The notes under the pieces are model-generated. The model searched no databases. It had not been told where the DNA came from and was given only the letters and a program-made list of their open reading frames with translations. Source: Candidatus Aenigmatarchaeota archaeon (lineage in GTDB: Archaea; Aenigmatarchaeota; Aenigmatarchaeia; QMZP01). Taken from it: a stretch of DNA of 44,214 nt. The stretch covers positions 137,635 through 181,848 of the forward strand of contig JACPNN010000004.1 of assembly GCA_016185435.1 (NCBI GenBank). Direction: 5' to 3'. The position numbers were made by a program, and so were the translations under genes. Below, in pieces: positions 1 to 44,214 of the stretch (its first letter is position 1; the number at the start of each line of letters is the position of its first letter).

Positions 1-1
1 C

Positions 2-391
2 GTGCTGACCATTCCAGGCAATACCATTGAGTTCCAGCTTTCCCTATTGACATGGGACACCATCATCCTTACTCTCATCTTTTCCGGGCTAGTGGGCATT
101 TCCATTGGGATGCATGCATATGTGTCAGCAGTTAAGATATCTAATAAGGGAAGAGCTGTAATCAAGACTGGCGGAACAGGCTTTGTAGGTGTAGTGGCAA
201 CTCTCTTTGCTGGAAAACTCTGTCCTTTATGCCTGGCCACCATTTTTGGCCTGCTGGGCCTCGGTGCATCATCAGCGCTTTTTGTGTTTTCTTACAAAGC
301 TGAAATAATGGCTCTCAGCCTTGTTTTGCTTCTTGCCTCAATATATCTGGCCGGAAGAAGGATATCTGCATGCGAAAATTGCAAGAGTTAA
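2..391 (+). CDS. MerT/MerC-like CxxC membrane protein, 5' truncated by window edge
   Basis: Small polytopic membrane protein with about three hydrophobic segments left in this part. A Cys pair lies inside a membrane segment (KLCPLC, C74/C77 of the visible part) and a second pair at the extreme C-terminus (SACENC, C124/C127). It aligns end to end with the protein at 2849-3358, sharing an IPGN motif and the spacing from membrane CxxC to C-terminal CxxC. That paralogue has about 40 more N-terminal residues, so the GTG at position 2 is probably internal and the true start lies outside the window. The Cys arrangement resembles MerT, where a membrane Cys pair passes Hg(II) to a cytosolic pair. Metal or thiol transfer is inferred from this and from the MerA operon nearby. 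A DsbB/VKOR-like redox role is the alternative. Confidence 0.75.
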   Translation: MLTIPGNTIEFQLSLLTWDTIILTLIFSGLVGISIGMHAYVSAVKISNKGRAVIKTGGTGFVGVVATLFAGKLCPLCLATIFGLLGLGASSALFVFSYKAEIMALSLVLLLASIYLAGRRISACENCKS

Positions 392-450
392 AGATTTTGC
401 AAAAAGCATAGCAGTCTGCCATCCGAATGCAGTTTTACCGTCTCTCTGCC

Positions 451-702
451 CTAAGCGGCTACAGCCAAACCGAGCGCCCTGTCTATTGCAGGCCTATCGA
501 ATCCCACAATTATGGTGCCGTCTATATCGATAACGGGTATGCTTAACTGGCCTGACTTGTGCATGACTTCTTGGCCATACTTCTCATCGGATTCGACATC
601 CTTCTCAACGAAGCTGATGTTGTTCTGCCTGAAGTAAGCTTTTGCTTTCTGGCACCAAGGGCACCATTTTGCCGTGTATATGGTCACATTTTTCACTTTC
701 AT
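451..702 (-). CDS. Glutaredoxin/NrdH-like redoxin
   Basis: Eighty-three-residue thioredoxin-fold protein. The redox motif KWCPWC (C14/C17) follows the first strand, the cis-proline motif SIPV lies near residue 55, and the glutaredoxin-type ending GFDRPAIDRAL follows. Length and motifs match single-domain glutaredoxin-like proteins, which reduce disulfides or hold metals and act in the cytosol. A strong Shine-Dalgarno (GAGGAGG) stands before the ATG, and the upstream co-directional gene for a 42-residue Cys-rich membrane peptide ends 24 bp before the start, so the two are probably one transcript. It converges with the membrane protein gene ending at 391. The partner cannot be told from sequence. 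Confidence 0.88.
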   Translation of the reverse strand: MKVKNVTIYTAKWCPWCQKAKAYFRQNNISFVEKDVESDEKYGQEVMHKSGQLSIPVIDIDGTIIVGFDRPAIDRALGLAVAA

Positions 703-726
703 CTCAATACCTCCTCTTAGTTTTAC

Positions 727-855
727 CTAAAACACCTTTGCCGTTTTGCCAGCAAGGAATAATACCACAATCACGACTACCAGAAGCATCATCGCTTCGT
801 GTGCGCACATCCCATCCTTGCTTTTGCATCCGTCCATTGGGCACATATTGGCCAT
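727..855 (-). CDS. 42-residue Cys-rich single-TM protein
   Basis: Short gene reading ATG to TAG. The N-terminus has three cysteines (MANMCPMDGCKSKDGMC), followed by a hydrophobic stretch (MMLLVVVIVVLFLA) able to span the membrane, then a short basic tail. GGTGAT lies seven bases before the start, and the glutaredoxin gene follows 24 bp downstream on the same strand. The N-terminal CxxxxC...C layout suggests metal or thiol binding at the membrane, as expected in this mercury/thiol island. I know no named family for it. The coding call rests on the RBS, the clean TM design and the operon position. Confidence 0.6.
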   Translation of the reverse strand: MANMCPMDGCKSKDGMCAHEAMMLLVVVIVVLFLAGKTAKVF

Positions 856-951
856 AATATATCACCTGCAATCAGATTGTATGTGTCAATAAAATACACA
901 GGACTTTATGCTTCAACCTTGAATTTAACTGGATTGTCTCTAGCTTACAAT

Positions 952-1581
952 TCATGTCACATAGCCGTTTACCAGCATCCTGCCGAGGGGTGAGAGTTTC
1001 ACTATCACCCTTCCCTTTTCCTCTTCTGTTTCGACAAGGCCCATGGACTTGAGCCCTTCAGATTTTGGGGTGCCGTTTATATGGTAGCTGACGAGCGGCA
1101 GGCTCATCTTTGCCTTTTGCGAAAGCTGCTCCAGGCTTGAGCAGCAGTCTTTTTCATGGAACAAAATCTTGACAATCGCCATCTTCCTGTCTGATATCAT
1201 CTTATAGTAGCTGAACTTCATCACAGGCAACATCATCGGCTTGTTGTCCTCCACTGCCATGGCCTTTATGCCATTCACAAATGCAGCGCTTGTGGCAGCG
1301 CACTGCATGTTCCCGTCGCCAGTTGCGACATTTATCAGCAGGTTTTTCTCTGTCTTTGAAATCTGGGAAATGACCCTGAAAATCTCGTCCCAGATATTGC
1401 TTTTTATCCTTATTATGTCAACAGGTATGTGGAAGCGTTCCAGATCCTTTGCAGCGCTTTCGGCTTTAGCCAAATGGCTCTCAGGGGAAATGAGAATCAC
1501 CTTCTCCGTGGCAAACTCCTTTATGGCTATAAACAGAGCGTCAATGTTGGTGCCCACAGGCGCGACAATCGTGTTTTTCAT
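952..1581 (-). CDS. CARF-domain winged-helix transcriptional regulator (Csa3/HFX_2341-like)
   Basis: About 209 residues. The N-terminal half looks like a Rossmann-type CARF domain (IVAPVGTNIDALFIAI at the start, NLLINVATGDGNMQCAAT around residues 85-100). The C-terminal 70 residues form a winged helix (LEQLSQKAKMSLPLVSYHI... then a wing with VIVKLSPLGRMLV). This matches archaeal CARF-wHTH regulators, which are thought to bind cyclic oligonucleotides and control CRISPR or stress genes. I chose the ATG at 1581 because a TATA-like TTTATAAAG lies 25 bp upstream, giving a leaderless transcript; an ATG two codons earlier is also possible. No type III CRISPR genes are in the window, so its signal and targets are unknown. 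A Cys-rich small gene diverges from it. Confidence 0.72.
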   Translation of the reverse strand: MKNTIVAPVGTNIDALFIAIKEFATEKVILISPESHLAKAESAAKDLERFHIPVDIIRIKSNIWDEIFRVISQISKTEKNLLINVATGDGNMQCAATSAAFVNGIKAMAVEDNKPMMLPVMKFSYYKMISDRKMAIVKILFHEKDCCSSLEQLSQKAKMSLPLVSYHINGTPKSEGLKSMGLVETEEEKGRVIVKLSPLGRMLVNGYVT

Positions 1582-1677
1582 AATCAAGTAATTGATGTGT
1601 GCTTTATAAACTCATGCTTGAATATCAAAAACGTGTTTGATAGAATTCCATACTGCTCTTTGACCCTTAAGCCACAA

Positions 1678-1686
1678 GGGTTTATC
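1678..1686 (+). promoter_or_regulatory. TATA-like box for the 1707 small gene
   Basis: GGGTTTATC sits about 24-26 bp before the ATG at 1707, the spacing of an archaeal leaderless promoter. Confidence 0.4.
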
Positions 1687-1706
1687 TGGCCGCGCAAATA
1701 TTGCTC

Positions 1707-1835
1707 ATGGATGGAAGATGCATGGTGTGCAGCCAGGAGATAATTAGGAAGGAATGTGTTTGCTCGATTAAGGAAATGGCAATCGTGCTATGCAGACTGC
1801 ATGCAGACTCCTGCTTATGCGAGGCTAAAAAGTGA
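1707..1835 (+). CDS. 42-residue Cys-rich small protein
   Basis: Reads from ATG 1707 to TGA 1835 and has seven cysteines in 42 residues: CMVC near the start, CVC at 17-19, C29, and SCLC at 36-38. There is no hydrophobic segment, so it is probably a small cytosolic metal-binding peptide. A TATA-like element at leaderless distance supports expression. Its 3' half lies in a 96-bp duplicated block whose second copy (5127-5222) keeps the same frame and stop but lacks the 5' half. Function is not recognised; metal chelation is inferred from composition and from the MerA island around it. Confidence 0.5.
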   Translation: MDGRCMVCSQEIIRKECVCSIKEMAIVLCRLHADSCLCEAKK

Positions 1836-1869
1836 ACTCAGGCAACGGCATGTTTTGTTATTTCAAGGC
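1774..1869. repeat. 96-bp duplicated block, copy 1
   Basis: Matches 5127-5222 over 96 bp without gaps: 88 identities, with all eight mismatches in the first 53 bp and the last 43 bp identical. It carries the 3' half of the Cys-rich gene on + and the last codons of the membrane protein gene on -. A CTGCATGCAG palindrome lies inside this copy. Confidence 0.9.
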
Positions 1870-2307
1870 GAATCCGCCGAGCCTATGAATGGAGAAGATA
1901 ATGATCCCAATGGACAGGACCGTGAACAGCGGCGAATATGCCGTCAGGAGAATGCTCCCGCTCAAGGGCAGGAGTGCGCCAATGAGAGAAAAGCAGGCAG
2001 GGCACACACCGAGGACAAAGCCCAGCGTTGCACCCCCAAAGCCAGCGCTCACATCCCTCCTGTTACAATTGAGACACCTGTTTCTTGTGTAGAGATAGAG
2101 CGAGATGAAAAGCCCAAAGAGTATTGAGAAGACAAGGTACAAGGCCGTGTTGAGGGGCCTGTCAAGCAGTGTGAGGTACCATATTTTGAATGCAAGGGGT
2201 GTGGTTGTCATCTGGATGAGCGGCGTGAGCAGAAATATTCCTATGGCTGAGAAAATCCCTTGCAACGGCTTTTCAATCAGTGCTTGCAGTATGCGCATAT
2301 CTATCAT
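1858..2307 (-). CDS. MerT-like CxxC membrane protein, last gene of mer operon
   Basis: 149-residue membrane protein with about four hydrophobic segments. A membrane-embedded pair (VCPAC, C102/C105) follows a glycine-rich stretch, and a cytosolic-loop pair (RCLNC, C78/C81) precedes it. It is paralogous to the 5349-5828 protein (same CPAC context and C-terminal YLGAF/RLGGF ending) and more distantly to 2849-3358. The start ATG overlaps the TGA of the upstream lipoprotein gene by 4 bp, so translation is coupled. The final codons lie in the 96-bp duplicated block, in a different frame from the gene that ends in the other copy, so the C-terminus may have been set by that rearrangement. Probable role is membrane metal or thiol relay. 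Confidence 0.78.
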   Translation of the reverse strand: MIDMRILQALIEKPLQGIFSAIGIFLLTPLIQMTTTPLAFKIWYLTLLDRPLNTALYLVFSILFGLFISLYLYTRNRCLNCNRRDVSAGFGGATLGFVLGVCPACFSLIGALLPLSGSILLTAYSPLFTVLSIGIIIFSIHRLGGFALK

Positions 2308-2852
2308 TCCAACAACGGCTCCAGAACTGCTTTGGCAATGGAGTAGCCGAGCGGCTTTGTATCAATCCACTTAGTGACTCCCTGCCTGTCAAGCACGTAC
2401 TTGGTGTCGAGATACTGCACCTGGTAAGTCTTTGCCATTTCAGCTCCCTTCGCAACGTACCAGTCTTCTCTTCCGAAATTCCGTTTCCAGTTTAGCAACA
2501 GTCTGTCCATTTCATTATCATCTACGAACACGATAAGCACATTGAAGGCATTGCCGCCTCTTTCGTCATCATATTTTACAAGGCTCTGCGCCCCGACCTG
2601 GCACGGGACGCACCAGATGGTTGTGAAGAAGATGAACAGGGGTTTGCCCTGGAAGGTGGCTTTTGAAATTGTTCCATACTCAGGGTCTTGTAGACTAAAA
2701 TCAGGAGCAATCTGGCCTATGTTCAACCCAATATTCAGATCAGCAGGCAGAGTGTCATTCTGTGTCTGGTTTTTTGTTGCTTGGCTTGTAGAGCTGATGC
2801 ATCCGCTTACCACAAGCACTGATGCCATGGCTAATATCAGGAGAGCCTTCAT
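2304..2852 (-). CDS. TlpA/thioredoxin-like lipoprotein
   Basis: 182 residues from the ATG at 2852, which overlaps the stop of the upstream gene (ATGA). A lipoprotein signal peptide ends at LVVSGC (lipidated C18), followed by a Ser/Thr/Asn-rich linker and a TlpA/AhpC-type thioredoxin domain beginning IGQIAPDFSL. The active motif is WCVPC (C81/C84). It is expected to be anchored outside the cytoplasmic membrane and to exchange disulfides or hold metal ions. Its place between two CxxC membrane proteins in a MerA operon suggests it takes the role MerP plays in bacteria, or keeps the membrane Cys pairs reduced. It is not MerP-like in fold. Confidence 0.85.
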   Translation of the reverse strand: MKALLILAMASVLVVSGCISSTSQATKNQTQNDTLPADLNIGLNIGQIAPDFSLQDPEYGTISKATFQGKPLFIFFTTIWCVPCQVGAQSLVKYDDERGGNAFNVLIVFVDDNEMDRLLLNWKRNFGREDWYVAKGAEMAKTYQVQYLDTKYVLDRQGVTKWIDTKPLGYSIAKAVLEPLLE

Positions 2853-3358
2853 ACTTTCACCCCACAGGAGACACAGCTCCTGACAACTTTTCTGGAAGCG
2901 AAGTACAGAGACAATAGCACAAGACCCAAGGTGACGCTGACCATCTGCCACTGGTGCTGCACGAGAAACAGGATCGCTCCAGAGCCGAGGAACGGGAAGA
3001 TGGCAGCGATACAAGAGGTGCAGGTTGCGGTGCTGAATACCGCAGAAACGACAGAAGTGAATCCTGTGGCAACACCTTTGCCTGCTTCCACAGTAGCTCG
3101 CGATTTCGCCAGCTTGTAGATGTACAGCTGCATCGCTATAAGAAGGCCCATGCTGGCTGCAAGCACGGCCATCAGGAAAAGGCCCAGAGGTGGTGTAGCG
3201 CTGAGCTGCAGGGCAAGGTCATTGCCAGGAATTGTGACGACTGGCAGCATTATATAAAGGGCAAGCATTGCTACCGCTACTGCAACTGCCAAGGTTCTGT
3301 ACTTTCTGGTTTTCAGCACTTCTGCTGTGGCCCATGATAGCTGTTGAAGGATTTGCAT
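2849..3358 (-). CDS. MerT-like mercuric transport candidate
   Basis: 169 residues from the ATG at 3358, preceded by GGAG that overlaps the end of merA. It has four hydrophobic segments, a Cys pair in the third (ATCTSC, C113/C116) and a C-terminal cytosolic pair (SCVSC, C162/C165). The stretch from the membrane pair through GSGAILFL... to LYFASRKVVRSC parallels MerT (ACC...GFSGAWIG...ALFFAWRR...C). In bacteria MerT moves Hg(II) across the membrane and hands it to MerA. Here the gene directly follows merA, which supports the same job. The N-terminal extra segment makes it closer in size to MerC. The family call rests on motif comparison. Confidence 0.78.
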   Translation of the reverse strand: MQILQQLSWATAEVLKTRKYRTLAVAVAVAMLALYIMLPVVTIPGNDLALQLSATPPLGLFLMAVLAASMGLLIAMQLYIYKLAKSRATVEAGKGVATGFTSVVSAVFSTATCTSCIAAIFPFLGSGAILFLVQHQWQMVSVTLGLVLLSLYFASRKVVRSCVSCGVKV

Positions 3359-3360
3359 GC

Positions 3361-4773
3361 TTACTCCGTGCAACAGCTCAGCTTGCTCACGTCCTTGTAG
3401 AAGGACTGGGCCGCCAGCTTGATCGCCTCCGACAGAGTCGGGAACACATGAACGGTGTCAATGATGTCATCTACTGTAAGCTTGAACTTGACGGCAAGCG
3501 TGCCCTCGTGTATAAGATCTGCAGCATGGGGAGCCAGAATGTGAACCCCAACGATCTGTTTGGTCTTACTGTCTGCGACCAGTTTGATGATCCCTCTCGT
3601 ATCGCCAATGATGTGCGCCTTGGGAACGTAGGACAAGGGGATGATGCCGCACTTGCACCTGATGCCGTTTCCAATGGCTTGTGTATCAGTAAGGCCGACG
3701 CTCGCGACCTCGGGGTAGGTGAACACGGCTCGTGGCACTTCGGTGAAATTGATTTTCTTTCGGCTCTTGGTAAGAGCATTCTCAACAGCCACTGCACCTT
3801 CCTTGGCCGCAATCGTTTCGAGCATCGGCTCACCTATGACATCTCCTGCTGCCCACACGTGGGAGGCAGAGGTCTGCATCTCGTCATTCACCTCTACAAA
3901 TCCCCTCCCGTCCAGCTTCACCCCCGCCAGCTCTAGGTTCATGCCACCAGTATTCGGCTTCCTCCCCGTAGCAAACAGGATGTGGTCGGCCTCGACCTCC
4001 TTTGGCTTCCCACCCACAGAAAACTTCACTACCTTTTTGCTCCCAGCCTTCGCTAGACTGTTGATGCTTACTCCATTGTGGATTTCAATGCCTTCCTCTT
4101 CCAAATACTCTTGCAGGGCCTCAGATATTTCAGGCTCCTCTTCAGGGATTATCCTCTCGCTCCTCTGGAGCACGATGACCTTGGCGCCGAAATGCGCATA
4201 CATCTGGGCAAATTCTAATCCCAGAGCACGGCCTCCGATGACGCATAAAGATTCTGGCAGCTCCCTGAGACTGAGAGCTTCTTCATTTGTCAGGTAGCCA
4301 ATATCCTCAATACCTTTTACAGAAGGCACGTGAGCTCTGGCCCCTGTGGCAATGAGGAATTTTTCGCCTTGAAGTTTCCTGCCATCCACCTCCACCTCAT
4401 TTTTGGAAACGAACTTCCCAAGGCCTTCGATGTAGTCCACATGCTCAAGCCCCCTGAGGACATCCGCGTACTTATCTTTCCTGAACTTTGCCACTAGCCT
4501 GTCCTTCTGCTCAATCACTTTCTTGAAGTTCAGCTTGCCCTTCCCATATTGAATGCCCTCGAAGGAATGGCTGCTAGCTTTGTGGAAGAACGTTGAGACA
4601 GTAATGAGGTTCTTGCTCGGCAGGCAGCCCACATTGACACATGTCCCTCCTATCAGGGTCCCAGGGGTTGCATTGCTCCCTACCATTGCGGTTTTGATTC
4701 CGAGATCGTTCGCCTTGATCGCAGCTGCAAAGGCGGCGGCACCTTGCCCAAGGATTATGAGTTCGTATTTCAT
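3361..4773 (-). CDS. merA: Mercuric reductase MerA
   Basis: 470-residue FAD/NAD(P)H disulfide oxidoreductase that reduces Hg(II) to Hg(0) in the cytosol. It shows the FAD-binding GQGAAAFAAA near the N-terminus, the redox-active TCVNVGCLPSK (C45/C50), the NADPH-binding motif GGRALGLEFAQ, ATGRKPNT, the second FAD motif WAAGDV, and the dimerisation region with the diagnostic C-terminus KDVSKLSCC (C467/C468), as in Tn501 MerA. The N-terminal heavy-metal-associated domain of many bacterial MerAs is absent, as is usual in archaea. The start at 4773 overlaps the regulator stop (ATGA), making it the second gene of the operon. Confidence 0.95.
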   Translation of the reverse strand: MKYELIILGQGAAAFAAAIKANDLGIKTAMVGSNATPGTLIGGTCVNVGCLPSKNLITVSTFFHKASSHSFEGIQYGKGKLNFKKVIEQKDRLVAKFRKDKYADVLRGLEHVDYIEGLGKFVSKNEVEVDGRKLQGEKFLIATGARAHVPSVKGIEDIGYLTNEEALSLRELPESLCVIGGRALGLEFAQMYAHFGAKVIVLQRSERIIPEEEPEISEALQEYLEEEGIEIHNGVSINSLAKAGSKKVVKFSVGGKPKEVEADHILFATGRKPNTGGMNLELAGVKLDGRGFVEVNDEMQTSASHVWAAGDVIGEPMLETIAAKEGAVAVENALTKSRKKINFTEVPRAVFTYPEVASVGLTDTQAIGNGIRCKCGIIPLSYVPKAHIIGDTRGIIKLVADSKTKQIVGVHILAPHAADLIHEGTLAVKFKLTVDDIIDTVHVFPTLSEAIKLAAQSFYKDVSKLSCCTE

Positions 4774-5081
4774 GTCAGAACACCACACCTCTTCAGATGA
4801 TTCTGATACTTGCTGATATGCCTCTCGATGAGAGTGACCATAGGATAGACCGTGTCCTTGTTGAGGGAATAAATTCTTTGCTTTCCGTTCTGTTCCGCTG
4901 TGACAAAGCCGCAGTCTGCAAGGCACTTGAGGTTGCGGGACACCCTGCTCTGCTTGAATCCCAAGGCCTCGCAGATTTCGCCCACGCTTTTCGGTTTCCC
5001 TCCCTTCAGCAACTGGATGATTCCCAATCTTGTCCTGTTGGAGAAGGCCTTGAAGAACAGCCTGTATGGTTCATGGATCAT
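4770..5081 (-). CDS. ArsR-family metalloregulator of the mer operon
   Basis: 103-residue ArsR/SmtB winged-helix repressor: FKAFSNRTRLGIIQLL, then the recognition helix GFKQSRVSRNLKCLADCGFV and wing GKQRIYSL. Cysteines at 37, 53, 57 and 99 could sense thiophilic metal. It is the first gene of the merA operon. The start codon directly abuts a 16-bp palindrome and a TATA-like box lies about 26 bp upstream, so the transcript is probably leaderless and self-repressed. The archaeal mercury regulator called MerR in Sulfolobus belongs to this type. The inducer could also be arsenic or another soft metal. Confidence 0.9.
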   Translation of the reverse strand: MIHEPYRLFFKAFSNRTRLGIIQLLKGGKPKSVGEICEALGFKQSRVSRNLKCLADCGFVTAEQNGKQRIYSLNKDTVYPMVTLIERHISKYQNHLKRCGVLT

Positions 5082-5097
5082 ATTACAATTTTGTAAT
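5082..5097. promoter_or_regulatory. Palindromic operator of the ArsR-type regulator
   Basis: ATTACAA-TT-TTGTAAT is a perfect inverted repeat between the TATA-like box and the regulator start codon. A near-identical site (15 of 16 bases) lies at 6848-6863 before the CDGSH gene, so I read both as sites for this regulator. Confidence 0.75.
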
Positions 5098-5102
5098 ATA
5101 AC

Positions 5103-5110
5103 TATTTAAA
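5103..5110 (-). promoter_or_regulatory. TATA-like box of the mer operon
   Basis: Reads TTTAAATA on the minus strand, about 26 bp before the regulator ATG at 5081, with the operator between them. This fits a leaderless archaeal promoter that a bound repressor would block. Confidence 0.6.
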
Positions 5111-5126
5111 GGTTATCCGAAAAAAT

Positions 5127-5222
5127 AAATGGCAATCAGATTATGCAGACTGCATGAAGACTCCTGCTCATGCGAGTCCAAAAAGTGAACTCAGGCAACG
5201 GCATGTTTTGTTATTTCAAGGC
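5127..5222. repeat. 96-bp duplicated block, copy 2
   Basis: Second copy of 1774-1869 with the same length and eight mismatches. It begins at the in-frame ATG (aaATGGCAATC) inside the Cys-rich gene and ends within the last codons of the Zn-ribbon gene on the minus strand. Confidence 0.9.
5129..5188 (+). pseudogene. 5'-truncated copy of the Cys-rich small gene
   Basis: Nineteen codons matching the 3' half of the 1707-1835 gene in frame (MAIRLCRLHEDSCSCESKK against MAIVLCRLHADSCLCEAKK). It has four amino-acid differences and the same stop. The upstream CMVC...CVC half is missing. It could still be expressed, because the AT-rich mer promoter region lies upstream, but a remnant is more likely. 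Confidence 0.45.
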
Positions 5223-5346
5223 TGCAGCTGCTGTGCTCCCTGCACCACTTTTCGCACTTCTGGGCCAGGGACTTCTCTCTGTAATTGAATCCGCACGATT
5301 CGCACTGGTGGATTTCCTGTCCACTCTTGGTAATTGATTTCACCAT
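5191..5346 (-). CDS. 51-residue zinc-ribbon-like protein
   Basis: Reads from ATG 5346 to TGA at 5191. Metal ligands are HQCESC (C15/C18), then KCEKWC (C31/C35), H38 and C41, which suggests a compact zinc- or soft-metal-binding fold. It starts 2 bp after the stop of the CxxC membrane protein and is third in the DsbA-like operon. Its last ten codons lie in the 96-bp duplicated block. I know similar short CxxC...C..WC..H proteins only as uncharacterised archaeal genes; function is not assigned. Confidence 0.7.
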   Translation of the reverse strand: MVKSITKSGQEIHQCESCGFNYREKSLAQKCEKWCREHSSCSLEITKHAVA

Positions 5347-5348
5347 AA

Positions 5349-5828
5349 TCAAATATTAGCCTCAGCATTAATAGCTTTCCTGCTTTTCTGAAAGGCGCCA
5401 AGATAGTTGAGGGTTAACAAAAGGAGTGTGATGCTGACAAGGTTGAGTATTGTAGAATATGGTGAAAAGAAGGCGAAAGCGCTTGCAGGCAGGAACAAGG
5501 CCCCCAAAGAAGCGCAAGCAGGGCATTGGGCTATGAAAAGGCCTATCATGGCTGATGTTCCTGTAGCCCCTGCGCTCTTCCTTGTGTCGCAGGTTTTCGG
5601 CAGCTTCCAGACATAGAGCTGGTAGGATAATGCCGCTCCAAAAATAATCGAAAACAGAAGCAGCAAAAATAAGTTGGTTATTGGCACATGGGCAAACCAT
5701 ATGTCAAGGTTCTCTGCGATGAAAAGGACCTGGCTGTAGACATAGATGCTGAAAAACAGGAGGGCTGCAAGCACAGCAATGGCCGCATGCTTCCTTTGCC
5801 TGAGAACCTCTGCCAATTTGAAGGGCAT
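5349..5828 (-). CDS. CxxC membrane protein paralogue paired with DsbA-like protein
   Basis: 159 residues with four hydrophobic segments and a membrane Cys pair (QCPAC, C102/C105), plus a single loop cysteine (KTCDTRK, C80). It is the closest paralogue of the 1858-2307 protein. It starts one base after the stop of the DsbA-like gene, so the two are cotranslated. A membrane CxxC protein next to a DsbA suggests electron exchange as in DsbB/VKOR pairs, but there is no quinone-site motif I can recognise. Metal relay, as for the MerT-like paralogue in the MerA operon, is the other reading. Confidence 0.78.
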   Translation of the reverse strand: MPFKLAEVLRQRKHAAIAVLAALLFFSIYVYSQVLFIAENLDIWFAHVPITNLFLLLLFSIIFGAALSYQLYVWKLPKTCDTRKSAGATGTSAMIGLFIAQCPACASLGALFLPASAFAFFSPYSTILNLVSITLLLLTLNYLGAFQKSRKAINAEANI

Positions 5829-5829
5829 A

Positions 5830-6624
5830 TCAAACCTTCCTTAGCTCTTCCTCTATCATCTGCTGCCAGACATGGAGAGGCTGGGCTCCTACAATTCTTT
5901 TGCCATTGATTTCAAATGTGGGCGTGCCTGAAACGCCTTTGGAAACGCCTTCATTGTAATCATGCAGTATTTCTTTCTCGTATTTGCCTGAATTCAGGCA
6001 GTCATCAAAACCTGTGGAGTTGAGGCCCAGTTGTGCGGCAAAGCCTTTGAATATGCTCCTTGCATTGCTGTTCTGCCAATCGGCCTGCTTGCGGTAAAGG
6101 AGGTCATGGTATTCCCAGAACTTGCCCTTCTCGTTGGCGCATGAAGCAGCTTGGTGGGCCAGTATGGACTGTGGATGGTATGACGGGTTCTTAATGGTAG
6201 GCACAAATTCTTTGTAAATAAATTTGGCCTTGCCTGTCTTGATGTATCTCTCTTCCAGCTGGGGCAATGCCTGAATTGAAAATCTGCCGCAGAAAGGGCA
6301 CTGGAAGTCCTCGAAGCCCACAATGGTTACTTTGGCATCTGGATTTCCTCGTGAAGGATCTTCGGTGATAATGCCCTGATTGATTGCAGTGTGTGTGCTT
6401 TCAGGCAGTTGCTCTTGAACTGGAAATCCTGTGGGAGAGAGGAAAAGGATGTAGAAGGATCCTGCAAAAATGAGTCCAGCCAAAACACTAAGGAAGACAG
6501 TATTGGAGCGCTTGTTGTTGGAATTGGACATATGCATGGAATGCTTGTCTTTTGCATGCTGCCCAAGGCTTTCCCTGCTGCTGAAGGCCTTCCCGCAAAG
6601 TTTGCATGTCTCTGTTGCCATCAT
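5830..6624 (-). CDS. DsbA-like protein with N-terminal C2H2 finger and TM anchor
   Basis: 264 residues. An N-terminal C2H2-type finger (C7/C10...H23/H28) is followed by a transmembrane helix (about 43-62) and then a Thioredoxin_4/DsbA domain with active motif QCPFC (C109/C112), the cis-proline motif SGTPTFEING, and a further Cys pair (ASCANE, DDCLNS) that may form a structural disulfide. The layout puts the finger in the cytosol and the oxidoreductase outside. It heads an operon with a CxxC membrane protein and a Zn-ribbon protein. The start may be 6624 or the next ATG. It diverges from a tiny SEC-C-like gene. Confidence 0.87.
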   Translation of the reverse strand: MMATETCKLCGKAFSSRESLGQHAKDKHSMHMSNSNNKRSNTVFLSVLAGLIFAGSFYILFLSPTGFPVQEQLPESTHTAINQGIITEDPSRGNPDAKVTIVGFEDFQCPFCGRFSIQALPQLEERYIKTGKAKFIYKEFVPTIKNPSYHPQSILAHQAASCANEKGKFWEYHDLLYRKQADWQNSNARSIFKGFAAQLGLNSTGFDDCLNSGKYEKEILHDYNEGVSKGVSGTPTFEINGKRIVGAQPLHVWQQMIEEELRKV

Positions 6625-6696
6625 GACAGAAGAAGGGCTGGCGACAAATACCTTTGCTATAAGCCTTAAAGAAGCTCTTGAACCCTTTCATGCTAC

Positions 6697-6704
6697 TTAT
6701 AAAA
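6697..6704 (+). promoter_or_regulatory. TATA-like box for the SEC-C-like peptide
   Basis: TTATAAAA lies about 40 bp before ATG 6740. Transcription would start near 6726, just ahead of a GGAGGTG ribosome site at 6727-6733. Confidence 0.5.
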
Positions 6705-6739
6705 CGCAGCAAGACAGACTAGTATTGGAGGTGACCACT

Positions 6740-6817
6740 ATGAAGAAGCAGAAAGCCAAGGGGACGCTTTGCGGCTGCGGCTCGGGTAAGGCTGCCAGCG
6801 AGTGTTGCGGGTGCTGA
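6740..6817 (+). CDS. 25-residue SEC-C-type metal-binding peptide
   Basis: ATG to TGA with a very strong ribosome site (GGAGGTG) six bases upstream and a TATA-like box. Its C-terminal half is a SEC-C-like motif: LCGCGSGKAASECCGC, compared with the usual CPCGSGKKYKKCCG. In SecA and other proteins this motif binds zinc. Here it stands alone as a mini-protein with five cysteines. It lies between the divergent DsbA-like operon and the CDGSH gene in the metal island, so metal buffering is a fair inference. Confidence 0.65.
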   Translation: MKKQKAKGTLCGCGSGKAASECCGC

Positions 6818-6847
6818 TGTTGATGATGGGCTGTTTAAGAACAACCT

Positions 6848-6863
6848 TTTACAAAATTGTAAT
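6848..6863. promoter_or_regulatory. Second copy of the ArsR-type operator
   Basis: TTTACAAAATTGTAAT differs at one base from the operator at 5082-5097, and the similarity continues into the bases just before the start codon. It sits 8 bp before the CDGSH gene, with a TTTAAG element upstream at 6834-6840. Confidence 0.7.
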
Positions 6864-6870
6864 ATGAATC

Positions 6871-7068
6871 ATGGCAAGAATTATCGTGCATGAGGAAAAG
6901 GCTCCCGCGGAGATAAAGACCGGCAGCGAGAGCAGATGGATATTCATGTGCGGCCTGTCAAAAAACAGACCTTTCTGCTATGGCAGCCATGCAAAAGTGC
7001 AGAATGAGGAAAACGGCAAACTATACGCATACAGCAAAGACGGCACTGGAGTTGAAATCAAGGAATAA
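6871..7068 (+). CDS. CDGSH-type iron-sulfur protein with altered ligands
   Basis: 65 residues. The core FMCGLSKNRPFCYGSH matches the CDGSH 2Fe-2S motif (CxC-GxSxxxPxCDGSH), but the first cysteine is Phe (F25) and the Asp of CDG is Tyr (Y37). C27, C36 and H40 remain. Normal family members bind 2Fe-2S with three Cys and one His, so cluster binding may be lost or changed. The gene follows the second ArsR operator and precedes the threonine-dehydrogenase-like gene by 17 bp, so both are probably induced with the mer operon. Confidence 0.8.
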   Translation: MARIIVHEEKAPAEIKTGSESRWIFMCGLSKNRPFCYGSHAKVQNEENGKLYAYSKDGTGVEIKE

Positions 7069-7085
7069 TATAGGAGGCGATGTAA

Positions 7086-8093
7086 ATGAAAAGAATTTTG
7101 GTAACAGGAGCTGCAGGGCAGATAGGATCAGAGTTGGTACCTATACTCAGGGAAATATACGGCAATGAGAATGTTGTGGCCGCAGGACACAATACAAGGC
7201 TTCCTGCTGATTTAATGGAATCAGGCCCTTATACAACTGTCAATGTAGCCGACTATTTTGAGCTTGACAGGGAGATAAAATGGAATGATATCGGCAGGAT
7301 TTATCATCTGTCCTCTATACTTTCTGCCAAAGGGGAACAGAATCCGGAACTTGCATATGCGGTGAATATAGGCGGGCTGAAAAACGTCCTGGATGTGGCA
7401 AAAGGCAATGATATTGAGCAGGTGCTCATTCCCAGCTCTATAGCGGCCTTTGGCCCTGAGACGCCGAAGGAAAACACCCCCAATGACACAGTCCAGAAGC
7501 CGAGAACGATGTATGGCATTTCAAAGGTTTTCCAAGAGCTTCTTGGGCAGTATTATTTTGAAAAATACGATCTGGATGTAAGGGGGGTAAGGTTCCCAGG
7601 CATAATAAGCTGGAAGACAGAACCCACAGCCGGCACGACAGACTATGCAGTGGCAATCTTCTATGAGGCAATACGAAACGGGCACTATACATCGTATCTG
7701 AAAGCTGGTACGCGCCTGCCCATGATGTACATGCCGGATGCTGTCAAAGCGCTAATCGATCTTGGGAGAGCTGACAGCGACAGGCTGAAACACAGAACGG
7801 ACTTCAATGTTGCAGCCTTCAGCTTCACTCCGTCAGAGCTCGCAGATATCATAAGGGAAAGGCTCCCTGAATTCACAATCGACTATAGGATTGATCCAAT
7901 CAGACAGGCAATAGCAGATTCCTGGCCTCGCTCCCTAAACGACTCTGCCGCGAGGGAGGAGTGGGGTTGGAAGCCTGACTGGGATTTGGAGATGATGGCA
8001 GACGATATGCTGGAAAAACTCAGCAAAAAGCTGGCCGGCAGAAAGGTTGCCAAACCACAAGTCTATAGTCCTATTAGCCGTAAAGGGGTATAG
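7086..8093 (+). CDS. tdh: NAD-dependent epimerase-type L-threonine 3-dehydrogenase
   Basis: 335-residue extended short-chain dehydrogenase. It has the Rossmann motif VTGAAGQIGSEL, the catalytic YGISK (Tyr/Lys) with PSSIAAFGP before it, and strongly TDH-like blocks: HLSSILSAKGEQNPELAYAVN, RFPGIIS, GTTDYAVAIFYEAI, LPMMYMPDA, and IADSWPRS followed by EEWGWKPDWDL. These match the GalE-like NAD+-dependent threonine dehydrogenases that make 2-amino-3-ketobutyrate. GGAGGCGATGT precedes the ATG. It is second in the operon behind the CDGSH gene and the shared operator. Why a soft-metal regulator would control it is unclear. Another sugar-epimerase substrate is possible but less likely. Confidence 0.85.
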   Translation: MKRILVTGAAGQIGSELVPILREIYGNENVVAAGHNTRLPADLMESGPYTTVNVADYFELDREIKWNDIGRIYHLSSILSAKGEQNPELAYAVNIGGLKNVLDVAKGNDIEQVLIPSSIAAFGPETPKENTPNDTVQKPRTMYGISKVFQELLGQYYFEKYDLDVRGVRFPGIISWKTEPTAGTTDYAVAIFYEAIRNGHYTSYLKAGTRLPMMYMPDAVKALIDLGRADSDRLKHRTDFNVAAFSFTPSELADIIRERLPEFTIDYRIDPIRQAIADSWPRSLNDSAAREEWGWKPDWDLEMMADDMLEKLSKKLAGRKVAKPQVYSPISRKGV

Positions 8094-8103
8094 GAGGTTT
8101 TAG

Positions 8104-8310
8104 CTAAACCTTCTGATTGATTCCGGCCCAAATCAAAGAAGCCTGAAAAACGGCATGCCATATTTGAACGCCAGATCCTTTATGGCCTTCCTTGATTATC
8201 CTGGCAAGCTCCCTGCATGTGGAATTCACAGTCTTTTCGTAAGCCCTGTATGAGGATTTCCTGTTCGGGTTGAGGAGGGCGTTGCCGCCGAGGGCGATGA
8301 CGAGGTTCAT
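8104..8310 (-). pseudogene. Chimeric remnant: carbamate kinase N-terminus joined to nrdD 3' fragment
   Basis: The first 40 codons from ATG 8310 read as the N-terminus of a carbamate kinase (MNLVIALGGNALLNPNRKSS). At about 8189 this joins a 48-bp block (8142-8189) that is a copy, with one mismatch, of the 3' end of the NrdR-NrdD-like gene (10092-10139). That block is read here out of its own frame. The kinase body is missing. I read this as the scar of a rearrangement, not a functional gene. Confidence 0.75.
8142..8189. repeat. 48-bp copy of nrdD-like 3' end
   Basis: Matches 10092-10139 with a single mismatch. It includes codons for DLAFKYG-PFF of the NrdR-NrdD-like protein. Confidence 0.85.
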
Positions 8311-8412
8311 ATTAATAGATTGTAAATCTGAAGTTAAATGGAAGCTGGATGGTATCGAAAGCCCCGTAATCAAGGCAAAAAGATTCCAGAAACAGCATGT
8401 GATGTCGCACTG

Positions 8413-8805
8413 TTACAAGATGAAACCCCTTTCCTTCAAAACTGCCTTCACCTCTTCTGCAAAATTCTTCAAACTTGCTATCTGTTTTTCTAAAGTTTCC
8501 TTATCCAAGGCGATTTCTGTTTTCCTTCCATAATCTGCCTGCAGTCTCATCCTGTAGGAAGATTCCAAAAGTTCCTTATAATTTTGGCCAAGATTACCGG
8601 AATCATAAAGTTTCTGGATGCCGTTCCAGATTTTTCCATGGTTTCTGGAGGAAGCTCCATGGAAAGCCACAAGAAGGGAGTAAGCCAGATTTTCCCCTGC
8701 AATATACAGGCGGCTTGCGGCCATAGGGAGGCTTATAGATAATGCAGCCTCAGCATCCTTTATTGCCTGAACCCCTCTGATATACGATTCCTCCACTTCC
8801 TTCAT
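8413..8805 (-). CDS. HEPN-domain protein of a HEPN/MNT pair
   Basis: 130 residues, all-helical, with HEPN-like features: an N-terminal helix with IKDAEAALSISLPMAASRLYIAGENLAYSLL and then GASSRNHGKIWNGIQKLYDSG. The canonical RNase R(x4-6)H motif is not evident; there is only a close RNH. The start overlaps the stop of the upstream nucleotidyltransferase gene (ATGA), the usual arrangement of HEPN/MNT toxin-antitoxin modules. In such pairs the MNT partner adds AMP to the HEPN toxin. The assignment is by fold features and neighbour. Confidence 0.72.
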   Translation of the reverse strand: MKEVEESYIRGVQAIKDAEAALSISLPMAASRLYIAGENLAYSLLVAFHGASSRNHGKIWNGIQKLYDSGNLGQNYKELLESSYRMRLQADYGRKTEIALDKETLEKQIASLKNFAEEVKAVLKERGFIL

Positions 8806-9794
8806 TTCCAGTCCTCCAGCCTCTTTGAGGCTTCCTTGTATTTCTGCTCAAACAGATTCAGCACTTTTTCTATTTCAGGTCTGGTGACATCCAATACGCC
8901 TTCGTCCCACCATTTTCGTGTCACCTTGTAGGCAGAAGAAAGCTTTGTCTCCCCTATCTGCCTGAGCTGGGAGGGTATATCATGTTTGGAGCCTGGTATT
9001 ATATTGTTCAAAAGAAGCACTGCCCTGCATAAATGGATGGCTATTGTGCTCAGGAAGGATGGTGAGGAGTCCGGAAATTTTCTGTACATTTCCCTTGCCT
9101 CTTTCAGCCTTTCATCTGCAAATCTGAGCCTCATTCTGATTGATTTCTTTGTGACTTGGGGTATTCCATTGAGCAGATAATAAGCAAAGAAGCTGTCCTT
9201 ATCGAAAACCACTATCCCATCCTGCATAATGTTTATCAGGAAATCGTCGCCTATCTCGTAATTGTCCGTGAACTGCTTTTTTGTTTGCAGAAAAACCTGG
9301 GACATCTCTGAGAACACATCCGAAATCTCATGCTCTGCCTCCTTCAGCTCATCTGCTGTCTGCTTTTGAACTTCCTGTTCAACGATAACAAGTATATCTA
9401 TATCGCTCCATTTCGTTGCGCTGCCTTTGGAAACAGAGCCGAAAACTACCACAGACACAAGATTATCTCTGAGTATTTCTTTATATGTATCCTTAAGCCT
9501 GCTTACTGATGTCCTGAACCTCTCAGGAAGGCTGAAAAGCCTGTCCATATTGGACAGCTCTATAAGCCTGAATGTGAATGGGTTGTTTTTGTTCAGCCTG
9601 TAGACGATCCTGTTGCCGTCACTCCTTCTTGTCAGCAACCTGTTCCTTTCAAACTGCTGCAGAAGCTCGCTTGTCCTGCCCAGCCCTACGCCAAGCTCCT
9701 TAGAAAGCTTATTGAGATAGTACTCCTCATAGGGCCTTTTTGATATGGCCAAAAGTATCCTGAACCCGACCCTTGAAAACATCTTTTCTATCAT
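8802..9794 (-). CDS. wHTH-nucleotidyltransferase (MNT) fused to HEPN-like tail
   Basis: 330 residues. There is a winged helix at 1-75 (YYLNKLSKELGVGLGRTSELLQQFE), a minimal nucleotidyltransferase domain (VVVFGSVSKGSATKWSDIDILVIV, with the GSxxxG and DxD motifs, about 110-140), and a C-terminal helical region resembling HEPN. A TATA-like TTTATAAATA lies about 26 bp upstream of ATG 9794, so the transcript is probably leaderless and the wHTH may bind this promoter. It is translationally coupled to the HEPN gene at 8413-8805. Likely antitoxin or regulator of that module. Confidence 0.85.
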   Translation of the reverse strand: MIEKMFSRVGFRILLAISKRPYEEYYLNKLSKELGVGLGRTSELLQQFERNRLLTRRSDGNRIVYRLNKNNPFTFRLIELSNMDRLFSLPERFRTSVSRLKDTYKEILRDNLVSVVVFGSVSKGSATKWSDIDILVIVEQEVQKQTADELKEAEHEISDVFSEMSQVFLQTKKQFTDNYEIGDDFLINIMQDGIVVFDKDSFFAYYLLNGIPQVTKKSIRMRLRFADERLKEAREMYRKFPDSSPSFLSTIAIHLCRAVLLLNNIIPGSKHDIPSQLRQIGETKLSSAYKVTRKWWDEGVLDVTRPEIEKVLNLFEQKYKEASKRLEDWK

Positions 9795-9944
9795 TATTCT
9801 GTTTTGGCAGGGAGTATTTATAAACTTTCTGAAAACAGAAAGAAGTTTCTGATTTAAGATTAATGCTCTGAATTCCGATAAAATTGAGAGGGCAAATATT
9901 GAGAAAATAAGTCTTTTTAGCTTCTGTCAACCTAAATGTAACAT

Positions 9945-10058
9945 ATGCCAACAAAAAAGAGCCTCAACTTTGGCGAAAAACTTCTGATTTTATTTTTTGT
10001 GCTTTTGGTTTTGGTTCTGCTATACATTCGACTTACCTATCAATTCAGCCCGGACTAA
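9945..10058 (+). CDS. Possible 37-residue single-TM protein
   Basis: ATG to TAA, with a basic N-terminus (MPTKKSLNFGEK), one long hydrophobic helix (LLILFFVLLVLVLLYI) and a short polar end. There is no clear ribosome site. It fills the gap between the MNT gene and the nrdD-like gene. The membrane design is clean but such short ORFs can arise by chance in AT-rich DNA. Confidence 0.35.
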   Translation: MPTKKSLNFGEKLLILFFVLLVLVLLYIRLTYQFSPD

Positions 10059-10082
10059 CTAGAATTTCTACGATTACTATGT

Positions 10083-11996
10083 TCACACCACCCTGAAAAA
10101 CGGCACGCCATATTTGAACGCCAGATCCTTTATGGCCTTTTTTCTCTCTTCAATATTTTCTGATTTCCATGTAAAAAGTGCTCCGCCGTTATACTGTTCC
10201 GCAAGCATCCGGTGGGTAAGGGCGGCCTCTTTCAAGGTTTTTCCGAAAGCGTCGGATAAATCCGAATAGGAAGGCCTTGGGCCCGCTGATGATGATATTA
10301 TCTTCCTGAATTTCCTCTGGTCAAATGCTGCCAGCCTGCCAAGGCAATTCCGGCCTGAAACTGACTGCAGGACTATTTTTTCGCTGTTCTCATTCTCCTT
10401 TATTCTCTTTCTTATATGGCCGTGTATCCTCGATATGAATTTCCTCGCCTCTGCTGTATCCAGGCCTTTCCCAAGAAAATTGAGGCTGCACTCCTGGAGG
10501 CCTGCCAAACTTGCTGCCGAAAGCATGCTGCCTGCTGAGATTCCATGGGCCTTCGACCATGGCATGAGGCCTTTCTCCATATTCTTCTGTATTTCCTTTG
10601 ACTTTATCTCAAGGGAGTCGAAGGCCATGTCCAGCCTCTTGTCCAGCCTCGAAAAGAAATCCTTATCGTCCCTGGAAAGGTAGCCTATGCGGGGCATGTT
10701 TATTGTCACCTCGCCTGCTATCCCCTGGCATTCTCCTGCGCCCAGAGGGCCTGTGGCGACAATCCTGTTTTTGCTTTCCCTGGGCACATGAAAATAGAGG
10801 CTGCAGCCGGATGATATGGCAGCCAGTTTTTCCATTTCACTCTCTGCCGGCTTCTTGCCGCCGAAGGAAAAGACAATTGAAGGGATTTCCAAAGGCTTCC
10901 CTGATCCATCGCCTTCGGCCATCACATCCAGCAGGCAGGACAGAATATTTCCGGCATCAAAATCAGAATATTTCTCCTTTATTTCTTTTCCGCCCAGCAC
11001 GGCCCTGTTCTCCAGCAGCTTTTTAGGAGCCTCGCCGACCGATATGGCTGCAGAAAGCTTCCTCTCATATGGCAGGTTCTGGTTCAGGCTGAAGATGAAT
11101 TCCTGCAGGGCCTGTTTTATCTGCTTTTCACTGAGATTGTCCCTGGAAGAAAGGGGGGAAAGATATGCATCAAGATTGTTGAGCGTCTGACAGGATGTCC
11201 ATTCTGCCTGCATGTTGCCGAGGATGCTCTGCGCCTGGCCGAGGGCTGAGCGGAAGTGCTTTGCGGGCCTGCTTGAAGGCTGCTGTATTCCTTTTATGCC
11301 TCTTTTCAATAGATGCTGAAGGGGCACGCCCAGCCTCGATCCTGCGAAGGTTCCATGGCTGAGGCCGTGTATGTGGATTATGGCATTTTTGTGGGCCCTG
11401 CTGGCTTCCCTTGGATAGATGCTGCTGAGACTGTATTCGGAGATTATCGCCCCTGAAAGGTATTCCCTCATGCCGCTGAGGCTGTGGTAGCTTGCCATAT
11501 CACCGTTGCTGTATTCCATGTAGCCTGAGACCATTCCTGAAACCCTCTCGAGGAAGGCCTTTGTGTCCCTTGTGTCGCTTCTCTGCTTCCTATAGAGGAT
11601 GTAGGCCTTTGCAGTCCTGTAGTGGCCTTCCTCGACCAGAACTTTCTCGACTATGTCCTGAATCTGTTCCACTGTCGGGATGGAGCCTGCAAACTCCTTT
11701 TCAAGCTGCTCCACAACCTTCTCTGAGAGCTTCTCTGCAAGCTTCTCGTCCTTTCCGCCGACTGACTGCGCGGCGCTGAAGATGGCATGCTTTATTTTCT
11801 CCTGGTCGAAGGGAACAACCCTGCCGTCCCTTTTCCTTATGGATTTGATTGTGCTGATTCCCTCAATCCTCTCATAAGTGGTAAAACGTTTCTTGCATCT
11901 CAGGCAAATCCTCCTCCGCCTGTTTGCATCAAGCTCAATTGAAGGCCTCTTGTCAATGACCTGTGTCCGCCTGAAGTTGCAAAATGGGCAGCGCAT
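10083..11996 (-). CDS. NrdR-like Zn-ribbon/ATP-cone fused to a degenerate NrdD-like domain
   Basis: 637 residues. The first 145 are NrdR-like: zinc ribbon CPFC...CLRC (C3/C6/C31/C34), KRFTTYERIE, and an ATP-cone. The rest aligns in order with anaerobic ribonucleotide reductase (HIHGLSHG, PAKHFRSALGQAQSILGNMQAEW, DNLSEKQIKQALQEFIFSLN, VTINMPRIGYLS, SLEIKSKEIQKNMEKGLMPW). The MCCR-type cysteine pair is not seen, the early cysteine after HIHDLD is missing, and the chain ends at FFRVV without the glycyl-radical RVCGY motif or its zinc cysteines. I infer a pseudoenzyme or regulator that senses nucleotides. The 48-bp copy of its 3' end at 8142 shows rearrangement nearby. Confidence 0.8.
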   Translation of the reverse strand: MRCPFCNFRRTQVIDKRPSIELDANRRRRICLRCKKRFTTYERIEGISTIKSIRKRDGRVVPFDQEKIKHAIFSAAQSVGGKDEKLAEKLSEKVVEQLEKEFAGSIPTVEQIQDIVEKVLVEEGHYRTAKAYILYRKQRSDTRDTKAFLERVSGMVSGYMEYSNGDMASYHSLSGMREYLSGAIISEYSLSSIYPREASRAHKNAIIHIHGLSHGTFAGSRLGVPLQHLLKRGIKGIQQPSSRPAKHFRSALGQAQSILGNMQAEWTSCQTLNNLDAYLSPLSSRDNLSEKQIKQALQEFIFSLNQNLPYERKLSAAISVGEAPKKLLENRAVLGGKEIKEKYSDFDAGNILSCLLDVMAEGDGSGKPLEIPSIVFSFGGKKPAESEMEKLAAISSGCSLYFHVPRESKNRIVATGPLGAGECQGIAGEVTINMPRIGYLSRDDKDFFSRLDKRLDMAFDSLEIKSKEIQKNMEKGLMPWSKAHGISAGSMLSAASLAGLQECSLNFLGKGLDTAEARKFISRIHGHIRKRIKENENSEKIVLQSVSGRNCLGRLAAFDQRKFRKIISSSAGPRPSYSDLSDAFGKTLKEAALTHRMLAEQYNGGALFTWKSENIEERKKAIKDLAFKYGVPFFRVV

Positions 11997-12237
11997 ACAT
12001 TAGATTGCTAGGGTGGTTAAAATTGGTTTTTTTTTTGCCTTTTATTTCAGAAGATATATTCCAGTCAAGTGGAAGGACGCCTAACTCCAAGCAGGTCGCT
12101 CTTGCTATGCGTTCGCAATGATTTTTGAATGAATCTTCGTCTGGCGGTGGAGCACAGCAGATCTTAAATGTCCAAAAATATAAAAAAACTGCAAAAACTA
12201 TGACAATAACGAGAAGAAGCTTCCATTGATTTTCCAT
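11953..12237 (-). CDS. 94-residue single-TM protein of unknown function
   Basis: N-terminal membrane helix (KLLLVIVIVFAVFLYFW) followed by a soluble part with four cysteines (ICCAPPPDEDS, NHCERIARATC). The end overlaps the start of the NrdR-fusion gene by 44 bp in another frame. A promoter-like repeat (CCAATTTTAA...) lies just before ATG 12237, the same element that precedes the NrdR-fusion gene, which supports a real leaderless gene. The last 25 residues are encoded through the second copy of that element and may be incidental. No family recognised. Confidence 0.45.
   Translation of the reverse strand: MENQWKLLLVIVIVFAVFLYFWTFKICCAPPPDEDSFKNHCERIARATCLELGVLPLDWNISSEIKGKKKTNFNHPSNLMYALPILQLQADTGH
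11994..12030 (-). promoter_or_regulatory. Repeated leaderless promoter element, copy 1
   Basis: On the minus strand reads AACCAATTTTAACCACCC, then GCAATCTAATGTATG, with the final ATG being the NrdR-fusion start. TTTTAA is about 25 bp before it, as for a TATA box. Related copies lie at 12235-12272 and 15485-15518. Confidence 0.6.
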
Positions 12238-12272
12238 ACGTTACATTGCAGTGGGTGATTAAAATTGGTTTT
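12235..12272 (-). promoter_or_regulatory. Repeated leaderless promoter element, copy 2
   Basis: AAAACCAATTTTAATCACCC...GCAATGTAACGTATG, ending at the ATG of the 94-residue TM protein. Same layout as copy 1 with a few substitutions. Confidence 0.55.
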
Positions 12273-12354
12273 GCCTGCCTTCGCATAAGCTGAGATTTTG
12301 GATTGCTGGCTTTCTTCTGCATGCTGTTTATAAGAACAATTCTATAGCATAATT

Positions 12355-12552
12355 GTGAAGCAAATGAAAGAGGACACGCAAAAATGGCTTTGGAAGGCGG
12401 AAAAGGATTTTGCAACTGCCATGTATAATTTCGAGGGCGGAAAATTGGATGCTGCGGCATTCTATTCCCAGCAGTCGGCTGAAAAGGCGCTCAAAGCGCT
12501 CCAGATAGAGAGGCTGGGCAGGTTTGCTGGAATGGACAAAAAAAAGGGCTGA
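12355..12552 (+). pseudogene. Truncated HEPN gene
   Basis: The first 55 codons are a HEPN N-terminal half (WLWKAEKDFATAMYNFEGGKLDAAAFYSQQSAEKALKALQIERLGRF). The frame then runs through an A8 tract to a stop (GMDKKKG). A normal HEPN domain needs about 70 more residues. The sequence from GMDKK onward looks like the start of the neighbouring MNT gene, so a deletion appears to have joined the HEPN 5' half to the MNT start. With seven A residues instead of eight, the two reading frames would be one fused HEPN-MNT protein. Confidence 0.65.
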
Positions 12553-12853
12553 GACAGTGAAAAAACTAAGGGAATTCAAGCAGGCCATAAAAAGAAGATA
12601 TGGGGTTGAGAAGATTATTTTCTTCGGCTCAAGGGCCGCAGGAAACTACAGGAAATACAGCGATATAGACCTTATTCTGATCAGCAAAAAATTCAGGGGG
12701 AAAAGCTTCCTGAAGAGGCCTCTTGGCCTTCATTTTTACTGGAATCTTGGATATCCTGTCGACTTCATATGCTACGCGCCGGAGGAGTTTGAGAAGCTGA
12801 AAAAGGGGATCACGCTGGTGAGCCAGGCCCTGAGGGAAGGAATTGAGATTTGA
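12524..12853 (+). CDS. Minimal nucleotidyltransferase (MNT) of damaged HEPN/MNT module
   Basis: About 105 residues with the MNT core IIFFGSRAAGNYRKYSDIDLILIS (GSxxxG and DxD) and a C-terminal part LGYPVDFICYAPEEFEKLKKG typical of the family. The open frame allows a TTG start at 12524. The natural ATG at 12532 is out of frame by one base because of the A8 tract. In intact modules this enzyme adds AMP to the HEPN toxin. A structured 37-nt repeat begins 2 bp after its stop codon. Confidence 0.75.
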   Translation: MLEWTKKRAETVKKLREFKQAIKRRYGVEKIIFFGSRAAGNYRKYSDIDLILISKKFRGKSFLKRPLGLHFYWNLGYPVDFICYAPEEFEKLKKGITLVSQALREGIEI

Positions 12854-12855
12854 AG

Positions 12856-12892
12856 CTTGCATACCCCCTCACGCCGGAAGGGAGTGTGCGAC
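12856..12892 (+). repeat. Structured 37-nt repeat, copy E1
   Basis: Begins CTTGCATACCCCCTCACG and ends AGTGTGCGAC. On this strand the ends pair (TTGCATA with TGTGCGA, including G-T pairs) and an inner CCCT/AGGG stem forms. Starts 2 bp after the MNT stop. Opens the first cassette-like segment, 12893-14054. Confidence 0.85.
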
Positions 12893-13081
12893 AGAATCTG
12901 TGGAGGTGTCCGATGTCTCTGGAGAAGGTTTACTAGGCAGTTTGGGAGTGAGCTGGTCCAGAAGGGCGCAACCTGTTGTGAGCAAAGCGAAAACGGCCGT
13001 CAAGAAGAAGACCAGGAGACTCCTGAACGGCACCACGCTATAGGCCCCCTTGGATACGAGGCTTATACCACATTCCGCCAT
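12869..13081 (-). CDS. Small lipoprotein-like protein
   Basis: 70 residues from ATG 13081. A hydrophobic signal (LLVFFLTAVFALLTTGC) ends in a lipobox cysteine (C38), followed by a Pro/Ser/Thr-rich tail. The stop codon and last codons lie inside repeat E1. A GTG at 13036 or 13033 would give a more usual signal peptide. It starts 22 bp after the Yip1-like gene on the same strand, so the two could be one operon within the segment. Function unknown. Confidence 0.45.
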   Translation of the reverse strand: MAECGISLVSKGAYSVVPFRSLLVFFLTAVFALLTTGCALLDQLTPKLPSKPSPETSDTSTDSVAHSLPA

Positions 13082-13103
13082 GTCAAGTCAAGCTTCAGCG
13101 GTA

Positions 13104-13673
13104 TTAAGGAGCTGTCAAGTACAACGGCGACGGAGTGGGCCAATAGGGTTCAATCAGCTGTAGGGACATATGTAACAGGAACAGGGAAAGAATCCATGTA
13201 AGGATGGCCTTTCTGGGCGATAGGTTGAGCAGCTTCTCTGCTCCCTTGACCATAAGGTACCCCGTCCAGACAGTGAATACCAGTCCAATAAAGCCCAACT
13301 CGATCAATGGTGTCCAGCCCAACAGCCAAAAGGGGGTTAGGCCGTAGACCACTACTTTGAAACTTTGGCCCACAGGTTCCTTCGCCCCTAAAACATAAGC
13401 CATGCTGTGGAAAAAGAGGACATTAGCGGCTGTCGCGGTTAAGGCCTTGAGGAAGTGCAGAGGTGGCATAAATATCAAGAACCGGACAATGTCTATGTCC
13501 GGAACCAGCAGCACAAAAAAAGCGTCCGCCATCGCCCTCAACACCGAGTAGAGGATCAACATCGCTAGTAGATAATGGAGAGCCTGCATGGGAGGGCTGT
13601 TGCGCTCTTTTCCCATTGCCTTGGAGGGCTGGCGTAAGAACTTAATCGCTCTGGACAGCAAAACAAAGGCCAT
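13104..13673 (-). CDS. Yip1-like multi-pass membrane protein
   Basis: 189 residues with five hydrophobic segments and a Yip1/DUF-type layout: short cytosolic N-terminus with a basic helix (FLRQPSKAMGKERN), then segments around ALHYLLAMLILYSVL, FFHSMAYVLG, VVVYGLTPFWLLGW and GLVFTVWTGYLMVKGAEKLLNLS. Yip1-type archaeal proteins are of unknown function. It lies within the segment bounded by repeats E1 and E2 and is followed by a lipoprotein-like gene. Arginine codons include CGC and CGT, more than in neighbouring chromosomal genes. Confidence 0.7.
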   Translation of the reverse strand: MAFVLLSRAIKFLRQPSKAMGKERNSPPMQALHYLLAMLILYSVLRAMADAFFVLLVPDIDIVRFLIFMPPLHFLKALTATAANVLFFHSMAYVLGAKEPVGQSFKVVVYGLTPFWLLGWTPLIELGFIGLVFTVWTGYLMVKGAEKLLNLSPRKAILTWILSLFLLHMSLQLIEPYWPTPSPLYLTAP

Positions 13674-13981
13674 TCAATTATTTGGATTGCGTTGAATAAA
13701 AAGGCGGTAATCTGCTCTGTGCAGGGTAACGCATACGTGTCGATTTATTATCCATCAGACTGGCATCTCACTCAGTCAGTCACAGCTGTCTGAGACGACC
13801 AAGTCAGAAAGACATCTATCTGAGGCAGATGACGGATGTCCCTTCCAGGCTTCCTGAGCGGCTACGTTGGTCTTCAGACAGCAAATGGTATTTCCCCTCA
13901 GACTGCCTTTGACAATTTCAAGGTCATAAGACGATAGCTGTTACTGGGAAACCATTTCGGGGAACTGGCCTGAAAGGGGGA
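13674..13981. other. Intergenic stretch, no gene seen
   Basis: No convincing coding frame on either strand. It contains several GTCTGAG/CAGACTG-like short inverted words (13780-13910), which may reflect small hairpins. No TATA or ribosome site tied to a gene was found, except AAGGGGGA directly before ATG 13982. Confidence 0.3.
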
Positions 13982-14173
13982 ATGGCAGCGGATGTAACAA
14001 GGATATTGACCCTGATCGTGGTTGTTGTAGCTGGAATAGTGCTGGTTTTCAACTCTTGCATACCCCCTCACGTTACGTGGGTTGTGCGACCCTGTCACAT
14101 GGAATATCTTTCCTGCCATAACAAATCAGAAATTACTGAAATATGGTGCTTGGTGTTTTTATTCCTAAGGTAA
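13982..14173 (+). pseudogene. Truncated TM protein running into repeat E2
   Basis: ATG 13982 gives MAADVTRILTLIVVVVAGIVLVFN, a signal or membrane helix, after which the frame enters repeat E2 and continues without recognisable protein character to 14173. I read this as the 5' end of a gene cut by the repeat. A leader of a small membrane peptide is possible. Confidence 0.35.
14055..14090 (+). repeat. Structured 36-nt repeat, copy E2
   Basis: Begins CTTGCATACCCCCTCACG and ends GGGTTGTGCGAC. Outer TTGCATA/TGTGCGA pairing plus an inner CACG-TTA-CGTG hairpin. Separates segments 12893-14054 and 14091-15443. Confidence 0.85.
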
Positions 14174-14260
14174 AAAAGGGGTTATGGAGCTGTTTTATGT
14201 CGTAAAAGTGGTGAAAATGTATATTATAAATGGATAAATACCGACACCCAACTCTATGAT

Positions 14261-15442
14261 GTGAAAGAAGGAAAAAACGCATTTTCTGATCAATCTTATT
14301 CGGGAATCTTTCTCCGCTTCCTGCGTTTCGGGTTTCTTGCGTGGGGAGGTCCTGTTGCCCAGATAGGGATGATAAAGAAGGATCTTGTTGATGAGGAAAA
14401 ATGGATTTCTCCACAGAAATTTAACAGGGCGCTGGCAGTATATCAAGCTCTCCCTGGACCAGAAGCGCATGAATTGTGTGTTTATTTTGGGCATCTGGCT
14501 AAAGGAAGGTTAGGAGGCTTATTGGCCGGTTTAGGCTTCATGCTTCCAGGCTTTGTTTTAATGCTGATACTTTCATGGATATACCTCACATTCGGGATAA
14601 ACTCTGCATTGTTTGCTGGAGTGTTTTATGGAATGCAGCCTGCTGTCGCTGCTTTGATATTCAGGGCGGTGCACAGTATTGGGAACTCTGCAGTCACAAA
14701 TCCTCTTTTATTTGCTCTTTTTTTCATCTCATTCCTTGCTTCCCTTTTAGGGATACATTTTATCTTTGCCCTTATTTTTCCTGCAACAGCTTATTATTTT
14801 TCCAGAAAAAAGCAATACCTTTTGGCAGCGTTTTCATGCCTTCTGATCTTAACCGTGGCTTTCGTATATGGCTCTGTCTCAAGCTTCCAGCTTTCTCAAG
14901 GAACTGCAGCTGCTCCAGCAACCCCTGAATTATTCTTCACTGGCCTAAAAGGCGGCCTGTTAAGCTTTGGAGGGGCATATACATCCATACCATTCATAGA
15001 GCAGGATGCTGTCAGCAAAGGGTGGATGACAAATTCCCAGTTCCTGGATGGCCTGGCATTGGGGGGCATTATCCCTGCCCCACTTATCATCTTCTCCACT
15101 TTTGTGGGATATTTTGCTGGCGGTTTGGGAGGGGCTTTAGCAATGACAATAGGCATCTTTCTGCCTGCATTCGCCTTCACTCTGGCAGGCCATAAGTACC
15201 TTGAAATGCTGATTATCAGCAGGAAACTTAAGGATTTTCTTGACGGCCTTACTGCAGGCGTAATTGGGTTTATAGGGGCAATATCTGTGATCCTATGGAA
15301 AGAGGCTGTGACAGATATTGCAACATTTGCCATTTTCCTTTTATCCATGTTTATTCTTTACAGATGGCATGCAAAGGCATCTGTTGCTTTTGTCATGATA
15401 GGGGCTGGGATAGCTGGCCTATTGCTTTCAGGATGGATTTAG
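14261..15442 (+). CDS. chrA: Chromate transporter ChrA family
   Basis: 393 residues, the long two-domain CHR form. The N-terminal half has FLRFGFLAWGGPVAQIGMIKKDLVDEEKW, then ALPGPEAHELCVYFGHLAKGRLGGLLAGLGFMLPG. The second half repeats the pattern (GGLLSFGGAYTSIPFIEQDAV, FLDGLALGGIIPAPLIIFSTFVGYFAGGLGG). About ten hydrophobic segments. Family members export chromate or related oxyanions across the cytoplasmic membrane. A GTG start at 14261 follows TATA-like elements at 14222-14240, so it is probably leaderless. It fills the segment between repeats E2 and E3, and E3 begins 1 bp after the stop. Confidence 0.92.
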   Translation: MKEGKNAFSDQSYSGIFLRFLRFGFLAWGGPVAQIGMIKKDLVDEEKWISPQKFNRALAVYQALPGPEAHELCVYFGHLAKGRLGGLLAGLGFMLPGFVLMLILSWIYLTFGINSALFAGVFYGMQPAVAALIFRAVHSIGNSAVTNPLLFALFFISFLASLLGIHFIFALIFPATAYYFSRKKQYLLAAFSCLLILTVAFVYGSVSSFQLSQGTAAAPATPELFFTGLKGGLLSFGGAYTSIPFIEQDAVSKGWMTNSQFLDGLALGGIIPAPLIIFSTFVGYFAGGLGGALAMTIGIFLPAFAFTLAGHKYLEMLIISRKLKDFLDGLTAGVIGFIGAISVILWKEAVTDIATFAIFLLSMFILYRWHAKASVAFVMIGAGIAGLLLSGWI

Positions 15443-15443
15443 C

Positions 15444-15480
15444 CTTGCATACCCCCTCGCGTTACGTGGAGCTGTGCGAC
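15444..15480 (+). repeat. Structured 37-nt repeat, copy E3
   Basis: Begins CTTGCATACCCCCTCGCG and ends GGAGCTGTGCGAC. The inner stem is CGCG-TTA-CGTG, where the A of E2 is replaced by G, keeping a G-T pair. It starts 1 bp after the chrA stop and is followed by the third copy of the promoter-like element. Confidence 0.85.
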
Positions 15481-15484
15481 CGCG

Positions 15485-15518
15485 TATACATTAGATTGCG
15501 GGTGGTTAAAATTGGTTT
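15485..15518 (-). promoter_or_regulatory. Repeated promoter element, copy 3, orphan
   Basis: AACCAATTTTAACCACCC then GCAATCTAATGTATA on the minus strand, nearly identical to copy 1. The ATG it would serve opens only a short frame into repeat E3 that stops after nine codons, so it seems to be a duplicated promoter left beside the repeat. Confidence 0.5.
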
Positions 15519-15754
15519 GTTCCCCGTTATGGAGGCCCCTGGAAAAATATTTAAACCTTTGCCTCCATAATACACTGATATGCGCCAATGCAGCTTTATC
15601 CACAGACTGAAGTCTATTATACTCGGATAGAGTCAGCATTCATTGGCCATCTTCTCTCCTTCTGCTTCTTGGAACAGTTTTCCTGTCAGTTTCCTTTCGA
15701 CCTGAAATTGTCCGGGGGAGCCGCAGGAGGGTTAAAAGGAAGGGGAGGTGAAAT
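15519..15754. other. Intergenic stretch with promoter-like element and short remnant
   Basis: AATATTTAAAC (about 15547-15557) sits 25-30 bp before ATG 15580, a leaderless layout, but that frame stops after 16 codons (MRQCSFIHRLKSIILG). It may be a gene remnant. A strong AGGGGAGGTG near 15740 serves the gene at 15755. Confidence 0.35.
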
Positions 15755-15961
15755 ATGGTGCAATTGGATACTGGCGAACAATATGACGGAAATTACTATG
15801 TAGACAAACAAAGACCGGAACTGCTGGTGCTTTATCCCAATGTGACATCATATAATCCAACTGAGATGGATATGCATACGCTAGAGATGCCTGTTGTATA
15901 TAACAAAGAGCCAAAACAGATGAGATATAAAGTGCAGTTCGGCAGATGTCAAAGACGATAG
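15755..15961 (+). CDS. Hypothetical 68-residue protein
   Basis: ATG preceded by a strong ribosome site (GGGGAGGTG). The protein is polar and Tyr/Met-rich (MVQLDTGEQYDGNYYVDKQRPELLVLYPNV...) with no TM segment and one cysteine near the end. The last residues (FGRCQRR) look like a frame slip or a truncated end. The RBS and amino-acid composition suggest a real gene, perhaps shortened. No family recognised. Confidence 0.45.
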   Translation: MVQLDTGEQYDGNYYVDKQRPELLVLYPNVTSYNPTEMDMHTLEMPVVYNKEPKQMRYKVQFGRCQRR

Positions 15962-16026
15962 AAAAGCCTCTCGGCAGATTGGTGAAGAGATGGATCTGGC
16001 GGGGAACCAGGAAAAATCATGGTATT

Positions 16027-16734
16027 TCAGTACTTCTCCATATGTATCCCCTCTTTGTCGAAGCCCATGTCGTGGCATAGCTGCTGCACTTCGTCGACCA
16101 TCCTGGGGATGCCGCAGATGTAGATGTCCTTGCTTTTTGGATCCTTTACTTCTGATTTCAGTATTTCCTGCACATAGCCTTTCCTTCCCTGCCAGCCGTC
16201 TCCTGGCCTGCTAAGGGTCAGGAAATATCTGAAATTGCTGTATTTTTTCTCAAGCCCTTCAAAATATTCCTTATATATTATGTCCTCCTCGTACCTGCAG
16301 CCGAAAATCATCCAGATGTCTTTGTTGAAACCGCTTTCCAGAAGGTGGGGAATCATGCTGAGGAAAGGGGCAATGCCGGTTCCTGTGGCGACAAAGATGA
16401 TGCCATTGTCTGTTTCACTGAGGGTGAAGACGCCATAGGGCCCTTTGATCCTGACATTGTCGCCTTCTTTCAGACCAAAAATAAAATTGGATATGGGGCC
16501 GTTCTCGATCCTCTTGAGGCAGATGTCTATCCGTCCTTTCATAGAAGGCAGTGATGCTATTGAATAGGGCCGAGAGAGGATTTTGTCGCCCACAGTCCCG
16601 AAAAGCATTATCCACTGGCCTGGCTTGAAGCCAAGATCAACATCATCAGGCAGCTTCAGGGTGTATGTTCTTATTTCATGGGCGTCCTGCTGTATGCTTT
16701 CCACTGTGGCCGTGCAGTCAATGATTTTTAGCAT
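16027..16734 (-). CDS. FAD/NAD(P)-binding oxidoreductase, ferredoxin-reductase type
   Basis: 235 residues with the FNR-like two-domain fold. The FAD-binding part has KPGQWIMLFG and RPYSIAS (about 55-62), then GDNVRIKGPYGVF. The NAD(P)-binding part has FVATGTGIAPFLSMI and the C-terminal YICGIPRMVDEVQQL. It transfers electrons between NAD(P)H and a partner protein such as ferredoxin, rubredoxin or an oxygenase component. There is no fused 2Fe-2S or globin domain, so the partner is separate and not evident nearby. It is a single gene with convergent or spaced neighbours. Confidence 0.88.
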   Translation of the reverse strand: MLKIIDCTATVESIQQDAHEIRTYTLKLPDDVDLGFKPGQWIMLFGTVGDKILSRPYSIASLPSMKGRIDICLKRIENGPISNFIFGLKEGDNVRIKGPYGVFTLSETDNGIIFVATGTGIAPFLSMIPHLLESGFNKDIWMIFGCRYEEDIIYKEYFEGLEKKYSNFRYFLTLSRPGDGWQGRKGYVQEILKSEVKDPKSKDIYICGIPRMVDEVQQLCHDMGFDKEGIHMEKY

Positions 16735-16839
16735 AAAATTCCCTTTGGTTTTCTATGGTTATTAGGGGTTACTTGAAAATAAGAAAGTTATAAAGAAGGG
16801 GATAGCCATTTATGCGATGATGCTCAGAGAATTGATATT

Positions 16840-17721
16840 TTATTTCCATCCCTCAAGCTCCTTCTCCAGAATGGCCTTCATCTCGCTCCTGTGGTAGCCG
16901 TGCTGCGATTTCTCCACTGTGTAGAATTTCTTTGGCTCAAGGGCCTTTGAGAATGTCTTCTCTGCGTTCTGGATTGGGATTACTGTGTCGTTTTTGGAAT
17001 GGATCATGTCAAGTTTTCTTGGAGAAATAAGGTTTATGTAATTGTCGGGGTCCATCGACCTCAGAAATTTCTTTTGGTCTGCATCTGGAACTTCAGGAAG
17101 TCCGTATCCTGATGTGGCCACGGCGAGCACGCCTTTTGACTGTTTTTCTATTGCTCCTGCCATTATCGCTATCCTGCCGCCCATGCTTATCCCTGAGAAA
17201 TATATCTTATCCCTGTTTATTTCAGGCCTGCCTGCAAGGATGTCGAAAGCCACCAAGGCGTCATGGACCATCATGTGCTGGGTCGGCTCTTTGCCTTCAT
17301 TGAACAAAAGGAAGTCCTGGTCAAGGGAATTTACACCACCAATGGTTTCTCCTGTACCTCTCTGGTCAAGGGTGATTGTTGCGAAGCCCATTGAATTCAG
17401 GTCCCTTGCGATGTTGCCCTGCTCCCCCTCTTTTGTGATCATGGCCCCTGGCAAAACGACAAAGGCGGGAAGTTTTGACTGGCTCTTCGGGATTGAGAGC
17501 AAAGCATATATTTTCTGGCCCCTGCTGTCATAGGAGACCTTTGAAAGGAAACTGGTCTGACTGCTCTCGATTATCTGCTCATTATACTTTGGCATGGGCC
17601 TGTTCTCGTAGGAGATTATATTCTCAGAAGAGACGGAATATTTTTCCTCTTTGGGGAGGGAGAAGAGAAGCAGGAATGAAAGTAGCAGGAAGAGGCATAT
17701 TATTGCATAAGATGTTTTCAT
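16840..17721 (-). CDS. Membrane-anchored or secreted alpha/beta hydrolase
   Basis: 293 residues from ATG 17721; longer frames upstream lack hydrolase character. The N-terminal hydrophobic signal (IICLFLLLSFLLLF) has no lipobox, so it is a signal peptide or anchor. The hydrolase domain has the oxyanion region LPGAM, the nucleophile elbow FSGISMGGRIA (Ser of GxSMGG), Asp within SKNDTVIP and a final His in SQHGYHRSE. Family X-Pro dipeptidyl-peptidase or dienelactone-hydrolase-like; the substrate cannot be told. Extracytoplasmic location is inferred from the signal. Confidence 0.87.
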   Translation of the reverse strand: MKTSYAIICLFLLLSFLLLFSLPKEEKYSVSSENIISYENRPMPKYNEQIIESSQTSFLSKVSYDSRGQKIYALLSIPKSQSKLPAFVVLPGAMITKEGEQGNIARDLNSMGFATITLDQRGTGETIGGVNSLDQDFLLFNEGKEPTQHMMVHDALVAFDILAGRPEINRDKIYFSGISMGGRIAIMAGAIEKQSKGVLAVATSGYGLPEVPDADQKKFLRSMDPDNYINLISPRKLDMIHSKNDTVIPIQNAEKTFSKALEPKKFYTVEKSQHGYHRSEMKAILEKELEGWK

Positions 17722-17837
17722 ATTAATTGTCAGGGGTGGTAAATAAGTGCTTGATGAAATCCGGTTCCCGCTCCAGGGATTGCTTCTGAAGTCAGGGAAT
17801 TGCAGCAGTTGATAAGACAGCGGCTGCAATACTGAAT

Positions 17838-18521
17838 ATGCCAGACTTCAAATTCGCTGTCATTTTTGACATGGACGGCGTGATCATCGACTCCAATCCC
17901 TTTCATAAGAAGGCATGGAGGCTGTTTTTCCAAAGACATGGCCTCAGCATTTCTGAAAACGATTTCAAAAGGCATGTGTACGGAAAGATAAATGCCGATA
18001 TCTTCAGTTATTTTTTCAGGAGGCGCCTGACAAAAACAGAGGTAAGAAGGTATAATGAAGAAAAGGAATCGCTGTACAGAAAGCTTATTGCAAGGCATAT
18101 GGCACCGGCAAGAGGCCTGGTCCGGTTTCTGGAACTGTTGAAGAAGGCGGCAATACCATGCGCAGTTGCGACATCCGCTCCGCCTGAGAATGTTGGCTTT
18201 GTCATGGGAAAGATGAACATCAGGAGCTATTTCAGGGCAATTGTTGATGACTCTCAGATATCCAGAGGCAAGCCTAATCCGGAGATATACCTGAAGGCGG
18301 CGAAGAAGCTCTGTTTCATGCCGGAAGCCTGCGTGGTGTTCGAGGATTCTGTTGCCGGCATCCGGGCGGCGAAGAATGCGGGAATGAAGGTTGTGGCAAT
18401 AACCACAACGCACACGAAAAGAGAATTGTCTGAAGCGCACCTTGTCATAAGCGATTTCACGCAGATTGGAATGGAAGTCCTGAGGTCCCTGTTTGAGTTG
18501 AAGGGCGGTGAAAGGCAGTGA
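17838..18521 (+). CDS. HAD-superfamily phosphatase, beta-phosphoglucomutase-like
   Basis: 227 residues with motif I IFDMDGVIIDS (nucleophile Asp and acid/base Asp), a helical cap (HKKAWRLFFQRHGLSISE), motif II as VATSAPP, motif III Lys in SRGKPNPEIYLKAAK and motif IV VFEDSVAGIRAA. These mark subfamily I HADs such as beta-phosphoglucomutase or phosphoglycolate phosphatase. Cytosolic sugar-phosphate phosphatase or mutase. It stands alone between convergent neighbours, so the pathway is open. Confidence 0.9.
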   Translation: MPDFKFAVIFDMDGVIIDSNPFHKKAWRLFFQRHGLSISENDFKRHVYGKINADIFSYFFRRRLTKTEVRRYNEEKESLYRKLIARHMAPARGLVRFLELLKKAAIPCAVATSAPPENVGFVMGKMNIRSYFRAIVDDSQISRGKPNPEIYLKAAKKLCFMPEACVVFEDSVAGIRAAKNAGMKVVAITTTHTKRELSEAHLVISDFTQIGMEVLRSLFELKGGERQ

Positions 18522-18550
18522 TTTTGTAAAGGATTGTGTACAAAAAGATT

Positions 18551-19738
18551 CTACCACCTTCTGTCCTGCCTCTGGAAATGCCTTTTGCTGTGCCTGAACC
18601 TGAGCCTTTCTCTCAGAGGGAGGAACCTGAGTATGGGGAAGGGCCCTGCTTCCAGCCTCTGGATATTCAGCTTCGGGTCAGACATGACCCTCCTGAAGGC
18701 ATCATAATCACGCTGGCAGAGAAGAGCAATGGCCTTGCCGCTTTTCCCGGCCCTTGCCGTCCTCCCTATCCTGTGTATATAGTCGTCCGGCTTCTCAGAG
18801 ATGTCGTAGTTGAATATGTGCGATATGCCCGGTATGTCAAGCCCCCTTGAGGCAAGGTCTGTTGCCACAAGAATGTGTATGCCGCCGCCCTTGAACTCCC
18901 TTATGAGGCTTTCCCTTCTCGTCTGGCTCATGCCGCCGTGTATCGCATAGGCATGGACACCGTTCATAGAAAGGTTTTTTGCGATTATGTCGGCAGTTGT
19001 CCTCCTGTTGCAGAAGACTAGACCAAGATGTGGTTTTTCTTCTTTTATCAAATGGGCAAGAAGGCTGAACTTCCTGTCTTCCGTCACATCGTAATAGAAC
19101 TGCGGAAGCAATTCCTGCTTCACATGCTGCCTTGTCCTGACAAATTCGGGGCTGAACATATATCTGTGCGCAAGCCTGCCAACCCTGTCGGGTATGGTGG
19201 CGCTGCAGAGTATTGTCTGCCTTTCCTTTGGAGTGGCACGGATTATCTTTTCCACATCCTCGATGAAACCCATGTCCAGCATCCTGTCTGCCTCGTCAAG
19301 GACAAGATGCTTCACCCTGGCAAGATGCATTGTCCCCCTGCCCAGATGGTCAAGTATCCTTCCCGGCGTCCCTATCACAATTTCAGAGTGCTGTAGGACG
19401 TGTATCTGGGGGTCGATGGCCACTCCTCCATATATGCTGGCCACTCTTATGCCCTTTCTCTTTGATATCTTGTTGAATTCCTGCACCATCTGCAGGGCAA
19501 GCTCCCTTGTCGGCGTGACGATGAGAGCCTGCAGTCCTGAGCCCTGCCTGACCTTTTCCATAATCGGTATTGCAAAGGCCAGCGTCTTCCCGGAGCCTGT
19601 CTCTGACTGGCAGATCAGATCCTTTCCTGTCTTCAGTATAGGGATGGTTTTTTCCTGAACAAGGGTAGGAGTAGAGTATCCTGACGTCTCAAGCGACGCC
19701 AAAACATCCTGCTCTATACTCATTTCCTTGAAATGCAT
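18551..19738 (-). CDS. DEAD-box ATP-dependent RNA helicase
   Basis: 395 residues with all core motifs in order: Q-motif region (SGYSTPTLVQEKTIP), Walker A QSETGSGKT, PTRELA, TPGR, VLDEADRMLD, SAT, then FCNRRTTAD, VATDLASRGLDIPG and HRIGRTARAG. It unwinds RNA duplexes in ribosome assembly or RNA turnover. A short basic C-terminal tail (LRERLRFRHSKRHFQRQDRRW) may bind RNA. Typical length for a minimal archaeal DEAD protein. Confidence 0.95.
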   Translation of the reverse strand: MHFKEMSIEQDVLASLETSGYSTPTLVQEKTIPILKTGKDLICQSETGSGKTLAFAIPIMEKVRQGSGLQALIVTPTRELALQMVQEFNKISKRKGIRVASIYGGVAIDPQIHVLQHSEIVIGTPGRILDHLGRGTMHLARVKHLVLDEADRMLDMGFIEDVEKIIRATPKERQTILCSATIPDRVGRLAHRYMFSPEFVRTRQHVKQELLPQFYYDVTEDRKFSLLAHLIKEEKPHLGLVFCNRRTTADIIAKNLSMNGVHAYAIHGGMSQTRRESLIREFKGGGIHILVATDLASRGLDIPGISHIFNYDISEKPDDYIHRIGRTARAGKSGKAIALLCQRDYDAFRRVMSDPKLNIQRLEAGPFPILRFLPLRERLRFRHSKRHFQRQDRRW

Positions 19739-20214
19739 ATCTTCCCTCTATTTCCTGCAATCCATATTTGAACATTACCAGCGCAGCCATCCATATGCGC
19801 TTTACTATACTGGTGAAAGCGAAATGCACAAAGGCCATCCCCATTGAACGTTTATTTCGGGCATGGCCAAATTGTCATGGCTGCATCTGCCGAAAACCGA
19901 AAAGAGCATAGAATCAGACTCATAAAAGTCAGACGCTATTTTTGCTGGCAGCAAAATGTTATTGATCTCTCTCATGCCAGGCAACTTTCCTATTTCGTGT
20001 ACTATAGATGGGTGAATGGGTATTTAAAGGCGATGGGTGCCTGTTGGCATAAAATATACCGGATATCAGGTAAAATATGCCAAAAAGGTGCTGTCGAAGA
20101 GGAACGTCATGCATAAGCTGAGGAAAATGAAGACTGATTTTTCTGTCAAACATTTAGAAGTCAGGCATTCTGCCTTTTCCCGAATCATTTATTTAGAGGC
20201 CGACAATTATAGGA
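19739..20214. other. 475-bp intergenic stretch before the restriction gene
   Basis: No convincing coding frame. A promoter-like TATTTAAAGG at about 20019 is followed 30 bp later by no usable ORF, so a small RNA cannot be excluded. ATTTATTTAGAG at about 20188 lies 25 bp before ATG 20215 and looks like the TATA box of the restriction gene. Confidence 0.35.
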
Positions 20215-20967
20215 ATGGAAGGCTACAAAGAGCTTATTTCCAAGCTAATGGAAATCAGAAAGCGAGGCTACATAAAAACCCACAGAGCAGGGAATACAGG
20301 AATTGGGAAAACTCTCGAGGATTTGCTGGGAATCAGGGAAAACAACATTCCAGGGCCGAATTCCAAGCTTATCGAATTGAAATCTGGAAGGAAAAACACA
20401 TCAAGTATGCTTACCCTTCTAACAAAAGCACCGGAGCCTTATGGTGCAAATGTGGTTTTATTGAAAAGATTCGGGTATCCTTCGGGTAAAAACGACAAGA
20501 ACATTTTGCATACAATTGTTAATGCCACAGAATTTAACACAATCAAGGGCAAACATGGATTTAAAATAAGCGTCACTGAAGATAGGGTGGAACTACTATT
20601 TGGCGGGGAGACTAGCGATTTACTTAAGTTCATTGGTGCAAAGAGAGAAGAACCCGAAGTTGTTGCACACTGGACCAAGGAAACGTTAAGGGCGTCTTTT
20701 GAAAAAAAGTATCCTTTGGCACTGTTATATGTAAAAGCCGATTGCAAGGGCAGAGGAAAAAATGAAGAATTTTGGTTTAATGAGGCGTGGTATATTAAGG
20801 GGTTTAACTTTGATGGCCTCGCACAGATAATCAATGATAGCACCATAAAAGTTGATATAAGAATTGGACAGAATCCAGATGGAAGCACTCACGACCACGG
20901 AACAGGATTTAGAATATTCCCAAAAAATCTTGACTTGTGCTTCTCTGTAAGAGAGCAAGTAATCTAA
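20215..20967 (+). CDS. MvaI/BcnI-family type II restriction endonuclease
   Basis: 250 residues. The N-terminal half contains the family signature IGKTLEDLLGIRENNIPGPN followed by KLIELKSGRK, where E54-x-K56 fits the PD-(D/E)xK active site. The C-terminal part (FDGLAQIINDSTIKVDIRIGQ, HDHGTGFRIF) also resembles MvaI/BcnI enzymes. MvaI cuts CC(A/T)GG and BcnI CC(C/G)GG, so a similar target is likely but not certain. It is probably leaderless. It converges with its methyltransferase, whose stop abuts its own. Confidence 0.85.
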   Translation: MEGYKELISKLMEIRKRGYIKTHRAGNTGIGKTLEDLLGIRENNIPGPNSKLIELKSGRKNTSSMLTLLTKAPEPYGANVVLLKRFGYPSGKNDKNILHTIVNATEFNTIKGKHGFKISVTEDRVELLFGGETSDLLKFIGAKREEPEVVAHWTKETLRASFEKKYPLALLYVKADCKGRGKNEEFWFNEAWYIKGFNFDGLAQIINDSTIKVDIRIGQNPDGSTHDHGTGFRIFPKNLDLCFSVREQVI

Positions 20968-21864
20968 TTATTCCGGAGGTCTCCAGAAATCGAGAATATA
21001 CTCAAATGTTGCACCCAACTTGATATAGTTGCTCGGCCAACCATAAATCCCTACCTGATTTACAAGATTCCTCTTATCCCAGATTAAGATGTTACGAAGC
21101 TCGAATCCGGCCTTATGAAGTGCACCAACTACATAAATATGCGTTGGATAGCGCCTGTTTTCCCACCACACATCATTAACATTTATGACGCAATGGGCTC
21201 TAGGCTTCATTAGAGGCAAAATCTTCCCATATATTTCGGTGAGGCTCTTAGCATATTCTTCATGCGTCATTGTTCCCAAATCTCTTGGATCATCAGAATA
21301 TTGCTGTATTTTTTGGTAGTGCCCATTATCTCGCAGATCGCCCCTTATGCTCTTGTTTAATCTTGGCTTATTGAGCATATGCGCATACGGAGGTGATGTC
21401 ACAGCTAATGATACAGTCTCTTCTTCCAAATAATCAGGTATGTTGTGTGCATCATCGCATATCGCTAGTTGTTTGCTTTCAGCAAGCCTTTTTTGTCCCA
21501 ATCTTTTTTTTGCGAATTCGATATACTCTTGCTTTAAGTCAAATCCTACGGCATTTCTTCCCAAATCCTGGGCTGCAACAAATGTTGTGCCTATGCCGAC
21601 AAAGGGATCCAGAACAAGTTCCCCCCTATGCGTGAAAACCTCAATGCATTTTGCCGGCAAAGCGATGGGAAAAACAGCCGGATGTATGCTTTTATCTCGG
21701 ATATCTCTCTTTTCATAAAAAAATTCCCAAACAGCAACTTGCGATTTAACCCAATCCTTTGCGGTCAAGCAGTTAAGATGAGTAGGCTTGCAACTGCATG
21801 TCTTTTCATATGCTATGTCAAATTTTTTGGGTTTTGTCTGGAGCATAGTCATTATTTCTTGCAT
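20968..21864 (-). CDS. DNA methyltransferase of the MvaI-like restriction system
   Basis: 298 residues. The AdoMet-binding region comes first: HPAVFPIALPAKCIEVF, then VLDPFVGIGTTFVAAQDLGRNAVGFDLKQEYI (motifs X, I, II). The catalytic TSPPY (motif IV) is near residue 165, and the rest continues to IYGWPSNYIKLGATFEYILDFWR. SPPY-type active sites methylate exocyclic amino groups, often cytosine N4. Motif I before motif IV is the reverse of the usual beta-class order. It protects host DNA from the nuclease encoded convergently at 20215. Confidence 0.9.
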   Translation of the reverse strand: MQEIMTMLQTKPKKFDIAYEKTCSCKPTHLNCLTAKDWVKSQVAVWEFFYEKRDIRDKSIHPAVFPIALPAKCIEVFTHRGELVLDPFVGIGTTFVAAQDLGRNAVGFDLKQEYIEFAKKRLGQKRLAESKQLAICDDAHNIPDYLEEETVSLAVTSPPYAHMLNKPRLNKSIRGDLRDNGHYQKIQQYSDDPRDLGTMTHEEYAKSLTEIYGKILPLMKPRAHCVINVNDVWWENRRYPTHIYVVGALHKAGFELRNILIWDKRNLVNQVGIYGWPSNYIKLGATFEYILDFWRPPE

Positions 21865-21922
21865 GCATTATAATTTGTTTAAAGCTTTATAATGTTAGAG
21901 ATGGTGTATGACCGCTATGCCG

Positions 21923-22057
21923 CTATTTCTTTTTCTGCCTATCCCAATAGGGGCTTTTGCATTTCGGGCAAACCTTCGGCGCTTGGCTGTTTCTTGGCAG
22001 CCATTTATGGTCACAGCGATAGCATTTATATCCCCACAGCTGAATTCTTTCAGGCAT
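21923..22057 (-). CDS. 44-residue zinc-ribbon protein
   Basis: ATG 22057 to TAG 21923. It has a rubredoxin-like zinc ribbon: YKCYRCDHKWLPR then KVCPKCKSPYWDRQKKK, with CxxC pairs at 12/15 and about 31/34. TTTATATA lies about 26 bp upstream of the ATG, giving a leaderless transcript. Such tiny zinc ribbons are common in archaea and may bind nucleic acid or partner proteins; the role is unknown. Confidence 0.75.
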   Translation of the reverse strand: MPERIQLWGYKCYRCDHKWLPRNSQAPKVCPKCKSPYWDRQKKK

Positions 22058-22153
22058 ACTTAATAGTAATATATCAGCAGTATATAAACATATTTCAGAA
22101 CTGCCAACCCAAGTTTAGACATATAAACTACGGTTTACAGCATATCAGGAAAA

Positions 22154-22582
22154 CTAATTCTTTGGTGTTTTTCTTTTCTTCTCGAACCCCAGCGCGCACG
22201 AATTTATGCAGAACCGCTTCCCTGCAGGCCCGGGCCCGTCATCAAACACATGGCCAAGGTGGCCTTTGCACCTTCTGCAGACGACCTCTGTCCTTGCCGT
22301 GCCGTGGCTATAGTCTGTCTTAAGCTCTATGTTCTTCCTGTTTGCCGGTTTTGAAAAGCTTGGCCATCCAGTCCCTGAATCAAACTTTGCTTCTGAAGAA
22401 AAGAGTTCAGCTCCGCAGCCGGCGCATGTGTACATCCCTGTCTCCCTGTTATGAAGAAGCCTGCCTGTAAAGGGCATCTCTGTCCCCTTCTCCCTCAGGA
22501 CATGGAACTGTTTCTGGGCGAGAGTTTTTTTCCATTCCTGTTCTGATTTCAATATTGGTTTTTTCATATTGCTGCTATCCAT
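22154..22582 (-). CDS. msrB: Peptide-methionine (R)-S-oxide reductase MsrB
   Basis: 142 residues. It has the zinc-binding CAGCGAELFSSEAKFDSGTGWPSF and CRRCKGHLGHVFDDGP, and the catalytic site RFCINSCALGF (Cys in RFCINS). It reduces methionine-R-sulfoxide in proteins in the cytosol with thioredoxin-type electrons. I chose ATG 22582 because a TATA-like AGTTATAAG lies about 23 bp upstream; the ATG at 22567 is the alternative. Length is typical for a single-domain MsrB. Confidence 0.93.
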   Translation of the reverse strand: MDSSNMKKPILKSEQEWKKTLAQKQFHVLREKGTEMPFTGRLLHNRETGMYTCAGCGAELFSSEAKFDSGTGWPSFSKPANRKNIELKTDYSHGTARTEVVCRRCKGHLGHVFDDGPGPAGKRFCINSCALGFEKKRKTPKN

Positions 22583-22654
22583 TTCAGATATCGTTCCTAT
22601 CTTATAACTTTCCAATTTGATACCTTTATTAGCATCTCTGCCTTACTTATACCC

Positions 22655-23419
22655 ATGCCAAGCGGAACTATAATCTCTTTCAAAAATTTCAGGAAGGAGT
22701 ATAAGGATTTGACTGCAGTCAAGGGGCTTGACCTTGACATAAAGAAAGGGGAGTTCTTTGGCCTGCTGGGACCGAATGGGGCGGGAAAAACGACAACCAT
22801 AAGCGCCCTTGTGGGACTGGTAAAATTAACCTCCGGCTCAATAACAGTCAAGGGCCATGACAGCGTAAAGGACTACAAGAAGGTGCATGCGCTGATAGGC
22901 CTTGCCCCCCAGGAAGAGAACCTCGACTTCTGGTTTCTGAATGTGAGGGAGATACTTGTCTACCATGCAGGCTATTTCGGGATTCCGCAAAAGGAGGCCG
23001 GGAAGAAGGCCGATGATCTGCTGAAAATGATGGACCTCTGGGAGAAGAGAAGCTCAAAGGTCATGGAGCTGTCAGGCGGAATGAAAAGGAGGCTTTTGCT
23101 GGCCAGGGCCATGATGCACGGCCCAGAAATAATAGTCATGGACGAGCCGACTGCAGGAGCGGATGTCGAGCTGAGGCGCAAACTCTGGAAATACATAAAG
23201 CTGCTGAACAGGGAAGGGAAAACCATTATCCTTACCACACATTACCTTGAGGAGGCTGAGACCCTCTGCGACAGGGTGGCCATAATGAACAAGGGGGAGA
23301 TAGTCGCCATGGGCACGCCGGAAGAGCTGAAGGAAAATACGAAAATCAAAGGCATGGCTGCAGGGAAAGGGAGGCTGGAGGATGTCTACATGAATCTCAT
23401 CAGGGAGGAAGAAAGCTGA
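22655..23419 (+). CDS. ABC-2 type exporter ATP-binding protein
   Basis: 254 residues with Walker A GPNGAGKTTT, Q-loop around APQEENLDFW, signature LSGGMKRRLLLARAMM, Walker B IIVMDEPTAGAD and switch LTTHYLEEAE. This is the DrrA/NodI-type ATPase of ABC-2 exporters. It is followed one base later by its permease, so the two form one operon and one cytoplasmic-membrane exporter. Substrate unknown; drug, lipid or polysaccharide are usual for the family. Confidence 0.94.
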   Translation: MPSGTIISFKNFRKEYKDLTAVKGLDLDIKKGEFFGLLGPNGAGKTTTISALVGLVKLTSGSITVKGHDSVKDYKKVHALIGLAPQEENLDFWFLNVREILVYHAGYFGIPQKEAGKKADDLLKMMDLWEKRSSKVMELSGGMKRRLLLARAMMHGPEIIVMDEPTAGADVELRRKLWKYIKLLNREGKTIILTTHYLEEAETLCDRVAIMNKGEIVAMGTPEELKENTKIKGMAAGKGRLEDVYMNLIREEES

Positions 23420-23420
23420 T

Positions 23421-24188
23421 ATGTTAAGCACAGGCTTCTACACGCTGCTGAAGAGGGAGGTCGTGAGGTACATGAAAAGCCCCTGGATGACGATTGTCCC
23501 CCCGCTGATAAATGCAGTCCTTTACATGATAATATTCGGAGTGGCTGTGGGGCCCAGACTGGGGGATGTCAATGGTTTTGGCTACATCCAGTTCATGCTC
23601 GCAGGCCTTGTGATGATGACTGCCATCATAAACGCCTACAACAACCCTGCCTTCAGCCTCTTCCAGGCAAGGTGGCACGGGAACATAGCTGACGTCCTAA
23701 CGAGCCCCATGTCATATTTTGAAATTCTCATGGCAAACGTGATAGCCGGCATGTTCAGGGGCATCCTGACAGGCCTCCTGATACTTGTCCCTGCTGTAGC
23801 TCTTGCAGGCATGCCTGTCGCAAGCGTCTTCTGGACATTGTTCTTCCTCCTTCTTGTCTGTTTCGCTTTCTCCTGCCTCGGGGTGATAACAGGCCTCTGG
23901 GCAAGTGACTGGGACGGGGCCAATAATCTGCTGACGTTTGTCATCACACCTCTTGCCTATCTGGGCGGCGTGTTCTACTCCATCGACATGGTTAAGGGGA
24001 TACCCCTTCTCTACCAGCTCACCCTCCTGAACCCCATCACATACATGGTCAACGGCCTCAGATATGGCCTCCTCGGCATGTCTGAAGTAGACCTCATGTT
24101 CGGGACAGCACTGATCGCCATCATGTCCATAGGCCTGTTTGCCGTCTGCCTGAGGCTGTTTTCGACCGGGTGGAATTTGAAGAAATAG
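23421..24188 (+). CDS. ABC-2 type exporter permease
   Basis: 255 residues with six hydrophobic segments and the ABC-2 layout: MKSPWMTIVPPLINAVLYMIIFG, IQFMLAGLVMMTAIINAYNNPAFSLFQARWHGNIADVLTSPMSYFEILMANVIAG, then LTFVITPLAYLGGVFYSIDMVKGIPLLYQLTLLNPITYMVNGLRYG. It is the membrane partner of the ATPase ending at 23419. Two copies would pair with two ATPases. Confidence 0.93.
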   Translation: MLSTGFYTLLKREVVRYMKSPWMTIVPPLINAVLYMIIFGVAVGPRLGDVNGFGYIQFMLAGLVMMTAIINAYNNPAFSLFQARWHGNIADVLTSPMSYFEILMANVIAGMFRGILTGLLILVPAVALAGMPVASVFWTLFFLLLVCFAFSCLGVITGLWASDWDGANNLLTFVITPLAYLGGVFYSIDMVKGIPLLYQLTLLNPITYMVNGLRYGLLGMSEVDLMFGTALIAIMSIGLFAVCLRLFSTGWNLKK

Positions 24189-24237
24189 CGGCCCTCTGCT
24201 TCCCTCAGCCTTTTAAGCATTGCCGCCAATAGTCGGA

Positions 24238-24948
24238 ATGGATATCACCCTTTCCCCCTCGAGCCTCTCCCTGATGGAAGAGTGCAGAAGGTGCTTCTGG
24301 CTGCAGGTGAACAAGGGCATAAGGAGGCCTGAAGGGCCTTTTCCATCCCTGCCCTCGGGCATGGACAGGGTACTGAAAAATTATTTTGATGGCTACAGGA
24401 AAAACGGCATGCTTCCGCCTGAACTGGCCGGAAAGGCAGAAGGCGTTTTGTTTCCTGATTTTGACAAGCTGAATGAGTGGAGAAGCAACAGGAATGGCCT
24501 GAGATACAAAACAAATAATGGGGCCGTTCTGATGGGGGTGCTTGACGACCTGTTGCTGGAAAACAGCGGGAAATATGCGCCCATAGATTTCAAGACAAGA
24601 GGCCATCCCCTGAAAGAAAACACCCACACATATTACCAGCTCCAGATGGACATTTACTCATTCCTTCTTGAAAGGAACGGAATGCAGCAGGCAGGCCACG
24701 CATTCCTCATATTCTACCATCCGAAAGCTGCGGAAGAGAACGGGAAGGTTTCCTTCAATGTCGAGACAGTAAAGATGGGCACAGAGCCTGCAAGAGGGGA
24801 GGCTGTGTTTTTAGATGGCATAAGCGCCCTTTCGAAAGAGCTGCCTGAAGCGAACAGCTCATGCGGATTCTGCAGGTGGCTTGAAACAGTGAAAGGGCAG
24901 CTTTCAGCAAAGGAGAGCCAGAAGCTGCTGGATGATTTTGAATTTTAA
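24238..24948 (+). CDS. Cas4/RecB-like PD-(D/E)xK nuclease
   Basis: 236 residues from ATG 24238, with CTTTTAAGC about 25 bp upstream. It has LSPSSLSLMEECRRCFWLQ at the start, the nuclease core GVLDDLLLE...APIDFKTRG (D, D-x-K) and YYQLQMDIYSFLLE (QxxxY-type helix), and a CGFC pair near the C-terminus. The Cys pairs at both ends resemble the iron-sulfur arrangement of Cas4/AddB nucleases. It lies behind the ABC exporter genes, not next to cas1, and may act in general DNA repair. Its link to the Cas1/Cas2-like pair 6 kb away is unproven. Confidence 0.8.
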   Translation: MDITLSPSSLSLMEECRRCFWLQVNKGIRRPEGPFPSLPSGMDRVLKNYFDGYRKNGMLPPELAGKAEGVLFPDFDKLNEWRSNRNGLRYKTNNGAVLMGVLDDLLLENSGKYAPIDFKTRGHPLKENTHTYYQLQMDIYSFLLERNGMQQAGHAFLIFYHPKAAEENGKVSFNVETVKMGTEPARGEAVFLDGISALSKELPEANSSCGFCRWLETVKGQLSAKESQKLLDDFEF

Positions 24949-25329
24949 GCACACCTTCTGATAATTTTCTGTAAGAAATTTTGTCATCACAAAAGACGTG
25001 TCCGCAGCGATAAAATCAGTATGCAAAAGCATCATATCCGGAAATATAATCAAACAGAAACAGCTTCATTGAAATCCTATTGCATTTGAAAGGAAACAAG
25101 AAGAATGCAGCCTGAAGACAGCAGGTTTCCTTCACAAATGAACCGTAACTTCAGGATGGATGCTTGAAAAATCCCTAGCTTTTCGGGAAAACAAGAGGAT
25201 TTCAACAGAGCTACAGAAACCATAATGAAAATCATTGAAGATCTATTGAAGCTCTGACTACTATCCATTTGGAAAGTTTATATATCGGCCATCCAAAATC
25301 TCCCATCTGAATCTTTCAGGCGACTTTGC
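24949..25329. other. 380-bp intergenic stretch
   Basis: Only broken short frames: 20 codons from ATG 25107 (MQPEDSRFPSQ...) and a later piece ending in LLKL before TGA 25258. They may be remnants of one lost gene. GTTTATATATC at about 25277-25287 looks like the TATA box for the methyltransferase at 25330, with a short leader. Confidence 0.35.
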
Positions 25330-26100
25330 ATGGCATCCGTAGACAGGAAGGATCTTGAGGCGAAGGTGAAAAAGGTGTACAGGATGGTGGCTGAAAAGCC
25401 CAGGGGGAAATACCATTTTGAGATGGGCCGCAGGCTTGCGGAAAAGCTCGGCTATCCTCCTTCTGAACTTGACAGGATACCCGAACAGGCCATTGATTCT
25501 TTTGCAGGGGTGGGCTATCACTTTGATCTTGCAAAGATAAAAGAAGGTGAAAATGTCCTTGATCTGGGCAGCGGCTCAGGCACGGATGCATTCTTTGCCG
25601 CCCTGAAGACAGGGAGGAAGGGGATGGTTGTCGGTGTTGACATGACAGAGGAACAGCTTGAGAAAGCAGAAAAACTAAAGAGAGCCTCGAATTTTGAAAA
25701 TGTTTCATTCAAAAAAGGTCATATAGAAAGGCTCCCTCTGGAAGGGAACAGCTTTGATGTTGTAATAAGCAATGGCGTAATCAATCTCTCTGCCGAAAAA
25801 GAAAAAGTTTTCAAAGAAGCGGGCAGGGCGCTGAAGAAAGGCGGCAGGCTGGCAATCTCAGACATTGTCACAGAAAAGCAGCTGAATCAGGGAATCACAT
25901 GTGATGCGGACTTGTGGGCCTCATGCATTGGCGGAGCCATGCAGATAGATGAGTACAGGAAGGCCATACAAAAAGCAGGCTTCAGGATTGTTGCTGTCAG
26001 GGAAAACAGGCAGTATGAGTTTCTTTCGCAGTCGGCAAGGGAAGCGAGCGTGGATTTCGGGGTGAAGAGCATCTCGCTGCTGGCCGAAAAGGTGAAATAA
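25330..26100 (+). CDS. ArsM/UbiE-like SAM methyltransferase
   Basis: 256 residues with AdoMet motif VLDLGSGSGTDAFFAAL, VVGVDMTEEQLEKAEK, then DVVISNGVINLSAEKEKVFKEAGRALKKGGRLAISDIV and ASCIGGAMQIDEYRKAIQKAGF. Order and wording match arsenite methyltransferases (ArsM), but the Cys normally in ISNCVINL is Gly here, and only the later C (ASCIGGA) is kept. Arsenite binding needs those cysteines, so the substrate may differ. A small Cys-rich gene follows, and DinB-like and metal genes lie near. Confidence 0.82.
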   Translation: MASVDRKDLEAKVKKVYRMVAEKPRGKYHFEMGRRLAEKLGYPPSELDRIPEQAIDSFAGVGYHFDLAKIKEGENVLDLGSGSGTDAFFAALKTGRKGMVVGVDMTEEQLEKAEKLKRASNFENVSFKKGHIERLPLEGNSFDVVISNGVINLSAEKEKVFKEAGRALKKGGRLAISDIVTEKQLNQGITCDADLWASCIGGAMQIDEYRKAIQKAGFRIVAVRENRQYEFLSQSAREASVDFGVKSISLLAEKVK

Positions 26101-26175
26101 GGGTGGCAAGAATGAAAAAATGGATCAAGATTGCGCATATCATGCAGACAGGAAACAGAATAAGGGGGTGAAAAT

Positions 26176-26334
26176 ATGAAGGCGAGGACAGTATGCTGCA
26201 GGAAGCTTGTTGATGCAGAGAAGGCGCCAAAGGCAAAGAACAAATGGGGCGAGTTTCTGGTCTGCAACGACACATGCAAGGGGTTCTGCGAGATGGCCAC
26301 CAAGGAGCAGATGGATAAGCTAATGAAGGAATAG
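26176..26334 (+). CDS. 52-residue Cys-rich protein next to ArsM-like gene
   Basis: ATG 26176 to TAG 26334, with GGGGGTGA just upstream. Cysteines are in CC (7-8), C30, C34 and C38 (VCNDTCKGFC). The rest is charged and soluble. A metal-binding role fits. A 19-codon frame (26112-26171) lies directly before it, sharing the GGGGGTGA region with its stop, and could be a leader peptide or chance. No named family recognised. Confidence 0.6.
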   Translation: MKARTVCCRKLVDAEKAPKAKNKWGEFLVCNDTCKGFCEMATKEQMDKLMKE

Positions 26335-26388
26335 GCATAAGATTTTCTCTCTTATTGTCATTCCGAATATAGAAAAGAGGAGGTGAAT

Positions 26389-26865
26389 ATGACAGAAATA
26401 AAGGAAATCCTGAAAATGACCCAGATGTCAAAGGCCTCAATTGAAAAGTGCGCATCCTTTGTCCCAAAAGACAAGTGGGCATGGAGGCCTTCGGAGACCG
26501 CAAGGAGTGCGCAGCAGAGCATGGGCCATGCTGCAACGTCTGTACAGATGATGACAAAGGTTCTGAAGGGCGAAAAAATTGATTTCAGCGGCATGGACCA
26601 CGGGAAGATTAGGAAGGCCGAGGAGAAGCAGGCCAGGACGTTTGAAGAGGGGAAGGAGCTGCTTGGCAGGAGCTGGAAGGAGTTTGAAGAAACTGTGAAC
26701 AGACTTTCGGCGGCAGACCTCAAGAAAACGGTTGAGATGCCCTGGGGCAGGAGGACATATGCTGATATCGTGAAAGACACTGGCTGGGAGCTCAGCTACA
26801 TTTTTGCCCAGCTTCAGTATCTGCAGACCATCTGGGGCGATCTTGAAGACCACTTTGCGATGTGA
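26389..26865 (+). CDS. DinB-family protein
   Basis: 158 residues from the ATG that follows a GAGGTGA site. Four-helix DinB-like pattern: EILKMTQMSKASIEKC, GHAATSVQMM (first metal His), then ELSYIFAQLQYLQTIWGDLE. The family includes thiol-dependent transferases (BSH/mycothiol) and DNA-damage-induced proteins of unknown activity. Not every metal-ligand His of well-studied members can be confirmed. It is a single gene after the ArsM-like/Cys-rich genes. Confidence 0.75.
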   Translation: MTEIKEILKMTQMSKASIEKCASFVPKDKWAWRPSETARSAQQSMGHAATSVQMMTKVLKGEKIDFSGMDHGKIRKAEEKQARTFEEGKELLGRSWKEFEETVNRLSAADLKKTVEMPWGRRTYADIVKDTGWELSYIFAQLQYLQTIWGDLEDHFAM

Positions 26866-26877
26866 GAATTTTTGGTT

Positions 26878-26903
26878 CTTTTTTTTGGGAGGGGGTTCCC
26901 TCC
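26878..26903 (+). terminator. Poly-T tract and hairpin after dinB-like gene
   Basis: A T8 run (26879-26886) after the stop codon fits archaeal T-rich termination. It is directly followed by a GGGAGG-GGGTT-CCCTCC hairpin (26887-26903). Confidence 0.5.
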
Positions 26904-26987
26904 TGAAGAATTATTTTTGCATTTCCCTCCCGGGAATCCGAAAATTCAGGCAGCATTATGGCCGAAGCTATTGTGATGAAGGCTATT

Positions 26988-27662
26988 CTATTCTGCGAGC
27001 CTTGCGATCTTCCTGATCTCATCAGGCCTTATCCTGTATTCCTCCTCCATGAAAACGCCTTTGAAGGAGTCCTGAAATTCTGGTTTGTCCATCAGTTCTT
27101 CAAGCGTTTTCAGATGTTCCTGCAACGCCTTCCTGTCGCCCCTGAACAGGTGCTTCCTTATGATTTCCATGTCCAGGCCGTATGAAAGGGCTGCGACATC
27201 CCTCAAATCAGTCAGCCTGCCGGCATGCAGTTTCAGGATGATGAGAACCTCTCTCCTCGGCACCCGCACCACAACCGATTTTTCAGTGCCTGTTATCTTC
27301 ATTCTTGACGAATTTTCAAAAAGGAAGTCAAAGCCGACGCTTGCCCCGGTCTGCCTCATTCCAAGCCCGCCAATCAGCAGGTCGATGCTGACTTTGATGT
27401 CCTTTCTTTCGTATCTCACGAATTCCGACGAATACGCATTTTCCAGCTTCTTTGTGACAGTCTTCTTGTAGCGCCTCTTCTCCAGAATTTTCTCGAATCT
27501 TGTTGCATCCTCCTTCCGTATTACGACATCCGCATCAATGGAAAACCTGTGCCTGTAGGCAGACACGGCATAGCCGCCCACTACAACAAATTCCAATCCC
27601 GCACCCGCAAACGCCTGCAGCGTTTCCATTATCTCGTTTTCCCTGGCGCCAAAATCAAACAT
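26988..27662 (-). CDS. AbiEii-like nucleotidyltransferase toxin
   Basis: 224 residues. The nucleotidyltransferase core has FVVVGGYAVSAYRHRFSIDADVVIRKED (GG...D-x-D) and a C-terminal helical part with KLHAGRLTDLRDVAAL. This matches AbiEii and similar type IV toxin nucleotidyltransferases, which modify tRNA or proteins. The start overlaps the upstream regulator gene by 8 bp, so the two are coupled. The toxin call follows the pair layout; the target is unknown. Confidence 0.82.
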   Translation of the reverse strand: MFDFGARENEIMETLQAFAGAGLEFVVVGGYAVSAYRHRFSIDADVVIRKEDATRFEKILEKRRYKKTVTKKLENAYSSEFVRYERKDIKVSIDLLIGGLGMRQTGASVGFDFLFENSSRMKITGTEKSVVVRVPRREVLIILKLHAGRLTDLRDVAALSYGLDMEIIRKHLFRGDRKALQEHLKTLEELMDKPEFQDSFKGVFMEEEYRIRPDEIRKIARLAE

Positions 27663-28296
27663 TCGTGGCTGCCTCCTTGTACCTGACTCTCCATGCTTTG
27701 CCGTACATCTCCTGGACCATCTCCAAGGCCGGCTGGAAATTGTAGATGTATTTTTTCATGAATTTTATGGTTTCTTCCAAGCTGTCCACGGGAATTTCTT
27801 CGTGGAAAGAAATGGGAAAATCATCCAAAAAAACCGGCTTGTAGAATATCTTCCCCTTCAAGCCCAATTTTCTTGTGTAATAGCCCAAAATTTCCCTGTC
27901 TTCTTTTCTTACCTTTATGAAAATGGGGTAGTGCTCCATGGATCTCGCAATGTTGTAGCCGCCGTCTGTCCAGGCGAAAACGGCGTCAATTCCCGTGAAG
28001 CAGTATTTTATGCCGAACCATGCCAAGACGTTGTAGTGGAAGACCACATCCCTGCTGAATATGTCACGCAACAATGCAACAACCTTTCTGTAGAACGGAG
28101 CCGTTTCATTCAAGAATATCTTCTTTGAAGTGCGCTTGAACACCCCGGCTTCTTCCAATTCAGCCGCCCATCTGTATGTCCATCCATAGCTCAAGCCGAT
28201 GCGCTTGGAGATGGCCCTGATTGAATCTTCCTTCCTCGCTGCTATCATAATCTTTATCACGTGGGGGTTCAAGGTTTCCATTTTCATGATTATCAT
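27655..28296 (-). CDS. HTH regulator / AbiEi-like antitoxin
   Basis: 213 residues with an N-terminal winged helix (KEDSIRAISKRIGLSYGWTYRWAAELEEAGVFKR) and a C-terminal domain of AbiEi-like style (WFGIKYCFTGIDAVFAWTDGG...). It is coupled to the nucleotidyltransferase gene. A TATA-like TTTATAAAC lies just upstream, with an inverted repeat over the start region, so it probably represses its own operon. The start may be ATG 28296, 28287 or 28281; 28287 best fits leaderless spacing. Confidence 0.75.
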   Translation of the reverse strand: MIIMKMETLNPHVIKIMIAARKEDSIRAISKRIGLSYGWTYRWAAELEEAGVFKRTSKKIFLNETAPFYRKVVALLRDIFSRDVVFHYNVLAWFGIKYCFTGIDAVFAWTDGGYNIARSMEHYPIFIKVRKEDREILGYYTRKLGLKGKIFYKPVFLDDFPISFHEEIPVDSLEETIKFMKKYIYNFQPALEMVQEMYGKAWRVRYKEAATNV

Positions 28297-28308
28297 TATA
28301 GTGATAAT
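28289..28308. promoter_or_regulatory. Inverted-repeat operator of the AbiE-like operon
   Basis: ATTATCA-TTATAG-TGATAAT, a perfect 7-bp inverted repeat overlapping the first codons and lying next to the TATA-like box (28310-28318). Confidence 0.6.
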
Positions 28309-28363
28309 TGTTTATAAAGGCTTCCCTTCGGAAAAACGCCATTTTTAGGTGCAAGTTTTCGGG

Positions 28364-28400
28364 GTCGCACACCCCCGCTCAACTCGAGGCCCTGCGCAAG
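28364..28400 (-). repeat. Structured 37-nt repeat, copy E4
   Basis: On + begins GTCGCACACCCCCGCTC and ends CCCTGCGCAAG. It differs from E5/E6 at four positions. In the minus strand TTGCGCA pairs with TGTGCGA: the two changes at this end keep every pair (A-T to G-T, G-T to G-C). Confidence 0.85.
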
Positions 28401-28436
28401 ATGTGATGACCGAGTTTATTGTCCAGCTTGGGATCT

Positions 28437-28838
28437 TTAGTAGTGGCAAACTTGAGATTCACACGCATATGTTGTATTAGCCGCAGTCACGTAATATAAC
28501 ACGAATCTTTCATTGGCTAGCTTATTCCTGGCCATCGTCTTAACTCTCCGACCATCAGGGTTGTGGGCTACTACGCGCTGGTCATAGACTGCGATCCACT
28601 CATTCTCATAATCATCCACAAGCTCAGCATGCCGTGACACAGCCCACTTTAGGTCATCCCAGTACCGCTCTTCGCTTCCTGCCATAGGCCTCACCTGGCC
28701 AACTACCACAACACTTTGCGAAGCTGCCCCGTATGTAAACGCCACAACAGGCTTGTATTGTTGAGGTGTCGGCCAGCGATATAACAAAGTATTAAAATGA
28801 ATACTTAAATCTTTTCTCTCTCTTGTGGGGTCGCACAC
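28437..28838 (-). CDS. Unknown protein in segment between repeats E4 and E5
   Basis: Up to 133 residues. The longest frame starts at a GTG inside repeat E5. A TTG at 28787, about 20 bp after a TTTAAG element, would start at the conserved-looking part (LYRWPTPQQYKPVVAFTYGA). The protein is soluble and mixed alpha/beta by eye (AFTYGAASQSVVVVGQVRP, ERFVLYYVTAANTTY), with two cysteines near the end (CESQVC). It is unlike neighbouring genes in codon use, with CGN arginines. It is the only gene in this 429-bp segment and ends 36 bp before repeat E4. No family recognised. Confidence 0.55.
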   Translation of the reverse strand: MCDPTRERKDLSIHFNTLLYRWPTPQQYKPVVAFTYGAASQSVVVVGQVRPMAGSEERYWDDLKWAVSRHAELVDDYENEWIAVYDQRVVAHNPDGRRVKTMARNKLANERFVLYYVTAANTTYACESQVCHY

Positions 28839-28866
28839 ACCCTCTCAACTCGAGGCCCTATGCAAG
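28830..28866 (-). repeat. Structured 37-nt repeat, copy E5
   Basis: On + begins GTCGCACACACCCTCTC and ends GGCCCTATGCAAG. Identical over all 37 bases to E6 (30412-30448). About 27 of 37 bases match E3 in the same orientation. Confidence 0.92.
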
Positions 28867-29036
28867 TCTATGACGGGCGCATAACATTCGAGCAATTCAA
28901 AACACTCTTCGACGGCGTAGTCGTCTTCGGTGATCAGATTCATCCCGATTTGGTCAGCATCGTTAGACATGCTGCACAGAGAAAACGAGGTACGGTGCGA
29001 GACGCCGTGCGCGATATTCTAGAAGGCAAGGATTAG
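28860..29036 (+). CDS. 58-residue protein starting inside repeat E5
   Basis: ATG is the ATG of the repeat end (CGAGGCCCTATGCAAG), with GAGG upstream as a possible ribosome site, so the repeat itself supplies the start. The protein is MQVYDGRITFEQFKTLFDG... with a basic middle (HAAQRKRGTVRDAVRD), no TM and no cysteine. It is followed 9 bp later by the 343-residue gene, with AGGAGA between, suggesting one operon. Function unknown. Confidence 0.5.
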   Translation: MQVYDGRITFEQFKTLFDGVVVFGDQIHPDLVSIVRHAAQRKRGTVRDAVRDILEGKD

Positions 29037-29045
29037 GAGAACTAG

Positions 29046-30077
29046 TTGGACAGCAAGGTGGCGGATATCAAGAAACCTGGAGACGAGATTCAATATAGAG
29101 CGAGGACACTTGCCAGTGTTTTGGTTGCACTTAGCGCTCAGCGCTCTGAAACGCAAGATGAAGCATCTCTCATATCTGAAAAACCATATGAGAGGCTTCC
29201 GGAAATTTCGCAATTGGATATCCTCGCTGAGAGAGAACCAAGACTAGAGTTGACACTCCCCAAAATTCCAGCAGTGCGCTATCCACCAAAAGGACAGAAG
29301 AGAAGCATAAGCCCCTCACAGTCGTTTAAGGAAAAGGAAGAGGCTATTACACTGTACATTGGCAGAGGTCTTCAGCGTGTAGAGGTCTCTGACTATTTAA
29401 ATCTGGCCTCCCATCAATCCTACGGTGATATGGATGTACGCTCAGCGGTACAGGCCTCGCCTCTGACTAAGAGAACTTTGGAACGGCTCTACGCGAACCC
29501 CAAATTACAGCCTTTGAAACCAGAAGAGTTACTTAAACCCAGACAGCGACAGCTGCTGAAGCATGCCATCGTCCCCCTTTACACGGGAAAACCGTTTACG
29601 CTAGTGACTAAGAAAGATAGAGACTTGGCTTTGGAATGGGCATCTTCGGACGAGCTTCAACAGGCCTTGCATGAAGGGCAAGAATATCGAGAAGTAGCTA
29701 GGGCATACAATATATGGAGAAAACCCCACAAAGCAGTTCAAGACGCTATTTATGCCGATGTATCTGCCATTCGTCAGGCATATGGTGTCAAGCCCGCGCG
29801 CCAGCGGCGGCGTGAAATCCTGTATGAATTCATGGTCCACGATCTCTGTATGAGGCCAGAGGCTGTAAGGCCAGAACAGATTAGGGATGCGTTATTGCAC
29901 CACCGATCATCGACATTGCCACGCTACAAGAGGCTCCGCGATTATTTAAGATACTTGAAACCACCGTTGCGCCGCTACCATCCTACTTCTGTTTATAAGA
30001 TCCTGCGCACGGATCTTATAAACATACAGCTAATGCGCGAAAACCCAGAAGAAGAGGCGTACCATTACTTTCGATAG
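29046..30077 (+). CDS. 343-residue basic protein of unknown function in the E5-E6 segment
   Basis: TTG start with AGGAGA five bases upstream. The protein is highly charged and mostly helical by eye, with repeated basic helices (KRTLERLYANPKLQPL, KPRQRQLLKHAIV, PARQRRREILYEFMVHDL, PRYKRLRDYLRYLKPPLRRYHP). Blocks such as EYREVARAYNIWRKPHKAVQDAI look like helix-turn-helix units, so DNA binding is a fair guess. No catalytic motif seen. It is the largest gene of the 1545-bp segment between two identical repeats and uses more CGN arginine codons than surrounding chromosomal genes, which suggests transfer. Confidence 0.65.
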   Translation: MDSKVADIKKPGDEIQYRARTLASVLVALSAQRSETQDEASLISEKPYERLPEISQLDILAEREPRLELTLPKIPAVRYPPKGQKRSISPSQSFKEKEEAITLYIGRGLQRVEVSDYLNLASHQSYGDMDVRSAVQASPLTKRTLERLYANPKLQPLKPEELLKPRQRQLLKHAIVPLYTGKPFTLVTKKDRDLALEWASSDELQQALHEGQEYREVARAYNIWRKPHKAVQDAIYADVSAIRQAYGVKPARQRRREILYEFMVHDLCMRPEAVRPEQIRDALLHHRSSTLPRYKRLRDYLRYLKPPLRRYHPTSVYKILRTDLINIQLMRENPEEEAYHYFR

Positions 30078-30366
30078 ATAATCCTACCTAATGGTGAGCC
30101 TTCGACCGGGCTCGCAAACAATCACTGAATGTAACGTGCATTACCTTCATTGGACGTGTCGAGGAATGTCTTGCTTTTCGCAATTTTATGTGATAGACTC
30201 AGGCCCACTGGCCAATGACTTGAGGCCAGAGCGAGAGAACATGGGCGTCTATAGGGGCAAAGGTGGGCCGAGAACGCAGACTGGATCTATACGTCTCGCC
30301 ACAAGCTTTATTCTTTCCCTCTCAATGTGCCATGCCTTGCCCCAATCATATCTACAAGGAGGGGCT
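30078..30366. other. Stretch between the 343-residue gene and repeat E6
   Basis: No convincing gene. A frame from 30091 runs through here on + but has no protein character. AAGGAGG at about 30357 stands before the short ORF at 30367. Confidence 0.3.
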
Positions 30367-30543
30367 ATGGCCGAATATTTCTTTTGCCGAAGTTGCTACG
30401 GTGTCGTCGCGGTCGCACACACCCTCTCAACTCGAGGCCCTATGCAAGACGCTACAGCGTGCAATTTTGTTTTGCAATCAATATACCTCAAAGCCTTTAT
30501 TGAAGCGATTCATTCTTATTCGGCTGACAGAGGCGTTATTTAG
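30367..30543 (+). pseudogene. Short CxxC ORF running into repeat E6
   Basis: ATG with a good AAGGAGG site six bases upstream gives MAEYFFCRSCYGVVAV, which starts like a zinc-ribbon protein and then reads straight through repeat E6 into the DNA opposite the Cas2-like gene. I interpret it as a gene cut off at the repeat. Confidence 0.4.
30412..30448 (-). repeat. Structured 37-nt repeat, copy E6, next to cas2-like gene
   Basis: Identical to E5. Lies 29 bp after the stop of the Cas2-like gene, in the orientation where the foldable strand is the cas coding strand. Closes the 28867-30411 segment. Confidence 0.92.
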
Positions 30544-30768
30544 CATGCATTTGGCGCATTTTGAGCACAGCGTGGAAGCTAAAAATGTGTCACTGTTGGA
30601 GTTCAATAACTCTGATGCCTTTTTTCTGAAATCTCTGAGATCCTTTTCAGCCAATGTGCCGAATGAAAGACCGCCGGGCAGGCTGCTCAGCCCGAAATCT
30701 CTGGCCAGGAAGCGCATCAGTTTCTGTTTCTTTCTGCTTCTTGTGCGCCAGTAAGCCATCATCTCCAT
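30478..30768 (-). CDS. Cas2-like protein with shortened N-terminus
   Basis: Up to 96 residues, overlapping the end of cas1 (starts at 30768, or 30762 with an ATGA overlap). It resembles Cas2 from its first helix on: RKKQKLMRFLARDFGL, then GGLSFGTLAEKDLRDFRKKASELL in place of QxSVFEG-L..., and DTFLASTLCSKCAKC like the last strand and LCxxC of many Cas2 proteins. The usual first strand with its Asp (YDI) is not present; MAYWRTR stands there. Cas2 bridges Cas1 dimers during spacer integration, and its catalytic Asp is dispensable. The call is by pattern and by operon with cas1. Confidence 0.6.
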   Translation of the reverse strand: MEMMAYWRTRSRKKQKLMRFLARDFGLSSLPGGLSFGTLAEKDLRDFRKKASELLNSNSDTFLASTLCSKCAKCMLNNASVSRIRMNRFNKGFEVY

Positions 30769-31757
30769 GGGTGGTAATCCTCCAGCTTGAACGGGATATA
30801 TTCCTTTTCCCTGCCAGTGAGATAATGTGCCAGGTGTAGGACTTGGGCTTTGACAGCCTCTCTAACTTTTATCCTTTGCCCGTGCCAGTTCATGCTTTTA
30901 TTCAGCCGCGAATATATCCTGGTGACCAGTATCCTTTTGCCGTCTTTGAGAAGCACGCCGTTGCTGACAAACTTTGCTCCCCGGTTGGCATTCTTGATAA
31001 TGATTCCAACAACCGCCACATCAACAAGCGGAACCCTGAACTCCTCGATTAGGTCGAAAATGAGGGACATCTGTCCATACCTGTCTGCATGGTAAAAACC
31101 AATGTAGGGATCAAGGCCTGTGTAAAGGCAGTTCCTTTCCAGTTCGTTATATAAAATCCCATAGCCATAGTTAAGCATCACATTGACGGAGTCCTTCGCA
31201 TTTCGCGTTACTCTCCCTGGAAAATCTACAAGCTTGCGGATGCATCTGAAGTACTGGCCTGCTATGTTCCCCTCCAGTGCCAGCAGATTGGAGCGCATTT
31301 CTGGCATACTGCCCGAAACCATGTGCAGTGAATCAAGATATGTTTCTATTCTGATAGTTTCTTGGCTGAAATCTGCCTCATATTTCTTGGAAAGGAATTT
31401 CAGAAAGCTCAACTGAGCATTTCCCTTTGCCTCTATGAATTTTTTCGCAAGGATTGCGGCCATTCCCGAGTTAGCAGCTTCCGCCTGCCTTTGACGTATC
31501 AGAGATAAGCTTCCCTTCTTGCTGGGTATGAGCCTGCCCACAGGCATTCCGAACTTCCCAAGAAACACAATATCGATATCATATTCAAGTGCCAAGCTTA
31601 CCGCACCTGCAGAAATTGAGGAAGGGGCAAGAACAATGATTTTTGAAATCTTCCTTACAGGAAACTCCTTTTCTGTTTTTCCTTTTGGGTCGAAAAGGAC
31701 TATCCTTTCCCCTGACTTCCTTATCCTTGTTCCGAAGCGGTTGATTATAATATCCAT
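30759..31757 (-). CDS. cas1: CRISPR-associated endonuclease/integrase Cas1
   Basis: 332 residues from ATG 31757 (MDIIINRFGTRIRKSGER, the usual Cas1 beginning); an upstream ATG at 31811 adds residues atypical of the family. The N-terminal beta domain is followed by the helical catalytic domain with LEGNIAGQYF (E162), NVMLNYGYGILYNEL, GLDPYIGFYHADRYG (H223) and LIFDLIEEFR (D235/E238), so the metal-binding E-H-D/E set is kept. Cas1 integrates DNA into repeat arrays. No interference genes are in the window; only a Cas2-like gene follows, then a 37-nt repeat. Confidence 0.95.
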   Translation of the reverse strand: MDIIINRFGTRIRKSGERIVLFDPKGKTEKEFPVRKISKIIVLAPSSISAGAVSLALEYDIDIVFLGKFGMPVGRLIPSKKGSLSLIRQRQAEAANSGMAAILAKKFIEAKGNAQLSFLKFLSKKYEADFSQETIRIETYLDSLHMVSGSMPEMRSNLLALEGNIAGQYFRCIRKLVDFPGRVTRNAKDSVNVMLNYGYGILYNELERNCLYTGLDPYIGFYHADRYGQMSLIFDLIEEFRVPLVDVAVVGIIIKNANRGAKFVSNGVLLKDGKRILVTRIYSRLNKSMNWHGQRIKVREAVKAQVLHLAHYLTGREKEYIPFKLEDYHPWR

Positions 31758-31918
31758 ACTGTCATGCCTGAATGCTGCTTTGTTATATTTTGTTTCGGCT
31801 ATTTTAATCATTCAAATCCTTTTCATATGTTCATGTGTTCAGAAATGCGTCACAGCCTCCGCAGAGAAAATGCCATGGAGATATCTTAATTAATCCTGCC
31901 GCTATCCTTTTAGTAACT

Positions 31919-32296
31919 ATGGACAAAGTCGTGCATTTCGAGGTTCCGGCAGAAGATCTGGAGAGGGCCAGGAAATTCTACACCGGCGTGTTCGGGTGGA
32001 AGATTGATAGGGTGCCCAATATGGATTACCAGATAGTTTCCACGGTGGAGACTGATGAAAAAGGGATGCCGAAAGAGCCGGGAGCGATAAACGGCGGCAT
32101 GATGATGAAGCATGATGACACCCCTTCGCCTGTGATTGTGATAAATGTTGCAAAGATGGAGGATTCTCTCAGGAACCTGAAGGAATCGGGAGGCAGGGTT
32201 GTGATGGAGCCCCAGAAGGTAGGGGACATGGGCCTCTATGCGAGGTTTGTCGACCCTGAAGGCAACCTCATGGGCATCTGGCAGGACCTCAAATAG
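31919..32296 (+). CDS. VOC-family (glyoxalase-like) protein
   Basis: 125 residues with two beta-alpha-beta-beta-beta units of the vicinal oxygen chelate fold: VVHFEVPAEDLERARKFYTGVFGWKI and SLRNLKESGGRVVMEPQ...GLYARFVDPEGNLMGIWQ. His and Glu positions fit a metal site. Family members include glyoxalases, dioxygenases and resistance proteins; this subtype (FEVPAxDxxRAxxFY) is of unknown substrate. It diverges from cas1, and TATCCTTTTAG lies upstream of the ATG. Confidence 0.87.
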   Translation: MDKVVHFEVPAEDLERARKFYTGVFGWKIDRVPNMDYQIVSTVETDEKGMPKEPGAINGGMMMKHDDTPSPVIVINVAKMEDSLRNLKESGGRVVMEPQKVGDMGLYARFVDPEGNLMGIWQDLK

Positions 32297-32317
32297 CTGT
32301 GGCTGGAAGGGATGATC

Positions 32318-32836
32318 ATGGCCAATATAAAACAAAAGCAATGGCTTCCAATTAGCTGGAAAGTTATGGCAGCTTATGGCATCATGAATATCTTTTTTGC
32401 TGTTGCTGTCCCTTTCAGCTCGTACTTCGGCCTTCCTGGGCAACCTATGTTTGTCTTTGCCCAAGGAGATGAGAAGTTCACTGGCCTCACATGGGACAGG
32501 ATTGCCTCATTCAATCCCGACCTGGGAACATGGATAGTGCTCACGATGGTGAGCATGTGCGCGATGATGATGAGCGTGGGTGTGCTCACTTTCATGATAT
32601 CCAGGCATTCTTACCGCCAAGGGGAGAGGTGGGCCTGGAAAGCTCTTGTGGCTGCGAATGCCCTTACACTTGCTTATTATGTGTTCTTCATAGGAGGGGC
32701 ACATGCGGCCAAAGGGCTACAATTTTGGACGTGGATTCCTGGAACTTCAGGCCTTGGATCTGATTTGTTCATTGCAATCGCAATCATCTGGCTGGTTGCT
32801 GGTTTATGGCTCCCGAGAAAGGAGCTGAAGCCATGA
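32318..32836 (+). CDS. Four-TM membrane protein, unknown function
   Basis: 172 residues from ATG 32318 with GGAAGG upstream. Four hydrophobic segments (WKVMAAYGIMNIFFAVAVPF; WIVLTMVSMCAMMMSVGVLTFMI; ALVAANALTLAYYVFFIGG; LFIAIAIIWLVAGLWL) and short loops. No conserved catalytic motif. It lies between the VOC gene and the DUF899-type thioredoxin-fold gene, all on +, so they may be co-transcribed. No family recognised with confidence. Confidence 0.7.
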   Translation: MANIKQKQWLPISWKVMAAYGIMNIFFAVAVPFSSYFGLPGQPMFVFAQGDEKFTGLTWDRIASFNPDLGTWIVLTMVSMCAMMMSVGVLTFMISRHSYRQGERWAWKALVAANALTLAYYVFFIGGAHAAKGLQFWTWIPGTSGLGSDLFIAIAIIWLVAGLWLPRKELKP

Positions 32837-32861
32837 TCATGTTCAGCTTTAGGTGAAAAAT

Positions 32862-33353
32862 ATGAGCGCTAAAAAAATGGAAGTGAAGGACTACCAATTC
32901 AGGGACTGGAATAACAAGACTATCGGCCTTTCAGGTCTTTTCGGAAGCAAGGAAGAGCTTATACTGATACACAACATGGGAAAGTCATGCTCCTACTGCA
33001 CCATGTGGGCGGATGGCTTCAATGGTGTTTTGCATCACCTTGAGGACAGGGCTTCATTCGTTGTTGTATCCCCCGACAGCCCGAAGGTTCAGAAGGCATT
33101 TGCAAAAGGCAGGGGATGGAAGTTCAGAATGGTTTCAGCCGAAGGCAGCCCGTTCAGCAGGGAAATGGGCTTTGAAAGTGATGATGGGGAGCCTTGTCCA
33201 GGGGTGTCTGTCTTCCAGAAAAGGGGGAGGAATATGCACAGGGTATCCCACGACAAGTTTGGGCCAGGGGATTCTTACTGTTTGGTGTGGCACCTTTTCA
33301 GCCTGCTGCCCGAGGGAAGCAAGGATTGGGAACCTAAGTTTGAGTACAAATAG
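32862..33353 (+). CDS. DUF899-type thioredoxin-fold protein
   Basis: 163 residues from the ATG after AGGTGA. Thioredoxin-like fold with LSGLFGSKEELILIHNMGKSCSYCTMWADGFNG (CSYC at about 46-49), VVVSPDSPKVQKAFAKGRGW and GMVSAEGSPF-like block. DUF899 proteins are AhpC/TSA-related thiol proteins of unknown substrate. Follows the four-TM protein gene. Confidence 0.85.
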   Translation: MSAKKMEVKDYQFRDWNNKTIGLSGLFGSKEELILIHNMGKSCSYCTMWADGFNGVLHHLEDRASFVVVSPDSPKVQKAFAKGRGWKFRMVSAEGSPFSREMGFESDDGEPCPGVSVFQKRGRNMHRVSHDKFGPGDSYCLVWHLFSLLPEGSKDWEPKFEYK

Positions 33354-33398
33354 ATTCATTTTTTAAGCAGTGAAATCAAGATTAGATAGGCTGATGTT

Positions 33399-34283
33399 AT
33401 GTTCGAAGCCTTTTCAAGGAGCTGGGAAATAACAAAGCTGAGCTTTGATGTGATTAAGAAGGACAGGGAGCTGCTCCTATTCCCGCTTCTTGCGGCCATA
33501 TTTTCCCTCATATTCAGCCTTGCCATGCTTTTCCCGACTGTGATAGCCCTAATCCTCAAAGGGATCGGGCCAGAGGCCTATGGCATCCTTGAATATGTTG
33601 TGATATTTCTCACATATCTGGGCCTGGCTGTCATAGCGACCTTCTTCAATGTGTGCGTGGTCTATACCACGAAAAGGAGGTTCGAGGGCGGCAATGCTAC
33701 ATTCGGGGAAAGCATCAGGTTTGGGCTGTCGAAAATCCATCTCATCCTTGCCTGGGGACTGGTTTCAGCAACAGTCGGCCTCATTCTCAGGGTAATAGAC
33801 AGCATGGCGGAAAGGGCGGGCAAAGTGGGCTACATACTGCTGAAAATAACCGCATTCATCCTGGGCATGGCCTGGAGCATAGTCACCATCTTCGTGGTTC
33901 CCGGCATGGTTTACCACAATCTCGGGCCGTTTGAGGCGATAAAGAGGTCTGCTGAAACGCTGAAGAAGACATGGGGCGAGAACCTTTTCAGATACTTTGG
34001 GCTGGGCCTCGCACAGCTCGTGTTTGTGGTTTTGGGCCTGATTGGGGCCTTCATCCTGTTCTTTGCTCTTGGCGGATTGGGGGCTGCAGGCATGATAGCG
34101 GCAATAGCCATAGCCATCCTCTATTTCCTTGCGGTCGGCCTTATCTTCAGCGCGGCAAACACAATATTCAGCACGGCCCTTTACGCCTATGCGGACACAG
34201 GGAAGCTTCCCGAAGGCTACTCAGAAGAGATAGTCAAAAATGCTTTCAGGAGGAGGTCTGGCCTTGTGACAGGAGTCGTTTGA
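33399..34283 (+). CDS. DUF6159-like polytopic membrane protein
   Basis: 294 residues with six or more hydrophobic segments. The start MFEAFSRSWEITKLSFDVIKKDRELLLFPLL is characteristic of a widespread archaeal/bacterial membrane family of unknown function (DUF6159). It has an amphipathic insertion (VYTTKRRFEGGNATFGESIRFGLSK) and a C-terminal SAANTIFSTALYAYADTGKLPEGYS. No catalytic residues known. Confidence 0.8.
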   Translation: MFEAFSRSWEITKLSFDVIKKDRELLLFPLLAAIFSLIFSLAMLFPTVIALILKGIGPEAYGILEYVVIFLTYLGLAVIATFFNVCVVYTTKRRFEGGNATFGESIRFGLSKIHLILAWGLVSATVGLILRVIDSMAERAGKVGYILLKITAFILGMAWSIVTIFVVPGMVYHNLGPFEAIKRSAETLKKTWGENLFRYFGLGLAQLVFVVLGLIGAFILFFALGGLGAAGMIAAIAIAILYFLAVGLIFSAANTIFSTALYAYADTGKLPEGYSEEIVKNAFRRRSGLVTGVV

Positions 34284-34302
34284 AATCAGGATTCCTAAGC
34301 CA

Positions 34303-34737
34303 TCATTCTCTGGAAACAACGAAAGTTGCCACATACTCTGCTTTTTCTATTTTCCTGGAAGTTTCAGGATAAGGGTCTATTGCTGTCAATGATATCGAAT
34401 ACCTGTCAAAAGCTATTGCTGCAGGCAAGCTTGCTCCGGGCATCCTTGTCAGACTGTAGTTGCCGAGAGCCCTGCCTTCCTTTGATACCCTTGCCACGGC
34501 TGTCACCTGGCCCGCCCATATGCACGCTGAGCCGGACGGGCATCTTGAATCCTCTGTGACATTTGTGAACTCTATAGTCAGGTTTTCAGATTTTATGAGC
34601 GCTGCCTCGCTTATTTTCAGCCGGAAAGGTTCCCCCAGAAATGCCTCTTTTTCCATTTTTTCTGGAACGCTCTGGATGCAGCCGCTAAGAAAAAGCATTC
34701 CTGCCATTGCAAACACGAAACCGCACTTAGATATCAT
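34303..34737 (-). CDS. Lipoprotein with CPSG...CIWAG motif
   Basis: 144 residues. The signal peptide ends in a lipobox (FLSGC, C19), followed by a beta-rich domain with NVTEDSRCPSGSACIWAGQVTAVARV. The paired cysteines probably form a disulfide, as in other exported proteins with this motif. Function unknown. Its first codons overlap the end of the XPD-like helicase gene by about 11 bp on the same strand, so the two are cotranscribed. Confidence 0.8.
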   Translation of the reverse strand: MISKCGFVFAMAGMLFLSGCIQSVPEKMEKEAFLGEPFRLKISEAALIKSENLTIEFTNVTEDSRCPSGSACIWAGQVTAVARVSKEGRALGNYSLTRMPGASLPAAIAFDRYSISLTAIDPYPETSRKIEKAEYVATFVVSRE

Positions 34738-36418
34738 GGCCGACCCTCTTCACAGACTCCTTGAACCACTCAGGGAACAGCTCATGGTTCCTCTTTGCGA
34801 AGTTCAGGAAATCGGCATCAAGCATATATGTGACGCAAGAGTCATCCTCGGCGCGCATGCCCCGGCCATATGTCTGGATGAGCCTGACAGCTGTCAGCCA
34901 GGCATACCATCTCGGGTCCCTTTCCATCCTGGCCCTTATCTGGGGATTCCCCAAGTCCGGATAAGGCACTTTGCACATCACCTGGAACCTGCAGAAGTCG
35001 TATTTCAGGTCAACGCCCTCATATGCGCTTGGAGTAACCAGTACAAGGGGCTGGACAGAGCCCATGAACTTCCTGAAAATATGCTCCCTGTTCTTGCTGT
35101 CATTTGAAAGCAGCCTGCCGCTGTCTATGGAGGTCATAATTGAACTTTGCAGAGTGTAACTGTGGGTATGTATGACGCCTTTCTCTTTTGGGTGCTTGTC
35201 CAGAATACTTTTTATGGACTTCAACAGGCGAGGCATGCTGCCTTCGGCATTCCTTTTGGCCATGCTTCCCACAGGGGAGAAGATGAAAGGCCTTCTCTGG
35301 AGGGGGAATGTTGAAGGGACCCTTATATAAGCAATGTCCCCACTGATATTGAGGCTGTGCGCCATCGCCTCTGCGTCGAGTATGGTTGCCGACTGCAGAA
35401 GGAAGTGATCGGCCTTGTCAAAAAGGAGATTGGACCACTTTTTCACCTCTATCGGCTTGAACTCTACCCAGCCTTTTTGGCTCAAGCCTTTTTCTAAAAG
35501 GCTTGTCCACAGCCTGAAATCGGTCACCCAGTTCTTTTCATCGGCCTCAAGCTCCTCGATGAGGAATCCCAGTTTCTTTTTCTTGTTCCTCATGTCCCTC
35601 AGCCTTTCCAGTTCCTTTGCTGACATATCGCCTGTCTTTCCCTCCTCTTTTTTTATTTTTTCCTCGAACAGCTCCTTCCATTCCTTAAGCATTCCAAGCC
35701 ATTCCTTTATCTCCATATTCACCTTCGGAAAGCTCTGGCCTATCAGGCCTGCATCATAAGCAGACAGCCTGAATGATATGTAATCCATCAGCCTGCCCTC
35801 TATGTTGTGCGCCTCGTCGCAGATTATCAGCTTTCTGGGGCCGAAGTCGCCGACAAAATTTGTCTCGTTAAGGAAATAATCGTAATTGAACACAACAACC
35901 TTCCTGTTCATGGCGTCGCACTTCTGCTTCCAGTAGAGGCACATCTCCTTTTCAGGCGATATATACAATTTGCCTCTCTTGTCTGATCTGGCAACTGGAA
36001 CCATCTCTTCCGCGGCCTGGCCTTCTGGGACCGGCAGGTGGGGGCACTCAAAACCTTTTTTCATAACACAATCCCCGATGTCGACGCTCTTCTGCCTGTC
36101 GAGCAGGCAGGGGAAATTGCCCCTTCCTTTGACCATGGGTATGGGGAAGTCTCTCAGGTACTGCTCCTGCAGGAACTTGGATGATACGAGAAAGTAGGCC
36201 GAATTGAAGTAGTTGGCTACGGCCATTGCAACAGCTGATTTGCCGAAGCCTGTGGGGGCTTCAAGCATCACGCACCTCTGGCCTTCCCTGAAGGATTTGA
36301 GGATGGCCGCTATCGTCTCCTGCTGGTGCTGCCGCATTTCGCCGAAGGGAAAAAATGATCTGAAATCTTCGTTATAATCTGTCCTTTCTTTTCCGATCTC
36401 GATTAGCTTAATAGCCAT
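34727..36418 (-). CDS. XPD/Rad3/DinG-like DNA helicase
   Basis: 563 residues with Walker A EAPTGFGKSAVA, an iron-sulfur-type cysteine set (FPC, GDC, FEC, MC..., QKC between about 100 and 165), DEAH as IICDEAHNIEG, and C-terminal motifs SATILDAE, TPSAYEGVDL and QTYGRGMRAEDD. It is a superfamily 2, 5'-3' helicase of the Rad3/XPD/DinG group, used in DNA repair. The length is shorter than XPD (about 620-750). A lipoprotein gene follows with a small overlap. Confidence 0.92.
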   Translation of the reverse strand: MAIKLIEIGKERTDYNEDFRSFFPFGEMRQHQQETIAAILKSFREGQRCVMLEAPTGFGKSAVAMAVANYFNSAYFLVSSKFLQEQYLRDFPIPMVKGRGNFPCLLDRQKSVDIGDCVMKKGFECPHLPVPEGQAAEEMVPVARSDKRGKLYISPEKEMCLYWKQKCDAMNRKVVVFNYDYFLNETNFVGDFGPRKLIICDEAHNIEGRLMDYISFRLSAYDAGLIGQSFPKVNMEIKEWLGMLKEWKELFEEKIKKEEGKTGDMSAKELERLRDMRNKKKKLGFLIEELEADEKNWVTDFRLWTSLLEKGLSQKGWVEFKPIEVKKWSNLLFDKADHFLLQSATILDAEAMAHSLNISGDIAYIRVPSTFPLQRRPFIFSPVGSMAKRNAEGSMPRLLKSIKSILDKHPKEKGVIHTHSYTLQSSIMTSIDSGRLLSNDSKNREHIFRKFMGSVQPLVLVTPSAYEGVDLKYDFCRFQVMCKVPYPDLGNPQIRARMERDPRWYAWLTAVRLIQTYGRGMRAEDDSCVTYMLDADFLNFAKRNHELFPEWFKESVKRVGHDI

Positions 36419-36452
36419 AATGGGAGAAATTGTCAGGCGGGAATAAATTGGC

Positions 36453-37007
36453 TTAGAGCCTGATGCTCACCTCCACCGCATCATTGGCCATAGGGACAAA
36501 AATATATCTGCTGCTGTATTTCCCCGAATTCCTCACATAGTCCAGATAATCCCCCATCTCCCTTGCGAAGATTCTGGCGTTGTCTGCTATAATCATGCTC
36601 CCTTTCCTGAGGTTCTTTTCGGACAGCTTCAGGTAGTCCAGATATTGCTCTTTTGAGGCGTCAATGAAAATGAGGTCAAATTTCTGCCTCAATTGAGGCA
36701 ATATTTTCACTGCATCGCCGACAAGAATCTCCACCTTTTCTGACAGGCCTGCCTTTTCTATGTTTTCTCTTGCTGCTTTTGCCCATTCATCGCTGACTTC
36801 CAGACAAATCAATTTACCATTCTCCGGCATTTCGCTGGCTATAACAATTGCGGAATAGCCAACTAATGTGCCGATTTCAAGGGAATTCCTTGGCCTGCGC
36901 TGCTTCAAAATTTCCCTGAAAACTGCTGCCTTGTAAGGCCCGATTATTGGTAGGCCAAGCCTCTCGGCATCCATTTCTATCTGCCTCAGAATATGCTCTG
37001 ATCTCAT
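36453..37007 (-). CDS. SAM-dependent O-methyltransferase (family 3 / CCoAOMT-like)
   Basis: 184 residues. Class I methyltransferase with NSLEIGTLVGYSAIVIASEMPENGKLICLEVSDEWA (AdoMet site), VGDAVKILPQL, and FDLIFIDASKEQYLDYL (metal-binding Asp region), then IIADNARIF. It resembles bacterial/archaeal catechol- or caffeoyl-CoA-type O-methyltransferases. Substrate unknown. The divergent EamA transporter gene starts 49 bp away. Confidence 0.9.
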   Translation of the reverse strand: MRSEHILRQIEMDAERLGLPIIGPYKAAVFREILKQRRPRNSLEIGTLVGYSAIVIASEMPENGKLICLEVSDEWAKAARENIEKAGLSEKVEILVGDAVKILPQLRQKFDLIFIDASKEQYLDYLKLSEKNLRKGSMIIADNARIFAREMGDYLDYVRNSGKYSSRYIFVPMANDAVEVSIRL

Positions 37008-37055
37008 GCAGTTAATTGTGGCCGGGATTTATATCCCTGAAGAAGAATTATCCGT

Positions 37056-37949
37056 ATGGAAACCAAGCAGACAGGTGTTCTGGCCGTATTGCTTGCAAGC
37101 ATGATGTGGGCGATAGAGCCTGTATTTGCAAAGCTGTCATATGAAAATTCAGATTTTCTTCAGACCTCGGCTGTCAGGGCAATTGTTGTTGTTCTGACAG
37201 CCCTGCTGTACATATTTCTCAGGGGCAAAGGAAATTTCAGGGTAACAAGAAAAGAAGTATATCCGCTGGCCTATATTGGTCTGGTGGGAACTGTTTTCGC
37301 AGACTTGATATATTTTTTCGCCCTCACAAGCGTCCCTGTGGTCAATGCTGTTCTGATCGGCCACATGCAGCCTGTTTTCATAATCCTGATAGCATTCTTC
37401 ATCCTGAAAGAGGACAGGCTGACAAAATATGACTATCTGGGGATTCTGCTTATGATAATATCAGGGCTGCTGGTTACCACCAAGACTGCAGAGAATCTTG
37501 CAATGCTGAGATTCGGGACATTCGGGGATTTGCTTGTGCTTGCAGCAACGGCTGCATGGGCAACAACAGCTATAGCTATGAGAAAATATCTTAGAAATCT
37601 TGATGCAGGCATTATTACCTTCTACAGGTTTCTTGTAGCAGCAATTGTTTTTGTAATTTATCTGACTATAATTTCTGCGATTCATATCGACAATATTTAC
37701 CAAATCTTGGTTGGAATCGTTGTTGGCGCAGGAACGATTCTATATTACGAGGGCTTGAAACGCATAAAGGCTGCCCAGGTATCAGCCCTTGAGCTCTCCG
37801 CGCCCTTTTTTGCGGCTGTTCTGGCCCTCCTCATTCTTGGGGAACAAGTAACCTTGATGCAGATTAGCGGTATTTTCCTGCTGACAGCAGGGGTATATTT
37901 TATGTCCAGGAAAGAAAATGCTGAAGGTGTGGCCGAAAGGGGAAAATGA
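37056..37949 (+). CDS. EamA/DMT-family transporter
   Basis: 297 residues with ten hydrophobic segments in two EamA repeats: MMWAIEPVFAKLSYENSDFLQTSAVRAIVVVLTALLYIFLRG, then VNAVLIGHMQPVFIILIAFFILKEDRL; and AATAAWATTAIAMRKYLRNLDAGIITFYRFLVAAIV ending LELSAPFFAAVLALLILGEQVTLMQISGIFLLTAGVYFM. Drug/metabolite transporter superfamily, exporting small metabolites; substrate unknown. Confidence 0.92.
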   Translation: METKQTGVLAVLLASMMWAIEPVFAKLSYENSDFLQTSAVRAIVVVLTALLYIFLRGKGNFRVTRKEVYPLAYIGLVGTVFADLIYFFALTSVPVVNAVLIGHMQPVFIILIAFFILKEDRLTKYDYLGILLMIISGLLVTTKTAENLAMLRFGTFGDLLVLAATAAWATTAIAMRKYLRNLDAGIITFYRFLVAAIVFVIYLTIISAIHIDNIYQILVGIVVGAGTILYYEGLKRIKAAQVSALELSAPFFAAVLALLILGEQVTLMQISGIFLLTAGVYFMSRKENAEGVAERGK

Positions 37950-37953
37950 ATGC

Positions 37954-39999
37954 TCATTCAGCATACTTTGGCTCCACATAATCATCACCTGACGCAATTT
38001 CCAGATATTTTATTTCGGTCAGGTCGCCCAAGCTGCTGGCTTTTATCATCTTCTGGGATACGGTGTAGAGGACATCCCTTATGTACAGGGACCTCTGGAC
38101 TGAGTAGCCAGGCCCGTAGAACCAGTAGCCACTTTTTTTGAACGCATCATCATCCTTGAAGTGGGTTATCCTGCCCCTCAGCTCGAATCCGTTTTCCAGA
38201 GTTATCCTGTAAACATAAGCCCCTTGGAAGACAAAATTTCCGTATTCATTTGCAGGCCTGCCTGTCTTGTCCTTGATTTCAGCCAAAAGAACAGGTATTA
38301 CCAGCAACTGCCTTTCTTTATCGAACAGGAAGGCCTTGTGGTTGTGAAGGGCCTCTGAATCTGTCCCCCTGTCGCCTATCCCTATCTTGTGGAGTTCCTT
38401 CGGGTTTTCAACATCGCTCACATCGAATATTGCAATCTTCATGCCCTGATACCATGCGAAGTCGCCTTCCTCTGCTTCAGCGGCTTCCTTGCCGACTCCT
38501 ATAATGTGGCTTTCATCGTATGGGTGGAGGTAATCAGAGTAGCCCGGTATTTTCAGTTTTCCCAATACCTTTGGATCATTTGGATCGGACAGATCCAGAA
38601 CAAAAAGCGGGTCGACCTTCTTGAATGTCACTATATATGCCCTGTCTCCCATGAATCTTACTGAATATATCTGCTCTCCCGGGGCAAGGCCTTCAAGGCT
38701 TCCCGCAGCTTTCATGTCCTTGTCGAGGATGTATACATTGCTCACAGACGGTTTATCGCTTTCCCATGAGTGGCCCCTAGTGGTTGCTATCCTGAAATAG
38801 TCCCTGTGCTCGTCCATGGAGAACTGGTTGAGTATCCAGCCTTTCGCCTCGCCCTGCCCCGTGTAGGATATCTTTCCGCTGTCAAGGGCGAACTTGTGGA
38901 CTATTGTCTTCTGCTCCTCCTGTACAGGGGGCACAACAGCCTCTGCAACCTTGACAGGCCACGGCCTCCATCTGGGATACTGCACCTCTGCCACATAGAG
39001 GTTCTGGGAGGAAGCGTATATGTTCTGGCCGCCTGCTGCAATCGTGTGCTTCTCCACTTCCTTCTTCTCATCTGCCATGGACATGGAGGCTATTGTTATG
39101 AAGTTCCTTGCCTGCACTGGCGGGAAATAGGCAACATCGCTGCAGCCTGCTATATTGCTGAATTTCTGCCCGCTGTATCTGCTGTCCCTGTAGTAAGGCA
39201 TTATGGTCGCATTGCTCTCCAGAGGCTGAGCATAATATCGCGGATAAGAATTGACGACAAAATAGGCATCCGAACCTATTTTCCTGGAGGAGAGGTAGCT
39301 GCCCTCGAAATCCACTGCTCTCAGCATCTTTGGGTTTTTCCTGTCTGATATGTCCCAGAGCTGGGCTGTGGTGAGGCTTATGGAATATGGATATGGATAA
39401 ATATCGGGCCTTGCTATTGATCTGCCTTCAATGGCTGCTTCTTCTGCCTGGGGCCTGTAGACAGGAGGCTCTATCTGCTCGTATGTGCTGCCGAATACAA
39501 GAAGCCTGTCGCCGTCGATGAACATCTCTGCAGGAGTCAGCTTCCCGAGCTTTGTCTCGCTCTCGATCTTTGCCTCTTCTGCGGGATAAGCATAGGCGAT
39601 CACAAGCCTGCCGCCTGATATTATGTACATATATCTCCCGTCTGTCTTGACGATGTCCGCCTCGTCCACACCCTGCACCTGCACATTGGTTGCGGAATAG
39701 GGAGCTGGAACAGCTCCGGAACCTGCCTCTTTTGAGGCTGAAGCCATTGTCCTGACAGCTCCTATGCCGAGCATCATATCGCCTGCATAGCCGTAATTTC
39801 CGCTCTCCTTGAAGGCAGAGACTATTGAATTGCAGGAGTCGAAAGTCGGAAGGGCCATTGCCGATCCGACAAAAGGCCTCTGCATCCCTTTTTCTGTGTA
39901 AAACATCAGCGCAGCGCCGGCCAGAATGGCCAGCAAGGCCATTGCAGCAAGCGTGCCTGAGCCTTTGGCATTTTCCTTTTTCATGATTTTCCGCTCCAT
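37954..39999 (-). CDS. Secreted beta-propeller protein (COG4880-like)
   Basis: About 681 residues. An N-terminal hydrophobic anchor or signal (TLAAMALLAILAGAALMFY) follows a basic start; ATG 39984 is also possible. The body is the beta-propeller family distantly related to WD40: YSATNVQVQGVDEADIVKTDGRYMYIISGGRLVIAYAYPAEE, LWDISDRKNPKMLRAVDF, SVRFMGDRAYIVTFKKVDPLFVLDLSDPNDPKVLGKLKIPGYSDYLHPYDE and FDVSDVENPKELHK repeats. Such proteins are found on archaeal and bacterial surfaces; function unknown. Expected outside the cell membrane. Confidence 0.92.
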   Translation of the reverse strand: MERKIMKKENAKGSGTLAAMALLAILAGAALMFYTEKGMQRPFVGSAMALPTFDSCNSIVSAFKESGNYGYAGDMMLGIGAVRTMASASKEAGSGAVPAPYSATNVQVQGVDEADIVKTDGRYMYIISGGRLVIAYAYPAEEAKIESETKLGKLTPAEMFIDGDRLLVFGSTYEQIEPPVYRPQAEEAAIEGRSIARPDIYPYPYSISLTTAQLWDISDRKNPKMLRAVDFEGSYLSSRKIGSDAYFVVNSYPRYYAQPLESNATIMPYYRDSRYSGQKFSNIAGCSDVAYFPPVQARNFITIASMSMADEKKEVEKHTIAAGGQNIYASSQNLYVAEVQYPRWRPWPVKVAEAVVPPVQEEQKTIVHKFALDSGKISYTGQGEAKGWILNQFSMDEHRDYFRIATTRGHSWESDKPSVSNVYILDKDMKAAGSLEGLAPGEQIYSVRFMGDRAYIVTFKKVDPLFVLDLSDPNDPKVLGKLKIPGYSDYLHPYDESHIIGVGKEAAEAEEGDFAWYQGMKIAIFDVSDVENPKELHKIGIGDRGTDSEALHNHKAFLFDKERQLLVIPVLLAEIKDKTGRPANEYGNFVFQGAYVYRITLENGFELRGRITHFKDDDAFKKSGYWFYGPGYSVQRSLYIRDVLYTVSQKMIKASSLGDLTEIKYLEIASGDDYVEPKYAE

Positions 40000-40060
40000 G
40001 ATTACATTTCGAACAGCGGAAATATATAAGGAGCCTTTTTTCTTCGGGAAAAGGCGAAAG

Positions 40061-40075
40061 ATGCGCCGACCGGGA
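40061..40075 (-). repeat. Copy of tRNA-Gly 3' end, remnant 1
   Basis: ATGCGCCGACCGGGA matches the 3' end of the tRNA-Gly at 40902-40972 (minus strand, CCCGGTCGGCGCAT). A further piece, ACCGGGATTC, follows at 40082. This may be an attachment-site scar. Confidence 0.6.
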
Positions 40076-40117
40076 CAGGGGACCGGGATTCAATACAATG
40101 CTTGCTCAGTTAAGTGG

Positions 40118-40648
40118 TTATATGCACTTCATTATGAAATCCTTGTCCATGAGGACAGAGTTGTCGCATGTCTGCCGGAGATGCCATGAATGGCCTGATT
40201 TGAAATAGTAATTCTCCACCCGCTTGCCCATCTCCTGCACAGCCCTGACAGCAGGCACGAAATCCCCGTCCCCGCTCACCAGAACCGCAGTGTCATAGGC
40301 GTTCTTTGAGGCAAGCACAATCATGTCAGTTGCAAGGTGTATGTCATCCCCTTTAACAACATAAACCAGTTTTCCTTCAATCATCCTTTTCTGCAGCCTC
40401 ACAAGAATGAGTTTCAGGTTTGGAGTATTGCGGAGTCTGTCGAAAAACCTCTGCTGTTTGCTGTATTTTGCCGGATCAGCCTGCTGGTCGAGCGGAGCAT
40501 TGTAGTAGTGCGTCCTGACGAACTTCCTCTTTCCCGATATGGCAGCCGCCAGCCTGCTGAAATCAATATCTGCCTTTCCTATGTTCTTCCTGAGGCCGTG
40601 ATAGAAGTTACTTCCGTCAATAAAAACCATAACGCGCTCTTCAGGCAT
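40118..40648 (-). CDS. NYN-domain protein (LabA/DUF88-like putative RNase)
   Basis: 176 residues from ATG 40648 (MPEERVMVFIDGSNFYHGL). NYN/PIN-like acidic residues: FIDGSNFY, then KGDDIHLATDMIVLA and LVSGDGDFVPAVRAV. NYN domains are PIN-related metal-dependent nucleases that cut RNA. The longer frame upstream has no family match. Lies between a tRNA-Gly 3' remnant and the tRNA itself. Confidence 0.87.
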   Translation of the reverse strand: MPEERVMVFIDGSNFYHGLRKNIGKADIDFSRLAAAISGKRKFVRTHYYNAPLDQQADPAKYSKQQRFFDRLRNTPNLKLILVRLQKRMIEGKLVYVVKGDDIHLATDMIVLASKNAYDTAVLVSGDGDFVPAVRAVQEMGKRVENYYFKSGHSWHLRQTCDNSVLMDKDFIMKCI

Positions 40649-40826
40649 AAAATCATCAGCTTTGTCCTGACAAACCGAAAAATATAGGACCCGCCGTTGC
40701 CGAAGCAATGGCGGGGAGGATATGTATAAACTTGCAAATCACGTATTTATAAGCTTTTTCTGGGGTAGAAGCGCTTCTTTTGCAGCAAGACCGAGGACTG
40801 ATGACAGCGCATTTGCTCCGGGAATG

Positions 40827-40839
40827 AATGCGCCGACCG
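40827..40839 (-). repeat. Copy of tRNA-Gly 3' end, remnant 2
   Basis: AATGCGCCGACCG, a 13-bp match to the bases at and just after the tRNA-Gly 3' end (40900-40912). Together with 40061-40075 it makes three copies of this end within 0.85 kb. Confidence 0.55.
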
Positions 40840-40870
40840 CACATTTCAATTTCAGGGGATAGTAGGGCGG

Positions 40871-40897
40871 TAGAAAGGGGATGTGCCCCTTTCTGCG
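40871..40897. terminator. Hairpin just downstream of tRNA-Gly
   Basis: AGAAAGGGG-ATGTG-CCCCTTTCT, a perfect 9-bp stem that can extend by two pairs. Five bases separate it from the 3' end of the minus-strand tRNA. It may end or protect the transcript. Confidence 0.5.
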
Positions 40898-40901
40898 CAA
40901 T

Positions 40902-40972
40902 GCGCCGACCGGGATTCGAACCCGGGCTACCAGCTTGGAAGGCTGAAGTACTACCACTATACTATCGGCGCA
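40902..40972 (-). tRNA. tRNA-Gly (TCC)
   Basis: Folds on the minus strand: acceptor GCGCCGA/TCGGCGC with discriminator A, D arm with AGTGGTA, anticodon stem CAGC/GCTG with loop containing TCC, and T arm CCCGGGTTCGAATCCCGG. No CCA is encoded. A TTAAAAACTC element about 30 bp upstream may be its TATA box. Confidence 0.96.
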
Positions 40973-41088
40973 TGACAATTACATATTCGGCCATTTGAGT
41001 TTTTAAGATTACTTATATGGATAAGGGGCTGTTGAGAATGAATTGAATGCAGGAAGTGTATTTATTCTCCCATTCCAATTCTTCCTTG

Positions 41089-41226
41089 ATGTACCGGAAA
41101 AAGAATCCCATAAGCAGCCTGAAGGGAAATGAGAGGATTGAGGACATCTTTGTGGTCAAGATAAAGAAAGGGGTTGCAAATATTGAATTGAAAGATAAAC
41201 TGAGTATCTCGGTGGTCGAACGCTGA
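41089..41226 (+). pseudogene. Duplicated promoter plus 5' fragment of the HD/OB nuclease gene
   Basis: The first 29 codons (MYRKKNPISSLKGNERIEDI...) match the start of the gene at 41639 with one amino-acid change (S for G). The upstream TATTTATTC...TCCAATT is also similar to the region before 41639. After KIKKG the frame diverges and stops at 41226. It is a truncated duplicate, though a 45-residue peptide could still be made. Confidence 0.8.
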
Positions 41227-41236
41227 TTTTCCTAAC

Positions 41237-41548
41237 TTATCCAAACCACAATAGAAGCAGAAGCGCAACTAACATCACCAGAAATCCTATTAGAATGGCC
41301 ACTGCTGGCCTGTTAGGCTTTTCGTATTTTTCTGCCAATACAGGCAGACGTGATGGAATGAATTTTCTAGGTTTTTCTTCAAGTTTTTTTGCCTCCTTTG
41401 GGCTCACCTCCGGAAATAATGGCCCCTGAAACCCACAGGTCAGGCAGACATAGTTTGGGCTCAAAGCATCGCGGCTTATCATTCCCCTGTTAGTTACTTC
41501 CTTACTGTCACATTGAGGGCAGATTCTAATCCATCTCTCCCTTTTCAT
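41237..41548 (-). CDS. Zinc-ribbon protein with C-terminal TM anchor
   Basis: 103 residues. The N-terminal zinc ribbon has RICPQCDSKEVTNRG and NYVCLTCGFQG (two CxxC). A charged linker (SPKEAKKLEEKPRK) is followed by a C-terminal membrane helix (VAILIGFLVMLVALLLLLW). Tail-anchored with the ribbon in the cytosol. Function unknown; such proteins are frequent in archaea. It lies between the truncated copy and the intact HD/OB nuclease gene. Confidence 0.82.
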   Translation of the reverse strand: MKRERWIRICPQCDSKEVTNRGMISRDALSPNYVCLTCGFQGPLFPEVSPKEAKKLEEKPRKFIPSRLPVLAEKYEKPNRPAVAILIGFLVMLVALLLLLWFG

Positions 41549-41638
41549 TGGATATTATTGATTCTAGCATATTTATTCCCTCCCTCCAATTGTCAATAGA
41601 AGTAGAATCATGTCAGCGGATGTAATTCATCATTGACT

Positions 41639-42616
41639 ATGTACAGAAAAAAGAATCCCATAAGCGGCCTGAAGGGAAATGAGAGGATTGAGGACATCTT
41701 TGTGGTCAAGATAAAGAAGGGCATTTTCCCTTATGTGAATGGCTACTATTTCCACCTGCTGCTTTCTGATGCAGAGGGCAAGAACATAGACTACAAATAC
41801 TGGGGAGAGAAGGACGAGGCCAAGGTGAGGGCTCTCTATGAATCCATAGAGCCTGATGCTGTCGTGCTTGTGCAGGGCAGGACTGCAATTTATATGGGCA
41901 CATTGCAGATAGCCACGAATCACCCTGACACGATAAAGGTTCTTGGAGAAGGGGAATACGATCCCTCGGATTTTGTCAAGAAATCGAAAAGGGATATAGG
42001 GGAGATGGTTCAGGAATTGAGAGGCCTGATAGCATCTGTCCAGAACCCTGAGATAAAGAGGCTGCTTGAAAGAATATTCATTGAAGATGAAGCTTTCATG
42101 GACAAATTTAAGCAGCATCCTGCCGCCATACAGATACACCATAACTGGGCTGGCGGTTTGATTGAGCACAGCCTGCAGCTTGCGAGATACTGCGAGGCCA
42201 GCAAGGCCGTGTTCCCGGAGCTTGACAGGGACCTGATGATTGCAGGGGCTCTGCTTCATGATATAGGAAAGCTGAGCGAGATACAGGTGACCACAAGAAT
42301 AAAGGGGACAAAGGAAGGGCAGCTCATAGGGCACATCCCGATAGGCTATTCAACCCTTTCGGATATCATGGAAGAGACAAAAATAAGCGATGAATTGAGG
42401 ATGAAACTGCTGCATATAGTTCTGAGCCATCAGGGGCAGATGGAATATGGCTCGCCCAAAGAGCCTATGTTCCCGGAAGCAGTGGCTGTCTATCTGGCAG
42501 ATGAGCTGAGTTCCAAGCTTGCAGAGATCATAGAGTTTGTTGGGGAATCGAAAAAGGGGACTGAGGATGATTTCATGTACCACAACAGGCATAGGAGGAA
42601 CATATACCTGAAATGA
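41639..42616 (+). CDS. OB-fold/HD-domain 3'-5' exoribonuclease, YhaM-like
   Basis: 325 residues from ATG 41639. The N-terminal OB-type domain (about 10-95: FPYVNGYYFHLLLSDAEGKNIDYKYWG) is followed by an HD domain with HHNWAGGLIEHSLQLARYC, AGALLHDIGKLSEI (HD pair) and KLLHIVLSHQGQMEYG, then PMFPEAVAVYLADELSSKL. This matches YhaM/CBF1-type nucleases that trim RNA or DNA 3' ends. Its promoter and first codons are duplicated at 41050-41175. Confidence 0.9.
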   Translation: MYRKKNPISGLKGNERIEDIFVVKIKKGIFPYVNGYYFHLLLSDAEGKNIDYKYWGEKDEAKVRALYESIEPDAVVLVQGRTAIYMGTLQIATNHPDTIKVLGEGEYDPSDFVKKSKRDIGEMVQELRGLIASVQNPEIKRLLERIFIEDEAFMDKFKQHPAAIQIHHNWAGGLIEHSLQLARYCEASKAVFPELDRDLMIAGALLHDIGKLSEIQVTTRIKGTKEGQLIGHIPIGYSTLSDIMEETKISDELRMKLLHIVLSHQGQMEYGSPKEPMFPEAVAVYLADELSSKLAEIIEFVGESKKGTEDDFMYHNRHRRNIYLK

Positions 42617-42732
42617 TGGGGCCAAAAGTGGCTTGGAAGAACATTTCTGAACAGCCCTCTTCTGGCAGGTGTATCTTTTGCACGCATTCTGCCTCTAAAT
42701 TTGAAAATAAGACAAGAGACATGTTAAGCGCA

Positions 42733-43266
42733 TCAGAAATCAAAATCAAGATCCTCTTCTTCTTCGTCGCCCTTTTCCTCTTTTTTGGCCGGTTTTTCCG
42801 AAGCCGTTTTTGGGGGTGGCCCGGCGGTTTCAGGCCTTGGGGAGCCCATCCCGGCCCTTATAGTCTCTGCAACTTTTGAAAGGCTGTCGTCATCGAGCTT
42901 CTTGACAGGCAAAATGCCCTCCAAGCCAACAGGTCCTTCGGAACTGAAGCGGGGAATGACATGCACATGCATGTGGTTGACAACCTGGCCTGCGGCCTTC
43001 CCGTTGCTGCTTGAAATGGATATGCCATCGGCTTTCATGGCGCTTTTGACCGCTATCGATACTTTCCTGACGGCAACAAAAAGAGATGCCAAATCCTCCT
43101 CGTCAAGCTGGAATATGGTCTCTGCATGAGCTTTCGGTATGACAAGGGCGTGGCCTGGATTCCTAGGGTTGATGTCGAGGAAGGCAATGCTATTGGCATC
43201 CTCATAAACCTTCTTTGCCGGCACCTCTCCGGATGCTATTTTGCAGAATAGACAGTCTTCGGCCAT
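42733..43266 (-). CDS. HIT-family nucleotide hydrolase with acidic tail
   Basis: 177 residues. The HIT domain has CLFCKIASGEVPAKKVYED at the start and the catalytic VVNHMHVHVIPR (HxHxH). CxxC at the N-terminus may bind zinc. The last 45 residues are Pro/Lys/Glu-rich and end in a very acidic EEEEDLDFDF tail, which is unusual for the family. The enzyme hydrolyses dinucleotide or AMP conjugates such as AMP-lysine. Confidence 0.92.
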   Translation of the reverse strand: MAEDCLFCKIASGEVPAKKVYEDANSIAFLDINPRNPGHALVIPKAHAETIFQLDEEDLASLFVAVRKVSIAVKSAMKADGISISSSNGKAAGQVVNHMHVHVIPRFSSEGPVGLEGILPVKKLDDDSLSKVAETIRAGMGSPRPETAGPPPKTASEKPAKKEEKGDEEEEDLDFDF

Positions 43267-43392
43267 AATGGATATCGCACTAATAGCAATAAATACTTTC
43301 AGGGATTGTGGCAGGAAGATAACAGAAACAATAGCATGTTTTGGTGGGGGATGTCAGAAGATTAAATTAGGTAATACAATACAATTATAATA

Positions 43393-44214
43393 ATGGCAAA
43401 AAAGGCTTTTCTGGCCTACAGTCTGCTATTTGCGGCCGTAGCTATCTTGTTTTTAGGAATAAATTCAATCCTCACTTATGCCCAAAGCGCGGGCTTTTCA
43501 TGCGATTCCGGGACGCTTTCTGATGTGTGCGTAGTCAGCACGACAAAGAATCTGATTTCGAATACTGTCATAGACGGATCGGGAAGCCTGAGAATAACAG
43601 GCACAGGGACGCTTGTCACGGGAGGAAAAGGCATTACCATCAGCATGGGGAGAGACGTGACGATAGATGCAGGAGGAAAAATTGACACATCAAACCAGAT
43701 TGCCGGACAGAATGGGGGTAATATCGTCATTAATGCAGAGAACGTCACGATATCGGGAAATCTGAGTGCCAGTACAGCAAGCTGTCCAGGACAATCAAGC
43801 TGCGGAAAGGGCGGTGATATAAACATCAACGCAGCTGAAACCTTTGGTCTGAGTCCTAGCGGATCAATATCCACATCTGGTACTGACTTTAGTTCGGGAT
43901 TAGGTGGAAATATTAACTTTGTAGCAAGCAGTGGAGGGAATGTGGAGATAAGGGCAGGTGAGGCGAGGGTGATGGGGGATGTTGTCACCAAGGGCGGGAA
44001 GGCTGTGGCTGCTGAGGGGTCGCATTATGGGTATGCGCAGACTGTGATTGGGGGGGATGCGGGGAGGATAAGCGTGGCTGCTGACGGGCTGATAGACATG
44101 CCTGGCAGGATATTCGCTTATGGGGGGAATGCGAGCATTGCCGGGAATACTAATTACAAGACGTCAGTTGCCGGAAGGGCGAGCTCAATAGTGATTAAGT
44201 CAACTGGAGGTAGC
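43393..44214 (+). CDS. Large secreted beta-helix-like protein, 3' end beyond window
   Basis: Open from ATG 43393 to the window end, at least 274 residues. Signal peptide MAKKAFLAYSLLFAAVAILFL... then SILTYAQS. The body is Gly/Ser/Thr/Asn-rich with short repeating strands (GNIVINAENVTISGNLSA, GGDININ, GGNINFVAS, VAADGLIDMPGRIFAYGGN), typical of right-handed beta-helix or adhesin-like surface proteins. A TTAAATTA element about 27 bp upstream suggests a leaderless transcript. Probably a cell-surface protein; ligand or enzyme activity unknown. Confidence 0.8.
   Translation, partial: MAKKAFLAYSLLFAAVAILFLGINSILTYAQSAGFSCDSGTLSDVCVVSTTKNLISNTVIDGSGSLRITGTGTLVTGGKGITISMGRDVTIDAGGKIDTSNQIAGQNGGNIVINAENVTISGNLSASTASCPGQSSCGKGGDININAAETFGLSPSGSISTSGTDFSSGLGGNINFVASSGGNVEIRAGEARVMGDVVTKGGKAVAAEGSHYGYAQTVIGGDAGRISVAADGLIDMPGRIFAYGGNASIAGNTNYKTSVAGRASSIVIKSTGGS

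Follow-up and report, generated by a model that had tools for sequence, protein, structure and literature searches.

What is to be made of a cas1 gene that is followed by an orderly series of 37-nt repeats, when the repeats are separated by whole genes? The question is raised by a locus in a window of 44,214 nucleotides, the whole stretch of DNA that was analyzed, which forms the end of a 182-kb contig (C23) of an aenigmatarchaeal genome of 1.35 Mb and 95% completeness (hereafter G000). The first-pass annotation had proposed that Cas1-Cas2-like proteins might collect gene cassettes in such an array.

The cas1-cas2 module and the adjoining array

The annotation had read an intact E/H/D set in cas1 (30759..31811, minus strand; 350 aa), and this was borne out both by Pfam (Cas_Cas1, 4e-63) and by alignment with other Cas1 proteins, in which the catalytic Glu, His and Asp are conserved. 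The overlapping gene that had been called Cas2-like (30478..30768, minus strand; 96 aa) is a more diverged case. Its sequence match is weak (PADLOC Cas2_II, 0.0023) and the YDI aspartate is missing, but the protein can be aligned with Cas2, its AlphaFold model, of moderate confidence (pLDDT 69), has a ferredoxin-like order, and the top PDB match of that model in Foldseek is the Cas2 of Streptococcus pyogenes (4qr0, E 9e-4). Judged by the model, the product is probably a strongly diverged Cas2 with the ferredoxin-like Cas2 fold. In the Cas1 tree, the window protein falls in a type V-F-like clade, on a long branch, grouped with Cas1 proteins of the same phylum and with that of locus L008 (97/84). 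The close rows L008 and G050 sit with Cas12f, each in a cas1-cas2-cas4-cas12f set (PADLOC Cas12f, 2e-165 and 4e-42), and the nearest kin of the window Cas1 belong to Cas12f (type V-F) systems of its own phylum. Homologues of Cas12f and Cas4 were absent from the roughly one-quarter of G000 that was searched, all of C23 included. Separately, a gene at 24220-24948, 6 kb from cas1, encodes a PD-(D/E)XK nuclease that weakly resembles Cas4 (PADLOC Cas4, 3e-6).

Twenty-nine bp behind cas2 and on the same strand, an adjacency with a chance of about 0.4 to 1.4%, begins the first of three minus-strand sites, E6 (30412..30448), E5 (28830..28866) and E4 (28364..28400), in the order and single orientation first described. 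E6 and E5 are indeed identical over 37 positions, or 38 with the next C, and E4 differs from them at 4 of 37; an identical pair followed by a degenerate repeat is the polarity of a CRISPR array, and E4-E6 occupies the position expected of one. The intervals, at 1,545 bp (28867..30411) and 429 bp (28401..28829), do hold genes, as reported, with the correction that the repeats and the two ORFs of the larger one are on opposite strands: 58 aa (28860-29036, plus strand), with its start inside E5, and 343 aa (29046-30077, plus strand), of no known family. The smaller interval has a minus-strand gene of 133 residues (28437-28838; Pfam DUF5678, 9e-11). Relatives of these cassette proteins were not found in viral contigs, searched with both proteins, or in phages, searched with the 343-aa protein.

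A family of sites and the genes between them

The site family extends beyond the three repeats originally noticed. A strict site pattern has 4 matches in the window versus none in 100 shuffles, and a second array lies on the plus strand. There, E1 (12856..12892) comes after a HEPN-MNT-like gene pair read from the sequence (12364-12552 and 12557-12853), and is separated from E2 (14055..14090, 36 bp) by a cassette (12893..14054) with a Yip1-domain gene (13104-13673, minus strand); the next cassette (14091..15443) carries a chromate transporter gene (14261-15442, plus strand; Pfam Chromate_transp, 1.3e-71) and is closed by E3 (15444..15480, 37 bp). A covariance model built from nine site copies recovered ten copies with strong scores, each of them on C23; the copies on other contigs are weaker and clustered. 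A second model (R2) adds more; the lone sites of two further genomes, G024 and G055, were in its training set, so that their E-values are inflated and these sites were given little weight. Altogether, G000 has about 20 sites in 10 loci, either lone or in arrays of 2 to 3 same-strand sites that bracket single genes. On C23 these are array A (106.4-109.5k, where three sites are accompanied by a half site), 129.5k, E1-E3 and E4-E6; the others are on C22 (10.7-13.0k and 28.9k), C17 (30.0-30.9k), C7 (46.3-47.1k), C8 and C9. All ten neighbor pairs within 2 kb are same-strand, against a random mean of 0.56 and a maximum of 5 in 20,000 trials. The annotation had asked whether copies across the genome cluster near cas1 and whether empty sites keep exactly one repeat; copies do cluster and lone sites exist, but cas1 adjoins only 1 of the 10 loci.

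Arrays are also present in G022 and G013, which represent other genera of the same family (76% and 58% complete). Farther out, about 390 other genomes have no site at E<5e-4 besides the two lone sites of the training set, a pattern search of 100 relatives gave background noise only, the R2 model detected nothing significant beyond the family in the loci of Cas1 relatives, and the three array loci have no match in Rfam. Strict and loose patterns run against IMG/VR gave eight matches, all discarded as lying within phage genes or as otherwise chance-like.

The cassettes of this family, 429 to 1,563 bp long, are each filled to about 50 to 98% by one main gene or gene pair, and n cassettes come with n+1 sites. 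Besides the chromate transporter and the Yip1-domain protein, the cargo includes an archaeal ATPase/DUF234 protein, a diphthamide synthase-like protein, a HEPN-MNT-like pair, an OmdA/YdeI protein and a DUF1428 protein. Two cassettes of G022 are compositionally foreign, with GC contents of 0.41 and 0.51 versus 0.64 in the flanks, where no window of the same length reaches 0.41. It is very probable that a gene-cassette array system using these sites exists. The orthologous locus of G017 is without the DUF1428 cassette of G022, but it differs in other ways too and is not a clean empty site. The one interval of nearly spacer size, 52 nt between two sites of G013, is next to a cassette that carries an EamA-type transporter (L185:2362-2488). 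Toxin-antitoxin type genes of the HEPN-MNT or HEPN-like kind were seen beside sites at about four loci (window 12364-12853; L160:10860-11992; L163:5475-6442; L161:6851-7255).

The sites themselves have a length of 37 in 16 of 29 cases (range, 34 to 39), with conserved, mutually inverted ends (the first eight CTTGCAYA, the last eight TRTGCGAC) around a variable center. Such ends can pair on one strand (91 to 97% of the outer cells), and several copies lie just past stop codons. Both features would suit REP-like mobile hairpins that settle at gene ends and have no relation to Cas1, which was the main doubt raised at the outset. Against this, the hairpin has no significant independent covariation, and single copies mostly fold no better than shuffles; moreover, gene orientation is random, with 6 genes on the strand of the site and 8 on the other, the arrays are same-strand, and there is the match to type V-F repeats described below. 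The doubt is thus weakened, and we consider mobile hairpins highly improbable.

Type V-F repeats and the candidate integrase

A clue to the nature of the sites comes from the G050 locus, where a mini-array adjoins cas12f. It consists of two copies of CTTGCACAACA(A/G)(A/G)TAACTCAACTATCCAATGTGCAAC, separated by 38 nt, plus a 37-mer related to them; only two repeats are clear. The covariance model misses these repeats, and they were detected through their ends. On a matrix of the site ends (8+8 nt at a length of 37 nt), where the sites themselves score 17 to 27, the G050 repeat CTTGCACAACAGGTAACTCAACTATCCAATGTGCAAC reaches 25.0 bits on its best-scoring strand, which is opposite to its cas genes, and 17.4 bits on the cas strand; the higher score has P<2.5e-6, attained by none of 400,000 random 37-mers and 400,000 random perfect dyads. 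A Thermoflexus CRISPR repeat has the outer 6+6 end bases in common with the sites (chance, about 1e-4), and repeats at related Cas1 loci are mostly 36 to 37 nt. The Cas14a1 repeat, too, begins GTTGCA and ends TGCAAC. The match in ends and length makes the sites CRISPR-repeat-like and thereby supports a link to Cas1-Cas2, which we infer to be the best candidate integrase.

The reading that we tentatively prefer, at somewhat less than an even chance, is that the sites are CRISPR-repeat-like elements of the V-F type, which the family uses as gene-cassette junctions, and that Cas1-Cas2 inserts the cassettes. Mechanistically, a Cas1-Cas2 integrase, be it the window's own or, in trans, one of its earlier relatives, would cut a resident site at both ends, and gene-sized DNA would be joined at the cut site, leaving one site on either side. 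The inverted end motif at its constant distance would reflect the need of two symmetric Cas1 active sites, with the center serving merely as a ruler, and selection would retain those captured genes that are useful. A more ambitious version, in which a V-F adaptation module has been turned into an integron-like but CRISPR-built gene-capture machine that places gene-sized foreign DNA into 37-bp sites genome-wide, is possible and a little more doubtful. It counts against the preferred reading that the insertions known for Cas1-Cas2 are of 30-40 nt, as opposed to 0.4-1.6 kb.

The internal structure of the sites bears on this mechanism in two ways. In G000, the left center (positions 9-22) is 0.85 identical within arrays versus 0.54 between them, and the array specificity of the left part has a permutation p<0.0005 over all sites; an array-specific left 22 nt fits duplication on insertion. 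In the right 15 nt, by contrast, sites of one array resemble each other no more than sites of different arrays do (0.64 versus 0.65), a result that plain repeat duplication does not predict. Array A ends in a half site, CTTGCATATGGCCTTGAGTTGAGAGG (L114:13514-13539), which keeps the left 26 nt, is missing the right part and resembles site A1. The mosaic structure fits a left part that is duplicated or exchanged upon insertion, which is not a full explanation. Also counting against a Cas1 mechanism, nine of the ten loci are away from cas1, and the arrays of G022 and G013 are in genomes where the Cas1 search had no match, at the completeness given above. The original proposal is partly supported: the arrays of cassettes between repeats, the V-F-like length, ends and Cas1, the lone sites and the foreign composition of the G022 cassettes speak for it, and the dispersal of the sites and the divergence of their repeats do not fit it.

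The same observations lend themselves to conservative recombination of the integron kind, in which circular cassettes with one site each are inserted site by site by a candidate recombinase (an XerA-like enzyme, for example), with cas1-cas2 as cargo or a chance neighbor. Compact single-gene cassettes, divergence within arrays as if the sites traveled with their cassettes (apart from E5 and E6, neighboring repeats are 59 to 92% identical), the different behavior of left and right parts and the arrays without a Cas1 match would all follow, and an ordinary XerA-like gene is present on C17 of G000. However, across 41 genomes of the order no match to IntI (TIGR02249) passes the cut-off, and serine recombinases were not found in G000, G022 and G013; the match to a V-F repeat next to a V-F Cas1 would be left unexplained, and a left part common to each array is unexpected if whole sites travel. 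We regard this alternative as rather unlikely. Another possibility dispenses with cassette machinery altogether: the sites would be stray V-F repeats, left behind by arrays since lost or by Cas1-Cas2 integrating off target, and the genes between them would have come by ordinary recombination or indels. It would account for the CRISPR-like ends and length and for the lone sites, but not for arrays of same-strand sites whose intervals are compact and mostly hold a single gene, at several loci and in three genera, nor for the two G022 cassettes that are foreign to their flanks, and it seems quite improbable.

Around array ends, no target-site duplications were recognized other than a promoter-like repeat of about 35 bp (ATACATTAGATTGC..GGGTGGTTAAAATTGGTTT) around E1-E3. 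Its three copies are at the start of an nrd-like gene (11995-12035), at the start of a small ORF (12238-12275) and directly after E3 (15482-15520); it may be the mark of target duplication upon insertion. Other repeated segments of the window are an 83-bp duplication, 95% identical (41089-41171 and 41639-41721), with each copy at the start of a reading frame (that of an HD/OB-type protein gene for the second copy), and an inverted repeat pair of 25 nt, 92% identical (5072-5096 and 6849-6873), around a DsbA-like/SEC-C gene region that is possibly another mobile unit.

If Cas1-Cas2 does drive cassette capture, CRISPR adaptation would gain a second function, in which genes are collected instead of memories, and CRISPR, casposons and integrons would be joined by function. 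Even with another enzyme, this would be a non-integron cassette system and a new route of gene gain for archaea with tiny genomes, with HEPN-MNT, restriction-like and transporter genes as its cargo. Either way, it raises the question of why the cassette sites have their ends in common with V-F CRISPR repeats.

Comparison with known systems

One close counterpart is found in the type V-F (Cas12f/Cas14) CRISPR-Cas systems of DPANN archaea, which have the same Cas1 clade, 37-nt repeats and TTGCA...TGC(A/G)AC ends. They likewise place cas1-cas2 beside the array, an arrangement seen here at 1 of 10 loci only. The differences are that spacers of about 25 to 45 nt are replaced here by intervals of 429 to 1,563 bp, the 52-nt interval of G013 excepted, that repeats near-identical in those systems are here mostly diverged and dispersed over the genome, and that neither cas4 nor cas12f is near the sites. 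With casposons, the common point is a Cas1 potentially able to mobilize long DNA, but a Cas2-like partner is present here, no PolB was seen beside it, and neither terminal inverted repeats nor PolB were recognized around 28-33 kb. In pdif/Xer modules, gene modules also lie between short dyad sites; those are 28-bp dif sites of 11-6-11 structure, versus 37 bp here, and to our knowledge the ends of our sites are unlike dif half-sites.

Integrons and CALINs, including archaeal integrons (PMC9668308), have short sites in the same orientation and mobile gene cassettes, often with no integrase nearby, and tandem same-strand sites with compact cassettes are what was found here. The present arrays differ in their constant 37-bp sites, in having n+1 of them for n cassettes and in carrying genes in either orientation, where integron cassette genes mostly keep to one. 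Because there is no IntI, there are no attC boxes (RYYYAAC/GTTRRRY) and there is no bias in gene orientation, the system is by definition not an integron, yet in its working it is integron-like.
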